Origin: Candidatus Methanomethylophilaceae archaeon
GTDB lineage: Archaea; Thermoplasmatota; Thermoplasmata; Methanomassiliicoccales; Methanomethylophilaceae
Direction: 5' to 3'
DNA length: 41,905 nt
Assembly: GCA_017524805.1 (NCBI GenBank)
Contig: JAFXUX010000005.1
Span: forward strand, 1 to 41,905
Shown here: positions 1-41,905 of the stretch, piece after piece
Layout of the letters: each line of letters opens with the position of its first letter
How positions within the stretch are numbered: position 1 is the stretch's first letter
Made by a program: the position numbers and the translations under genes
Notes under the pieces: model-generated
The model's input: the letters and a program-made list of their open reading frames with translations, nothing else
Told to the model about the DNA's origin: nothing
Databases searched by the model: none

Positions 1-3000
1 GGCGAAGTTCGCCGTCACCGTCATGTCGCCGGTCACGGTGCCCGAGGGTATGGTCCAGCCCTTGAAGCTGTAGGTGTACTTGCTGGTCGGTGATTTGGGC
101 GATGCCGCGCACTGGTCCTTTCCGACGTTCAGAACGTTGCCGTCCGCCGATATCTCGGTACCGTAGGGGACGGTGAAGCTGGCCCTGCTTAACGAGCCGT
201 AGTTGGCGTTCTTGGCTACGGTGACGGTGTAGGTGGCAGTCTTCCAATCGGCGTAGAACACCCTGTCGTCGTAGGTCATGGTGGACGGTATGTCTACAAA
301 ACGGTTGTTGTAGATCCACCCGTTGAAGACGTGCCCGGGCCACTCAGGGTTGTCCGGCTTCGGGACGGGGGCGCCGTAGTCGAGGACGATGTCCTCTATC
401 TTGGTCGCCCCGGTGTTCTTGAAGCTGAACCTGTGCTGATCCACGCTCCATACCGCATACAGGATGACGATCTCGTTCTGGGCTTCAGCCAGGTCCATGA
501 CCGTTTGGCTGTCCTCGTAGACGACGCTGCCGCCCTTCTCGGTGGACCATCCGACGAACGAATAGCCGGTACGGAAATATTCGTGGGTAGCGAGCCCGCA
601 TCCCGTGCCGAAGTACGCGACCATGTCGGGCATGCTCCCCCCGACGCCGTCGGCGCCGGGATCGAACCTGATGTAGTACTGCCCCGTGGTCCACTGGGCG
701 GTGAGCGTCACTTCCGCGTTCTGAGCGCAGGCTAGATTCTTCACGAACAGCGTATCCAGTCCGGCGCCGTACTTCTCGCCGGCCTCCATATCGCTGAACG
801 GTCCGTACTCCGAATCGGACTGCTCCGCATACGACGTGATCTCGCCCTGGTCCCCGAGAATCCATCCTTCGAAGAACACGTTCTCTTTTTCCGGCGCGGA
901 GACGGATATGACTGCTCCGTATAGCGCGTTGACGTGGGTGGTTCCGCCCCGGCCTCCGTTGAAATCGAAATGGACCGTGTACGATATGGGGGCCCACATC
1001 GACGTCATGGTGACGGTCCCGCCCAAGGCGGAGCAGAGGGACGAGACGAAGGTGTCGTCGCCCCCGGAGAACAGCTGGCCTTCGGATATGAGATTGTCCA
1101 CCGAGTCGTCGGTGGAGCCGTACACGGCGGCGGAGTAGTCGGCATCGCCGCCGAGAAGCCATCCGCTGAACGTGTAGCCGGCATTTTCCGGTGTGAGGAT
1201 CTCATAGACCTCCTTTTTGGATAGCTCGATGCTCTGCCCGCCGTCGATGATCAGCGTGTACTTGGGCGTCCAGAGGGCGTAAAGGTCGTAAGTCTCGATA
1301 TCGCCCTTCCACGTGTATCCGTCAAAATAGGGATTGACCTCTTTGTAGATGTATACCGATTTCCCACCGTTATCGATTATCATGTTCCCGGCGGGCACGC
1401 CGTCCTTGCCGGGGGCGTCGTAATACCCGTCGAACCTGTAGTCGTCGCTCCCGATTCCCATCTGTTCCAGGTCGAGATCGGGGAAGAACTGATCGTAGGT
1501 GGCGGAAATCAACATATCCCCCACGACCCCCATGTTGTGCAGGGTGACCGTGGTGACGTGCGGATTCCACACGGCCTTGAGGGTGACGGCGGAGTTCTCG
1601 TTGATCCAATGTCCGAACTCGTCCGTGAACCCATCGACGGAGGCGACGAAACAAGGGCTGGCGGTAGAGCCGGTCTGGGCGATCAGCAGATCTCCCTGCG
1701 GGGTCACGTATCCGACGAAGTAGAATCCCGTCTTGTAGGGCTCGACATAGGACTTGGGAAGTTCCGAGCCTATGTTGACGCTCATGCTCCCGCATTCGCT
1801 CTGGCCCCCGTCCAGGTCGAAGGTGACGTTGGTGGAGCCCACCGCCTTGGCGGTCACGGAGTAGGTCTGCATCCCCGCTATGGGGGTGTACACGGATCCG
1901 GAGACGTCGAACCCGGCCGCGCAGTACAGGTCTCCGTCGTCGAAGGAGACGGTCATGGAGGAACCGAGGGGTACGGTGGCGTACCTGGTGTATACATTCC
2001 TGTCGACCGTGGCGGTGACTCCGGTCCCGAGGACCACGAAGGCGCCGTCCCATCCCGCGTTAAGGATCATGATGAAATTGTCCCCGAATACGTCCTCCAC
2101 CTTGGCGTCAGGAGAGACGAACCTGCCGTCGTCGAACCATCCGGCGAAATTGCCGAGGGTGCTGCAAACGATGTCGGAGCACCCGATAGTGAAGCCATCG
2201 GAGACGACCTTCCTGAGCTGTATGCCGTAGTCCGGCCCGAAGTCGAACACGACGGTGCGGAGACCCGGAACCTGCACCCAGGTGCGCTTGCCGTCCATTG
2301 TTGCAGAGTGCCAGACCTTCCCGTCCACATCGGAGAAGAGCTGCCCGTCCGAGACTTCCGAAGCATCCAGGCCGGGAATGAGGGGTTTGTATGGGTCCCC
2401 GGCGAGGAATACCACGCCGTCGATGGTATCCCCGTTGAGGAAACAGGACATAGGCCCGTCGTCGGAGACGGACATTTCGACCTCTATCACTAGGGATTTG
2501 GCATCGCCGGGGCTGAACGACACCATGTTCTTGTCCGGGACGATCATTATCCCGGCTTCGCCGGTGACGAGGGTATTCGTCCCGGGGGAGGCCTTGACTA
2601 TGCGGGCGGAGTTGATTCCGTCCCCGTACACGAGCTCGAGGTCGTCGGGGAGGATTATGGTGTCCTGCCAGTTGTGAGAGAACACGTCGTCGCCTATTCC
2701 GGCGATGGGATACTTCCCGCTGGGTATGTCGCTGACGAACTCGACGTCCCTGATCAGATCCCTGACGTTGTAATAGTTCTCGGAACCCGGGACTCCCTCG
2801 ATGACGAAGAAGCAGTCGTCTCCCTCCAACATCATGCCTTCGGAGGTTCCCCATACCTTCAGATGGCCGTCTACCATGATCCATGCATAGCCGTTTCCAT
2901 CCGAACCTTTATTTCCGCTGAGCACGTACCCGAATTCCAGATCCGGGCCGACCTTCTCTTCTTCGACGATGGCCCCATTGTCAAGCAGCGTGTCCTTGGA

Positions 3001-3852
3001 AATGGAGGTCTTTATTTTCACGAAGTTGATGGTGTCGTTCCATGGGGCAGGGGCGAGGCACATGTCGCCGAAATCCGTGTTCGAGTCGCAGCGGAGGTCT
3101 ACGAACGTCAGGCTGTCCATGTCGCTCAGAGCGTAGTCCGCGATCTTCTTGACGTTCTCCGGTATGACGAGCTGGACGATGGCATCGCACCCGGAGAAAC
3201 AGGAAGACCCGATGGTCGTCACGTTGCTGGGGATGACCACGGACTGGAGCGCAGTGCATTCACTGAACAGCCCTTCCTCCATAGTCATATATCCCGGGTT
3301 CTCTGGAAGCCTCACGGAGACCAGCCCCGAGCCGAAGAACGCATTACTGGCAATGCTGGACACGGAGTCCGGGATGTACAATGACTTGAGCGAATGACAG
3401 TATTCGAATGCGCCCCCGCTTATCCAACGTACCGATTCAGGGATGACCACGTCAGTCAGACGGCTGCAACTGCAGAAACCGCCCCAGTCATCAGAGGGGC
3501 CTATGCCCTCGATTCCCGGCGAGAGAACTACGCTCACGAGATTACTATAATTGTAGAAATTAACGTATTGGATGTCGTATTCATGGCCGTCCGGACTGGT
3601 GACACTGGCCGGAACCGTTATACTGAACACTCCCGCCTCTAGGCTGCATGCATATACAGTATCCGAATCGAGGATTCTGTATCCTATGTCGCCGACGGTG
3701 AAATCCCCGTCCAGAGCGTTCGATTCCTGGGCATCGACGGTAATAAGGGCCGCTGACGCGACAAGAACCGACAGGACGAGGAGCATGCGGACAAGAAAGC
3801 CCAAGTTGGCAAGACCCGCGGCGCACGACTAACCGATCAATTCGCTTTTCAT
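1..3852 (-). CDS. Large secreted surface protein (BspA-type LRR plus InlB-like B repeats), C-terminus off the window, in-frame TAG at codon 8
   Basis: The frame is open from 3828 to base 1, so about 1284 codons are visible and the C-terminus lies outside. The ATG at 3852 has an excellent Shine-Dalgarno (GGTGATCG, 3854-3862). Codon 8 is TAG (3831-3829). The same frame then continues through a hydrophobic signal-peptide-like core (LLVLSVLVASAALITVDA, about residues 24-41). Residues about 120-250 are BspA-type leucine-rich repeats with the pattern VVIP.SV..I...AF..C. From about residue 670 onwards InlB-like B repeats recur, with FD.NGG...G, a segment ending in GW, and later AVW/AQW (about residues 674, 956, 1060, 1140 and 1207). 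Such proteins are surface adhesins in gut microbes; a cell-surface host or biofilm contact role is inferred. The start is unresolved. Without readthrough, translation must begin at TTG 3804 or ATG 3786, neither of which has a visible Shine-Dalgarno. Codon use matches the neighbours. Confidence 0.85.
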
Positions 3853-3853
3853 T

Positions 3854-3862
3854 CGATCACCT
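3854..3862 (-). promoter_or_regulatory. Strong Shine-Dalgarno for the surface-protein ATG at 3852
   Basis: On the minus strand the bases read AGGTGATCG directly before ATG 3852. This matches the archaeal anti-SD (complement of GGAGGTGATC) over seven or more bases. It argues that translation starts at 3852, upstream of the in-frame TAG, and not at the later TTG or ATG. Confidence 0.6.
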
Positions 3863-4037
3863 ATAGTGGCAAATTCCCCATCTCGTCTGATTTTGAAAGG
3901 AAAAAATCGCCATCTGAATATCATATGTGTGAGAACGTTTAAAAACGTAGACCAGCTACGAACAGAGTTCTAGCATAGGACTCGACCCATGTAGATGTGG
4001 GGCTGACCTCCCTGACCACATAGCCCCAGGCATATAG

Positions 4038-4709
4038 TCCCCCGGTGCGAAGTTTTCGGAAAGGAACTATGAAGAACACTATTTTGCCAACGGCCGCCGG
4101 ATTAAGGTCGAGCAGGCCGTCCGGCTCCTGGTCGGGCGAAAGCTGATCATGAAGGAGCCGAAGTCTTTCGGGTCCGGGAGGACCATGGGGAAATCCGAGA
4201 TGCGGGCCGAGCTGATTGACCAATGGAACGCAGAGTGCGGGCATCCCGAAAGGGGTTTCATCTTCTTTTCCACGACGCGCGCCGGCGCCCCGGTCCATCC
4301 GGATTCGATAACGACCCACACCCGCAGGCTGTCCCAGAAGCTGGGGTTCCACTTCTCCCTGCACACCCTGAGGCATACCTTCATATCCAAGGCTCTGACG
4401 ATAATCAAGGCGGATCCCAAGACCGTGCAGAGCATCGCCGGGCACAGCGACTGCAGGGTAACCATGGACATTTACGCAAGATCTGAGACCGAGGCGAAGG
4501 CCGAAGTCCAGAGGTCCTACGAGGAATACTTCATAGGATGCGTCTCCAGACCTGCAACAAATCTCAATGATGCTGACGAGAATTTCAGCCTAGTATCTTA
4601 CGCCGCATCGATTATTTCGACGCAAAATCAAATATCTTCTAGATCAAAACTAGATCAAAAAATAGCCGCGGTTTCCACTGGAACCGAAAAAACCGACGGT
4701 TCTTTATAA
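4038..4709 (+). pseudogene. Tyrosine recombinase (integrase), N-terminally truncated catalytic-domain remnant
   Basis: The frame is open from 4038 to TGA-free end TAA at 4709; the first internal ATG is 4149. Residues from that ATG include the box II motif HTLRHTF (catalytic H-x-x-R), the following GHSD segment (third-position His of the second pair) and MDIYAR with the tyrosine nucleophile. The stretch before the ATG (RRIKVEQAVRLLVGRKLIM) still resembles integrase sequence, so ATG 4149 is internal to the domain. The SAM-like N-terminal domain and the first catalytic Arg region are not recognisable upstream. A TAG at 4035-4037 closes the frame, and the codons before it do not resemble an integrase. 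The 3' end lies 17 bases from the 3' end of tRNA-Thr, the classic place for an integrase of a tRNA-targeting element. Probably a decayed integrase left after deletion of the element; a functional short recombinase is unlikely. Confidence 0.75.
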
Positions 4710-4720
4710 GCAACAAGTGG

Positions 4721-4726
4721 AAAAAA
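4721..4726 (-). terminator. Oligo-T terminator of tRNA-Thr
   Basis: Six T residues on the minus strand directly follow the encoded CCA of tRNA-Thr. This is the usual archaeal poly-T termination signal. Confidence 0.5.
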
Positions 4727-4803
4727 TGGAGCCACTTGAGGAATTCGAATCCCCGACCTGCTGATTACAAGTCAGCCGCACTACCGGGCTATGCAAAAGT
4801 GGC
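4727..4803 (-). tRNA. tRNA-Thr (anticodon TGT)
   Basis: The reverse strand folds as a cloverleaf. The 7-bp acceptor stem GCCACTT/AAGTGGC is followed by discriminator T and an encoded CCA (4729-4727). The anticodon arm is GCTGA-CTTGTAA-TCAGC, giving TGT for threonine. The T-arm carries TTCGAAT. U73 is normal for archaeal tRNA-Thr. The integrase remnant abuts the 3' end, so this gene was probably the attachment site of a lost element. A TATA-like stretch lies about 10-35 bases upstream (4813-4837). Confidence 0.93.
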
Positions 4804-4946
4804 AACATTTCGCCATATATCGATTCCGCATATATGCTTTTCTTATCGTCTGGATTATATTTTCTTTTAATTCGGGTTCCGATATATTTAAGAAAAGTGA
4901 TGGCATCGCAGGCTCATCCAGTTCATTAGAATTAAGGTGTATATAT

Positions 4947-5648
4947 ATGGCAGACGAAGCAAAGAGGCTTATTCGTTTCAATTTCAGATCGTATATCGCA
5001 GATGAGGACAGGCTCTACGACACCAACATCGCCGAGGCCGCCAAAGAAGCGGGAATCTACAACGAGAAGTATCCCTATGAGCCCGTCGCTCATATCACCG
5101 GAACTGACAGGCTTTTCAAGGATCTCGAGGACGCTCTCGCCGCGGCCGAAGTCGGCAAAGAATACGAAGTCACCATCCCCTGCGAGAGGGCTGCCGGAGT
5201 AAGGAACCCCAAGAACGTGGAGTACTACCCCCTCAAGAACTTCCTCAAAGAGGACCAGTACCCCCAGCCTGGAATGACCGTCAACATCGGCAACAAGAAA
5301 GGAACGATCGCCTCCGTCGGAGCCGGCCGCGTCAAGGTCGACTTCAACAACCCGCTTGCCGGCCACGACCTCATGTACAAGTTCACGGTCACAGAGGAGA
5401 TCACCGATCCCGTCGAGAAAGCGAAGGCAATCGTCGAGGCCGATTTCTCCATGGCCGATGGATTCGAGTTCGAAATCGCCGAAGACAAAGTCGTCGTCAA
5501 AGAGCCCGATCTCTGCAAATACGACAACAACTGGGCCATTGCCAAGTACAAAGTCGTCACTGACCTCAGGTCCGTCTTCGGCATCGACAGGATCGAGTTC
5601 CTGCAGGTTTGGGACATCCCCAAGAAAGCCGAAGAAAAGAAAGAGTGA
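4947..5648 (+). CDS. Archaeal FKBP-type peptidyl-prolyl isomerase (SlyD-like, long form)
   Basis: The protein has 233 residues. The start is ATG 4947, with AAGGTG at 4934-4939 as Shine-Dalgarno and a TATA box (GATATATTTAAG, about 4881-4892) giving a leader of roughly 40 bases. An FKBP core (DTNIAEAAKEAGIYN..., KEYEVTIPCERAAGVR) is interrupted by an insert-in-flap domain (QYPQPGMTVNIGNKKGTIAS...GRVKVDFNNPLAGHDLMYKF), the layout of archaeal 26-kDa FKBPs. A further C-terminal domain of about 75 residues follows. The family catalyses proline cis-trans isomerisation and acts as a folding chaperone in the cytoplasm. The gene stands alone and ends in a hairpin terminator shared with the convergent gene. 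The upstream in-frame extension to 4791 overlaps tRNA-Thr and is not used. Confidence 0.9.
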   Translation: MADEAKRLIRFNFRSYIADEDRLYDTNIAEAAKEAGIYNEKYPYEPVAHITGTDRLFKDLEDALAAAEVGKEYEVTIPCERAAGVRNPKNVEYYPLKNFLKEDQYPQPGMTVNIGNKKGTIASVGAGRVKVDFNNPLAGHDLMYKFTVTEEITDPVEKAKAIVEADFSMADGFEFEIAEDKVVVKEPDLCKYDNNWAIAKYKVVTDLRSVFGIDRIEFLQVWDIPKKAEEKKE

Positions 5649-5670
5649 GCTTCGAAGCCACGATCCATTG

Positions 5671-5700
5671 CCGGAGGGAACCTTTCCTCCGGCCTTTTCA
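5671..5700. terminator. Hairpin terminator between convergent genes
   Basis: A perfect 8-bp inverted repeat (GCCGGAGG at 5671-5678, CCTCCGGC at 5687-5694) is followed by CTTTTC. It lies between the FKBP stop and the stop of the convergent gene, so it may serve both directions. Confidence 0.55.
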
Positions 5701-6147
5701 TCTATACTCGAAATAGACCTCTTCCACCGGGCCTATCCTAAGATTTTTCAGGGTTTCGAGCTCGAATTCCTCTCTGTTTCCGGGTATTCCTCTCATAATG
5801 ACCCTGATGTTTCTGAGCTTCACGCTGTCTTTGCTGAGAGGTATGGCGCCTCCCATGTCCGTGAACGCCTGGAGCTCATTGCTCAGCCTCTCTATGGCCT
5901 TGGTCATCATCGGCGAGAATCCGTTTTCGTATGCCGCCGAATGGATCTCCAGAGTTTCGAATCCCATGATCCTTTCCGAGATCTCGGGGAAACCATCCTT
6001 TATGGCGCATTTCCCCGGCGTCTCGGTCAGGCAGCGGACACAGCCGACGCATCTGCGAAGCTTTCTCCCCGACAACGATGCGGCGGCGGGGCTTTCCGGT
6101 TCTGAGGCATCATCCGTAAGAACGAATGCATCTGTCTGCTGTCCCAT
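5698..6147 (-). CDS. Short iron-sulfur flavoprotein-like protein (NADPH-dependent FMN reductase family, reduced N-terminus)
   Basis: The protein has 149 residues. The start ATG 6147 has a TATA box (TTTATAAG, 6171-6178) about 25 bases upstream, so the transcript is leaderless. Residues about 33-47 carry C-VG-C-VR-C...GK-C-AIKD, the Cys motif of iron-sulfur flavoproteins (GC..C...G.C..KD), followed by a flavodoxin-like half (ISERIMGFETLEIHSAAYENG...MMTKAIERL). Normal family members have a longer Rossmann N-terminus with a GSPR..GNT flavin-phosphate loop before the Cys motif. Here only about 32 residues precede it and that loop is not recognisable. It may therefore bind the cluster but not FMN in the usual way, or be a degenerate paralog. 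Its frame is intact and its promoter clear, so it is probably expressed. Electron-transfer role inferred; partner unknown. Confidence 0.7.
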   Translation of the reverse strand: MGQQTDAFVLTDDASEPESPAAASLSGRKLRRCVGCVRCLTETPGKCAIKDGFPEISERIMGFETLEIHSAAYENGFSPMMTKAIERLSNELQAFTDMGGAIPLSKDSVKLRNIRVIMRGIPGNREEFELETLKNLRIGPVEEVYFEYR

Positions 6148-6165
6148 GCTAAGTCAATGTATGCG

Positions 6166-6285
6166 TCACTTATAAAACACAAGTATCGAATTGATTTCGC
6201 TGTTCAGTTTGCTGCTGTTAGCCCTCCTTTTCTGGGATTCTTTGTACCACCCCTTGTCCGACAGGCGCTGCTTCGGCAGAGGCAT
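6166..6285 (-). CDS. Possible small basic protein (39 aa), unrecognised
   Basis: ATG 6285 opens a 39-codon frame ending TGA at 6166, just upstream of the iron-sulfur flavoprotein-like gene. Its composition is Lys/Arg/Ser-rich (RLSDKGWYKESQKRRANSSK). Codons are less GC-biased than surrounding genes, and no clear Shine-Dalgarno or well-placed TATA box precedes it. Its 3' end overlaps the TATA box of the next gene. It could equally be a chance ORF or the tail of a decayed gene. Confidence 0.22.
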   Translation of the reverse strand: MPLPKQRLSDKGWYKESQKRRANSSKLNSEINSILVFYK

Positions 6286-6410
6286 GAGCACAGTTTGATA
6301 TTGTACCATTCCAACCATCCTGCTCCTGAGAGCAAGATTACATCCTCTGCTGAATATAATAACTCTATTTTGTTATTATTGTTATTGATGTTATTATAGT
6401 TATTCTAGCA

Positions 6411-7229
6411 TCAAACCGTGTAGAACGTGTCGATGACGGTCTTCCCGCGTTCGGTCAGAGAGTATTTTCCGTTCAGCGGATTCTTTTCTATCCACCCATA
6501 TCTCAGCCATTTCGACACGAAATCCCTTTGGTAATAGACCGCCTCGGTCTGACGCTTGGTCGTTTTCATGTTCGCCGACTGTTTGACGTCCCTGTACCAG
6601 ATCTTCTCATCCTTGAGGGCTTCAATCATGACGGGCGCGGAAACGGTTTTCTTCTCGCTTATGAGTCTGTCCATCGTGCGAAGCCCGCGGACAAGATGCT
6701 CCTCAGGCATGTCTATGCTGTAATTGGGCAGCGTCCTGGGTTCCCCGGCTTTCTTGGTCATACCTACAGGTTTCCCATCGGAGAAATACACCTCTTTCAT
6801 CATCTCTCTGCTGACCGTGAATTCCTGGCTGTTCACGGTGAAAGGGACGGTGCCTTTGACCATCATCGATGCGATTGTCGATGCCGCAGTGTATTCAGAG
6901 GTTCCGGCCGAGACGTTGACGTAGATTTCGCATCCTTCTTCGTCGCGATTCTCCGTCTGAAGAATGTTCAGAACGGTCTTGAGCATCTCGCCGAAATTGT
7001 ATACGGTTGCGTTGTGCTCTACGATTTCCACCTTGCGGGGGAGGTCTTCGATCAGCTCTACGACGCGGTTGTAGAACAGATTGTAAATGTTGTCCGAATC
7101 CAGCGGATCCTTCGAGAAATGTATGAGGTGGATCCTATTGGTTTCGTAGAATTCCAGGGGCGAGACGATTTTGTCGGTTTCGAAAGTCACGCACGCGACC
7201 ATTATTCTTTTTCTGCGGCCGGTTCTCAT
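6411..7229 (-). CDS. DUF6293 family protein: CARF-like sensor domain plus winged helix
   Basis: The protein has 272 residues. The N-terminal half (about 1-150) looks like a CARF-type Rossmann sensor: an early beta strand (KRIMVACVTFET), then YVNVSAGTSEYTAASTIAS at about residues 103-121, comparable to the N-x-x-GGT nucleotide-binding turn of CARF proteins. The C-terminal part (about 185-272) looks like a winged helix (KWLRYGWIEKNPLNGKYSLTERGKTV). This layout matches DUF6293/HFX_2341-type archaeal regulators, which sense a small molecule and bind DNA; ligand and targets are unknown. No cas gene is nearby. Flanking DNA is very AT-rich on both sides (6350-6410, 7262-7305). Start ATG 7229 has a weak TATA (GAATTAAG) about 25-30 bases upstream; ATG 7202 is an alternative. 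Confidence 0.7.
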   Translation of the reverse strand: MRTGRRKRIMVACVTFETDKIVSPLEFYETNRIHLIHFSKDPLDSDNIYNLFYNRVVELIEDLPRKVEIVEHNATVYNFGEMLKTVLNILQTENRDEEGCEIYVNVSAGTSEYTAASTIASMMVKGTVPFTVNSQEFTVSREMMKEVYFSDGKPVGMTKKAGEPRTLPNYSIDMPEEHLVRGLRTMDRLISEKKTVSAPVMIEALKDEKIWYRDVKQSANMKTTKRQTEAVYYQRDFVSKWLRYGWIEKNPLNGKYSLTERGKTVIDTFYTV

Positions 7230-7409
7230 GATAAAATGAGAGCATGCGATGACTTAATTCTATCTGTTAATAATGAAATTATTGTAATTATTATAATCGT
7301 GCCGGTAAACGCTCTTGTCCCAGATTCCAGATTTTGTAGCCAGAATGGGCGGCCATTTTTGTTCTTCAGAGAAAAATTTATTAATAGCGGCAACTTCACG
7401 TGATTCAGT

Positions 7410-7487
7410 GGACAGGTGGCCTAGTCTGGATATGGCAGCAGCCTCCTAAGCTGCAGGCCGGGGGTTCGAATCCCCTCCTGTTCGCCA
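7410..7487 (+). tRNA. tRNA-Arg (anticodon CCT)
   Basis: The acceptor stem is GGACAGG/CCTGTTC with one G-U pair, then discriminator G and an encoded CCA (7485-7487). The anticodon arm GCAGC-CTCCTAA-GCTGC gives CCT, arginine. The T-arm is GGGGG-TTCGAAT-CCCCT. A TATA box (AAATTTATTAATAG, about 7375-7388) lies about 25-35 bases upstream and TTTTTTC (7488-7494) follows as terminator. Confidence 0.94.
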
Positions 7488-7494
7488 TTTTTTC
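7488..7494 (+). terminator. Oligo-T terminator of tRNA-Arg
   Basis: Run TTTTTTC immediately after the tRNA-Arg CCA. Some transcription may continue into the reductase gene, whose start lies 27 bases further on. Confidence 0.4.
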
Positions 7495-7520
7495 GATAGA
7501 TGACAAAGAGGAGCCTGGGC

Positions 7521-8567
7521 ATGGATAAGATCGGTTGCAGGGTTCTTATCATAGGCTCGGGTCCAGCGGGAGCTTCTGCGGCATACCATCTTTCTCGGCT
7601 CGGTGAGAAAAACGTCCTGATGATCGAAAAATTCTCGGAGAAAGCCTATCGCAGATACCAATCGATATGCGGGGAGGCCGTCAGCGATAGGATGATGAAA
7701 CGCGCAGGAATAGAGACGTCCCACATAATCCGCCGGGTGGAGGCCATAGAGATCGTCTCCAAGAACGCCAGTTCGACGCGCATCAAAGTCAGCGGGGCCA
7801 TCGTAGATCGCGCAGGGATGTTGGAGGAGCTTATTTCCAGATCCGGCGTGAAACGCATCAGAGCTTCGCTGAGAACCGTATCCAGGCGTCCCGAAGGCGG
7901 TTTCGTGGCGCATACCAGCGAGGGGGACATCGAATGCGATGTTATCATAGGGGCGGACGGGGCGCATTCCACGGTGAGAAAATGCATATTCGGCACCCGC
8001 CCAGAGCAATTGGTGCCGGTGATAAATGCCGTAGTGCCCGGAAATTCCGACGGAACGCTGAGATTCCGCATGGAAGCCGGGGATGACGGGTTCTACAGCT
8101 GGGATTTCCCATCGGCAGAAGGGAAGAAATCGATCGGATTCAAGAAGGGCTTCGGCACGATCCCTATTGATTCAGAGCACGGCGCCCGCTGCATACCGAT
8201 CGGCCGTCTGCCGCACGCAGCGCAGGATGGGTGCTTCTTGGCGGGAGACGCCGCCGGGCTCCCGAATCCTCTGAGTTATGGCGGAATAGGCGCCGCTTTG
8301 GTATCCGGGAGAAAGGCAGCAGAGGCGGCGGCCTCAGGCGATTGGCGCAGGTACGATTCATGGGTCGATCATGACAGGGCGTTCGACAGGCGCTTCATGG
8401 ATGCCCATAGAAAAGTAAAATTATGGACCGAAGAAGATATAGAAGTAGCGATGCGTCCGCTGTCCGGAAACGCAACTATTCTTAAAGGTTTCTTTGCGAT
8501 GCTTCGTCATCCGCGTTTTGCGCGCGTATATATGGCTTGTTGGCTGGGATTCCGCATTGGATGGTAA
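7521..8567 (+). CDS. Geranylgeranyl reductase family flavoprotein (archaeal lipid saturation)
   Basis: The protein has 348 residues from ATG 7521. That start is preferred over ATG 7500 because GAGGAG (7511-7516) sits at good Shine-Dalgarno spacing and the protein then begins one strand before the FAD motif. It shows VLIIGSGPAGASAAYHL (dinucleotide-binding GxGxxG), then GADGAHSTVR at about residue 145, and GDAAGLPNPLSYGGIGAAL, the second FAD motif of the p-hydroxybenzoate hydroxylase fold. The family reduces geranylgeranyl chains of archaeal membrane lipids or related isoprenoids. The C-terminus is short and lacks the Cys-rich segment of some members. Substrate cannot be fixed from sequence; a FAD-dependent oxidoreductase of other function remains possible. 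Confidence 0.82.
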   Translation: MDKIGCRVLIIGSGPAGASAAYHLSRLGEKNVLMIEKFSEKAYRRYQSICGEAVSDRMMKRAGIETSHIIRRVEAIEIVSKNASSTRIKVSGAIVDRAGMLEELISRSGVKRIRASLRTVSRRPEGGFVAHTSEGDIECDVIIGADGAHSTVRKCIFGTRPEQLVPVINAVVPGNSDGTLRFRMEAGDDGFYSWDFPSAEGKKSIGFKKGFGTIPIDSEHGARCIPIGRLPHAAQDGCFLAGDAAGLPNPLSYGGIGAALVSGRKAAEAAASGDWRRYDSWVDHDRAFDRRFMDAHRKVKLWTEEDIEVAMRPLSGNATILKGFFAMLRHPRFARVYMACWLGFRIGW

Positions 8568-8874
8568 GAGTACTTTGCCGGAAACATGCGCATTTAATTT
8601 ATTCTGCCTAAACGTAATACATTTGTGCGTAACTTAAAATAAAGGATTTGCGGGCGAGAGGCGCCGCGGATTCCGAGGTCAGACGCATCCGCTGGAAGCA
8701 AGGGCAGATCCGAAAAGAGATCGGAGATGCTCCCATCGCATCCCTTCGCGATGGCGCCGCCAGCCTGTCGGCGCTGCTTCCTGTGGGTAACGGGCTGCCA
8801 GCAACAAGAAGAAACGAACGCAGTTCCTTCGAAGGAGAACCGATTTAATGTGAAGAGAGGAAGAGAGATAGGAT
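8568..8874. other. Gene-free 307-bp stretch with a promoter and a GC-rich, hairpin-prone block
   Basis: A TATA-like element (CTTAAAATAAAGG, about 8633-8645) lies about 230 bases before the next start codon. From about 8650 the sequence becomes GC-rich with several inverted repeats, including GTTCCTTCGAAGGAGAAC at 8823-8840. No frame here looks coding. It could be a long structured leader of the zinc-ribbon gene or a small RNA. I compared it by eye with SRP and RNase P RNA and found no convincing match. Confidence 0.35.
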
Positions 8875-9405
8875 GTGGTATGGATGGCTGGACGCGCACA
8901 TGGAACCCCCATGCATTGTTGCAGATGCAATTACGATTGGTTTCCCCGCGGGGACGAACTTCCGAAACGCTGCCCGGAATGTCGTTCGGTCAAATGGAAC
9001 AGCCCAAGCTTGCCGATAGAGTGCCTTCGGTGCGGGCACAAATGGAATTCCCAGAGGGGAAATCCTTTGCGCTGCCCTTTTTGCGGTTCAAAATGCTGGA
9101 ATGTGCCGCCGAAGAGGAATGTTTGCATGCAATGCGGTTATGAATGGACGTCATTCAATTCTAACCGCCCGGGGAAGTGTCCCGAATGCGGCAGCAAGAA
9201 TTGGGATTCGGAGAGGCAGGAAATCGGGCATCAGATTTCCAAGCAGACTCCGAAGATCGATGGAAGCATAAGAAAAAGGATATACGAGCTGGATCGCGGA
9301 GGCGCTTCCTGCGTTCAGATAGCCATTGAGACAGGCGTTTCCTGCAGCGCCATAATGAGCATGCTGAAAAACCGGGATTCGATGGACCCGATCCAAAACA
9401 GATGA
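8875..9405 (+). CDS. Tandem zinc-ribbon protein with C-terminal HTH-like segment
   Basis: The frame has up to 176 residues. The start is uncertain: GTG 8875, ATG 8884 or ATG 8911 (MHCCRC); GAGGAAG lies at about 8858. Three repeats of about 30-35 residues each contain C-x2-C, an aromatic W, then C-P-x-C and a final W: CCRCNYDWFPRG...CPECRSVKWN; CLRCGHKWNSQRG...CPFCGSKCWN; CMQCGYEWTSFN...CPECGSKNWD. After about residue 130 comes a helical segment (RIYELDRGGASCVQIAIETG) that reads like a resolvase-type helix-turn-helix. Such tandem ribbons usually bind nucleic acid or scaffold a complex, so a DNA/RNA-binding regulator is the best guess. The repeats resemble each other enough to suggest duplication within the gene. 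Confidence 0.75.
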   Translation: MVWMAGRAHGTPMHCCRCNYDWFPRGDELPKRCPECRSVKWNSPSLPIECLRCGHKWNSQRGNPLRCPFCGSKCWNVPPKRNVCMQCGYEWTSFNSNRPGKCPECGSKNWDSERQEIGHQISKQTPKIDGSIRKRIYELDRGGASCVQIAIETGVSCSAIMSMLKNRDSMDPIQNR

Positions 9406-9489
9406 TTTCGCCGCCCTAAATGATAAGATGTGCGGGCCCGTGCAAGGGTGCCTGCTTATGCGGAGCCCGCCCGAAACTTTGCCGATCGC

Positions 9490-10026
9490 TTACTCCGGGA
9501 GATTGTTTTTGAGTTCGTCTATCTTCTTCAGAACCTCGACGAATTTCTGGTGCTCCGAGTCGGCGGCCGCTTTGCAGTCCAAGAATTGCTCGTGGCACAC
9601 CTGGGCCTGCTCGCGAAGCTTAGAGGCCTCGTCCATGAGCTGGCACATTTTCTCGTGGTTGGCCTGACCTTCCGCGGACATCTTGACCACGATCTGGTGG
9701 TTCTCCTGCGCTTTGGCCCTCGCATCTCCGGCATCGCCCAATCCTCCGCGGGCCTTGATCTCAGCAGCCATGTCATTGAATTCCTGGCGCTTCTGTTTGG
9801 CCTCTTTGGCCGCAAGATTGCATTCGTCCCTTTTCGAGCGGTAGACTGTGGCTTCGGAAGACAATTCTCTGGCTCTCTGCTGGAGCTTATTGCGTTTCTC
9901 GGCGAGCACGGAAGCCTGCTGGTGGTATCTGTCGCGGGATTCGCGGTATCTGTTCGCCTGCTTGCTGAGCTCAGCGGTCATCTCTTCCAGGCTGCGGAGG
10001 TCTTCCTCGATTATGTCCGATATCAA
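9490..10026 (-). CDS. Archaeal coiled-coil protein (COG1340-like)
   Basis: The frame is almost entirely charged helix with heptad character (KQANRYRESRDRYHQQASVL..., KRNKLQQRARELSSEATVYR), the signature of the archaeal coiled-coil family COG1340. No catalytic motif or membrane segment is visible. A structural or tethering role is inferred. The start is unsettled. TTG 10026 follows GTGATCGG and a TATA-like CTTTATCTC (10057-10065), ATG 9981 gives the usual family N-terminus, and ATG 10095 is the longest option. It ends TAA at 9490. Confidence 0.7.
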   Translation of the reverse strand: MISDIIEEDLRSLEEMTAELSKQANRYRESRDRYHQQASVLAEKRNKLQQRARELSSEATVYRSKRDECNLAAKEAKQKRQEFNDMAAEIKARGGLGDAGDARAKAQENHQIVVKMSAEGQANHEKMCQLMDEASKLREQAQVCHEQFLDCKAAADSEHQKFVEVLKKIDELKNNLPE

Positions 10027-10190
10027 CCGATCACTGCCGGATGCATGGCCAACTAAGAGATAAAGCGTGCGCCCCGGAAACCGTATGGCATCCATATGGA
10101 AGCGGAGGTTCCGGAACGGATCGAACCGCCGTCTTTCTATGAGCTTTGGATACCTCAAACGTAAATATGGAGCGGATATAACCGAGTCCG

Positions 10191-10427
10191 ATGAGCGATG
10201 AGAGCTATCGCAAATGCATGACATGCAGGCTCTGCAGGCACCTGGGGGAAAAATGGGAATGCATCCCGGAAGGCAGAGCCACTGAGCCGACCTCGTCCTG
10301 CGGAAGATACCGTCCCGGATGCTGCGAAGCTTGCGCCTCATTCGTCGAGGGAAAATGCATGCTGACCGGAAGGGAGACATACGATCTGGACGTGTGCCAG
10401 TTCTACGACCCGTCAGGCCTTGTCTGA
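10191..10427 (+). CDS. Cys-rich miniprotein (78 aa), unrecognised
   Basis: The protein has 78 residues and 10 cysteines, starting SYRKCMTCRLCRHLGEKWEC and continuing with SCGRYRPGCCEACASF and a late DVCQFYDP. The pairs suggest two metal (zinc or iron-sulfur) sites. A TATA box (ACGTAAATATGG, about 10159-10170) is centred about 25-28 bases before the ATG, so it is a leaderless gene. Its end overlaps the convergent DUF5685 gene by 15 bases. Function unknown; it could be a small redox or zinc protein. Confidence 0.68.
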   Translation: MSDESYRKCMTCRLCRHLGEKWECIPEGRATEPTSSCGRYRPGCCEACASFVEGKCMLTGRETYDLDVCQFYDPSGLV

Positions 10428-11324
10428 CGTGCGATCCTTCCTGTTGGCCAGAACGTTCTTGATGCTGGCTTTAGCTTTGGCCTCGCCAGTTATGACTTTC
10501 TTGGCGGACTCGGGTATGCCATAATAGACGATATTGTCGCACAGCGATTGGTTGCCCTGAAGCGAAGGCCTGATCTTGGAATAATGCTGCTGAAGACTTC
10601 CCACGGTCTCGCTTACGACGGAGGTCAATTGGTAAAGGTTGGAATCTATGAACGATCTGGCGTTGATGAATCCGGTTTCAGGGAGGAATGGGCTGTATGT
10701 CCCGTCCATGAAATCGTCATTAAGATCGTCTATGGCATCCATGATGTAGACCGAGGCCGTGAGCTCCTCGAAAATCCTGTCCAGATCATCGCTGGAGAAG
10801 TCGCCGGCTATGTCTTTGAGCGCACCGGTCAGCCCTCTGCCGAAGGTGAGGCCCATCTTTCTGGCATCTTTGCAGCCGGCCAGCTCGAGGTCGCGGAGGG
10901 CGGAGAAACCTTCGCCTACCATCCTGTCGTATTCGGGGTATTGCTTTGTGGCTTTTTCTATCGCTCTCCCGAGCGCGACGGAAATCGTCTTGGTCTTGAT
11001 GGACGGTTTATCGGTCTCGTCGTCGAAGAGCTCCCATTTGGTCAGTATGACGGTGTAAGCCGCCATCTTCCTCATGAGATCCGAATCCGCTTTGGGGGAG
11101 TCCAGGACGCATATGGTCTTGGTGGTGGGTCCGAAATCCAGGGAATCGCCCATCAGTCCGGAGAGAAGGATTGTGTTGAATGTCATGTCGAAATTCACGG
11201 TCGCGGTGCTTGTCAGCCCGAAGCCCGCTCTGAGTTGGTGGCACCCTTCGCAGTAGTATTTGCGGTATCTCTTAAGGTCAAACGGCTGGAGCCTTTGGTA
11301 AGAGGGGACCGTGTATCCGAACAT
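10413..11324 (-). CDS. DUF5685 family protein
   Basis: The protein has 303 residues and opens MFGYTVPSYQRLQPFDLKRY, then YYCEGCHQL. The MFGY start followed by Y-x-x-x-YC-x-x-C is the hallmark of DUF5685, known mainly from Actinobacteria and Firmicutes. The rest is largely helical, with acidic patches (YIMDAIDDLNDDF) reminiscent of all-helical enzymes that bind metal via Asp, but no assignment is possible. It is transcribed divergently from the Cys-rich peptide/radical SAM pair, whose start lies 203 bases away; a shared role is possible but unproven. The bacterial distribution of the family suggests transfer. Confidence 0.75.
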   Translation of the reverse strand: MFGYTVPSYQRLQPFDLKRYRKYYCEGCHQLRAGFGLTSTATVNFDMTFNTILLSGLMGDSLDFGPTTKTICVLDSPKADSDLMRKMAAYTVILTKWELFDDETDKPSIKTKTISVALGRAIEKATKQYPEYDRMVGEGFSALRDLELAGCKDARKMGLTFGRGLTGALKDIAGDFSSDDLDRIFEELTASVYIMDAIDDLNDDFMDGTYSPFLPETGFINARSFIDSNLYQLTSVVSETVGSLQQHYSKIRPSLQGNQSLCDNIVYYGIPESAKKVITGEAKAKASIKNVLANRKDRTSDKA

Positions 11325-11463
11325 CGGCTGACCATCGCGGGCAACGATATAATGGTTGCCGGTTGCGCACGGTTATAGGTGGCAATCTTCGGCGCCCGCA
11401 TCCTTCCAGAACAGTCTGGCCAGAGGCAAATAGGACCTGAAAATGGCTTCAAATTCGCTAATA

Positions 11464-11506
11464 CTTAAATATCGGAAAACAGTACAGCGTTCATTAACCG
11501 AATATA
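11464..11506 (+). promoter_or_regulatory. Promoter region of the Cys-rich peptide gene
   Basis: Two TATA-like elements precede the peptide: CTTAAATATCGG (11464-11475) and AATATAAG (11501-11508). The first would place the RNA start at about 11495, giving a leader of roughly 30 bases with GGTGA (11518-11522) as Shine-Dalgarno; the second would give an almost leaderless RNA. Confidence 0.4.
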
Positions 11507-11527
11507 AGATTCGGACTGGTGAATGAA

Positions 11528-11824
11528 ATGTCTAGCGATGCCGCTTCCGTAGACAAACTTGCAGCACTTTATGAGAGCCAATCCCCCTTGGCGTTCACTG
11601 CGCTCGCTTTGGAGGGCCTTCCTGAAAGCGATCACGCTGAGCGCTTCGACAAAGGGGAGCACGAGGGACTTTCCAAATGCGATTACAGCTGCTGCAACGA
11701 CAAAGGTTGCTGCAATTCTGCCGGATGGTATGCCTGTCTCGCTGGCGGCATCATTTGCTGCTGCGCCTGCTGCTGCTACATAACGCACGGGTTCAACGGC
11801 GTCTGGACTTATTGGCCCTTCTGA
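11528..11824 (+). CDS. Probable RiPP precursor: 12-cysteine peptide before a radical SAM maturase
   Basis: The protein has 98 residues from ATG 11528, with GGTGA at 11518-11522; GTG 11519 is an upstream alternative. Residues 1-50 contain no Cys and are helical and acidic (a leader-like part, e.g. SVDKLAALYESQSPLAFTAL). Residues 51-98 hold all 12 cysteines at 51, 55, 56, 61, 62, 70, 77-79 and 81-83, including the run CCCACCC, then a tail rich in aromatic residues (VWTYWPF). The sharp leader/core split and the radical SAM-SPASM gene 45 bases downstream make it a likely ribosomally made peptide whose cysteines become thioether-linked (ranthipeptide or sactipeptide style). I do not recognise the family. 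Alternatives: a metal-binding protein, or a small membrane-inserting peptide. No transporter or protease lies directly beside it. Confidence 0.72.
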   Translation: MSSDAASVDKLAALYESQSPLAFTALALEGLPESDHAERFDKGEHEGLSKCDYSCCNDKGCCNSAGWYACLAGGIICCCACCCYITHGFNGVWTYWPF

Positions 11825-11869
11825 TCGGGGAAGCTCGCCCGCGGTATCGCAAGCGGCAGGGGCTTCAGC

Positions 11870-13003
11870 ATGAAAGATTATCTTTCTGTGGTGATCAAGC
11901 CAACCCTTTTTTGCGATACCAGCTGCAGACACTGCTACCACACGCCCGAAGAGCGGGTAAAAGGCAGCATGTCCTTGGCAACCGTAGAGAGCATAATGAA
12001 GCGCGTCTCCGAGGAGTACGAGGCCGCGTGGTTCATATGGCATGGGGGAGAACCCCTGACATTGCCATTGTCCTTCTACAAGGAAGCAATAGCAATCGAG
12101 GAGAAGTGCTTCGGCAAAGGCTCCTTCCGCTGCGGGAATACGATACAGACCAACGGCCTGAATCTCAACAGGAGGCTGATGGCATACTGCAGGCAGAAGC
12201 AGATCAACATCGGCGTCTCGTATGAAGGCCCATACAACAGCGTCCTGAGAGAGGGCGACGTCTCCAAAGCCATCGCATCCCTTTCGGACAAGGACAACAA
12301 ATATTCGGCCAGCGCGACCATCTCGGCGGAGACGGCATCCCATCAGAAAGACATCTACCGCTATTTCCGCGACAGGAAAACCGACGTGTCCCTTTCCCCA
12401 GTCATCCCGGCCGGGTGCGCCAAATGCGGCGGTCTGGTGCCGGACCCGGACGAATTCATAAAGGGAAGCATAGAGGCCTTCGACGACTGGCTGTTCGATG
12501 CCGGCTCTGAGATACCTCTGATCCCGCATTATCTGTATGTCCTGAATTATCTCGGCGAGCCGGTCGCCTCGGATTGCGCGCATACGTCCTGCCTTACGAA
12601 ATGGATCTGCGTCAATCCGGATGGGTCCGTCTACCCCTGCGCCAAAGCCTGCCCTCCGGAATTCAGGATGGGGAACATCAACGAAGTCGCTTCCATCTCC
12701 GAGCTGTTCAGATCCGAGGGTTTCGTCAACATCCTCCGCGGTTCCATAGAGAGGCGCGAGAAATGCAGAGACTGCGAGATCTACCGCTATTGCGGCGGCG
12801 GATGCAGCATGGATTTCTATCACGAATGCGGGATCGAGAACAATACCGGAGACTCATGCAGGATTTACAAGGAAATCTTCTCGCATGTGGCTTCTGAAAT
12901 CCAGAAGATACTGGACGAGAAGCCGGATATGTCCGGATACAACCGTTTCGTCCGGGATGCCATCATAGGCAAGCTGGTCAATCCCAAATCAGTAATACAA
13001 TGA
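11870..13003 (+). CDS. Radical SAM/SPASM peptide maturase
   Basis: The protein has 377 residues from ATG 11870, with AGGGGC about 8 bases upstream. The AdoMet cluster motif is LFC15DTSC19RHC22YH, the standard CxxxCxxC. WHGGEPL at about residues 63-69 is the AdoMet-binding GGEP. The C-terminal SPASM domain carries many Cys (CLTKWICVNPDGSVYPCAKAC, then CRDCEIYRYCGGGC and a later DSCRIY), enough for two auxiliary [4Fe-4S] clusters. This layout is shared by sactisynthases, ranthipeptide synthases and anaerobic sulfatase maturases. The gene directly follows the 12-Cys peptide on the same strand, so the peptide is the obvious substrate; no sulfatase is present. There is no separate RiPP recognition (RRE) domain gene, and the N-terminus starts almost at the barrel, so leader recognition must differ or be built in. 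Confidence 0.9.
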   Translation: MKDYLSVVIKPTLFCDTSCRHCYHTPEERVKGSMSLATVESIMKRVSEEYEAAWFIWHGGEPLTLPLSFYKEAIAIEEKCFGKGSFRCGNTIQTNGLNLNRRLMAYCRQKQINIGVSYEGPYNSVLREGDVSKAIASLSDKDNKYSASATISAETASHQKDIYRYFRDRKTDVSLSPVIPAGCAKCGGLVPDPDEFIKGSIEAFDDWLFDAGSEIPLIPHYLYVLNYLGEPVASDCAHTSCLTKWICVNPDGSVYPCAKACPPEFRMGNINEVASISELFRSEGFVNILRGSIERREKCRDCEIYRYCGGGCSMDFYHECGIENNTGDSCRIYKEIFSHVASEIQKILDEKPDMSGYNRFVRDAIIGKLVNPKSVIQ

Positions 13004-13005
13004 GA

Positions 13006-13033
13006 GCCGCCCGTCCGGACGGAATCGAGCGGC
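13006..13033. terminator. Possible hairpin terminator between convergent genes
   Basis: Outer arms GCCGC (13006-13010) and GCGGC (13029-13033) enclose the palindrome GTCCGGAC. This lies in the 37-base gap between the radical SAM stop and the ridA stop. There is no long T run, so termination is inferred from position and pairing. Confidence 0.35.
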
Positions 13034-13040
13034 AAATAAA

Positions 13041-13412
13041 TCAGCGGGCGGCGATCGCATCCACTTCAATTTTAGCGCCCTTAGGCAGCGAGGCGCATCC
13101 GACGCAGCTTCTGGCCGGATACGGTTCGGAAAAGAATCCGGCATAGATCCCGTTGACTTCGGGGAAAGCGGACATGTCCGTCAGATAAATGGTGACCTTC
13201 AGGACCTTGCCCATAGACGACCCGGAAGCTTCTATGACGTTCCTCAGATTCTCCAGAGCCTGTCTGGCTTGGTCGGCGATAGATTCCGGCATCTTCCCGG
13301 TGGCCGGGTGGACAGGTATCTGCCCCGACGCGTATACTATCCCATCGCTTTCTACGGCCTGCGAGTAGGGCCCCGCCGCCGCTGGCGCTTTGTCTGTGCT
13401 GATTTTTTCCAT
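13041..13412 (-). CDS. ridA: RidA family enamine/imine deaminase
   Basis: The protein has 123 residues, the normal length. It has PAAAGPYSQAVESDGIVYAS near the N-terminus and VDAIAA at the C-terminus, with YPARSCVG carrying the conserved Arg that binds the carboxylate. RidA hydrolyses reactive 2-aminoacrylate-type enamines from PLP enzymes to keto acids plus ammonia; it works as a cytoplasmic trimer. The gene starts 4 bases after the cobO stop, so the two are co-transcribed, with no obvious functional link. Confidence 0.93.
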   Translation of the reverse strand: MEKISTDKAPAAAGPYSQAVESDGIVYASGQIPVHPATGKMPESIADQARQALENLRNVIEASGSSMGKVLKVTIYLTDMSAFPEVNGIYAGFFSEPYPARSCVGCASLPKGAKIEVDAIAAR

Positions 13413-13416
13413 GGTA

Positions 13417-13962
13417 TCAATACTCTATGCCTTTTCTGGCGCCTATGCCTTTGTCGAACGGATGCTTCACCAGCCTCATCTCGGTCACGAGATCGGCATA
13501 ATCCACGATCTCCTGGGGGACGCCCCTTCCGCTGAGGACCACTTCTGTGTTCGGAGCGCGTCTTTCGAGCATGGCTATGACTTCCTGGGGGCCGATCAGA
13601 CCGAATTTCATCGAATTGTTGATCTCATCCAGTATGACAAGGTCGTATCTGCCTGAGGTAAGGACTTCCTCGGCCTTCAAGATGCCTCTTTTGGTGAGCT
13701 CTATGTCCTCATCGCGGGTGATCTCCCTCCCAGCCATGTGGTCGGCTCCCATGGGGACGATCTCGAAATTCGGGATCAGCTCCGCAGCCATATGCTCCCC
13801 GTATCCTTTGGCGGGCTTGAGGAATTGGAGCATGATGACGTTCAGCCCTCTTCCGGCGGCCCGGAAGGCGAGCCCGAGGCAGGCGGTAGTTTTGCCTTTG
13901 CCGTTTCCGGTGTAAACCTGGACCAATCCCAGCTTCTTTTTGACTTCAGCTTCTGCTGCCAT
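13417..13962 (-). CDS. cobO: Cob(I)yrinic acid a,c-diamide adenosyltransferase (CobO/CobA type)
   Basis: The protein has 181 residues from ATG 13962. It shows a P-loop VYTGNGKGKTTACLGLA (Walker A GxGKGKT), LDEINNSMKFGL (Walker B-like) and VVLSGRGVP, all typical of the CobA/CobO family. The enzyme transfers adenosyl from ATP to reduced corrinoid, making adenosylcobamide or recycling corrinoids, which methylotrophic methanogens need for methyltransferases. A TATA-like ATTAAAACC about 30 bases upstream indicates a leaderless message; longer in-frame starts up to 14064 run into the divergent promoter and are not used. Overlapping promoters with the MFS gene lie in the 86-base gap. Confidence 0.92.
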   Translation of the reverse strand: MAAEAEVKKKLGLVQVYTGNGKGKTTACLGLAFRAAGRGLNVIMLQFLKPAKGYGEHMAAELIPNFEIVPMGADHMAGREITRDEDIELTKRGILKAEEVLTSGRYDLVILDEINNSMKFGLIGPQEVIAMLERRAPNTEVVLSGRGVPQEIVDYADLVTEMRLVKHPFDKGIGARKGIEY

Positions 13963-14048
13963 GGTACTGGATGATGGATGCACTTGCACGGTTTTAATGG
14001 TGGCGCAGACTGCGTAAGCGGTAAATATATCGGCATTATCATCGCACA

Positions 14049-15437
14049 GTGGACGGTTACACAAGCTCGGAGAGCAAACGCCTCATGATCGCATGCTGCG
14101 CGGCCGCATTCATCACGCCGCTGCTGAGCACCATGATGAACCTTTCCCTGGATGCCCTCGGTAAAGAGTTCGAAGTCGGGTCTCATGCGCTGGGTTATGT
14201 CAACACCGCATTCCTTCTTTCTTCCGTCATATTCCTGATACCGCTGGCCAAATTGGGGGACATAGTCGGGAAGCGCAAGATGTTCATCTTCGGGGTGCTT
14301 ACAGTGGCTCTGGCTTGCATCGCCGCGCCGTTCAGCCCGAATTTTTGGATGGTCATCGTTTGCAGAGCTGTAATAGGCGTCGGAGCGGCCGCGCTGGCCT
14401 GCACCAGCGTATCGATGATAGCCGACGTGTTCGACAGCGGAAGGAGAGGATGGGCGCTGGGCATCAACACCACCTGCGTCTATCTGGGATTGGCTCTGGG
14501 CCCATTCATAGGCGGGATGCTAAACGACGCCCTCGGATGGCGCGCCTTATTCTATGTGATTCTGCCGTTCGCGGCGATAGCCATCGCGTTTGTGCTGTCG
14601 TTCAGGCATGAGATCGCGCCGGACAGAGGGGAGAAGCTCAGCGTCTCGGGCTCCGTCCTTTATGGCGTCTCGATACTGCTGGCCATGGGAGGCGTGATCA
14701 ATCTTCCGGAGCTTTGGGCAGTCATTCTCCTCATCATAGGAGCAGCTCTCGGAGCCGTGTTCCTGCGCTCCCAGATCAGGTCCGAGAACCGTATTTTGGA
14801 GGTAGGCCTCTTCAGGAACCGCATGTTCTCTGGCTCGTGCGCCGCCGCTTTCCTGAACTATGCGTCCTCGTACTCCATATCGTTTTTCATGGCTCTCTAT
14901 CTGCAGAGCGTCCAGGGATTGAGCGCCACAGAAGCCGGGACCATGATGCTGGTGCAGCCGGCGGTTCAGGCCTTGCTGTCATCGTATTTCGGCAGGAAAT
15001 CCGATCTGATGGCTGACAAGCGCATCCTTCCCACCGCAGGAATGATTCTGATAGCTATCGGCGTAGCATCCATCATGTTCTACAGCATAGACACCCCGGC
15101 CTGGTGCATAATATCCATGATGGTGCTGGTCGGATTCGGTTTCGCCATGTTCTCGGCCCCGAACACGTCATTGATCATGTCTTCGGTTCCGCCGCAGGAG
15201 ACCGGGGAAGCGTCCGCGATGGTATCCGTGATGAGGCAGACCGGCATGATGGTGAGCATGGGGATAGCCATGACTCTCATCTCAGTCATAATGGGGTCGG
15301 CCGACAACATCGTACCGGAGACTTACGGCGATTACATGGAAGTCATGAGGATCACTTTCGCCATATGCACAGTGATGTGCCTGGCCGGAGCCGCCGCGTC
15401 GATGCTGAGAGGAAAGGGAAACCAGGAGAGTTTCTGA
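14049..15437 (+). CDS. MFS transporter, DHA2 type (14 TM), drug/H+ antiporter-like
   Basis: The protein has 462 residues from GTG 14049. A TATA box (GGTAAATATATCGG, about 14021-14034) is roughly 25 bases upstream, so it is leaderless. I count 14 hydrophobic segments. The conserved loop after TM2 (LAKLGDIVGKRKMFIFG) is MFS motif A, and TM5 carries GLALGPFIGGML, the antiporter motif C. The 14-TM layout and these motifs point to the DHA2 family of proton-driven exporters. Substrate unknown; it could export antibiotics, bile compounds or a natural product. It stands alone and is divergent from cobO. Confidence 0.88.
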   Translation: MDGYTSSESKRLMIACCAAAFITPLLSTMMNLSLDALGKEFEVGSHALGYVNTAFLLSSVIFLIPLAKLGDIVGKRKMFIFGVLTVALACIAAPFSPNFWMVIVCRAVIGVGAAALACTSVSMIADVFDSGRRGWALGINTTCVYLGLALGPFIGGMLNDALGWRALFYVILPFAAIAIAFVLSFRHEIAPDRGEKLSVSGSVLYGVSILLAMGGVINLPELWAVILLIIGAALGAVFLRSQIRSENRILEVGLFRNRMFSGSCAAAFLNYASSYSISFFMALYLQSVQGLSATEAGTMMLVQPAVQALLSSYFGRKSDLMADKRILPTAGMILIAIGVASIMFYSIDTPAWCIISMMVLVGFGFAMFSAPNTSLIMSSVPPQETGEASAMVSVMRQTGMMVSMGIAMTLISVIMGSADNIVPETYGDYMEVMRITFAICTVMCLAGAAASMLRGKGNQESF

Positions 15438-15486
15438 GACGCCGTTTCGATAAAGGATTTCGCGTTCAAAAATCAGAGGTATGATG

Positions 15487-16470
15487 ATGAAGGTCTTCGC
15501 TTACAGCTGCCGCAGATTCGACGAGCAGTATTATTTCGAGAGATATGCCAAGGAATTCGGCTTCGATCTGGGATTCACAGAAGAGCCTCCGACAGCATCG
15601 AATTGCGGTCTGGCCGCCGGGAGCGATTTCGTGTCCGTGCTCACGACACCGGTCACCGCGGATATGCTGGACAGATTCTCGGAGCTCGGGGTGAAGATGG
15701 TATGCACCCGTACGATAGGGTACAACCACATCGATCTGGAGCATGCGGAGAGCATCGGCATGGCGGTCTCGCACATCACATACAGCATCGACGGGGTGGC
15801 GGAATACACCGTGATGATGATTCTGGCTGCGATAAGGAATCTGAAGATGATACAGGCGAACAACGCCAGGAACGATTTCAGATTGGATGGCCTCATGGGA
15901 AGGCAGCTGAAGGATATGACCGTGGGCATAATCGGGGCGGGTTCCGCCGGAAAAGCGGTCCTCCGCGACCTTTCCGGCTTCGGATGCAGGCTGATCTACT
16001 TCAACCGCAGCCCTTCACCGGATGCCGACAGATATGCCGCCCGGGTCGGGATGGACGAGCTTCTGGCGGAGAGCGATGTGATCTCTCTGCATTTAGAGCA
16101 CAACGGCGAGACCCACCACATAATCGGCGGGGAGGAGTTCTCCAAGATGAAGGAGGGAGCCTTCCTGGTCAACGCCGCCAGAGGGCCGCTCGTGGATTCC
16201 GGGGCGATGGTCTCAGCGCTGAGGTCCGGTCGTCTGGCAGGGGCCGCTTTGGACGTGATAGAGGGCGAATTCGGGCTCTATTACAACGATTGCAGGGATA
16301 TGGATCTGGAAGGCCACATCATGAACGAGCTGCGCTCTTTCCCCAACGTTCTGGTCACCCACCACATGGCTTTCTATTACGACAAAGCCATATCGGATAT
16401 GGTCCGCAACAGCTTTCTGGCCATGCTGGCGATGTCGAAAGGAGAGGAAGTTCCGTTCCGTTTGGCATGA
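15487..16470 (+). CDS. D-lactate dehydrogenase (VanH/LdhA-like 2-hydroxyacid dehydrogenase)
   Basis: The protein has 327 residues from ATG 15487. Three ATGs occur in a row from 15481; the third has best spacing from AGAGGT (15475-15480) and gives the family N-terminus MKVFAYSCR. The NAD site is VGIIGAGSAGKAV. Catalytic residues appear in NAARGPLVD (Arg region), ALDVIEGE (Glu) and VTHHMAFYY (His). The subfamily signatures (CTRTIGYNHIDL, GLYYNDC) fit D-lactate dehydrogenases related to VanH. It reduces pyruvate to D-lactate with NADH. The family is bacterial, so transfer is likely. An alternative 2-oxoacid substrate is possible. Confidence 0.85.
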   Translation: MKVFAYSCRRFDEQYYFERYAKEFGFDLGFTEEPPTASNCGLAAGSDFVSVLTTPVTADMLDRFSELGVKMVCTRTIGYNHIDLEHAESIGMAVSHITYSIDGVAEYTVMMILAAIRNLKMIQANNARNDFRLDGLMGRQLKDMTVGIIGAGSAGKAVLRDLSGFGCRLIYFNRSPSPDADRYAARVGMDELLAESDVISLHLEHNGETHHIIGGEEFSKMKEGAFLVNAARGPLVDSGAMVSALRSGRLAGAALDVIEGEFGLYYNDCRDMDLEGHIMNELRSFPNVLVTHHMAFYYDKAISDMVRNSFLAMLAMSKGEEVPFRLA

Positions 16471-16521
16471 TCCATCCGATGGCAATTTATCCAAAATGAT
16501 GATATGGATGTGAGGCAAACA

Positions 16522-17283
16522 ATGAGGCAGCCCCAGGAATCGATGAAGTTGGTGCTTCTGCGCCATGGACAGAGCGAATGGAACAAGCTCAACCTGTTTA
16601 CCGGATGGACCGACGTGGACCTGTCCGAACAGGGGCGCGAAGAAGCCAAGGACGCAGGGAAACTGATGAAGGGGGCCGGCCTGGATTTTGACGTATGCTA
16701 CACTTCCTACCTCAAACGCGCCATACATACCTTGAATATCGCTCTCGAGCAGATGGACAGGGAATGGCTTCCTGTGATCAAGACTTGGAAGCTAAATGAG
16801 CGCCATTATGGGGCTCTTCAGGGCCTGAACAAATCCGAGACTGCCCAGAAATACGGCGAGGAGCAGGTTAAGCTCTGGAGGAGATCGTACGACGTGTGCC
16901 CTCCGGCTCTGGAAGAGAGCGATGAGAGGAACGCGGCGAATCAGGCCCAATACAGAAGGGTGGACAGATCCGATGTCCCGCTTACCGAGAGTCTGGAGAT
17001 AACGGTCAGGCGCGTCAAGCCTTATTTCGAGAATGAGATAAAGCCGCGCATGCTCAAAGGCGACAGGGTTCTCATAGCGGCGCACGGGAATTCCCTCAGA
17101 GCCTTGGTCATGATGCTGGAGGGGCTTTCGCCCAAAGAGATCGTGGGCGTCAACATACCCACCGGGGTACCGCTGGTGTACGAGCTGTCGAGGGACATGG
17201 AAGTCATCGGCAAGGCTTACCTCGGGGACCAAGAAGCCGTGCTCTCAAAGATGGATGCCGTAAAGAACCAAGGCAGAAGGTGA
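16522..17283 (+). CDS. gpmA: 2,3-bisphosphoglycerate-dependent phosphoglycerate mutase
   Basis: The protein has 253 residues from ATG 16522. TGAGG (16511-16515) gives good Shine-Dalgarno spacing; ATG 16504 and ATG 16543 (MKLVLLRHG, the usual family start) are alternatives. The phosphohistidine motif is LLRHGQSEWN, the second His region is AAHGNSLRAL, and LNERHYGALQG carries the conserved Glu/Arg. It interconverts 3- and 2-phosphoglycerate in glycolysis/gluconeogenesis. Many archaea use the cofactor-independent type instead, so this one was probably acquired from bacteria. A GC-rich hairpin (GAGGC...GCCTC, 17287-17305) and a TTTTTC (about 17335) follow, probably ending the transcript. Confidence 0.92.
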   Translation: MRQPQESMKLVLLRHGQSEWNKLNLFTGWTDVDLSEQGREEAKDAGKLMKGAGLDFDVCYTSYLKRAIHTLNIALEQMDREWLPVIKTWKLNERHYGALQGLNKSETAQKYGEEQVKLWRRSYDVCPPALEESDERNAANQAQYRRVDRSDVPLTESLEITVRRVKPYFENEIKPRMLKGDRVLIAAHGNSLRALVMMLEGLSPKEIVGVNIPTGVPLVYELSRDMEVIGKAYLGDQEAVLSKMDAVKNQGRR

Positions 17284-17423
17284 GCCTGGGAGGCGGCCGC
17301 AGCCTCTATCCCCGGGCGCACCCGCGCCATCCCTTTTTCAGAGATGCACCGAAGCGGCAATCCTGCTGCGATTCTGATTCCGTCTCAACCGTAAAATACA
17401 GCATCCCCATTCGCTCCCACATT

Positions 17424-18728
17424 ATGGCAGCCATAAAAGATTCCAACAGCATCGCAGTGGATGACGGCACAGCGACCGTCCGCGGATGGGTGCAGGACAT
17501 CAGAAACATGGGCGGCATCTCATTTCTGACCTTGCGCGACAGGCATGGGACGATACAGATAACCATGCCCAAGAAGAAGATCGATCCGGAGCTTTTCGGG
17601 CTTCTCACCAAGCTCCCCAGAGAGACGGCGATAGCGGTAACCGGAGAGGTGAAAGCCAGCAATCAGACCGCTTTGGGGCTGGAAATAATCCCCACTTCGG
17701 CGGAAGTGTACAGCGAAGCCGGCGTGCCGCTTCCGATGGGGGTCATCGACAAGGTCAATGTGGAGATGGACACCCGCCTGAACAACAGGTTCATGGACCT
17801 CAGGAAGCCCGAGGTCAGAGCTATATTCGAGCTCAAATCCATGATGGTCGGGCTCATAGAAGAGGCTGTGAGAGAGAACGGGTTCGTCCAGGTCTACACC
17901 CCGAAGATCTCTGCCGCCGGAGCCGAGGGCGGGGCGGAGCTGTTCCAGGTCCAATATTTCGACAGGCCGGCGTATCTGGCCCAGTCCCCGCAGCTTTACA
18001 AGCAGATACTTATGAGCACCGGCCTCGACCGCATCTTCGAGATAGCCCCGGCCTTCCGCGCCGAGCGCTCGAATACGAACCGCCACGTCACAGAGTTCAT
18101 TTCGTTCGACGGGGAGATGTCCTGGATTGAGAACGAGGAAGAGGTCATGTCCATGATCGAGAGCATAATCGACCATGTCCTGCGCGGCCTCAAAGAGAAG
18201 GGGAAGAAGCAGCTGGAGATCCTCGGAAAAGAGATATCCATCCCCCAGCGCCCGTATCCGATCCTCACCTATTCCGAGTGCCTGAAGATAGTCAACGACG
18301 GCGGCCTCAATCTGAAAGAGGGCGACGACCTGGGCACCGAAGGGGAGAAGATCGTCGGAGACGCCATGGCCGCCAAAGGCATCGACCTGTATTTCATCGC
18401 CGAGTATCCGGAGGAGGCCAAGCCATTCTACATCATGGAGAAAGATGGCACCCCGTATTCCTTCTCGTTCGACCTGGATTACCGCGGACAGGAGATCTCC
18501 TCGGGAGGCCAGAGGGAGCACAGATACGACAAACTCGTCGCCAGGATGGAGAAGAAAGGCCTCAACCCAGAGGATTTCTCGTTCTATCTCGACGCATTCA
18601 AATACGGAATGCCCCCGCACGGCGGATGGGGAATCGGAATCGAGAGGCTGCTGGTGAAGATGCTCGATCTGCCAAATATCAGAGAGGCAATCCTGTTCCC
18701 CAGAGACCCAAGCAGGCTTTCCCCCTGA
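17424..18728 (+). CDS. aspS: Aspartyl-tRNA synthetase (archaeal type, possibly non-discriminating)
   Basis: The protein has 434 residues from ATG 17424. A TATA box (CGTAAAATACAG) about 25 bases before it supports a leaderless start; the open frame back to 17280 is not used. The N-terminal OB fold (VRGWVQDIRNMGGISFLTLR) binds the anticodon. Class II motif 2 is FEIAPAFRAERSNTNRHVTEF and motif 3 is GWGIGIERLLVKML. The length and the absence of the bacterial GAD insertion mark the archaeal form. Archaeal AspRS may charge both tRNA-Asp and tRNA-Asn. Discrimination depends on anticodon-domain residues that I cannot settle by eye. Confidence 0.95.
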   Translation: MAAIKDSNSIAVDDGTATVRGWVQDIRNMGGISFLTLRDRHGTIQITMPKKKIDPELFGLLTKLPRETAIAVTGEVKASNQTALGLEIIPTSAEVYSEAGVPLPMGVIDKVNVEMDTRLNNRFMDLRKPEVRAIFELKSMMVGLIEEAVRENGFVQVYTPKISAAGAEGGAELFQVQYFDRPAYLAQSPQLYKQILMSTGLDRIFEIAPAFRAERSNTNRHVTEFISFDGEMSWIENEEEVMSMIESIIDHVLRGLKEKGKKQLEILGKEISIPQRPYPILTYSECLKIVNDGGLNLKEGDDLGTEGEKIVGDAMAAKGIDLYFIAEYPEEAKPFYIMEKDGTPYSFSFDLDYRGQEISSGGQREHRYDKLVARMEKKGLNPEDFSFYLDAFKYGMPPHGGWGIGIERLLVKMLDLPNIREAILFPRDPSRLSP

Positions 18729-18732
18729 GCAT

Positions 18733-18748
18733 GAGGGCTTCGGCCCTC
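18733..18748 (+). terminator. UUCG-loop hairpin after aspS
   Basis: GAGGGC-TTCG-GCCCTC is a perfect 6-bp stem with a stable tetraloop 4 bases after the aspS stop. No long T run follows, so it may terminate transcription or protect the 3' end. Confidence 0.45.
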
Positions 18749-18815
18749 CCCAACCACTTTCGGCCACCCCCTCTAACTCTGTTATATATTGGCTGGGCAT
18801 CTTGCAACCGATATA

Positions 18816-19352
18816 ATGGCTGCGCCCGGCGACGTCTACGAAAGAGAGCTCAAATCGCTTCTTGTCGGCGATGAGAAGGCCATATCGAAGACGATCAAGA
18901 CCTGCAGCGCCATGGAGAAAGCCGGCTACATTCTCATGCGGACCGAGCCGTTCCTCGTCATCAGGGCGGCAGGCTCTTTGGGCGTGGATCTGGTAGCCCT
19001 CAGATGGGATTTCTCGTTCCCGATAGAGGTCAAGAGCTCCGCGGATTCGACGCTGCATTTCAGCAGAAGCCAGCGGCTGACGGAGCAAGCCGATAGGATG
19101 CTTTCGGATTGCGAGAGCTCCCATCTGGTGCCGATCTACGCCTACAGGCTGAAAGGCATCCACGGCGATCCTTGGAGGGTCTTCACCATCCCTACTGACC
19201 ACGAATTCAAAGGCCGCCATGCGATACTGTACCGCAGGATGCCGAAGATAGACGTTTCCGCCGAGGGAAACTACATCATGCGCTGGGACGAGGGCATGAA
19301 ACTGTCCGATCTCATCCTTTATCTTGGCATGTCCGATTATTCATCGGAATGA
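18816..19352 (+). CDS. hjc: Holliday junction resolvase Hjc-like nuclease
   Basis: The protein has 178 residues from ATG 18816. A TATA box (GTTATATATTGG, 18781-18792) about 28 bases upstream indicates a leaderless message. The PD-(D/E)xK nuclease signature is spread over VYERELKSLL (first Glu), RAAGSLGVDLVAL (Asp) and PIEVKSS (E-x-K), as in archaeal Hjc. The enzyme cuts four-way junctions during recombination and fork repair as a dimer. The protein is somewhat longer than typical Hjc (about 120-150), with a C-terminal extension after about residue 120 (YRRMPKIDVSAEGNYIMRW) of unknown role. Confidence 0.85.
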   Translation: MAAPGDVYERELKSLLVGDEKAISKTIKTCSAMEKAGYILMRTEPFLVIRAAGSLGVDLVALRWDFSFPIEVKSSADSTLHFSRSQRLTEQADRMLSDCESSHLVPIYAYRLKGIHGDPWRVFTIPTDHEFKGRHAILYRRMPKIDVSAEGNYIMRWDEGMKLSDLILYLGMSDYSSE

Positions 19353-19532
19353 GGGGCGGCCGTCAGAACTCATAGGGCTCATCACAGATCAGCCTCAGTC
19401 AATCATCATCCGTCGCCGTCCCGCCTCTGCTATCGCCGACGATTATTTAACCTGTCCTGGCCGGCATAGAAAGGGCTTAAATGCTTCCCTTTATACCTTA
19501 TAGGCATCCACACCATCGCGGGGGCTCATCCA

Positions 19533-20681
19533 GTGTCAAAGACGTATGAGGGGATCAACGACAAGATCAAAGCCAAAAAAGCTACGGTATGCACCGCAGA
19601 GGAAGTCATCGATTTGGTCCGGGAGAAAGGCGCGGAGAAGGCCGCGGAGGAAGTAGACGTCATCACGACCGGAACCTTCGGAGCTATGTGTTCATCCGGG
19701 GCGTTCCTCAATTTCGGACATGCCACGCCCCCGATCAGGATGACCAACATCCTTCTGAACGACGTTCCGGCCTATGGCGGGCTCGCGGCGGTGGACACCT
19801 ACATCGGCGCCGCCCAGATGACCGAGAATCCGGCCGGAGGCTATGGCGGAGGCCATGTGATCGAAGACCTCATCGCCAGGAAAAGGGTGCATCTCCGCGC
19901 ATGGGGCCCAGGCACCGATTGCTACGTAAGGAAAAGCATCGAGGCCGACATCTCACTGGACGACATCAACGAAGCCTACCTGTTCAACCCTCGCAACTCC
20001 TATCAGAATTATGGCGTCGCCACCAATACGTCTTCCAGGACGATCTACACTTACATGGGAAAGCTGCTCCCGAGGATGAAGAACATCACCTACAGCTCTG
20101 CGGGACAGCTGTCCCCGCTTCTCAACGACCCGCATTGCGATGTCACCGGCATCGGGACTAAGATATTCCTGGCGGGCGGGGAAGGCTATGTCGCTTGGCA
20201 GGGCACCCAGTTCAACACCGCCAACGAAGAGGTCAACGGGGTTCCGGTCGGCGGAGCCCGTACGCTGGCCCTGATCGGCGACATGAAAGGGATGGATCCC
20301 AACTACGTCCGCGGCCTTGATATCACCGGGTACGGGACGTCCATCGCTTTGGGCATCGGGATTCCGCTTCCTGTGCTGAACGCCGACGTCATGAGGCGCG
20401 CCGCCATCTCGGACGAGGAGATATTCTCCGACATGGTAGATTACAGCCTGCCTACCGGCCGCAAACCCATAGCCAGATACAGCTACGCCCAGCTGAGATC
20501 CGGGAGGGTGGAATACGAGGGCAAATCCATAAGGACTTCGTCCATGTCTTCATATGCCGGCGCCAAGAAAGTCGCCGAAGAGCTCAAAGGATGGATCGAG
20601 AGCGGCGAATTCACGCTCACCAAGCCATCGATGCCGCTGCCCAGAACAGGCAGGCTCAAACATCTCGTAGCAAAGGAGTGA
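19533..20681 (+). CDS. Homocysteine biosynthesis protein, DUF39 (MA1821-type)
   Basis: The protein has 382 residues from GTG 19533. TATA-like elements lie at 19468-19503. The family, with the downstream ferredoxin, makes homocysteine from aspartate semialdehyde and a sulfide donor in methanogens (work on Methanosarcina and Methanocaldococcus). Conserved segments include TTGTFGAMCSSGAFLNFGHA with Cys53 and GPGTDCYVRK with Cys130. From memory, the cysteines reported to matter in the Methanosarcina protein are one position away in numbering (54 and 131). It is the first gene of a three-gene operon, 5 bases before the ferredoxin ATG. This route replaces transsulfuration and is a good lineage marker for anaerobic archaea. 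Confidence 0.93.
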   Translation: MSKTYEGINDKIKAKKATVCTAEEVIDLVREKGAEKAAEEVDVITTGTFGAMCSSGAFLNFGHATPPIRMTNILLNDVPAYGGLAAVDTYIGAAQMTENPAGGYGGGHVIEDLIARKRVHLRAWGPGTDCYVRKSIEADISLDDINEAYLFNPRNSYQNYGVATNTSSRTIYTYMGKLLPRMKNITYSSAGQLSPLLNDPHCDVTGIGTKIFLAGGEGYVAWQGTQFNTANEEVNGVPVGGARTLALIGDMKGMDPNYVRGLDITGYGTSIALGIGIPLPVLNADVMRRAAISDEEIFSDMVDYSLPTGRKPIARYSYAQLRSGRVEYEGKSIRTSSMSSYAGAKKVAEELKGWIESGEFTLTKPSMPLPRTGRLKHLVAKE

Positions 20682-20686
20682 GGCCG

Positions 20687-21091
20687 ATGGGAACGAAGAT
20701 CAAGATAGAGTTCGACGAAATGAACGTCCAGGAGTCCGTCACATACATACTGTCGACGGAATACGGCCTCAAACCCAACGTCCTGAAGGCTGAGATCAAG
20801 GAAGACAGCAGCGGTATAATGATCCTCACGCTGGAGGGGGACCAGTCCAAGGTGGATGAGGCCATAGAGGGCCTCAAGAAGAAGGGATTCATAGTCAGCG
20901 GCCTGGAGAGGCACATCCTCCGCGACAAAGCCAGATGCTTCAGCTGCGGGGCATGCATATCGCTCTGCCCCACGAAATCGTTCGCGTTCGATCCGGAGAC
21001 CTGGTAGGTTCATCTGGACATCGACACATGCATCGCCTGCGGGTCCTGCGTGACCGGATGCCCGGTGAAGGCGCTCAGGTTGAACATATGA
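20687..21091 (+). CDS. NIL-domain 2x[4Fe-4S] ferredoxin (MA1822-type) with in-frame TAG at codon 107
   Basis: ATG 20687 is preceded by AAGGAG. Residues 1-79 form a NIL domain (substrate or regulator binding). The first cluster is C84-x2-C87-x2-C90-x3-C94-P. Codon 107 is TAG (21005-21007), just after FDPETW. The frame continues VHLDIDTCIACGSCVTGCPV with the second cluster C115, C118, C121, C125 and ends TGA at 21089-21091, total 134 residues. Family members carry both clusters, so the TAG interrupts an otherwise complete protein. The true stop overlaps the next ATG (ATGA, 21088-21091), the usual coupling signal, which is meaningful only if the TAG is read through. In Methanomassiliicoccales-type archaea UAG can encode pyrrolysine; the TAG lies between the clusters. 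It delivers electrons, or works with the DUF39 protein, in homocysteine formation. Confidence 0.9.
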
Positions 21092-21801
21092 GGGCCGAGT
21101 TTCGGTGCGAGGAGACCATCCTGACTTTGGTTTCGGACGAGAGGTCGATACGCATCGGCGAGCTGGCGGCGATGGAGGCCAGGGGATGGATCGAAGACAA
21201 GATCCGTTCCGACCCTTTCTTCGGCATAACATATGAGCCGTATCCGGAATCGGACGGCGACCCCGAGCTGATCCGCAGGATGTGCCGCGCTTCCTCTTTG
21301 GCGGGCGTGGGGCCGATGGCCGGCGTGGCGGGCGCGGTAGCCGAATATGCGGCCAGGAAGATGGCAGAATCCGGGGCCGAAGAGGCCATAGTGGAGAACG
21401 GCGGGGATATAGCGCTGTATTCCCCCGGAAAGAAGGTGCCAATAGGTATATACGCGGATGACAGCGTATTCAGGGACGTGGCGTATCTGGTGGATTCGGA
21501 TCGCATGACTGGGATATGCTCCTCCTCCGCGACGATAGGGCCGTCGGTGTCGCTCGGATCCAGCGACCTTTGCACCGTGTTTTCGGATGACGTAATTCTG
21601 GCGGATTGCTGCGCCACAGCCCTCGGCAATCTGGTCGTAAGCTCCGAGACGGAATCTTTATCATCCGCCGCCGAGAGAATCGGCTCGATAGAAGGGGTCA
21701 GGGGCTGCGTCGCGGTCTGCGGGAAGAAGGTCGCATTTTACGGCGATATACCTGAGATGGTCCCCGCCCGGTTCGACGCCAAGCGGGGGCTCTGGCAGTA
21801 A
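21088..21801 (+). CDS. UPF0280 / COG2122 protein, ApbE-like fold, homocysteine pathway partner
   Basis: The protein has 237 residues from ATG 21088, overlapping the ferredoxin stop by 4 bases. Conserved stretches are AGVGPMAGVAGAVAEYAA and EEAIVENGGDIAL, the signature of COG2122 (UPF0280), distantly related to the flavin transferase ApbE. Genetic work in Methanosarcina links this family to the same homocysteine route as DUF39 and the NIL-ferredoxin. Being third in this operon fits. The biochemical step is not established. In-frame starts up to 20935 lie inside the ferredoxin gene and are rejected. Confidence 0.9.
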   Translation: MRAEFRCEETILTLVSDERSIRIGELAAMEARGWIEDKIRSDPFFGITYEPYPESDGDPELIRRMCRASSLAGVGPMAGVAGAVAEYAARKMAESGAEEAIVENGGDIALYSPGKKVPIGIYADDSVFRDVAYLVDSDRMTGICSSSATIGPSVSLGSSDLCTVFSDDVILADCCATALGNLVVSSETESLSSAAERIGSIEGVRGCVAVCGKKVAFYGDIPEMVPARFDAKRGLWQ

Positions 21802-21807
21802 GTTCGA

Positions 21808-22599
21808 TCATCTGAGATGTTCTGCGGCCTCTTTGACGGTGGCGCCATGCAGCACCATATCCGAGATGGCAGACATCATGCCTCTGACGTCCCTGTGCTG
21901 GAATACGTTCCTCCCGATGGAGACGCCATGGCCGCCCGCTTCCAGAGAATCGTGGACCATGTTGAGGATGTCCATGTCCGAATCCATCTTGGGGCCGCCG
22001 GCGATGAGGACGGGCACCATCGAGCCTTCCACGACCCTGGAGAAAGAATCTATGTCTCCGGTGTAGCTGCATTTGATGACGTCGGCTCCCAGCTCCGCGG
22101 CAACCCTCACAGAGTGCGCTACAGCCTTGGGATCGTAGGAATTGGGGATGGAAGGCCCGCGAGGGTATACCATCGCAACGAGGGGCATGCCCCACTCCAT
22201 GCATTCGCTGGATACCCTGCCGAAGTCCTCCAGCATCCTGGGTTCCGTCTCGGCACCGACGTTGACGTGTATGGAAACGGCATCCGCGCCGAGTTTGAGG
22301 CCGTCTTCCATGGTGGCGACCAGCACTTTGCTGTTCGAATTGACGCCTATGTCGGTAGAGGCGGACAGATGGAGAATAAGGCCCACATCGTTCCCGGATG
22401 TTCTGTGGCCCTGAGGGACCATCCCCTTATGCATAAGCACTGCGGTCGCTCCGCCCTCAGCGACATCGTTGACAGTCTTTCTCAGATCAATAATCCCGGG
22501 CACGGGTCCGATGCTGATCCCGTGGTCAAGTGGCACCACCACTGCGTTCCCGCTGTTCCTGTCGATTATACTCTCGATTCTGATTTTCTTTCCGAACAT
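21808..22599 (-). CDS. 2-amino-3,7-dideoxy-D-threo-hept-6-ulosonate synthase / class I aldolase (DhnA family)
   Basis: The protein has 263 residues from ATG 22599. A TATA-like GTAATAAATAG about 35 bases upstream gives a short leader. [16 protein letters not shown] and [10 protein letters not shown] (Schiff-base Lys) are typical of the DhnA class I aldolase family. [10 protein letters not shown] and [10 protein letters not shown] are the phosphate-binding parts. In methanogens this enzyme makes the ADTH precursor of 3-dehydroquinate for aromatic amino acids, from aspartate semialdehyde and a sugar phosphate. A fructose-bisphosphate aldolase activity cannot be excluded. Its aspartate semialdehyde substrate is shared with the neighbouring convergent homocysteine operon, a plausible reason for the clustering. 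Confidence 0.88.
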
Positions 22600-22676
22600 C
22601 TTGATTACCGTGATACGTGTTAACACGGCACACTATTTATTACTGTTGCAATCTTCGCCGGGATTGATAAGCATCG

Positions 22677-22681
22677 AAAAA
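22677..22681 (-). terminator. Oligo-T terminator of tRNA-Ser
   Basis: Five T residues on the minus strand, three bases past the discriminator of tRNA-Ser. Confidence 0.4.
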
Positions 22682-22683
22682 GG

Positions 22684-22766
22684 CGCGGAGAGGGAGATTC
22701 GAACTCCCGAGGAATTCTCCACCGGTTTTCAAGACCGGCGCCGTGGGCCAGCTGGGCTACCTCCGC
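22684..22766 (-). tRNA. tRNA-Ser (anticodon TGA)
   Basis: The acceptor is GCGGAGG/TCTCCGC, discriminator G, with no encoded CCA (CCT instead). The anticodon arm CCGGT-CTTGAAA-ACCGG gives TGA, serine. There is a long class II variable arm and T-arm loop TTCGAAT. A TATA box (TTATATAATTTTGG, minus strand, about 22785-22798) lies about 25 bases upstream. Confidence 0.93.
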
Positions 22767-22822
22767 AGCGAACCGCTTTATGCCAAAATTATATAAGTTA
22801 CTTTTCCAGCGGAACCATTCCC

Positions 22823-22831
22823 AAAATATAC
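22823..22831 (+). promoter_or_regulatory. TATA box deciding the start of the membrane-protein gene
   Basis: AAAATATAC is centred about 26 bases before GTG 22853. By the leaderless pattern common in this window it selects GTG 22853 and rejects the much longer open frame, which crosses tRNA-Ser. Confidence 0.5.
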
Positions 22832-22852
22832 TTGGGAAGTCAATTATCGGTC

Positions 22853-23509
22853 GTGGGCGGAATATTCAGCAACATTGCGAACCGCACAGGTCCAGGTCTG
22901 GCTCTGCAGGAGCTGCTTTACGGTTACATCATGGCGATGCTTTTCATAACGGCCGCCAGATTCAACCTGCTGAAGATCACGGACGCGATGGATCTGGCCG
23001 TCCTGATGGTCGGAATGGATTTCACATGGGGCATGATCGATTGCATCCTATTCTACGCGATTGACGTGTCGGATCAGAAGCGCATGCTTAAAGACCTGAC
23101 ATCCGACGTATCTTTGGAGGAGAAAGCTGAAAGGATAGACGGGGATTTCGATTGCAGCCCTCTGGATCTGATCGAGGAAGAATCGAGGCGCAGAATCTGC
23201 AGAGAAGTGGCGGCTTCTCCGCTCGAGAATCATGAATCCATGAGGAAAGACCGCAGACGCATGCTGACCAGCGCGTTCTATTGTTTCATCGCGACCGTCA
23301 CACCGCTTCTGCCCGCAGTATTGCCGCTGTTTCTGATTGATGATTTGGACTTTGCTATGCTGACATCATCGTTGGTATCCTCAGCGATGATATTCATTGT
23401 GGGATGGCGCTTCGGAAGCTACATCGGCATCAAAGGATGGCAATCTGCAGCGATAACTTCGGGCATTGCCTTTTCGATAACTCTGATAGCAACCTTCACC
23501 GGCGGATGA
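22853..23509 (+). CDS. Small integral membrane protein, VIT/CCC1-like
   Basis: The protein has 218 residues from GTG 22853. Two hydrophobic segments occur early ([18 protein letters not shown] and [20 protein letters not shown]). A charged cytoplasmic segment of about 90 residues follows ([20 protein letters not shown]). Three more come near the end ([37 protein letters not shown] and [17 protein letters not shown]). Five TM helices with a long acidic insert after TM2 resemble the VIT1/CCC1 iron/manganese transporter family, but I cannot see its full signature, so the assignment is tentative. Its last 14 bases overlap the convergent XPD gene. Confidence 0.65.
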
Positions 23510-25568
23510 AGAATTTGGCGGCGTCCCCTGCCGGGTCGGCAGAGAGCGTAGCGTCCAGCTGTTTGGCGTAGCGGGATGTGCGGCTGTCAAGTATCACCGC
23601 CATGCCTCTGTCCGTCTCCGTCCTTATCAGACGCCCTATCGCCTGCTTCATCTTCCTCATAGCCGGGACTTCGCTGCAATAGAGCCACCCTTTGCCGTCG
23701 CCGTACCTTTGATCGTACATCGCCGACATCGCCTGCATCTCCGGGGATGGCGGCGGGAACGGTATCCCAACGATAACGGCGAAGCAAAGCTCGTCTCCGG
23801 GGAAATCTATCCCTTCAGCAACAGAACCTCCCATGACTGAGAAGAACACGCCGTCCCTTCCCGCGCGGAATTGGGCGAGATTATCCATGGTTTTTCTGAG
23901 GTTCTTGGATTCCTCCCAGTACAGTGCTTTGTCGATATGAGTCTCCAAATAGGGGCGCATCAGCCTCATGTTGTTGTATGAGGTGAAGAAAACGAGAGTG
24001 TTCTTGTCCACTGACGCGCATAGATTGACGATGTATCTTTCGATGCGGTTCTGCATCCCCGGATCCGCTTTCATATCGGCCTGTCTGGTGGTTACGTCGC
24101 CGACATAGATCACTTTCCTGTTTTCGGCCGGGAATGGCGACGGATAGGTGCGGCACCTTGTGGTCTCCGGAAGCCCCAGAACCCTGGCGTACTGGTTGAG
24201 AGGCTGAAGGGTCCCGGACATATGTATCGATCCTGGGACGCTCCTGAGGAACAGGGATATCTCCGTGGGATCGATGCAGGCCGCGCTGAGATATTCTCCG
24301 TTCTGATCGATCTTCATCGTCCTCACGAACCTTCTGGATGATGCGGAGCACCAATTCTGGAGGGCATGCCCGAGCATCTCCAATTCGGAGAGCCTGGTCT
24401 CGCCCTTTTCCATCAGATACTGGCTCCTTTCTTCGCCCACTTCCGCGATGATGTCGATGCACGTGATGAAATCCCCGCGTTCCATTCCGAACTTGGCCAT
24501 CATCCTTTCCTCGATGAAATCGCCGTCAAAGACGTACTCTCTCTGTCCCAGGCCGATCTTCTCATTGGCCACCGCCCTCATGCTGTTCTTGAAATAGCCG
24601 ATGAAATCCGCCATCCTGATGCCGGGGGCTACGTCGGCGCCTTTCATGGAATTGCATTCGTCGATCGCGGAATCGACCAATCTGGAATTGATCTCGAAGC
24701 TCTCTTCGCTGCGGGCGGAATCGATGAAGTTGTGCGCCTCATCGATGATCAGAACGACTCCGGTGGCATCACCTGCGGTATTGAGGTTCGCAAGGAGATT
24801 GTTCCTGATATCCCTTGAAAGGATGTGCACATAAGGGACAGCGATGACGTCCATTTTGCGCATCAGCGATTTTTTCGCTTCGTATGGGCAAGCCCCCAGC
24901 TTCTCGCAGTATCTGTCAAGAGTTTCGGAAGAAGGAAAATCCTTTTTGCAGAAGTCTTCGATGTTCTGGAGCTCCGTTTTGACCCTGTCGAAGTATCTGC
25001 AGCCTCCGGCTTGGCCTTTGGCGCTTTTCTGTTTCCTCTCATCGCACATCATCGAGAGGACGTTGGGAGTGATGGATTCGAAACCAGGTGAGCCGCGGTA
25101 CAAAGGGCATGATTTGTTCCTGCCGGTAACTGCGATGCCGGAAACTTGCCTGATGGTTCCGATGGCCTTGAGCTCTCTCATGACCTGGTCGCTCTGGGAT
25201 ATCGTCCTTGTGAGGTAGACGATTTTCTTTCCGCGATCTTTGGAATGCTCAAGGGCTGCGGCAAGGGAGACTATAGTCTTTCCAGTTCCAGTACCAGATT
25301 CCATGACTATGTGGCGGCCTTCGTTCAAAGCATTGCGTATGTCCTCGATTATCGCCATCTGACAGCCGCGAGGCTCATATGGCATGTACGGGGCACCTTC
25401 GACTTCCATCGTTTTGGTTGGGTTATCGGGCCTTGACTTTCCCATCGCATCGAAAAGACATGTCTGACTCGACGTGGACGACGCATCTACGGGAGCGCCA
25501 CAGCTGCGGCATTTAGCGCTTCCGGGGGGCAAAAGGCTTTTGCATCTTTTACAGAAAAGGCCCTGCAT
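23496..25568 (-). CDS. XPD/Rad3-type Fe-S DNA helicase with N-terminal zinc ribbon
   Basis: The protein has 690 residues from ATG 25568. A TATA-like ATTATAACCC about 25 bases upstream supports this leaderless start over the ATG 18 bases earlier. The N-terminus has a zinc ribbon ([20 protein letters not shown]). Walker A is [14 protein letters not shown] and motif II is LIIDEAHNF. Four Cys between them (NKSCPL, SMMCDE, GGCRYF, GACPYE) can hold the [4Fe-4S] cluster of XPD/FANCJ/DinG helicases. Late motifs are [21 protein letters not shown] and [14 protein letters not shown] (motif VI). It unwinds DNA 5' to 3' in repair. The extra zinc ribbon is unusual for archaeal XPD and may guide substrate binding. 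Confidence 0.92.
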
Positions 25569-25901
25569 ACAACTCCATCGGCTCACGGGTTATAATGTTT
25601 CGTTCGGTGTAACAATCAGGATATCTTATTAGTAGAACTATAGTCTATTCAATACGCGATTCGTTATCATAATGATAATTTGCCATGCGCTGTGCGACAA
25701 TGTGATGGGATTAAATCTTGGGACGATTATTTGTGCAATTATACAAAGAAAGGATTGCAACATTCGAGTGCTGCTCACTTTAGACTCTCATCTGCGATAT
25801 GATTATCCAGGAATCCTGATCTGTTACGATGTTTTAGCAATATAGGGGCATCACTATGATTAGTATCAGAATGTATGGCCATTTAGTAACTATAGTTCTA
25901 C
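25569..25901. other. Gene-free 333-bp AT-rich stretch between an inverted repeat
   Basis: No convincing ORF or RNA. Composition is clearly more AT-rich than flanking genes. A perfect 14-bp inverted repeat marks its ends at 25631 and 25902 (listed separately). Between them lie short palindromes such as TTATCATAATGATAA (25665-25679). Confidence 0.5.
25631..25644 (+). repeat. Left arm of a 14-bp perfect inverted repeat
   Basis: AGTAGAACTATAGT here is matched by its exact reverse complement at 25889-25902, 272 bp from end to end. Each arm also contains the palindrome ACTATAGT. It could be the terminal repeat of a miniature mobile element or a paired binding site. Confidence 0.6.
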
Positions 25902-25902
25902 T
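25889..25902 (-). repeat. Right arm of the 14-bp inverted repeat
   Basis: ACTATAGTTCTACT is the exact reverse complement of 25631-25644. Its last base is the first base of the TPR gene's stop triplet, so the repeat ends precisely at the gene boundary. Confidence 0.6.
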
Positions 25903-26819
25903 CAATTATGGCCATTGGAATCTATTTGGTCGATAGCGCTCTTATCAATATAGTCCTGGGCGCCTTTCAAAGATAGTTTGACCGCTTTGATCAGGTATTT
26001 CTCGGCTTCGTCGACCTTCCCCTGCTTGATGAATTCGACTGCGACGTTATGGCAGATATCAGACGCCTCAGTCATATCGTCCAGAATCCCGTTCTCATGC
26101 ATTTTTTCGATTATCAATACGGCTTTGTCGGAGTCTTCCACGAAGCGATCCATCATGCCGAGATCCAGATCGCATTCCGCTTTGGACAGGAAAGTCGCGG
26201 CCAGAATCTCCAAATCTTCCAATTTCTCCGATTTCATCAGATCCATGCCGACCTCTACCGCTTCCGCATAGCATTTTTCCGCCATCTCAGATTCTTCTTC
26301 CGCATCGTATGCCTCGCCCATGAGGTTGAGAGCTTCGACCCTCCTGTTCTTCATCCACGGATCCATTTTTGCCTGAGTCGTTTCCAGAGCTTTCTCGAGG
26401 AATGGGTGGCTGTCAGAGGGATGGCCGAATTCCAGTAGGATTTCGGCGGAGTCGAGGCACATAGAAACCACGCCCTTCAGATCGAAATGACGCGATGTTG
26501 CGCCTATCCATTGCAAGCGAGCCGCGACATCAGCGTACAAAACCTGCGGGTCGATGCCGAAATGGCTGTAAAGTTTGCCAAGCTCTGAGTTCATTTTCAC
26601 GAACGTCCCGTCATCCGCGCCGATGCGGGACTCCATTTTGGATGCGGTCTCCAGATCTTCCAGAGCGGATGTGAAATGCTCCATCATGCTGAGGATGCAG
26701 CCGCGATTGACATACGCCTCCAGAAGCTCCTCAGAATCCCCCTCCGACTCCAATGCGTTGACTTTGTCATTGTATTCGGAAAGAGCCTCTTCTAGGTAGT
26801 CTTCTGGCGTGCCTGGCAT
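25902..26819 (-). CDS. TPR-repeat helical protein
   Basis: The protein has 305 residues from ATG 26819. A TATA box (AAAATATATACTGG, about 26839-26852) about 25 bases upstream shows a leaderless message. Helical repeats with the TPR pattern recur: AYVNRGCILSMMEHFTSALE at about residue 51, MGEAYDAEEESEMAEKCYAE at about 165, and a last one around VAVEFIKQGKVDEAEKYLIK. It is acidic overall with no membrane segment or enzyme motif. Probably a scaffold for protein-protein contacts. It is divergent from the pyridoxal kinase operon, which also encodes repeat proteins (Sel1 type). Confidence 0.8.
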   Translation of the reverse strand: MPGTPEDYLEEALSEYNDKVNALESEGDSEELLEAYVNRGCILSMMEHFTSALEDLETASKMESRIGADDGTFVKMNSELGKLYSHFGIDPQVLYADVAARLQWIGATSRHFDLKGVVSMCLDSAEILLEFGHPSDSHPFLEKALETTQAKMDPWMKNRRVEALNLMGEAYDAEEESEMAEKCYAEAVEVGMDLMKSEKLEDLEILAATFLSKAECDLDLGMMDRFVEDSDKAVLIIEKMHENGILDDMTEASDICHNVAVEFIKQGKVDEAEKYLIKAVKLSLKGAQDYIDKSAIDQIDSNGHN

Positions 26820-26912
26820 GATTTACGCAACTGCATAGCCAGTATATATTTTGGGTTTTATGTTCTCGGCTAAACCAGCAGTATTATAATGATGTACAAT
26901 CGATTGCGGCGC

Positions 26913-28247
26913 ATGAAACAGGAAAGGGTCCTGGCGATCCATGACATCTCATGCGTTGGAAAGTGCTCTCTCACGGTGGCTCTGCCGATAATTTCGGCCG
27001 CAGGCGAGGAATGCTCCGTTCTCCCCACCGCAGTCCTATCCACACATACAGGAGGTTTCACAGGATTCACGTTCAGGGATCTTACCGAAGACATAAGTCC
27101 CATCGGGGCCCATTGGAAATCCCTCGGTCTGAGGATCGATGCGATTTACACTGGATTCCTAGGTTCTTTCGAGCAGATCGATCTGGTAAAAGGGCTCATA
27201 GACGATCTCTCCGATCAGAGACCTGCGGTATACGTCGACCCAGTCATGGCAGACAAAGGCAAGATGTACGCCATATTCGGGCCCGATTTCCCCGCGGGAA
27301 TGAGAAGTCTGTGCGAAAAGGCCGATCTCATAATGCCCAATCTCACCGAATTGGCGTTCATGCTCGGTTTCGAGTACGAGGAGGGCCCATATTCCAGGGA
27401 ATACATCGACGGCATATTCTCCAAGGCCGAGGTTCTTGGGGTATCCCGCATAGTCATAACAGGAGTGAGCTTCGAACCTGGGAAATTGGGAGCAGTCTGG
27501 AAAGATTATCGGACCGGAGAGACCGGAAGCTCGATGAGAAAAGAGGTGCCCGGATATTACCACGGGACTGGTGACATTTTCGGGTCAGCTCTCGTCGGCG
27601 CGTTGGAAGCCGGAGTCTCTCTCGGGGAATCCGTCGATATAGCGGTCGATTTCACAGTCGGGAGCATCATCAGAACATACTCATCCAATACCGACGTGAG
27701 ATTCGGGGTCAATTTCGAATGCGGCCTGATAGATTATGCGCGTTCGATAAAGGAGAAAGCCCCGTATCGCGTCGCCATCAACTACGGGGATTTCGGATCG
27801 ATAGAGAAGATGGCCAGCGCAGTATGGCATGAGGCATACGCCGGAATAGTCTCGGAGGATCAGATCGATTATATGCTGGCCAAATTCCAGTCCGCTGAGG
27901 CCATCAAGAACCAGATATCCGAAGGGCTGACATACGAGATCGCCCGCAGAGACGGGAAGGATGCAGGATATATAGGCTACAAGTTCGATGGTGACGAGCT
28001 TTTCGTATCCAAAATCTATGTCATGGAACCGCTCAGGAAGGAAGGCGTCGGGAAGGCCCTCCTTCTCAGGGCTTTCGAAGCGGGAAGATGCGGAGGAGCC
28101 AAACGCATGCGCCTGACGGTGAACAAAAACAATTCTAAGGCGATAGCGTTCTACGAAGCGATGGGACTTGAGAAGATGTCCGAATTGCGCACCGATATCG
28201 GGGAAGGCTTCGTGATGGACGATTTCGTGATGGGGCGCGGGATTTGA
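26913..28247 (+). CDS. Pyridoxal kinase fused to a GNAT acetyltransferase
   Basis: The protein has 444 residues from ATG 26913. A TATA box (GTATTATAATG, about 26881-26891) about 25 bases upstream favours this over ATG 26889. Residues 1 to about 285 are a ribokinase-fold pyridoxal kinase: VLAIHDISCVGKCSLTVALP, YVDPVMADKGKMY, LIMPNLTELAFMLG, and the catalytic GYYHGTGDIFGSALVGAL, with GTGD providing the base. Residues about 290-444 are a GNAT domain with IYVMEPLRKEGVGKALLLRA (acetyl-CoA loop, variant of RxGxGkaL) and VNKNNSKAIAFYEAMGL. The kinase part would phosphorylate pyridoxal to PLP. The acetyltransferase substrate is unknown. The two domains read through without a stop and the frame looks native. 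First gene of a seven-gene operon. Confidence 0.88.
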   Translation: MKQERVLAIHDISCVGKCSLTVALPIISAAGEECSVLPTAVLSTHTGGFTGFTFRDLTEDISPIGAHWKSLGLRIDAIYTGFLGSFEQIDLVKGLIDDLSDQRPAVYVDPVMADKGKMYAIFGPDFPAGMRSLCEKADLIMPNLTELAFMLGFEYEEGPYSREYIDGIFSKAEVLGVSRIVITGVSFEPGKLGAVWKDYRTGETGSSMRKEVPGYYHGTGDIFGSALVGALEAGVSLGESVDIAVDFTVGSIIRTYSSNTDVRFGVNFECGLIDYARSIKEKAPYRVAINYGDFGSIEKMASAVWHEAYAGIVSEDQIDYMLAKFQSAEAIKNQISEGLTYEIARRDGKDAGYIGYKFDGDELFVSKIYVMEPLRKEGVGKALLLRAFEAGRCGGAKRMRLTVNKNNSKAIAFYEAMGLEKMSELRTDIGEGFVMDDFVMGRGI

Positions 28248-29422
28248 GCGCGGAAGAGCTTTTCGAAGAAGGATACAGGCTGTATCTGGATGCCAGCTCC
28301 CCCAGCGATCTCGAGAAAGCCCGCGGACTTCTGGGCATAGCGGCCATGGAAGGGCATGCCATGGCGCAGGACATCCTGGGCAACATGTACGAGGACGGGG
28401 ACGGCGTGGACGAAGACATAGCCACCGCCGCGCATCTTTATTCACAATCGGCAGAGCAGGGATGCCCCAAAGGCACATTCGATCTCGGGATGCTGTATCT
28501 GGACGGGAAAGGCGTTCAGAAAGACGGGCCTCGCGCCTTCTTGCTGATCAAAGAAGCCGCGGAAAGCCGCGATCCAGACCATCTGTTCATGCTGTCGGTG
28601 CTTTATCTCAAAGGCATCGGCACCGACAAAAACGAAAAAGAAGCGCTCAGGCTTCTGAGGGAAGCGGCCGGTCTCGGGAGCGCCGAGGCCAAAGCTAACA
28701 TGGGCGCGATGATGCTCTCCGGCAACGGCCTCCCTAAAGACGAACCGGGCGCATTCGGCCTCCTGAAGGAAGCCGCCGAAGATGGGGAATGCTCGGCGAT
28801 GTGCAACCTCGGGATGATGTACGAGGGCGGCATCCACGTCGAAAAAGATCTGGAGGTCGCCTTGTCGTACTACAGGCAGGCCGCGGATTTGGGTTATTGC
28901 CCTGCATACTACCATATGGCCGTCCTTGCTGGCGAAGGTCTGATCGACATTTCGAAAGCGGATCCGTGCGGGATAATCGGCGAGGTCGCCGATGGCGGAA
29001 ACCCAGAAGCGATCGCGGCGCTGGGCGAGGCATACTATCATGGCGATGGCGTCCCCTCCGATCTGGATATGGCCGCGCAGTATTTCCGCGCCGGGATCGA
29101 TCTGGACGTGCCATCATGCATGTATAATCTAGGGGTGATGATCATCCGCGGGGAAGCCGATCCGGAATACGACGGAGAAGAATTCGATCTGATCCTGGCG
29201 GCTGCCGACGCGGGATACGGCCCGGCGAAAGAGCTGGCATCTCGCTCCGGAGAAGAGAGCCGATGTTCATTCCGGCGACCATCCAAGAGGCCCGCGCCAG
29301 AGGATGGGATTCGTTCGACATCATTCTCGTTTCCGGCGATACGTATACGGACAACTCCTACAACGGGACCGCCGTCATCGGCCACTGGCTCATCGATCAC
29401 GGGTTCAAAGCCGGGATTATAG
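28244..29422 (+). CDS. Sel1-repeat protein A, 3' end overlaps ygiQ by 160 bases
   Basis: The frame starts at TTG 28244, overlapping the kinase stop (TTGA). Residues about 5-335 consist of roughly nine Sel1-like repeats of 36 residues (e.g. AMAQDILGNMYEDGDGVDED, GTFDLGMLYLDGKGVQKDG). Sel1 repeats form alpha-solenoids that bind partner proteins. From about residue 340 (after KELASRSGEE) the frame runs inside the ygiQ gene, becomes Ser/Thr/Pro/Arg-rich and ends at TAG 29420-29422. That tail is probably not native. Either the true end was lost through a frameshift near 29255, or the protein really carries an overlapping tail. Confidence 0.8.
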   Translation: MSAEELFEEGYRLYLDASSPSDLEKARGLLGIAAMEGHAMAQDILGNMYEDGDGVDEDIATAAHLYSQSAEQGCPKGTFDLGMLYLDGKGVQKDGPRAFLLIKEAAESRDPDHLFMLSVLYLKGIGTDKNEKEALRLLREAAGLGSAEAKANMGAMMLSGNGLPKDEPGAFGLLKEAAEDGECSAMCNLGMMYEGGIHVEKDLEVALSYYRQAADLGYCPAYYHMAVLAGEGLIDISKADPCGIIGEVADGGNPEAIAALGEAYYHGDGVPSDLDMAAQYFRAGIDLDVPSCMYNLGVMIIRGEADPEYDGEEFDLILAAADAGYGPAKELASRSGEESRCSFRRPSKRPAPEDGIRSTSFSFPAIRIRTTPTTGPPSSATGSSITGSKPGL

Positions 29423-30963
29423 CCCAACCCAGATTGGATTCCTCCGAGGACATACTCCGTCTGGGCGTCCCGAATCTTTTTTGGTCGGTATCGGCGGGCT
29501 GCGTCGATTCGATGGTGGCGAATTACACCCCCACCAACAGGCGCAGGAAAGACGACGATTTCACTCCCGGAGGGATCAACGACCGCCGTCCGGACCGCGC
29601 CTGCATCGCATATTCCAACCTCATCAAGAGACATGCAAAAGGGAAGCCGATCATCCTGGGCGGGATAGAGGCCAGCCTCCGCCGCATCGCCCATTATGAC
29701 ATGTGGGACGATGTCGTCCGCCGCTCGGTCCTGCTGGATTCGAAGGCCGACGCCATCGTCTATGGCATGGGCGAGCTGTCCAACCTGGAGATAGCTCAGA
29801 GGATGCGCGACGGAAAGGATTGGAAGGATGTCAGAGGAATCTGCTACATGTCTTCCGAATTGCCTTTGCCATCTGTGGCTCTTCCATCCTACGAGGAATG
29901 CGCCTCGGATCCGATGGCCTTCGCCGAGATGTTCCGCATTTTCAGGGACAATTCCGATCCGGTATCCGGCAGACGCATGCACCAGGCGTATGGGAAGAGA
30001 TATCTGATCCACAACCGCCCGCAGCGGTGCATGACGCGGCAGGAGCTGGATTCCTCATACGAATCGGATTACGAGAATGCCGTCCATCCTTTGTACGCTT
30101 CCCAAGGCAAGGTCAAGGCCATGGAAACCATCAGGAACTCGATAACCACGCATCGCGGCTGCTACGGGGATTGCTCGTTCTGCGCGATAGCCGTCCATCA
30201 GGGGCGCGCCGTGGTCTCGCGCTCGAAGGAATCAATACTCAGGGAAGCCAGAAAGATCGCTTCCGATCCTTCCTTCAACGGCATCATCCAGGATGTCGGA
30301 GGGCCCACCGCTAATATGTACGGGATCGATTGCCCGGTGAAATCAATGGCGGGATCGTGCAAAGACAGGGGATGCCTATTCCCAAAGCCGTGCCCGCGTC
30401 TGCCCATCGACCATTCGGCCCAGACAGAGCTTCTGAGGGAGATCTCGGCCATCCCCGGGGTGAGGAAGGCTTTCGTCAATTCCGGGATACGCTACGACAT
30501 GATTGTCGCCGACAGGAGCGGAGGTGAGGAATACCTCGACGAGCTGATTATGCGCCACGTCTCGGGGCAGATGAAGATAGCGCCTGAGCATATCTCTCCC
30601 AAAGTCCTGCGTCTTATGGGCAAGCCGTCCAGAGAAGTCCTCGAGGATTTCAGGGAGATGTTCTCGGATTCCTGCGGAAGATGCGGGAAGAGGCAGTTTC
30701 TCACGTACTATTTCATAGCGGCCCATCCGGGCTGCACCGAGGACGACATGAGAGGCTTGGCCGACTATTGCCGCCGCGTTCTCAGGACAAATCCGGAGCA
30801 GGTCCAGATCTTCACGCCGACTCCGTCCACTGTTTCGACGATGATGTACCACTGCGGCAAGGATCTCAGCGGCAAAGACGTCAGGTCGGAGCATTCCATG
30901 CAGAAGAAACAAAAGCAAAAGGACATATTGGTCCCAAGGAATAGCAGGAAGCGATGGATATAG
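29263..30963 (+). CDS. YgiQ family radical SAM protein
   Basis: The protein has 566 residues and starts MFIPATIQEARARGWDSFDI, the family N-terminus (UPF0313). A B12-binding-like N-terminal half (DIILVSGDTYTDNSYNG; GVPNLFWSVSAGCVDSMV) precedes the AdoMet radical core HRGCYGDCSFCAIAVHQG with C-x3-C-x2-C. Later come PTANMYG and QVQIFTPTPST, also typical. Length is normal for the family. Function not established; a radical SAM modification of RNA, lipid or protein is possible. It ends with TAG at 30961-30963, followed four codons later by another in-frame TAG, and overlaps the next ATG (30954), so this TAG is likely a true stop. Confidence 0.93.
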   Translation: MFIPATIQEARARGWDSFDIILVSGDTYTDNSYNGTAVIGHWLIDHGFKAGIIAQPRLDSSEDILRLGVPNLFWSVSAGCVDSMVANYTPTNRRRKDDDFTPGGINDRRPDRACIAYSNLIKRHAKGKPIILGGIEASLRRIAHYDMWDDVVRRSVLLDSKADAIVYGMGELSNLEIAQRMRDGKDWKDVRGICYMSSELPLPSVALPSYEECASDPMAFAEMFRIFRDNSDPVSGRRMHQAYGKRYLIHNRPQRCMTRQELDSSYESDYENAVHPLYASQGKVKAMETIRNSITTHRGCYGDCSFCAIAVHQGRAVVSRSKESILREARKIASDPSFNGIIQDVGGPTANMYGIDCPVKSMAGSCKDRGCLFPKPCPRLPIDHSAQTELLREISAIPGVRKAFVNSGIRYDMIVADRSGGEEYLDELIMRHVSGQMKIAPEHISPKVLRLMGKPSREVLEDFREMFSDSCGRCGKRQFLTYYFIAAHPGCTEDDMRGLADYCRRVLRTNPEQVQIFTPTPSTVSTMMYHCGKDLSGKDVRSEHSMQKKQKQKDILVPRNSRKRWI

Positions 30964-31589
30964 CCATCCCGATAGCTGGAAAGCAGACTTCCGTGAAGGT
31001 AGAATTCAAGGACATGGGCAACTACATCTGCCGCCACGGATTCAAAGGCGGGAAGCCGTTCGCTACCGTATCCGATTATCTGTCGGACGCACCCGCAGGC
31101 GTGGTGGAAGACCTTCTGACTTTCATGTTCAGCGGCAAGAAAGGCGCGCCCACGATTTTTGAGGATTACGTTTCGTCAGACGGATTCATACTCGCGAAGA
31201 GGCCTGTATTTCTCGGGCGCGGAAGTTTCACCTGCACTTCCGAGGGCAATTTCCGCAGCCTGTCAGAGTCTGTCCAGAGGCTCTATGACGCCGGGCTGGT
31301 TGAGGAAAGCGATATCAGCAATACGTATATCACATGGACGAAACGGAAGACCAAGAGAGTTCTGGGGAGATGCCATTGGATGTTCCGCGTCATATCGATA
31401 TCGCCAATCCTGGATTCTGACGGCATATCCGAGGAGTGCCTGGATTTCGTGGTATACCATGAGTTCCTCCATATCAGGCAGGGATTGCTGACAGGAAAGC
31501 GCCATCATACCGCGGCGTTCCGCAGGGAAGAGAGGCAGTTCCCTGATTATGAAAGGATACAGAAAGAGCTCGCGAGGATTGGCAGTTAA
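30954..31589 (+). CDS. Zinc metallopeptidase, YgjP/SprT-like (HExxH)
   Basis: The protein has 211 residues. The start ATG 30954 overlaps the ygiQ stop by 10 bases. The zinc site is DFVVYHEFLHIRQG at about residues 162-175 (HEFLH) followed by HHTAAFRREERQFPDY, giving the third ligand. This fits the M48-related YgjP/WSS1/SprT group of cytoplasmic zinc peptidases. No signal peptide or membrane segment is seen. SprT-like enzymes clear DNA-protein crosslinks; YgjP's substrate is unknown. The co-transcribed Sel1 proteins could recruit substrates (inference). Confidence 0.83.
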   Translation: MDIAIPIAGKQTSVKVEFKDMGNYICRHGFKGGKPFATVSDYLSDAPAGVVEDLLTFMFSGKKGAPTIFEDYVSSDGFILAKRPVFLGRGSFTCTSEGNFRSLSESVQRLYDAGLVEESDISNTYITWTKRKTKRVLGRCHWMFRVISISPILDSDGISEECLDFVVYHEFLHIRQGLLTGKRHHTAAFRREERQFPDYERIQKELARIGS

Positions 31590-31613
31590 TATCTGCATCG
31601 CATACGCTTGGGC

Positions 31614-32522
31614 ATGGAACAGGAAGGAAGCGGTTTCGTTTTCCATACGCCCCAAGGCGAGAGGGAGCTGACCATCCAGGAAGTTTCGGAGCTGGCCGCC
31701 AAAGACGATCCGGATGGGCTGTACGCTATGGCCATGGCCTATCTCTTCGGATGGGATACGGAGGAGGATTCCGAGAAAGGCTACTACTATCTGGAGAAGG
31801 CCGTGGCGGCCGGCCAGACCGATGCGATGGCGCTGATGGTCAAGCTGTTCATGCAGGGAGAGTATGACGGCATCGATTCCGAGAGGGCCGCGAAGCTGGC
31901 TATCAAGGCCGCCAAGGACGGCATACCGGACGCCCAGGCATTCGCCGGTCTTGCATATATGGACGGGATCTCGGTCGAACGCGATTACACGGAGGCAGCC
32001 AGATATTTCAGGTTGGCTTCCAACCAAGGTAATTCCGATGCCAAAACCAATCTGGCATATCTCTATCAGCATGGGCTAGGCGTCGACAAGGACGAGGCCA
32101 AAGCCTTCCTGCTCTACAGGGCGGCAGCCAAGGCCGACAATCTAAACGCAATGTTCCAGCTGGGTGTGTGCTACGAGTTCGGAATCGGAACCGCCCAGAA
32201 TACCGAGAAAGCGGCGGAATGGTATAGGAAAGGCTCAGAAGGCGGCGACGCTTTCGCCATGGAAAGGCTCGGATATCTCTATTCCGTAGGATTCGGAAGC
32301 ATCGGACCGAACGCCGAGATGGCTTTCGAATGGTTTCTTAAAGCCGCCATGGAGGGAGCGGTCTCTGCCATGTCCACGGTCGGACATTGCTATATCAATG
32401 GCGCCGGCATCGAAAAGTCAGACGAAGAAGCGGCCAAATGGCTCAAGATGGCGGCGGAGAACGGCGACTCCGAAGCGGAGAAAACGCTCCGCACATTAGG
32501 TGCCAGTGCGAAGGATGATTAA
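31614..32522 (+). CDS. Sel1-repeat protein B
   Basis: The protein has 302 residues from ATG 31614; TTG 31608 is the longer option. About seven Sel1 repeats fill residues 35-295 (e.g. AQAFAGLAYMDGISVERDYT, AKTNLAYLYQHGLGVDKDEA, AMFQLGVCYEFGIGTAQNTE). It has no membrane segment or signal peptide, so it is a cytoplasmic solenoid. Together with proteins A and C in the same operon it probably forms a scaffold family that arose by duplication. Confidence 0.88.
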   Translation: MEQEGSGFVFHTPQGERELTIQEVSELAAKDDPDGLYAMAMAYLFGWDTEEDSEKGYYYLEKAVAAGQTDAMALMVKLFMQGEYDGIDSERAAKLAIKAAKDGIPDAQAFAGLAYMDGISVERDYTEAARYFRLASNQGNSDAKTNLAYLYQHGLGVDKDEAKAFLLYRAAAKADNLNAMFQLGVCYEFGIGTAQNTEKAAEWYRKGSEGGDAFAMERLGYLYSVGFGSIGPNAEMAFEWFLKAAMEGAVSAMSTVGHCYINGAGIEKSDEEAAKWLKMAAENGDSEAEKTLRTLGASAKDD

Positions 32523-33885
32523 TGATGCGGACGATTTGGAGCCGATTAACATGGTTTCCGAGAAAAATTCCGGAATGCCGGACAACGAAGAAGAGGCGGA
32601 CAAGCTCTACAAATTGGGGCTTGACTATCTCTACGGGACCAACGTTCCCAAGGATTACGCCAAAGCTGCGGAATGCTTCCGCGAAGCCTGCCGCATGGGC
32701 AGCCTCCCAGCCCGCAGGGAGCTCGGCATCCTGTACGCGTCAGGCAAAGGCGTCCAGACGGACATGGAGAAAGCGGTCCGCTATCTCGGCGAAGCCGCGG
32801 ATTCGCTGGATCCCAGCGCCCTGTATCATCTTGGGCTCATGTATGAAGTAGGAACAGGAGTACCGAAGGACATGCAGAAGGCCGTGAGGATGCTGGCCTA
32901 TGCCGCCGAGATGGGATTCCCCGGCGCGGACATAGATGCCGAGCGCGTGGACGCCATCCTTACGGAGCAAAGGAACAAGAATCTCCGCGCCAGACCCCTT
33001 CTCAGACTGGAGATTTCGGATGTGGACGTGGAAGCGGCCTGCTGCAAGCCCATGTTGGACTCGCTTCTCGAGCAGAGCATCGTGTTCATCGATTCGTACA
33101 AAGGCCCTGCGCTTCTCGGCGAGGACAAAGACGGCATGGACGCGGTCCTAGACAGCTGCCCATTCTGCGGGGCTCCCGTCCGCATCGTCCCGCGCGACAA
33201 GAAATATCGAGCCGGATGGTTCGGACCTTCGCCGGGAACTCCCGGCAATCTATTAATCTCCGTCGCGCATCCTTTAATCATGGAAGACGGAGCTATTGGC
33301 GCGGAGGATTCCGCGAGGATTCTCAGGACCGTCATCGAGAACAAAATGAGGGACATATCCGATCTGGAGAAGGCCAAAGCCAGATACAGGAAGCCGGAGA
33401 AGATCGAGAAAACGGATGCCCTCATCAATTATCTGAGGGCGGATATGCTCTCATATCTGACGGTTCTGGCCGATATGACCGATGACGAAACCATTTTGGA
33501 TGGTTTTGACGTCGATTCCCAGGGGGATGTCGAATGCCCGGACGATTATCAGGATTATCTGAAATCCCTCAGCGTAGAAGACGCCGAGCTGGAATCCAAA
33601 GCCGATGAGATCCGCACGGAATACTGCAACGAAATTCTGGACGAGAACTACCAGTCGATCGGGATCAGCGCTCTTCTGTCTCCGGAAATGATGGAGTACA
33701 TCCTTCAGGACCCCTATATCCTGGGCGTCATCGGCGATGCCATATTCAACGACGACGACCTCTATGACAAATTCTGCGGGATATTGGAGACCAAGAAGAA
33801 GGGCAAGAAAAAAGGCAAGAAGGGCGGCAAAGGATCCAAGAAAGGCAAAGGCTCTTCGAAAAAAGGCTCCAAGAACAAGAAATGA
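32515..33885 (+). CDS. Sel1-repeat protein C with long C-terminal domain and Lys-rich tail
   Basis: The protein has 456 residues from ATG 32515, overlapping the previous stop; ATG 32551 is another candidate. Residues about 25-135 hold three Sel1 repeats (ADKLYKLGLDYLYGTNVPKD, ALYHLGLMYEVGTGVPKDMQ). The middle has a single CPFCGAP motif (about residue 221) and a long helical acidic domain. The last 30 or so residues are almost only Lys, Gly and Ser (KKGKKKGKKGGKGSKKGKGS), a nucleic-acid- or ribosome-binding type of tail. Function not recognised; the tail suggests it works on RNA, DNA or another polyanion. Confidence 0.85.
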   Translation: MINDADDLEPINMVSEKNSGMPDNEEEADKLYKLGLDYLYGTNVPKDYAKAAECFREACRMGSLPARRELGILYASGKGVQTDMEKAVRYLGEAADSLDPSALYHLGLMYEVGTGVPKDMQKAVRMLAYAAEMGFPGADIDAERVDAILTEQRNKNLRARPLLRLEISDVDVEAACCKPMLDSLLEQSIVFIDSYKGPALLGEDKDGMDAVLDSCPFCGAPVRIVPRDKKYRAGWFGPSPGTPGNLLISVAHPLIMEDGAIGAEDSARILRTVIENKMRDISDLEKAKARYRKPEKIEKTDALINYLRADMLSYLTVLADMTDDETILDGFDVDSQGDVECPDDYQDYLKSLSVEDAELESKADEIRTEYCNEILDENYQSIGISALLSPEMMEYILQDPYILGVIGDAIFNDDDLYDKFCGILETKKKGKKKGKKGGKGSKKGKGSSKKGSKNKK

Positions 33886-34274
33886 GCGGGATCGGCGGTA
33901 AAGAGGTTGAGCTCGCGTCGCTCAGGGCAGAGTTCTTGGCTCTGATGTCTCAGATCGCGGATACCCCGGCGGAATCCAGAGCGAACGCGGAGCGGATGGA
34001 AGCCATCAGGGAGAGAATAATAGAGCTCTCTTCCGATGGCCCCGGCCGCCCTATGGCAGAGATGAAAAGCCCACATTCAGAAGGCTCTCTGCGTGATGAG
34101 ATCGATTCCATATCCGGAGAGATAGCCGACATACGCGCCAGAATCAAAGAGGCCGAGGCTTCCTCTGATTTCGATTCCATTTCGAAGTTGGCGATGCAGG
34201 CGTCCGCTTTGGAAAGCCGCCGCAAGGCCCTTGCAGCAGAGCTGGAAAGCATGAATGACGGCGGCTCTGAATGA
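33882..34274 (+). CDS. Small coiled-coil protein, end of the Sel1 operon
   Basis: The protein has 130 residues. ATG 33882 overlaps the stop of Sel1 protein C (ATGA). Two helical coiled-coil stretches (VELASLRAEFLALMSQIA; IDSISGEIADIRARIKEAEA) flank a short Pro/Gly-rich linker (SSDGPGRPMAEM). No enzyme motif. Translational coupling suggests it partners protein C. Confidence 0.75.
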   Translation: MSGIGGKEVELASLRAEFLALMSQIADTPAESRANAERMEAIRERIIELSSDGPGRPMAEMKSPHSEGSLRDEIDSISGEIADIRARIKEAEASSDFDSISKLAMQASALESRRKALAAELESMNDGGSE

Positions 34275-34397
34275 TAATGCGCCGTTCCAAGCGATCACGG
34301 ACAGATAATGATAAATAGGGTCGATGCGGATGATAAACCGAAAGTGGCGGGTTGAACGAAAACTGGTTTTGGAACGCAAACCGCTTAGCCCGTCACC

Positions 34398-35039
34398 TCA
34401 CTTGCATCCTTTTATCGATGCGGCGTCGAACATCATCGAAACGAGCCTGAAAAGAATCGTCTCCCAGCTTTTGACCAAACCGTCGTCCGGCCTTTCGACC
34501 TCGATCTCCATGGCGCAGCGGTTCCTGTACATGAATAGGGCGGTAAGATCTTCCAGCTCGTCCTCGGCGATGATCCCTTCTTTGATCCCGAGAAGGATGC
34601 AGAGCGCATAGGATGAAGTGTCGATGGTCTCGGTTATGTCCAGCGCATAGAGCAGGGAGTCCAGGATAACGTTGCAAGCGTAGACCGAACCGCAGGCAGG
34701 ATCGTTCTCGAACATGGCCTCGACGTTGCTGGGGTCTATGATGCTGAAACTCTCGTTGCATCTGGCCCTGTCAAGTATTTTGGCTATGCCCTCAGCCTCC
34801 GGGATGGAGGAGTTGGATTCCAGGAAAGCGGAGAGCTCTTTGATCCCGTCGCTGTCGAGCCTGTCCAAGGAGTAGGAGTTCCCGCATATCCCATATTTCG
34901 AAAGCATCATGTCCGGGTCGCAGAAGATCAGCTCCTTCGTGACAACCGCCGCCAATCTGAGGTTGGGGCCGCGATCGTCATCGTCGACTATCCTGTACTC
35001 ATCGCTTCTGCCTTCGGCTCCGCCGTTATCTTCGTCCAT
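34398..35039 (-). CDS. Acidic protein of unknown function downstream of the SF1 helicase
   Basis: The protein has 213 residues from ATG 35039, with AAAGGGG as a possible Shine-Dalgarno; ATG 35066 gives 222. The N-terminus is very acidic (EYRIVDDDDRG), then mostly helical (SNVEAMFENDPACGSVYACN; LCILLGIKEGIIAEDELEDL). I recognise no domain. It begins within 31 bases of the helicase stop, so the two are very likely co-transcribed and probably functionally linked. Confidence 0.7.
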   Translation of the reverse strand: MDEDNGGAEGRSDEYRIVDDDDRGPNLRLAAVVTKELIFCDPDMMLSKYGICGNSYSLDRLDSDGIKELSAFLESNSSIPEAEGIAKILDRARCNESFSIIDPSNVEAMFENDPACGSVYACNVILDSLLYALDITETIDTSSYALCILLGIKEGIIAEDELEDLTALFMYRNRCAMEIEVERPDDGLVKSWETILFRLVSMMFDAASIKGCK

Positions 35040-35069
35040 GCTCAACCCCTTTCTTCCGAATCGCATCGA

Positions 35070-37163
35070 TTATTTATCCATTTTTTCAGGTTCTTTCCAA
35101 GGCATCGCAGCGGCCGCTATCATGCCTATGAGCTCGTCGCTTCTGGGCGCCCAGAACCCCATGTCGCATACCAGGATAAGTTTCCTTTTCGCTCTGGATA
35201 CCGCGGTGTTAATCACCTTCAATCCGATCTGGGAAGCTGAGCTGGTGAACCTCAGCTGGACGTCCCTGTCCACGGCGCCGTTGTCAGACACGCTCAGAAC
35301 GACAGTATCCCATTCCCTGCCCTGCGAAGCGTGAACTGTCATGACCGAATCGCGGTATTTCCCGGCGCCGCGCTTCAGAAGCCTCACCTAATCGGCGTAA
35401 GGGGTAAGGATCGCTATGCTGCGGGGGTCCGGGGATTCCTTGGCCAGGTATTCGAAGATGGCCGTCTTCTCCGCTTCATTGCCCCTTTCTTTCCTTTCGG
35501 CGCCGATGGCATCGATGTAATACAGCTCCAGATCCCCTTTGCCCAATCCTGTCATCCCGTTGTGATATACAGCCCTGTCCAGGATGGAAGCCAGATTCTG
35601 CCCGAAACGATGCGATTCCGTGAGGTTGCAGCGCGCAGTCGCTCTGAACTCAGGCTCGGCGCCCGATGCATATGCCAGCGCCAGCGCATCCCTGGGCCAG
35701 AACAGCAGCTCCTCGCAATGGAGAGCGTTCATATCCCAAAGGAATGCGTTTTTCAATCTGCCGCCGTTGGAAGCGGAAGCTGCCAGCATATCCGAATCCA
35801 TCTCGCAAACCGGAGGCAGCTGCATATGGTCCCCGAGAAACGCTATTGGAACTCCGTTTGACAGCAGGCAAGCGGCGTGCACGAGGTTGCAGTATCCCGC
35901 CTCATCCAGGAAGATGCGGTCCGCATCCATTTCCATCCGCCCATCGTCTTCTGAGTGCCTGGGCCTGAAGCGGGATATGAATTGGAGGGGCGTCCCAGAG
36001 ATGATGGATACATCTTTCACGCGCCTGCTGGTACATCTGGAAAGAATCCTGTCCAATTCCTCCTCCATTGAACTGATCAGCTCGGCTATTTCGGAGTCGC
36101 TTATCCCGACGTATTCGTCGATGTCCAATGCGGGCCTGTCCCTGTCATACAGGGCGGATTTGGCTTCGGCCAGCACGCTTCTCATATCCTTCCCATCTAG
36201 GCTGCCGATATCCAGCATTTTGGAAGAGCACAGGCTGAGCACCGGTTTCATGTCATCCATAACGTTACCCTCGAGATTGTCGGTGCCTCCCATGGCTTCC
36301 AAACGCTCTCCGATGCGCTCTATATTCGGTCTCATGCGCTCGCAGGTGCGTTCGAAAAGAATCTCCTCCATGTTGGCTATGCTTTTTCTGAGCCTGTCAG
36401 CGCGCTTCTGAGCCTGCACATCCTCGCACATCTCAGGATGGTCCAGAAGGAATTCTTTGGTCGGAACTCCCAAGCGAAGGATCCCGTCGCCCAGCTCCTT
36501 TTTATCGAAAGCCCTCAGAATTCCTCTCAGAACCTGCTCCACCGAATTGTTGGTGGGAGCGAACACCGCCACTTTGAGGCCGTGGGCGATGCAGGTCCTG
36601 ATGCATGTGGCCAGAACGAATTGGGTTTTCCCGGTGCCGGGAGCGCCCCACACATAGGAAAGCCCGTTGGACAGGATGCTTTCCACCGCCGATATCTGCT
36701 GTTCAGATGGAGATGAGCCATCGGGAAAGATGGGTTCCCATTCCGAAGGAGGACGTGGTGGGAACCCAATGGACCGCGAATGCTTCGACAAGAACTCCGA
36801 TGCCGCCCTGATGAGGAATTTCATGTCCGAAACTACCATTAGGCTGGGATGACCGACCGATAAAAGAGTAAGAAGTTCAGGCCCCGGCCTTATGACTATT
36901 GTGCGCGACACATCGTCGTAACGGGTGAATCCAGCCTCATCCCCATGGTACAGATCGGAGCCTACCATGAGCATCAACGACTCTGTATCCTGCAGCGGGG
37001 AGAAAAGATGCAGAACGGCATAATCGCCCCGCACATCATAGGATGAGACCTCCGATACGCTCATGCCCATAGGCGGATCCGTGGCGAATTGCATGTCTTC
37101 GACGTACGAATAAAGCGATGACGCGGAATCCGGCAGCACTTTCGACAGCTCTTCGCGATCCAT
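35070..37163 (-). CDS. UPF1-like superfamily 1 helicase with in-frame TAG at codon 592
   Basis: ATG 37163 has a TATA-like TTTTATC about 25 bases upstream (leaderless). The full frame is 697 residues if TAG at 35390-35388 is decoded. Motif I is VWGAPGTGKTQFV, then VAVFAPTNNSVEQVL (Ia), RIFLDEAGYCN (II, DEAG) and AFLGDHMQLPPV (III). After ILTPYAD comes the TAG, then VRLLKR; this is motif IV (TPY..Q..LL in UPF1/IGHMBP2-like enzymes). Motif V MTVHASQGREWDTVVLSVSD and motif VI INTAVSRAKRKLILVCD follow only after the TAG. Without readthrough the protein loses motifs V and VI and cannot be an active helicase. Relatives usually have Gln where the TAG sits, so CAG to TAG is one change. Possible RNA/DNA unwinding role in RNA decay, repair or defence. 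Confidence 0.9.
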
Positions 37164-37223
37164 GGATGTGAACCGCAGGAAGCCCGATAAAAGGCGTTCC
37201 GGACGGTCTTAAGATTGTTATGG

Positions 37224-37667
37224 TCAAGCGTAGAAGCTTGAATAGGCTGAGGTGTCCTTCGGCGGGAAATCGGGCTTGCCAGACTCGAACTCGGCCCAAT
37301 CCGTCGGCTCCCTGGAGATGGCGGTGACGGCCGTCTCCGTCCTGAACTAAATGCAATCCTTTTCGACGGTGTATTTGACCCCGTGGATTACCCCCACGCA
37401 GGCATCCAAGAAATCCCCGTCGGGATCTTCCGCGCTCCAGTCGAATTTCAGAGAGGTTAGTTTGGATGTCCTGACCCCGAAAAGCCCTCTGGTTTTTTTC
37501 ACGGCTCTGTGGAGTACGCAGCCCCTTCCCAGATCGAGCGCCCAATAGCACGCGTTCGCATCGGTCTCGTCCTCGAGCCTTCTCCATCCGGTGAAATCGT
37601 CCATCTCAAGGCCGGCATATATCAGGTATTGGGTCTCTCCGGAAATCACGAAACCGCAATGCAGCAT
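37224..37667 (-). CDS. Unknown protein with in-frame TAG at codon 107
   Basis: ATG 37667; codons 1-106 read MLHCGFVISGETQYLIYAGL... to EKDCI, then TAG (37349-37347), then 40 more codons (FRTETAVTAISREPTDWAEF...SSFYA) to TGA at 37224. The 40 codons after the TAG have strongly G/C third positions, like real genes here, and the TGA lies just before the helicase promoter. No family recognised; the aromatic, charged composition suggests a small globular cytoplasmic protein. A TATA-like CTTAAAC lies about 20 bases upstream. The alternative, that TAG is the stop and the protein has 106 residues, cannot be excluded. Confidence 0.65.
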
Positions 37668-37742
37668 CGGATATTTTTGTTTAAGGATGCAGGATTGATT
37701 TTCGGAGTCCGATTTATATCATATCACTGCATTCTGGGCTTC

Positions 37743-38597
37743 ATGTTCGCAGATGCATGCCGCATTGCGAAGGGATTCACGCGCCCCGTCGCCACGTCCC
37801 TCCGTTTCCAGGACGGAGCCATAAGCACAATCCTCAATTCGTTCATCTTAGTCAACGAAGATGGTTGGGCGATCACCGCAGGCCATACCTTCGATTCCCT
37901 GGTGAAGTTCGAAGGCGACCGCAAAAAGATCGCCGAAATCAATCAGATGAACTCGGGATCCTCGGAACCAGCCAAAATGGATCCCAAATTCATCCTGAAC
38001 CATTCGTTTTGGTGGGGATGGGACGGGGTCATGATCAGAGAGGTCACCGTGGACAGGAAAATCGACATAGCGCTCGTGAAACTCGCCAATATCAGGCCGA
38101 ATATGGTTCCGAACTATCCGGTCTTCGCCGATCCCAACGACGTTTCCATCGGGAGCAGCGTATGCAGGCTCGGACATCCTTTCGTGGATCCGCCGACCGA
38201 ATTCGACGTGTCCCGCAGCGCCTTCAGAATTCCCAAGATAGATTCCGATATGAGCATATTCGCCAATGATGGCATAGTGTCCAAGATAGTGACCGTAAAG
38301 AAAGCCGGGAACAGCCCCTTCGATGCCATGTACATCGACATATCCACCCCCGGTTACAGAGGCCAAGCCGGAGGGCCGATCGTCAACGCCGAAGGCAAAG
38401 TGTGCGGGATGCAGATAAACACCATAGCGATGCCGTTCGGATTCCATTTCATGGATTCGGAGAAGAATCCCATCGAAGACCAGTTCTGCTGCATCGGGCG
38501 CGCCGTCCACGTGAAGACGATCAGGCAGTTCCTGGACTCCAAGAATATATCGTATAGAAGCGACGACTCGGGCGAGGAATACAGGATCATCGGCTGA
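37743..38597 (+). CDS. Trypsin-like pseudoprotease (catalytic Ser replaced by Ala)
   Basis: The protein has 284 residues from ATG 37743. A TATA box (GATTTATATCATATC, about 37709-37723) about 28 bases upstream shows a leaderless start. The HtrA/trypsin fold is recognisable: His48 in WAITAGHTFD, Asp108 in RKIDIALVKLA, but the serine motif reads GYRGQAGGPIV, so residue 209 is Ala (GCC at 38367-38369) instead of Ser. No signal peptide, so cytoplasmic. It probably binds peptides without cutting them or regulates its paralog. The C-terminal KTIRQFLDSKNISYR matches the paralog's C-terminus. Confidence 0.85.
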   Translation: MFADACRIAKGFTRPVATSLRFQDGAISTILNSFILVNEDGWAITAGHTFDSLVKFEGDRKKIAEINQMNSGSSEPAKMDPKFILNHSFWWGWDGVMIREVTVDRKIDIALVKLANIRPNMVPNYPVFADPNDVSIGSSVCRLGHPFVDPPTEFDVSRSAFRIPKIDSDMSIFANDGIVSKIVTVKKAGNSPFDAMYIDISTPGYRGQAGGPIVNAEGKVCGMQINTIAMPFGFHFMDSEKNPIEDQFCCIGRAVHVKTIRQFLDSKNISYRSDDSGEEYRIIG

Positions 38598-38612
38598 GAG
38601 ATCAGTCAGCAC

Positions 38613-39278
38613 TCACTCGATGCGGTAAGAGATCCCGGCCGCATCGAGGAATCTTCTCATCGAGTCGATATGCAGAGCCATCCCTTCTATCGACATCAGA
38701 GGTTTCATCACGCCATCGTCGTTGGCTCCGCTGTAACCCAAAGGGACGCAGCGGGTCAAGGTCTGCATTCCGATGACGTATCCTTCGGAATCGAAAAGAG
38801 GGCCCCCGGACTGCCCCTTCATGCCTGCGCTGGATGTTATGATGCATCTCATGTCTGGACCGTCGCGTATCTGGGATATGATGCCGCTGTTGAACAGAGG
38901 CGCGGCCGAAGCGGAATCGTCGCCTTCTTCAATGGCATAGCCGAGCCTTCCGAATGATCCGCCTATGGAGATTCCGATGCCGTCAGATAGCAAAGGATAT
39001 TCCGAGACCCACTCTGGGTCGAAAGGGTCCAGCCTTCCTGCGGCCATATCGGTAGCGTCGTCGAAGATCGCCTCGTCGATGCCGACGCCGTCCCATCCCC
39101 AGACGGAACTTGCACAATGGTCCTCCATCGCTTCGCTTATGTTATGTTTGGCGGTGACGATCCAACCGGACCTGTTGAGAACTATGAATGTTCCGCATCC
39201 GACCCAGGAACCTTTCAGGTCGGACAGCAATACGGGACGCGCGAATTCTTTGGCGGCTCCGTATGCTTCGACGAACAT
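38613..39278 (-). CDS. Trypsin-like serine protease, intact paralog
   Basis: The protein has 221 residues from ATG 39278. A TATA-like GTTAAATAGA (39299-39308) is about 25 bases upstream. The catalytic triad is visible as His45 (IVTAKHNIS), Asp77 (ATDMAAGRLD) and Ser157 (GMKGQSGGPLFD). It shares with the upstream convergent pseudoprotease the start MF.., a WGWDGV segment and the end IDSMRRFLDAAGISYR. It has no signal peptide or PDZ domain, so it should act in the cytoplasm. Genes end 15 bases apart. Confidence 0.85.
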   Translation of the reverse strand: MFVEAYGAAKEFARPVLLSDLKGSWVGCGTFIVLNRSGWIVTAKHNISEAMEDHCASSVWGWDGVGIDEAIFDDATDMAAGRLDPFDPEWVSEYPLLSDGIGISIGGSFGRLGYAIEEGDDSASAAPLFNSGIISQIRDGPDMRCIITSSAGMKGQSGGPLFDSEGYVIGMQTLTRCVPLGYSGANDDGVMKPLMSIEGMALHIDSMRRFLDAAGISYRIE

Positions 39279-39333
39279 GCGCCCACATTTGTGCGGTTCT
39301 ATTTAACGGTGCGATATAGGTGCTTATGACCAT

Positions 39334-39415
39334 CGAATCAGTCCCGGCGATTCGGTCGGGATTGCAATCGCATCCTGGCTGCTTTTTCCCCATGGCAGCC
39401 AGGGTGCAGTTTTTC
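39334..39415 (+). ncRNA. Possible small structured RNA or terminator hairpins
   Basis: Two hairpins lie in an interval without a gene: CGAATC/GATTCG (39334-39354) and a long one, GCATCCTGGCTGC (39370-39382) pairing with GCAGCCAGGGTGC (39395-39407, one G-T pair). AGTTTTTC follows on the plus strand. TATA-like TGCGATATAGG (39310-39320) precedes it. On the minus strand the same hairpin would sit after the zinc-ribbon gene. A plus-strand RNA of about 80 bases is possible; a terminator for the zinc-ribbon gene is the plainer reading. Confidence 0.3.
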
Positions 39416-39432
39416 GGTTTGGATCCGCCGGT

Positions 39433-39531
39433 TCATTCGAACTCCGGTTTCATAAAAGGCTGTCCGCATGACGGACACATCGAAAACGGGCAGAGGGACG
39501 ATATTTCGCATCCACAATACGCGCATCTCAT
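39433..39531 (-). CDS. Small zinc-ribbon protein (32 aa)
   Basis: The protein has 32 residues from ATG 39531. It starts MRCAYCGCEISSLCPFSMCP and continues SCGQPFMKPEFE, giving two CxxC knuckles, the zinc ribbon pattern. A TATA box (CTTATAATC, about 39551-39560) about 25 bases upstream indicates a leaderless gene and rejects the longer frame to 39666. Zinc binding is clear from sequence; partner unknown. Many archaea encode such miniature ribbons. Confidence 0.6.
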   Translation of the reverse strand: MRCAYCGCEISSLCPFSMCPSCGQPFMKPEFE

Positions 39532-39734
39532 GGACCGGTAAATCCCGACAGAGATTATAAGCCGTTCTGTCATACTTTTTAGGGATTGAATAACCCTAAA
39601 ATGCGTTGGATTAGTGAAACTGAACCTTGAGAGGATGAAAGCTCCAATTATTTCGAATAATCGCAAGCTCTATCTCAATCCGAAGGCCGATCTGCGATGA
39701 TTTTTATCCCCTTTCAAAGACGATGTGTGGCCCG

Positions 39735-40553
39735 TCAGTTTTCGCCCGGAATCTCTGTCAAATCCTTTGAAACGCGATTTCCTGAGGCCACATCGCCATA
39801 TCTGTCGCTGAGCGGGCGCCGGACAATTGTCATCGGGATCCTCAGCCTTCTGGCGTTGGCTGTGACGATTATTTCGCCCGTAATCAGCGAAGTCTTGCGG
39901 CCGGAGAAAAATCCCAGGCGCTTCGCCGCGATAGAATGCTTGCCCTCGGGCAGATCGATGCATATGGGCGAATTCGGCGACACGTCGCATAACCGGATGC
40001 CGTCGACGAAATAGGAAACAGCTCTTTTGCCGTCCGCCCTGAGAACGATCCTGCGCATGGAAAGATTATCTGTGAAACGTTTGGGATAGAGCCTTCTGTC
40101 GGCGAAAACGAATGCTGAACGGTCTTCTGTCCTATGGGTCGCGCCGCCATCCGTGAGATTAAAGAGCCTATCCCTTCCGAATGCGTATATCAGCGCGCAT
40201 TCCATGTCATTCAGAGACCCCGCAGAACATGGTATGGCCTGGATGACGGCTGCTTTTCCCGATCTGATGTGGTCATAGACCTTTCTGTTGCCGTATCCGG
40301 TCAGATGGTAATGCAATCTGGAAATGACGTCTGTCGATTGGCCGACATACCCGGCATGATATTTGGATAGATTCCTCGGTGCACGATTCCCGCTGTAGGT
40401 CAGTATGATGTAGCATCCCGGCATCTTTTTCTGGAAGGCGCCGGCGTCGTATGCCTGAAGAAAATCTTTCCAAGGGAAGAATTCGCCCTCGAAAACCCAT
40501 TTCAATATCTGGTCTGTTGGCCCGTGAGAACTGACCGATCCGTTACGCCTCAT
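39735..40553 (-). CDS. GIY-YIG nuclease-like protein with PEGA-like C-terminal domain
   Basis: The protein has 272 residues from ATG 40553. Residues about 46-130 are a GIY-YIG domain: PGCYIILTYSG (GIY), AGYVGQSTDVISRLHYHL (YIG plus the Arg helix), and a later Glu in MECALIYAFGR. After about residue 170, segments like ISYFVDGIRLCDVSPNSPIC and IDLPEGKHSIAAKRLGF (second and third strand) resemble a PEGA domain, usually extracellular or on surface proteins. Fusion of the two is unusual. Residues between the YIG part and the catalytic Glu suggest an active site, but Arg/Glu positions should be aligned. Possible single-strand nick role, or a non-nuclease binding domain. Confidence 0.78.
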   Translation of the reverse strand: MRRNGSVSSHGPTDQILKWVFEGEFFPWKDFLQAYDAGAFQKKMPGCYIILTYSGNRAPRNLSKYHAGYVGQSTDVISRLHYHLTGYGNRKVYDHIRSGKAAVIQAIPCSAGSLNDMECALIYAFGRDRLFNLTDGGATHRTEDRSAFVFADRRLYPKRFTDNLSMRRIVLRADGKRAVSYFVDGIRLCDVSPNSPICIDLPEGKHSIAAKRLGFFSGRKTSLITGEIIVTANARRLRIPMTIVRRPLSDRYGDVASGNRVSKDLTEIPGEN

Positions 40554-40560
40554 CTAGTGC

Positions 40561-40590
40561 TCCCCTAGGGGTCCCATCCCCCAGGGTGCA
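40561..40590 (-). promoter_or_regulatory. 5' UTR hairpin overlapping the ribosome-binding site of the GIY-YIG gene
   Basis: On the minus strand the leader contains CCCTGGGGG, then GATGGGA, then CCCCTAGGGG, able to fold with the 3' arm taking in the GGGGAG that would serve as Shine-Dalgarno for ATG 40553. A TATA box (CTTATAAATAACG, about 40600-40613) lies upstream, overlapping the stop of the ROK gene. It could throttle translation or simply terminate the ROK transcript. Confidence 0.35.
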
Positions 40591-40606
40591 TTTTTTGAAG
40601 CGTTAT

Positions 40607-41506
40607 TTATAAGGGGCAAGTGGGATGCCCGAAAGTGTCGGCCGCCATGGCCAAACATCCCATCAGAGCTTGGTTTCCGCCCAATTGAGATGGCACTATG
40701 TAGGAATCCATGTCTTGGCTTTCTCCCCAGATATAATGCCCATGGAGTTGGCTGGCAACATTCCTGCGGATCATCGGGAACAAAAATTCTCTGTCCATGA
40801 CTCCGCCGCCCATGACTATGACGTTCGGGGATACAATCTGCATGCAATTTCTGACGAGCTGAGAGAGATAATGGGCTTCGATATCCCAGACGGGGTCGTC
40901 CTCAGAAAGCAGCTCACCTTTCCCGCCGATTCTTTTGCCGAGAGCAGTGCCGCTTGCCATGCCTTCAGCGCAATCGGGATGGAATCTGCAAGCGCTTTGC
41001 ATGGAATCGCCAGGATATCTCCCGACTTTCGAATGGCCGCCCTCTGGATGAAGCATACCGTGGAGTGGCTTGCCGTCTATAACGATACCGATGCCGATTC
41101 CGGTGCCCACGGTGATGTAGAGCACATTCTGTTTTCCTTTGCCAGCACCGAATCTGCTCTCGCCTATGCATGCGGCATTGACATCGCTATCGACGGCGAT
41201 GGGAACGTTAAGCCCGGCGTCCAGAGATTCTGCGAGACGGCAGTATGACCAAGCCTCTCTGGGACAAGCGAGGATGGTGCCATATTCAGGGATGCTTCCA
41301 TGCAGATTGACAGGACCGACTGTACCGACGCCAACCGAACCGATATCAAAACCCCTTAGGAAATCGATCATCTGGGGTAAGTTCTCTTTCGGCGTGGAAG
41401 TCGGGAATCTGAATTTTTCAACGATCGAACCATCTTCATGACCGACTGCGCAAATGATTTTGGTCCCGCCAATCTCGATAGCGCCGAACAGCTGCTCGCA
41501 AACCAT
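40607..41506 (-). CDS. ROK family sugar kinase (glucokinase/fructokinase-like)
   Basis: The protein has 299 residues from ATG 41506, with a TATA-like GTTATATCGG about 25-30 bases upstream. The phosphate-binding loop is GAIEIGGTKI and the sugar/Mg region is VGVGTVGPV. AVDSDVNAACIGE carries the catalytic Asp region, LYITVGTGIGIGIV the second phosphate loop, and GHSKVGRYPGD then CRFHPDCAEG the ROK zinc site (His plus Cys-x-His-x2-Cys). It phosphorylates a hexose with ATP; the PEGGH-type motif appears as PEGGHSK, usual for fructokinase/glucokinase. A bacterial-type gene, as in other gut archaea. Confidence 0.9.
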   Translation of the reverse strand: MVCEQLFGAIEIGGTKIICAVGHEDGSIVEKFRFPTSTPKENLPQMIDFLRGFDIGSVGVGTVGPVNLHGSIPEYGTILACPREAWSYCRLAESLDAGLNVPIAVDSDVNAACIGESRFGAGKGKQNVLYITVGTGIGIGIVIDGKPLHGMLHPEGGHSKVGRYPGDSMQSACRFHPDCAEGMASGTALGKRIGGKGELLSEDDPVWDIEAHYLSQLVRNCMQIVSPNVIVMGGGVMDREFLFPMIRRNVASQLHGHYIWGESQDMDSYIVPSQLGGNQALMGCLAMAADTFGHPTCPL

Positions 41507-41771
41507 GGAAGAAGATTCACAAGCGCCGATATAACGTTGATAGGTAGAACATCCATCGGCATTTTTGAGTGTGGCTCGATTAGTCGGCTGACATTACGGC
41601 AACACGAATAAAATGAAAATGAGTGTTCTGGAGCAAAAAACCAACGATTCTGAGCAGTTTGGATAGAAAAACGAATGCTGAAAAGACATCAAATAAGGAA
41701 CTAATGAAAAGTTTAATATATTACGAATATTATCATTCAGATTACCGCTGTTGAAAAGCAGCATTCAAATC
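41507..41771. other. Gene-free AT-rich stretch at the right end, with promoter signals
   Basis: The leftward promoter of the ROK gene is at the left edge. Rightward, AAGTTTAATATATTACG (about 41709-41725) is a strong TATA candidate for the small ORFs beyond 41772. An ORF of 17 codons (ATG 41613) ends in TAG. Nothing else is recognised. Confidence 0.45.
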
Positions 41772-41843
41772 ATGCACCCGACCCAGAGGAACTCGGCCGG
41801 GGAAGAGGCACAGGGCTCCGCATTGGAGGATGAGGACGGATAA
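41772..41843 (+). CDS. Possible 23-codon leader peptide, acidic C-terminus
   Basis: ATG 41772 begins MHPTQRNSAGEEAQGSALED and ends TAA at 41841-41843, six bases before the ATG at 41850. A TATA box lies about 50 bases upstream. It may be a leader peptide coupled to the next ORF or a chance frame. Confidence 0.3.
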   Translation: MHPTQRNSAGEEAQGSALEDEDG

Positions 41844-41849
41844 AGCCCG

Positions 41850-41905
41850 ATGACTGCCGGAACATACGAAACCTGGACGTGTGCTAGATCATACGCCAGC
41901 GGCGA
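41850..41905 (+). CDS. N-terminus of an unrecognised protein, cut by the window edge
   Basis: ATG 41850 opens a frame reading MTAGTYETWTCARSYASG to the window end. Only 18 residues are visible, so no assignment is possible. GAGGACGG about 15 bases upstream is at best a poor Shine-Dalgarno. Confidence 0.3.
   Translation, partial: MTAGTYETWTCARSYASG

Follow-up and report, generated by a model that had tools for sequence, protein, structure and literature searches.

A candidate RiPP-like cassette of Methanomethylophilaceae that groups a cysteine-rich peptide with a radical SAM/SPASM enzyme and a DUF5685 protein

The window examined here is a 41,905-nucleotide stretch of DNA from a Candidatus Methanomethylophilaceae archaeon, and it carries a short cysteine-rich peptide gene followed on the same strand by a radical SAM/SPASM enzyme gene, with a DUF5685 gene pointing away from both. 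A preliminary description had placed the locus at 11464–13003; its two genes and its end hold, while its start lies upstream of the peptide reading frame. We take the ATG at 11528 as the start of that frame, since GGTGA precedes it and the homologues have a matching arrangement. The features in and around the locus are:

10413–11324, minus strand: DUF5685 gene (303 aa), divergent from the peptide gene, its start about 200 nt upstream
11464–11471, plus strand: candidate TATA-box-like element, CTTAAATA, read from the sequence upstream of the peptide gene
11497–11513, plus strand: inverted repeat CCGAAT-N5-ATTCGG, immediately before the Shine-Dalgarno sequence
11518–11522, plus strand: Shine-Dalgarno sequence GGTGA, also in homologues
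11528–11824, plus strand: precursor-like peptide gene (98 aa), read from ATG 11528 to the stop at 11824
11528–11677, plus strand: Cys-free leader-like region (residues 1–50) with the motif LxxxYxxQSPxAF (Y15, Q18, S19, F23; alignments A2 and A4)
11678–11713, plus strand: first Cys box CxYxCCxxxGxC, with C51, C55, C56 and C62 invariant in all subfamilies
11720–11785, plus strand: hydrophobic membrane-type helix (residues 65–86) containing CCCACCC, from KD19 hydropathy and an AF2 helix
11768–11821, plus strand: C-terminal part, C81-C82-C83-Y84 ... W93-x-Y95-W96-P97-F98, the most constrained region
11838–11855, plus strand: short hairpin, stem CCGC/GCGG, in the peptide-enzyme gap (11825–11869)
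11870–13003, plus strand: radical SAM/SPASM enzyme gene (377 aa), beginning 45 nt after the peptide ORF

Dyads with other letters occupy the position of the 11497–11513 repeat in many homologues, and the repeat is possibly an operator or a 5′-UTR hairpin. A hairpin is frequent in the gap between the peptide and enzyme genes. Only the short version of this intergenic hairpin is present in the window; eleven relatives have a longer covarying one with the loop TGCATCGT, in whose stem five pairs are changed on both sides (covariation score 0.405 versus 0.191 in shuffles). This hairpin may keep expression of the enzyme below that of the peptide. The loop was also considered as a genome-wide repeat and rejected as such, having few copies. 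In one genus (L058, L110, L111) the open peptide frame reaches a long way upstream, across a Lys/Ala/Glu-rich stretch, and its start is uncertain there.

The peptide has no Cys in residues 1–50 and 12 in residues 51–98, CCCACCC included, just as first described. Among 20 diverse peptides aligned, C51, C55, C56, C62, C82, Y84, W96 and P97 are invariant and Y15, Q18, C81 and G88 nearly so, giving the family six near-invariant Cys and three conserved parts: CxYxCCxxxGxC, CC-x-Y and the aromatic tail WxYWPF. The peptides of relatives have 9–12 Cys each, and the position of CCCACCC reads VVVLVACCC, AVELLALVVVVLVCCA and similar V/L/I-rich strings; the Cys-rich C-terminal part thus stands for the window, but neither the count of 12 nor the CCCACCC run is conserved, and we rejected the run as a conserved Cys core. 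The hydrophobic stretch spans 19–22 residues (KD19 1.6–2.6 in eight subfamily members), and helix 65–86 is the best-modelled part of the AlphaFold (AF2) prediction, the rest being of low confidence. We read the peptide as having one predicted helix of membrane type, with Cys boxes on either side and the aromatic tail at its end. This tail is kept with variation across the family, position 93 being W or Y outside one divergent genome (G071), whose two copies end CVESCWPF and CAGSYWPF.

The peptide, encoded in single copy, is strongly conserved. Among 30 same-genus relatives it is retained in 27, and the genomes of the other three are 66–82% complete. Across the order its profile matches 77 of 147 genomes, all of them Methanomethylophilaceae and from nine genera; the genus of G071 is a tenth with the peptide. 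The named records are Methanomethylophilaceae presumably of rumen, gut, faeces and insect gut (Methanoplasma), with habitats taken partly from isolate names. Outside the family, 341 genomes sampled across the phylum gave only one weak match, with in-frame stops. The window peptide matched no Pfam or NCBIfam family, and 20 diverse peptides matched no NCBIfam model at E ≤ 10; membership in a known peptide family of either collection was rejected, none being found among the 20 diverse members. The median dN/dS was about 0.21 for the whole peptide, 0.39 for the hydrophobic stretch and 0.10 for residues 81–98, with the closest pairs at roughly 0.03–0.1; these values are approximate, since many pairs approach saturation at synonymous sites. 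They point to purifying selection on the peptide, and we infer that the peptide gives a conserved component of the cell and not a fast-evolving bacteriocin. The preliminary description had named a small ORF lacking conservation or purifying selection as grounds against its reading, and the ORF proved conserved and constrained. Since 27 of the 30 relatives keep the peptide, the radical SAM gene comes after it wherever the flanking sequence is long enough and dN/dS is about 0.21, the pairing is not due to chance.

Co-occurrence of the peptide and the SPASM enzyme in other Methanomassiliicoccales had been proposed as a check and bears the pairing out: over the 147 genomes of the order, profiles found the peptide in 77, the radical SAM enzyme in 79 and DUF5685 in 82, with the enzyme present in 77/77 peptide-positive genomes and DUF5685 in 76/77. 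Only two genomes have the enzyme without a peptide profile match, and one of these, G071, has peptides too divergent for the profile. The 82 DUF5685-positive genomes comprise 76 shared with the peptide matches, G006 and G071, which pair DUF5685 with the enzyme, three fragmented drafts with DUF5685 alone (the gene being cut by a contig end in two) and G057. The order DUF5685 (minus), peptide (plus), radical SAM (plus) is kept in nearly all genera, with the radical SAM gene 3′ of the peptide gene at every locus with enough flanking sequence; in L055 DUF5685 lies 4.9 kb away, and in G015 about 19 kb. Within a genus, shared gene order alone could hold neighbours together. The three-gene adjacency persists where other flanking genes differ and radical SAM identity drops to 27%, and in L106, L107, L109, L110, L124 and L125 the trio stays together while no other gene of the window is kept nearby. 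The coiled-coil gene at 9490–10380 and the RidA, CobO and MFS genes were considered as cassette members and rejected; their adjacency is not consistent across genera, so we treat them as mere neighbours. We found no protease or dedicated exporter belonging to the cassette, in keeping with the preliminary description, which had listed no such gene nearby but had missed the conserved, divergent DUF5685 gene upstream. Our best reading of these sequence comparisons is that peptide, radical SAM enzyme and DUF5685 form a conserved three-gene peptide-maturation cassette of Methanomethylophilaceae that is RiPP-like and apparently new.

Some genomes differ in other ways. G071 has two cassette copies (L124:6592-9053 and L125:8283-10741), each adjoining a gene for a P-type cation-transporting ATPase-like protein. 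The peptide and enzyme frames of Candidatus Methanomethylophilus sp. 1R26 (L094:5737-7500) appear frameshifted, by assembly error or decay. In G097 (L133:3504-6079) a paralogue of the radical SAM/SPASM gene (262 bits), the second in that genome, lies beside another radical SAM gene, with no obvious Cys-rich peptide nearby.

The enzyme carries C15-x3-C19-x2-C22, GGEP and a SPASM pattern, as first noted from the sequence, and scores above the Pfam cut-offs for both Radical_SAM (35.5 bits) and SPASM (34.4 bits). By comparison with the SPASM cluster ligands of anSME (PMC5682303), eight SPASM Cys are conserved (C236, C241, C257, C312 and C299, C302, C308, C330), and we predict three [4Fe-4S] sites in all, two of them SPASM clusters. 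No RRE domain was found in the enzyme, nor is there room for one, since its radical SAM Cys motif starts as early as residue 15, with only about nine residues before KPT; at the other end, a conserved segment YNxFVRDAxxGKLVNP extends beyond the part aligned by anSME. The enzyme reached the cut-off of no NCBIfam maturase model. Its best scores were to DynA (cyclophane; 155.9 bits, cut-off 450) and the sulfatase maturase TIGR03942 (137.3, cut-off 349.45); TIGR04083 gave 116.2 (cut-off 300) and GrrM 91.8 (cut-off 310), with the thioether maturases SCIFF (58.2, cut-off 425), PapB (46.3, cut-off 340) and StsB (35.3, cut-off 625) lower still. All 15 diverse enzymes examined match peptide-maturase models, with DynA, the sulfatase maturase and TIGR04083 the best. 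Among solved structures, anSME of Clostridium perfringens is the nearest (94.8 bits). The residue aligned to its Asp277, which we take to be the catalytic Asp, follows the third cluster-I Cys, and this position reads YPC[AGS]K in 38/38 sequences. A search of the genome, which is 98% complete, found no PF00884 sulfatase.

The DUF5685 protein of the window matches PF18937 at 139.4 bits (cut-off 26.7). Its AF2 model is all-alpha (pLDDT 85.4, pTM 0.84), and the 50 best Foldseek matches shown against the PDB were all of isoprenoid-synthase type or UbiA, including polyprenyl, farnesyl or squalene-type synthases, MoeN5 and terpene synthases; the probability reaches 1.00 for the best hits, and the E-values are modest (best 6.5e-3, with TM of about 0.5). 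Two Asp motifs, D101-x3-D105 and D196-x3-D200-x3-D204, do not vary among 11 sequences drawn from three phyla, with D101/D105 at the C-terminal end of helix 82–105 and D196/D200/D204 at that of helix 179–199. The two Asp motifs of the isoprenoid-synthase fold lie at such helix ends. We therefore predict, from the model, an isoprenoid-synthase fold with both Asp motifs, an assignment that rests on fold and motifs since profile–profile comparison, run against shallow alignments of polyprenyl synthases and squalene synthases, showed no relation. Sequence searches found no DUF5685 relatives among solved structures, and none were found in viral contigs. C25, C28 and C72 likewise do not vary from archaea to Nocardia, perhaps as a metal site.

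In the bacterial-type loci examined, a small sample limited by the genome collections covered, DUF5685 accompanies a Cys-rich C-terminal tail in seven of seven. In G057, from another family of the order, and in Pusillibacter and Subdoligranulum, the gene after DUF5685 encodes a J-domain protein whose C-terminus is rich in Cys (...MACIFCCHEGC, ...CGSNLCLPLCCLYSLCPGGYCFFC, ...GCSCCDMCTAMMCMDMCCGCGRGGC). In four actinomycete loci (L132:4001-5008, L134, L135 and L136) DUF5685 is itself Cys-tailed, with 7–15 Cys in its last 40 residues; none of 45 control proteins had at least three Cys in that stretch. In the J-domain loci (L123:8790-12099, L130:5001-6508 and L131:5001-6570) the protein after DUF5685 is of J-domain/TPR type with a short Cys-rich C-terminal tail, and at L123 a DnaK-type Hsp70 gene follows it. 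It is conceivable, though rather unlikely in our view, that DUF5685 represents a protein prenyltransferase of prokaryotes that has gone unrecognised, serving C-terminal Cys-rich tails in archaea as well as in Clostridia and Actinomycetota; in Methanomethylophilaceae it would act with the radical SAM enzyme to give a lipidated, cross-linked membrane peptide.

For the cassette as a whole, we lean towards a three-gene pathway whose product would be a cross-linked, possibly prenylated, membrane peptide. The radical enzyme would recognise the leader motif YxxQSPxAF and make one or more cross-links, either thioethers from conserved Cys or C–C cross-links in the WxYWPF tail. More tentatively, DUF5685 would add a prenyl group to the same peptide, or otherwise use a prenyl diphosphate on it, most likely at a conserved Cys (or else at Trp), so that the product would be lipidated and held at the membrane. 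An encoded precursor and an adjacent modifying enzyme are conserved together here, as is asked of a RiPP. We hold with high confidence that DUF5685 belongs to the peptide/radical SAM pathway, and the radical SAM enzyme very probably modifies the peptide, whereas prenyl transfer by DUF5685 is a plausible step to which we give somewhat less than even weight. As to the radical chemistry, thioether formation and aromatic cross-linking are equally tentative proposals, and some other radical chemistry is only slightly less likely.

Prenylation of a peptide by such a fold has precedent. ComQ and PalQ belong to the isoprenoid synthase superfamily and prenylate RiPP precursors, and with ComQ, PalQ and ChrPC peptide prenylation by this fold has so far always been on Trp (PMC10853753, PMC13290415); a Gln directly before the second Asp motif is typical of Trp prenyltransferases (PMC13290415). 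The conserved Trp of the peptide agrees with this precedent. The Gln is absent in DUF5685, where alignment A6 has M/L/V, and across phyla the shared companion of DUF5685 is Cys, so we favour Cys over Trp as the prenyl site, with low confidence. The cassette resembles ComX-ComQ and PalX-PalQ in having a small precursor with a conserved Trp near its C-terminus beside an enzyme of this predicted fold; unlike them it lacks the Trp-recognition Gln, has an extra radical SAM enzyme and is Cys-rich, the likeness seen so far lies in the predicted fold. The clostridial and actinomycete loci share the enzyme family and the Cys-rich tail, which there belongs to a chaperone-type protein or to DUF5685; no adjacent radical SAM enzyme was seen in them.

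The preliminary description had proposed a modified, thioether-bridged Cys-rich peptide. That a precursor-type peptide of a kind not described before is paired with a SPASM enzyme that modifies peptides is well supported, but we do not favour thioethers over aromatic cross-linking, given the low sacti/ranthipeptide scores, the missing RRE, DynA as the best model and the fact that V/L/I can replace most Cys of the hydrophobic stretch. In a thioether RiPP of the sacti- or ranthipeptide kind (AlbA, CteB, SCIFF, PapB), the enzyme would tie Cys thiols to backbone or side-chain carbons and DUF5685 would have a separate role. Those systems likewise set a short Cys-rich peptide beside a radical SAM/SPASM enzyme, and the six near-invariant Cys, the two-cluster SPASM architecture and the weak matches to SCIFF and PapB all fit. 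Their maturases usually have an RRE, however, which this enzyme lacks, and the SCIFF, PapB and StsB scores fall far under the family cut-offs; many Cys of the hydrophobic stretch are replaced in relatives, W96-P97 is conserved as well as the Cys, and the membrane-type helix, aromatic tail and DUF5685 partner set the cassette apart, leaving this reading unlikely by itself. We judge equally unlikely a cyclophane-type RiPP, comparable to dynobactin and the triceptides, in which aromatic side chains of WxYWPF would be joined and the Cys would serve metal or lipid. The best NCBIfam relatives of the enzyme are of this kind (DynA, GrrM, YhhB), with DynA first (156 bits) and other cyclophane-formers ranking high; W96 is invariant, position 93 is W or Y outside G071, and the aromatic C-terminus is the most constrained part of the peptide. 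Yet every cyclophane-maturase cut-off is missed (DynA 450, GrrM 310), the X3 position is unusual (Y/F/W/Q), the G071 copies end differently, and a Cys-rich membrane-type peptide in an archaeon with a DUF5685 partner is unlike those systems.

For the enzyme, an identity as anaerobic sulfatase maturase is very improbable, as is oxidation of peptide Cys to formylglycine. It shares domain layout, size and all eight SPASM Cys with anSME, its closest solved structure, but the TIGR03942 score (137 bits) is far from the cut-off of 349, Ala, Gly or Ser replaces the catalytic Asp, the genome has no sulfatase substrate and the gene is always beside a small Cys-rich peptide; we rejected this identity on the cut-off, the missing Asp and the lack of a sulfatase. 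TIGR04083 is also a methanogen enzyme described as peptide-modifying, with TIGR04165 as what we take to be its Cys-rich partner peptide family, but the enzyme reaches 116 bits against a cut-off of 300 and the cassette peptides match no NCBIfam family. An unmodified membrane miniprotein, metal-binding or structural, with the radical SAM and DUF5685 genes as mere neighbours that have other targets, would account for the membrane-type helix, the family-wide conservation and Cys boxes that could bind zinc or iron-sulfur; the three-way co-occurrence and adjacency across diverged genera make it improbable.

To our knowledge, few archaeal RiPP-like systems have been described, and our literature search found no paper linking gut and rumen methanogens of the Methanomethylophilaceae type to RiPPs and none on DUF5685 function. 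RiPP-type maturation is of a known kind, and DUF5685 is the categorically new possibility. Through its tie to the cassette, an uncharacterised family found in several phyla gains a function that can be tested; if DUF5685 does transfer a prenyl group, it would be a new enzyme type for peptide or protein lipidation. Kept by most of the family and under purifying selection, the peptide likely matters for cell physiology, as do SCIFF or the redox-cofactor peptides, and the cassette suggests a class of modified membrane peptide not described before in gut and rumen methanogens.
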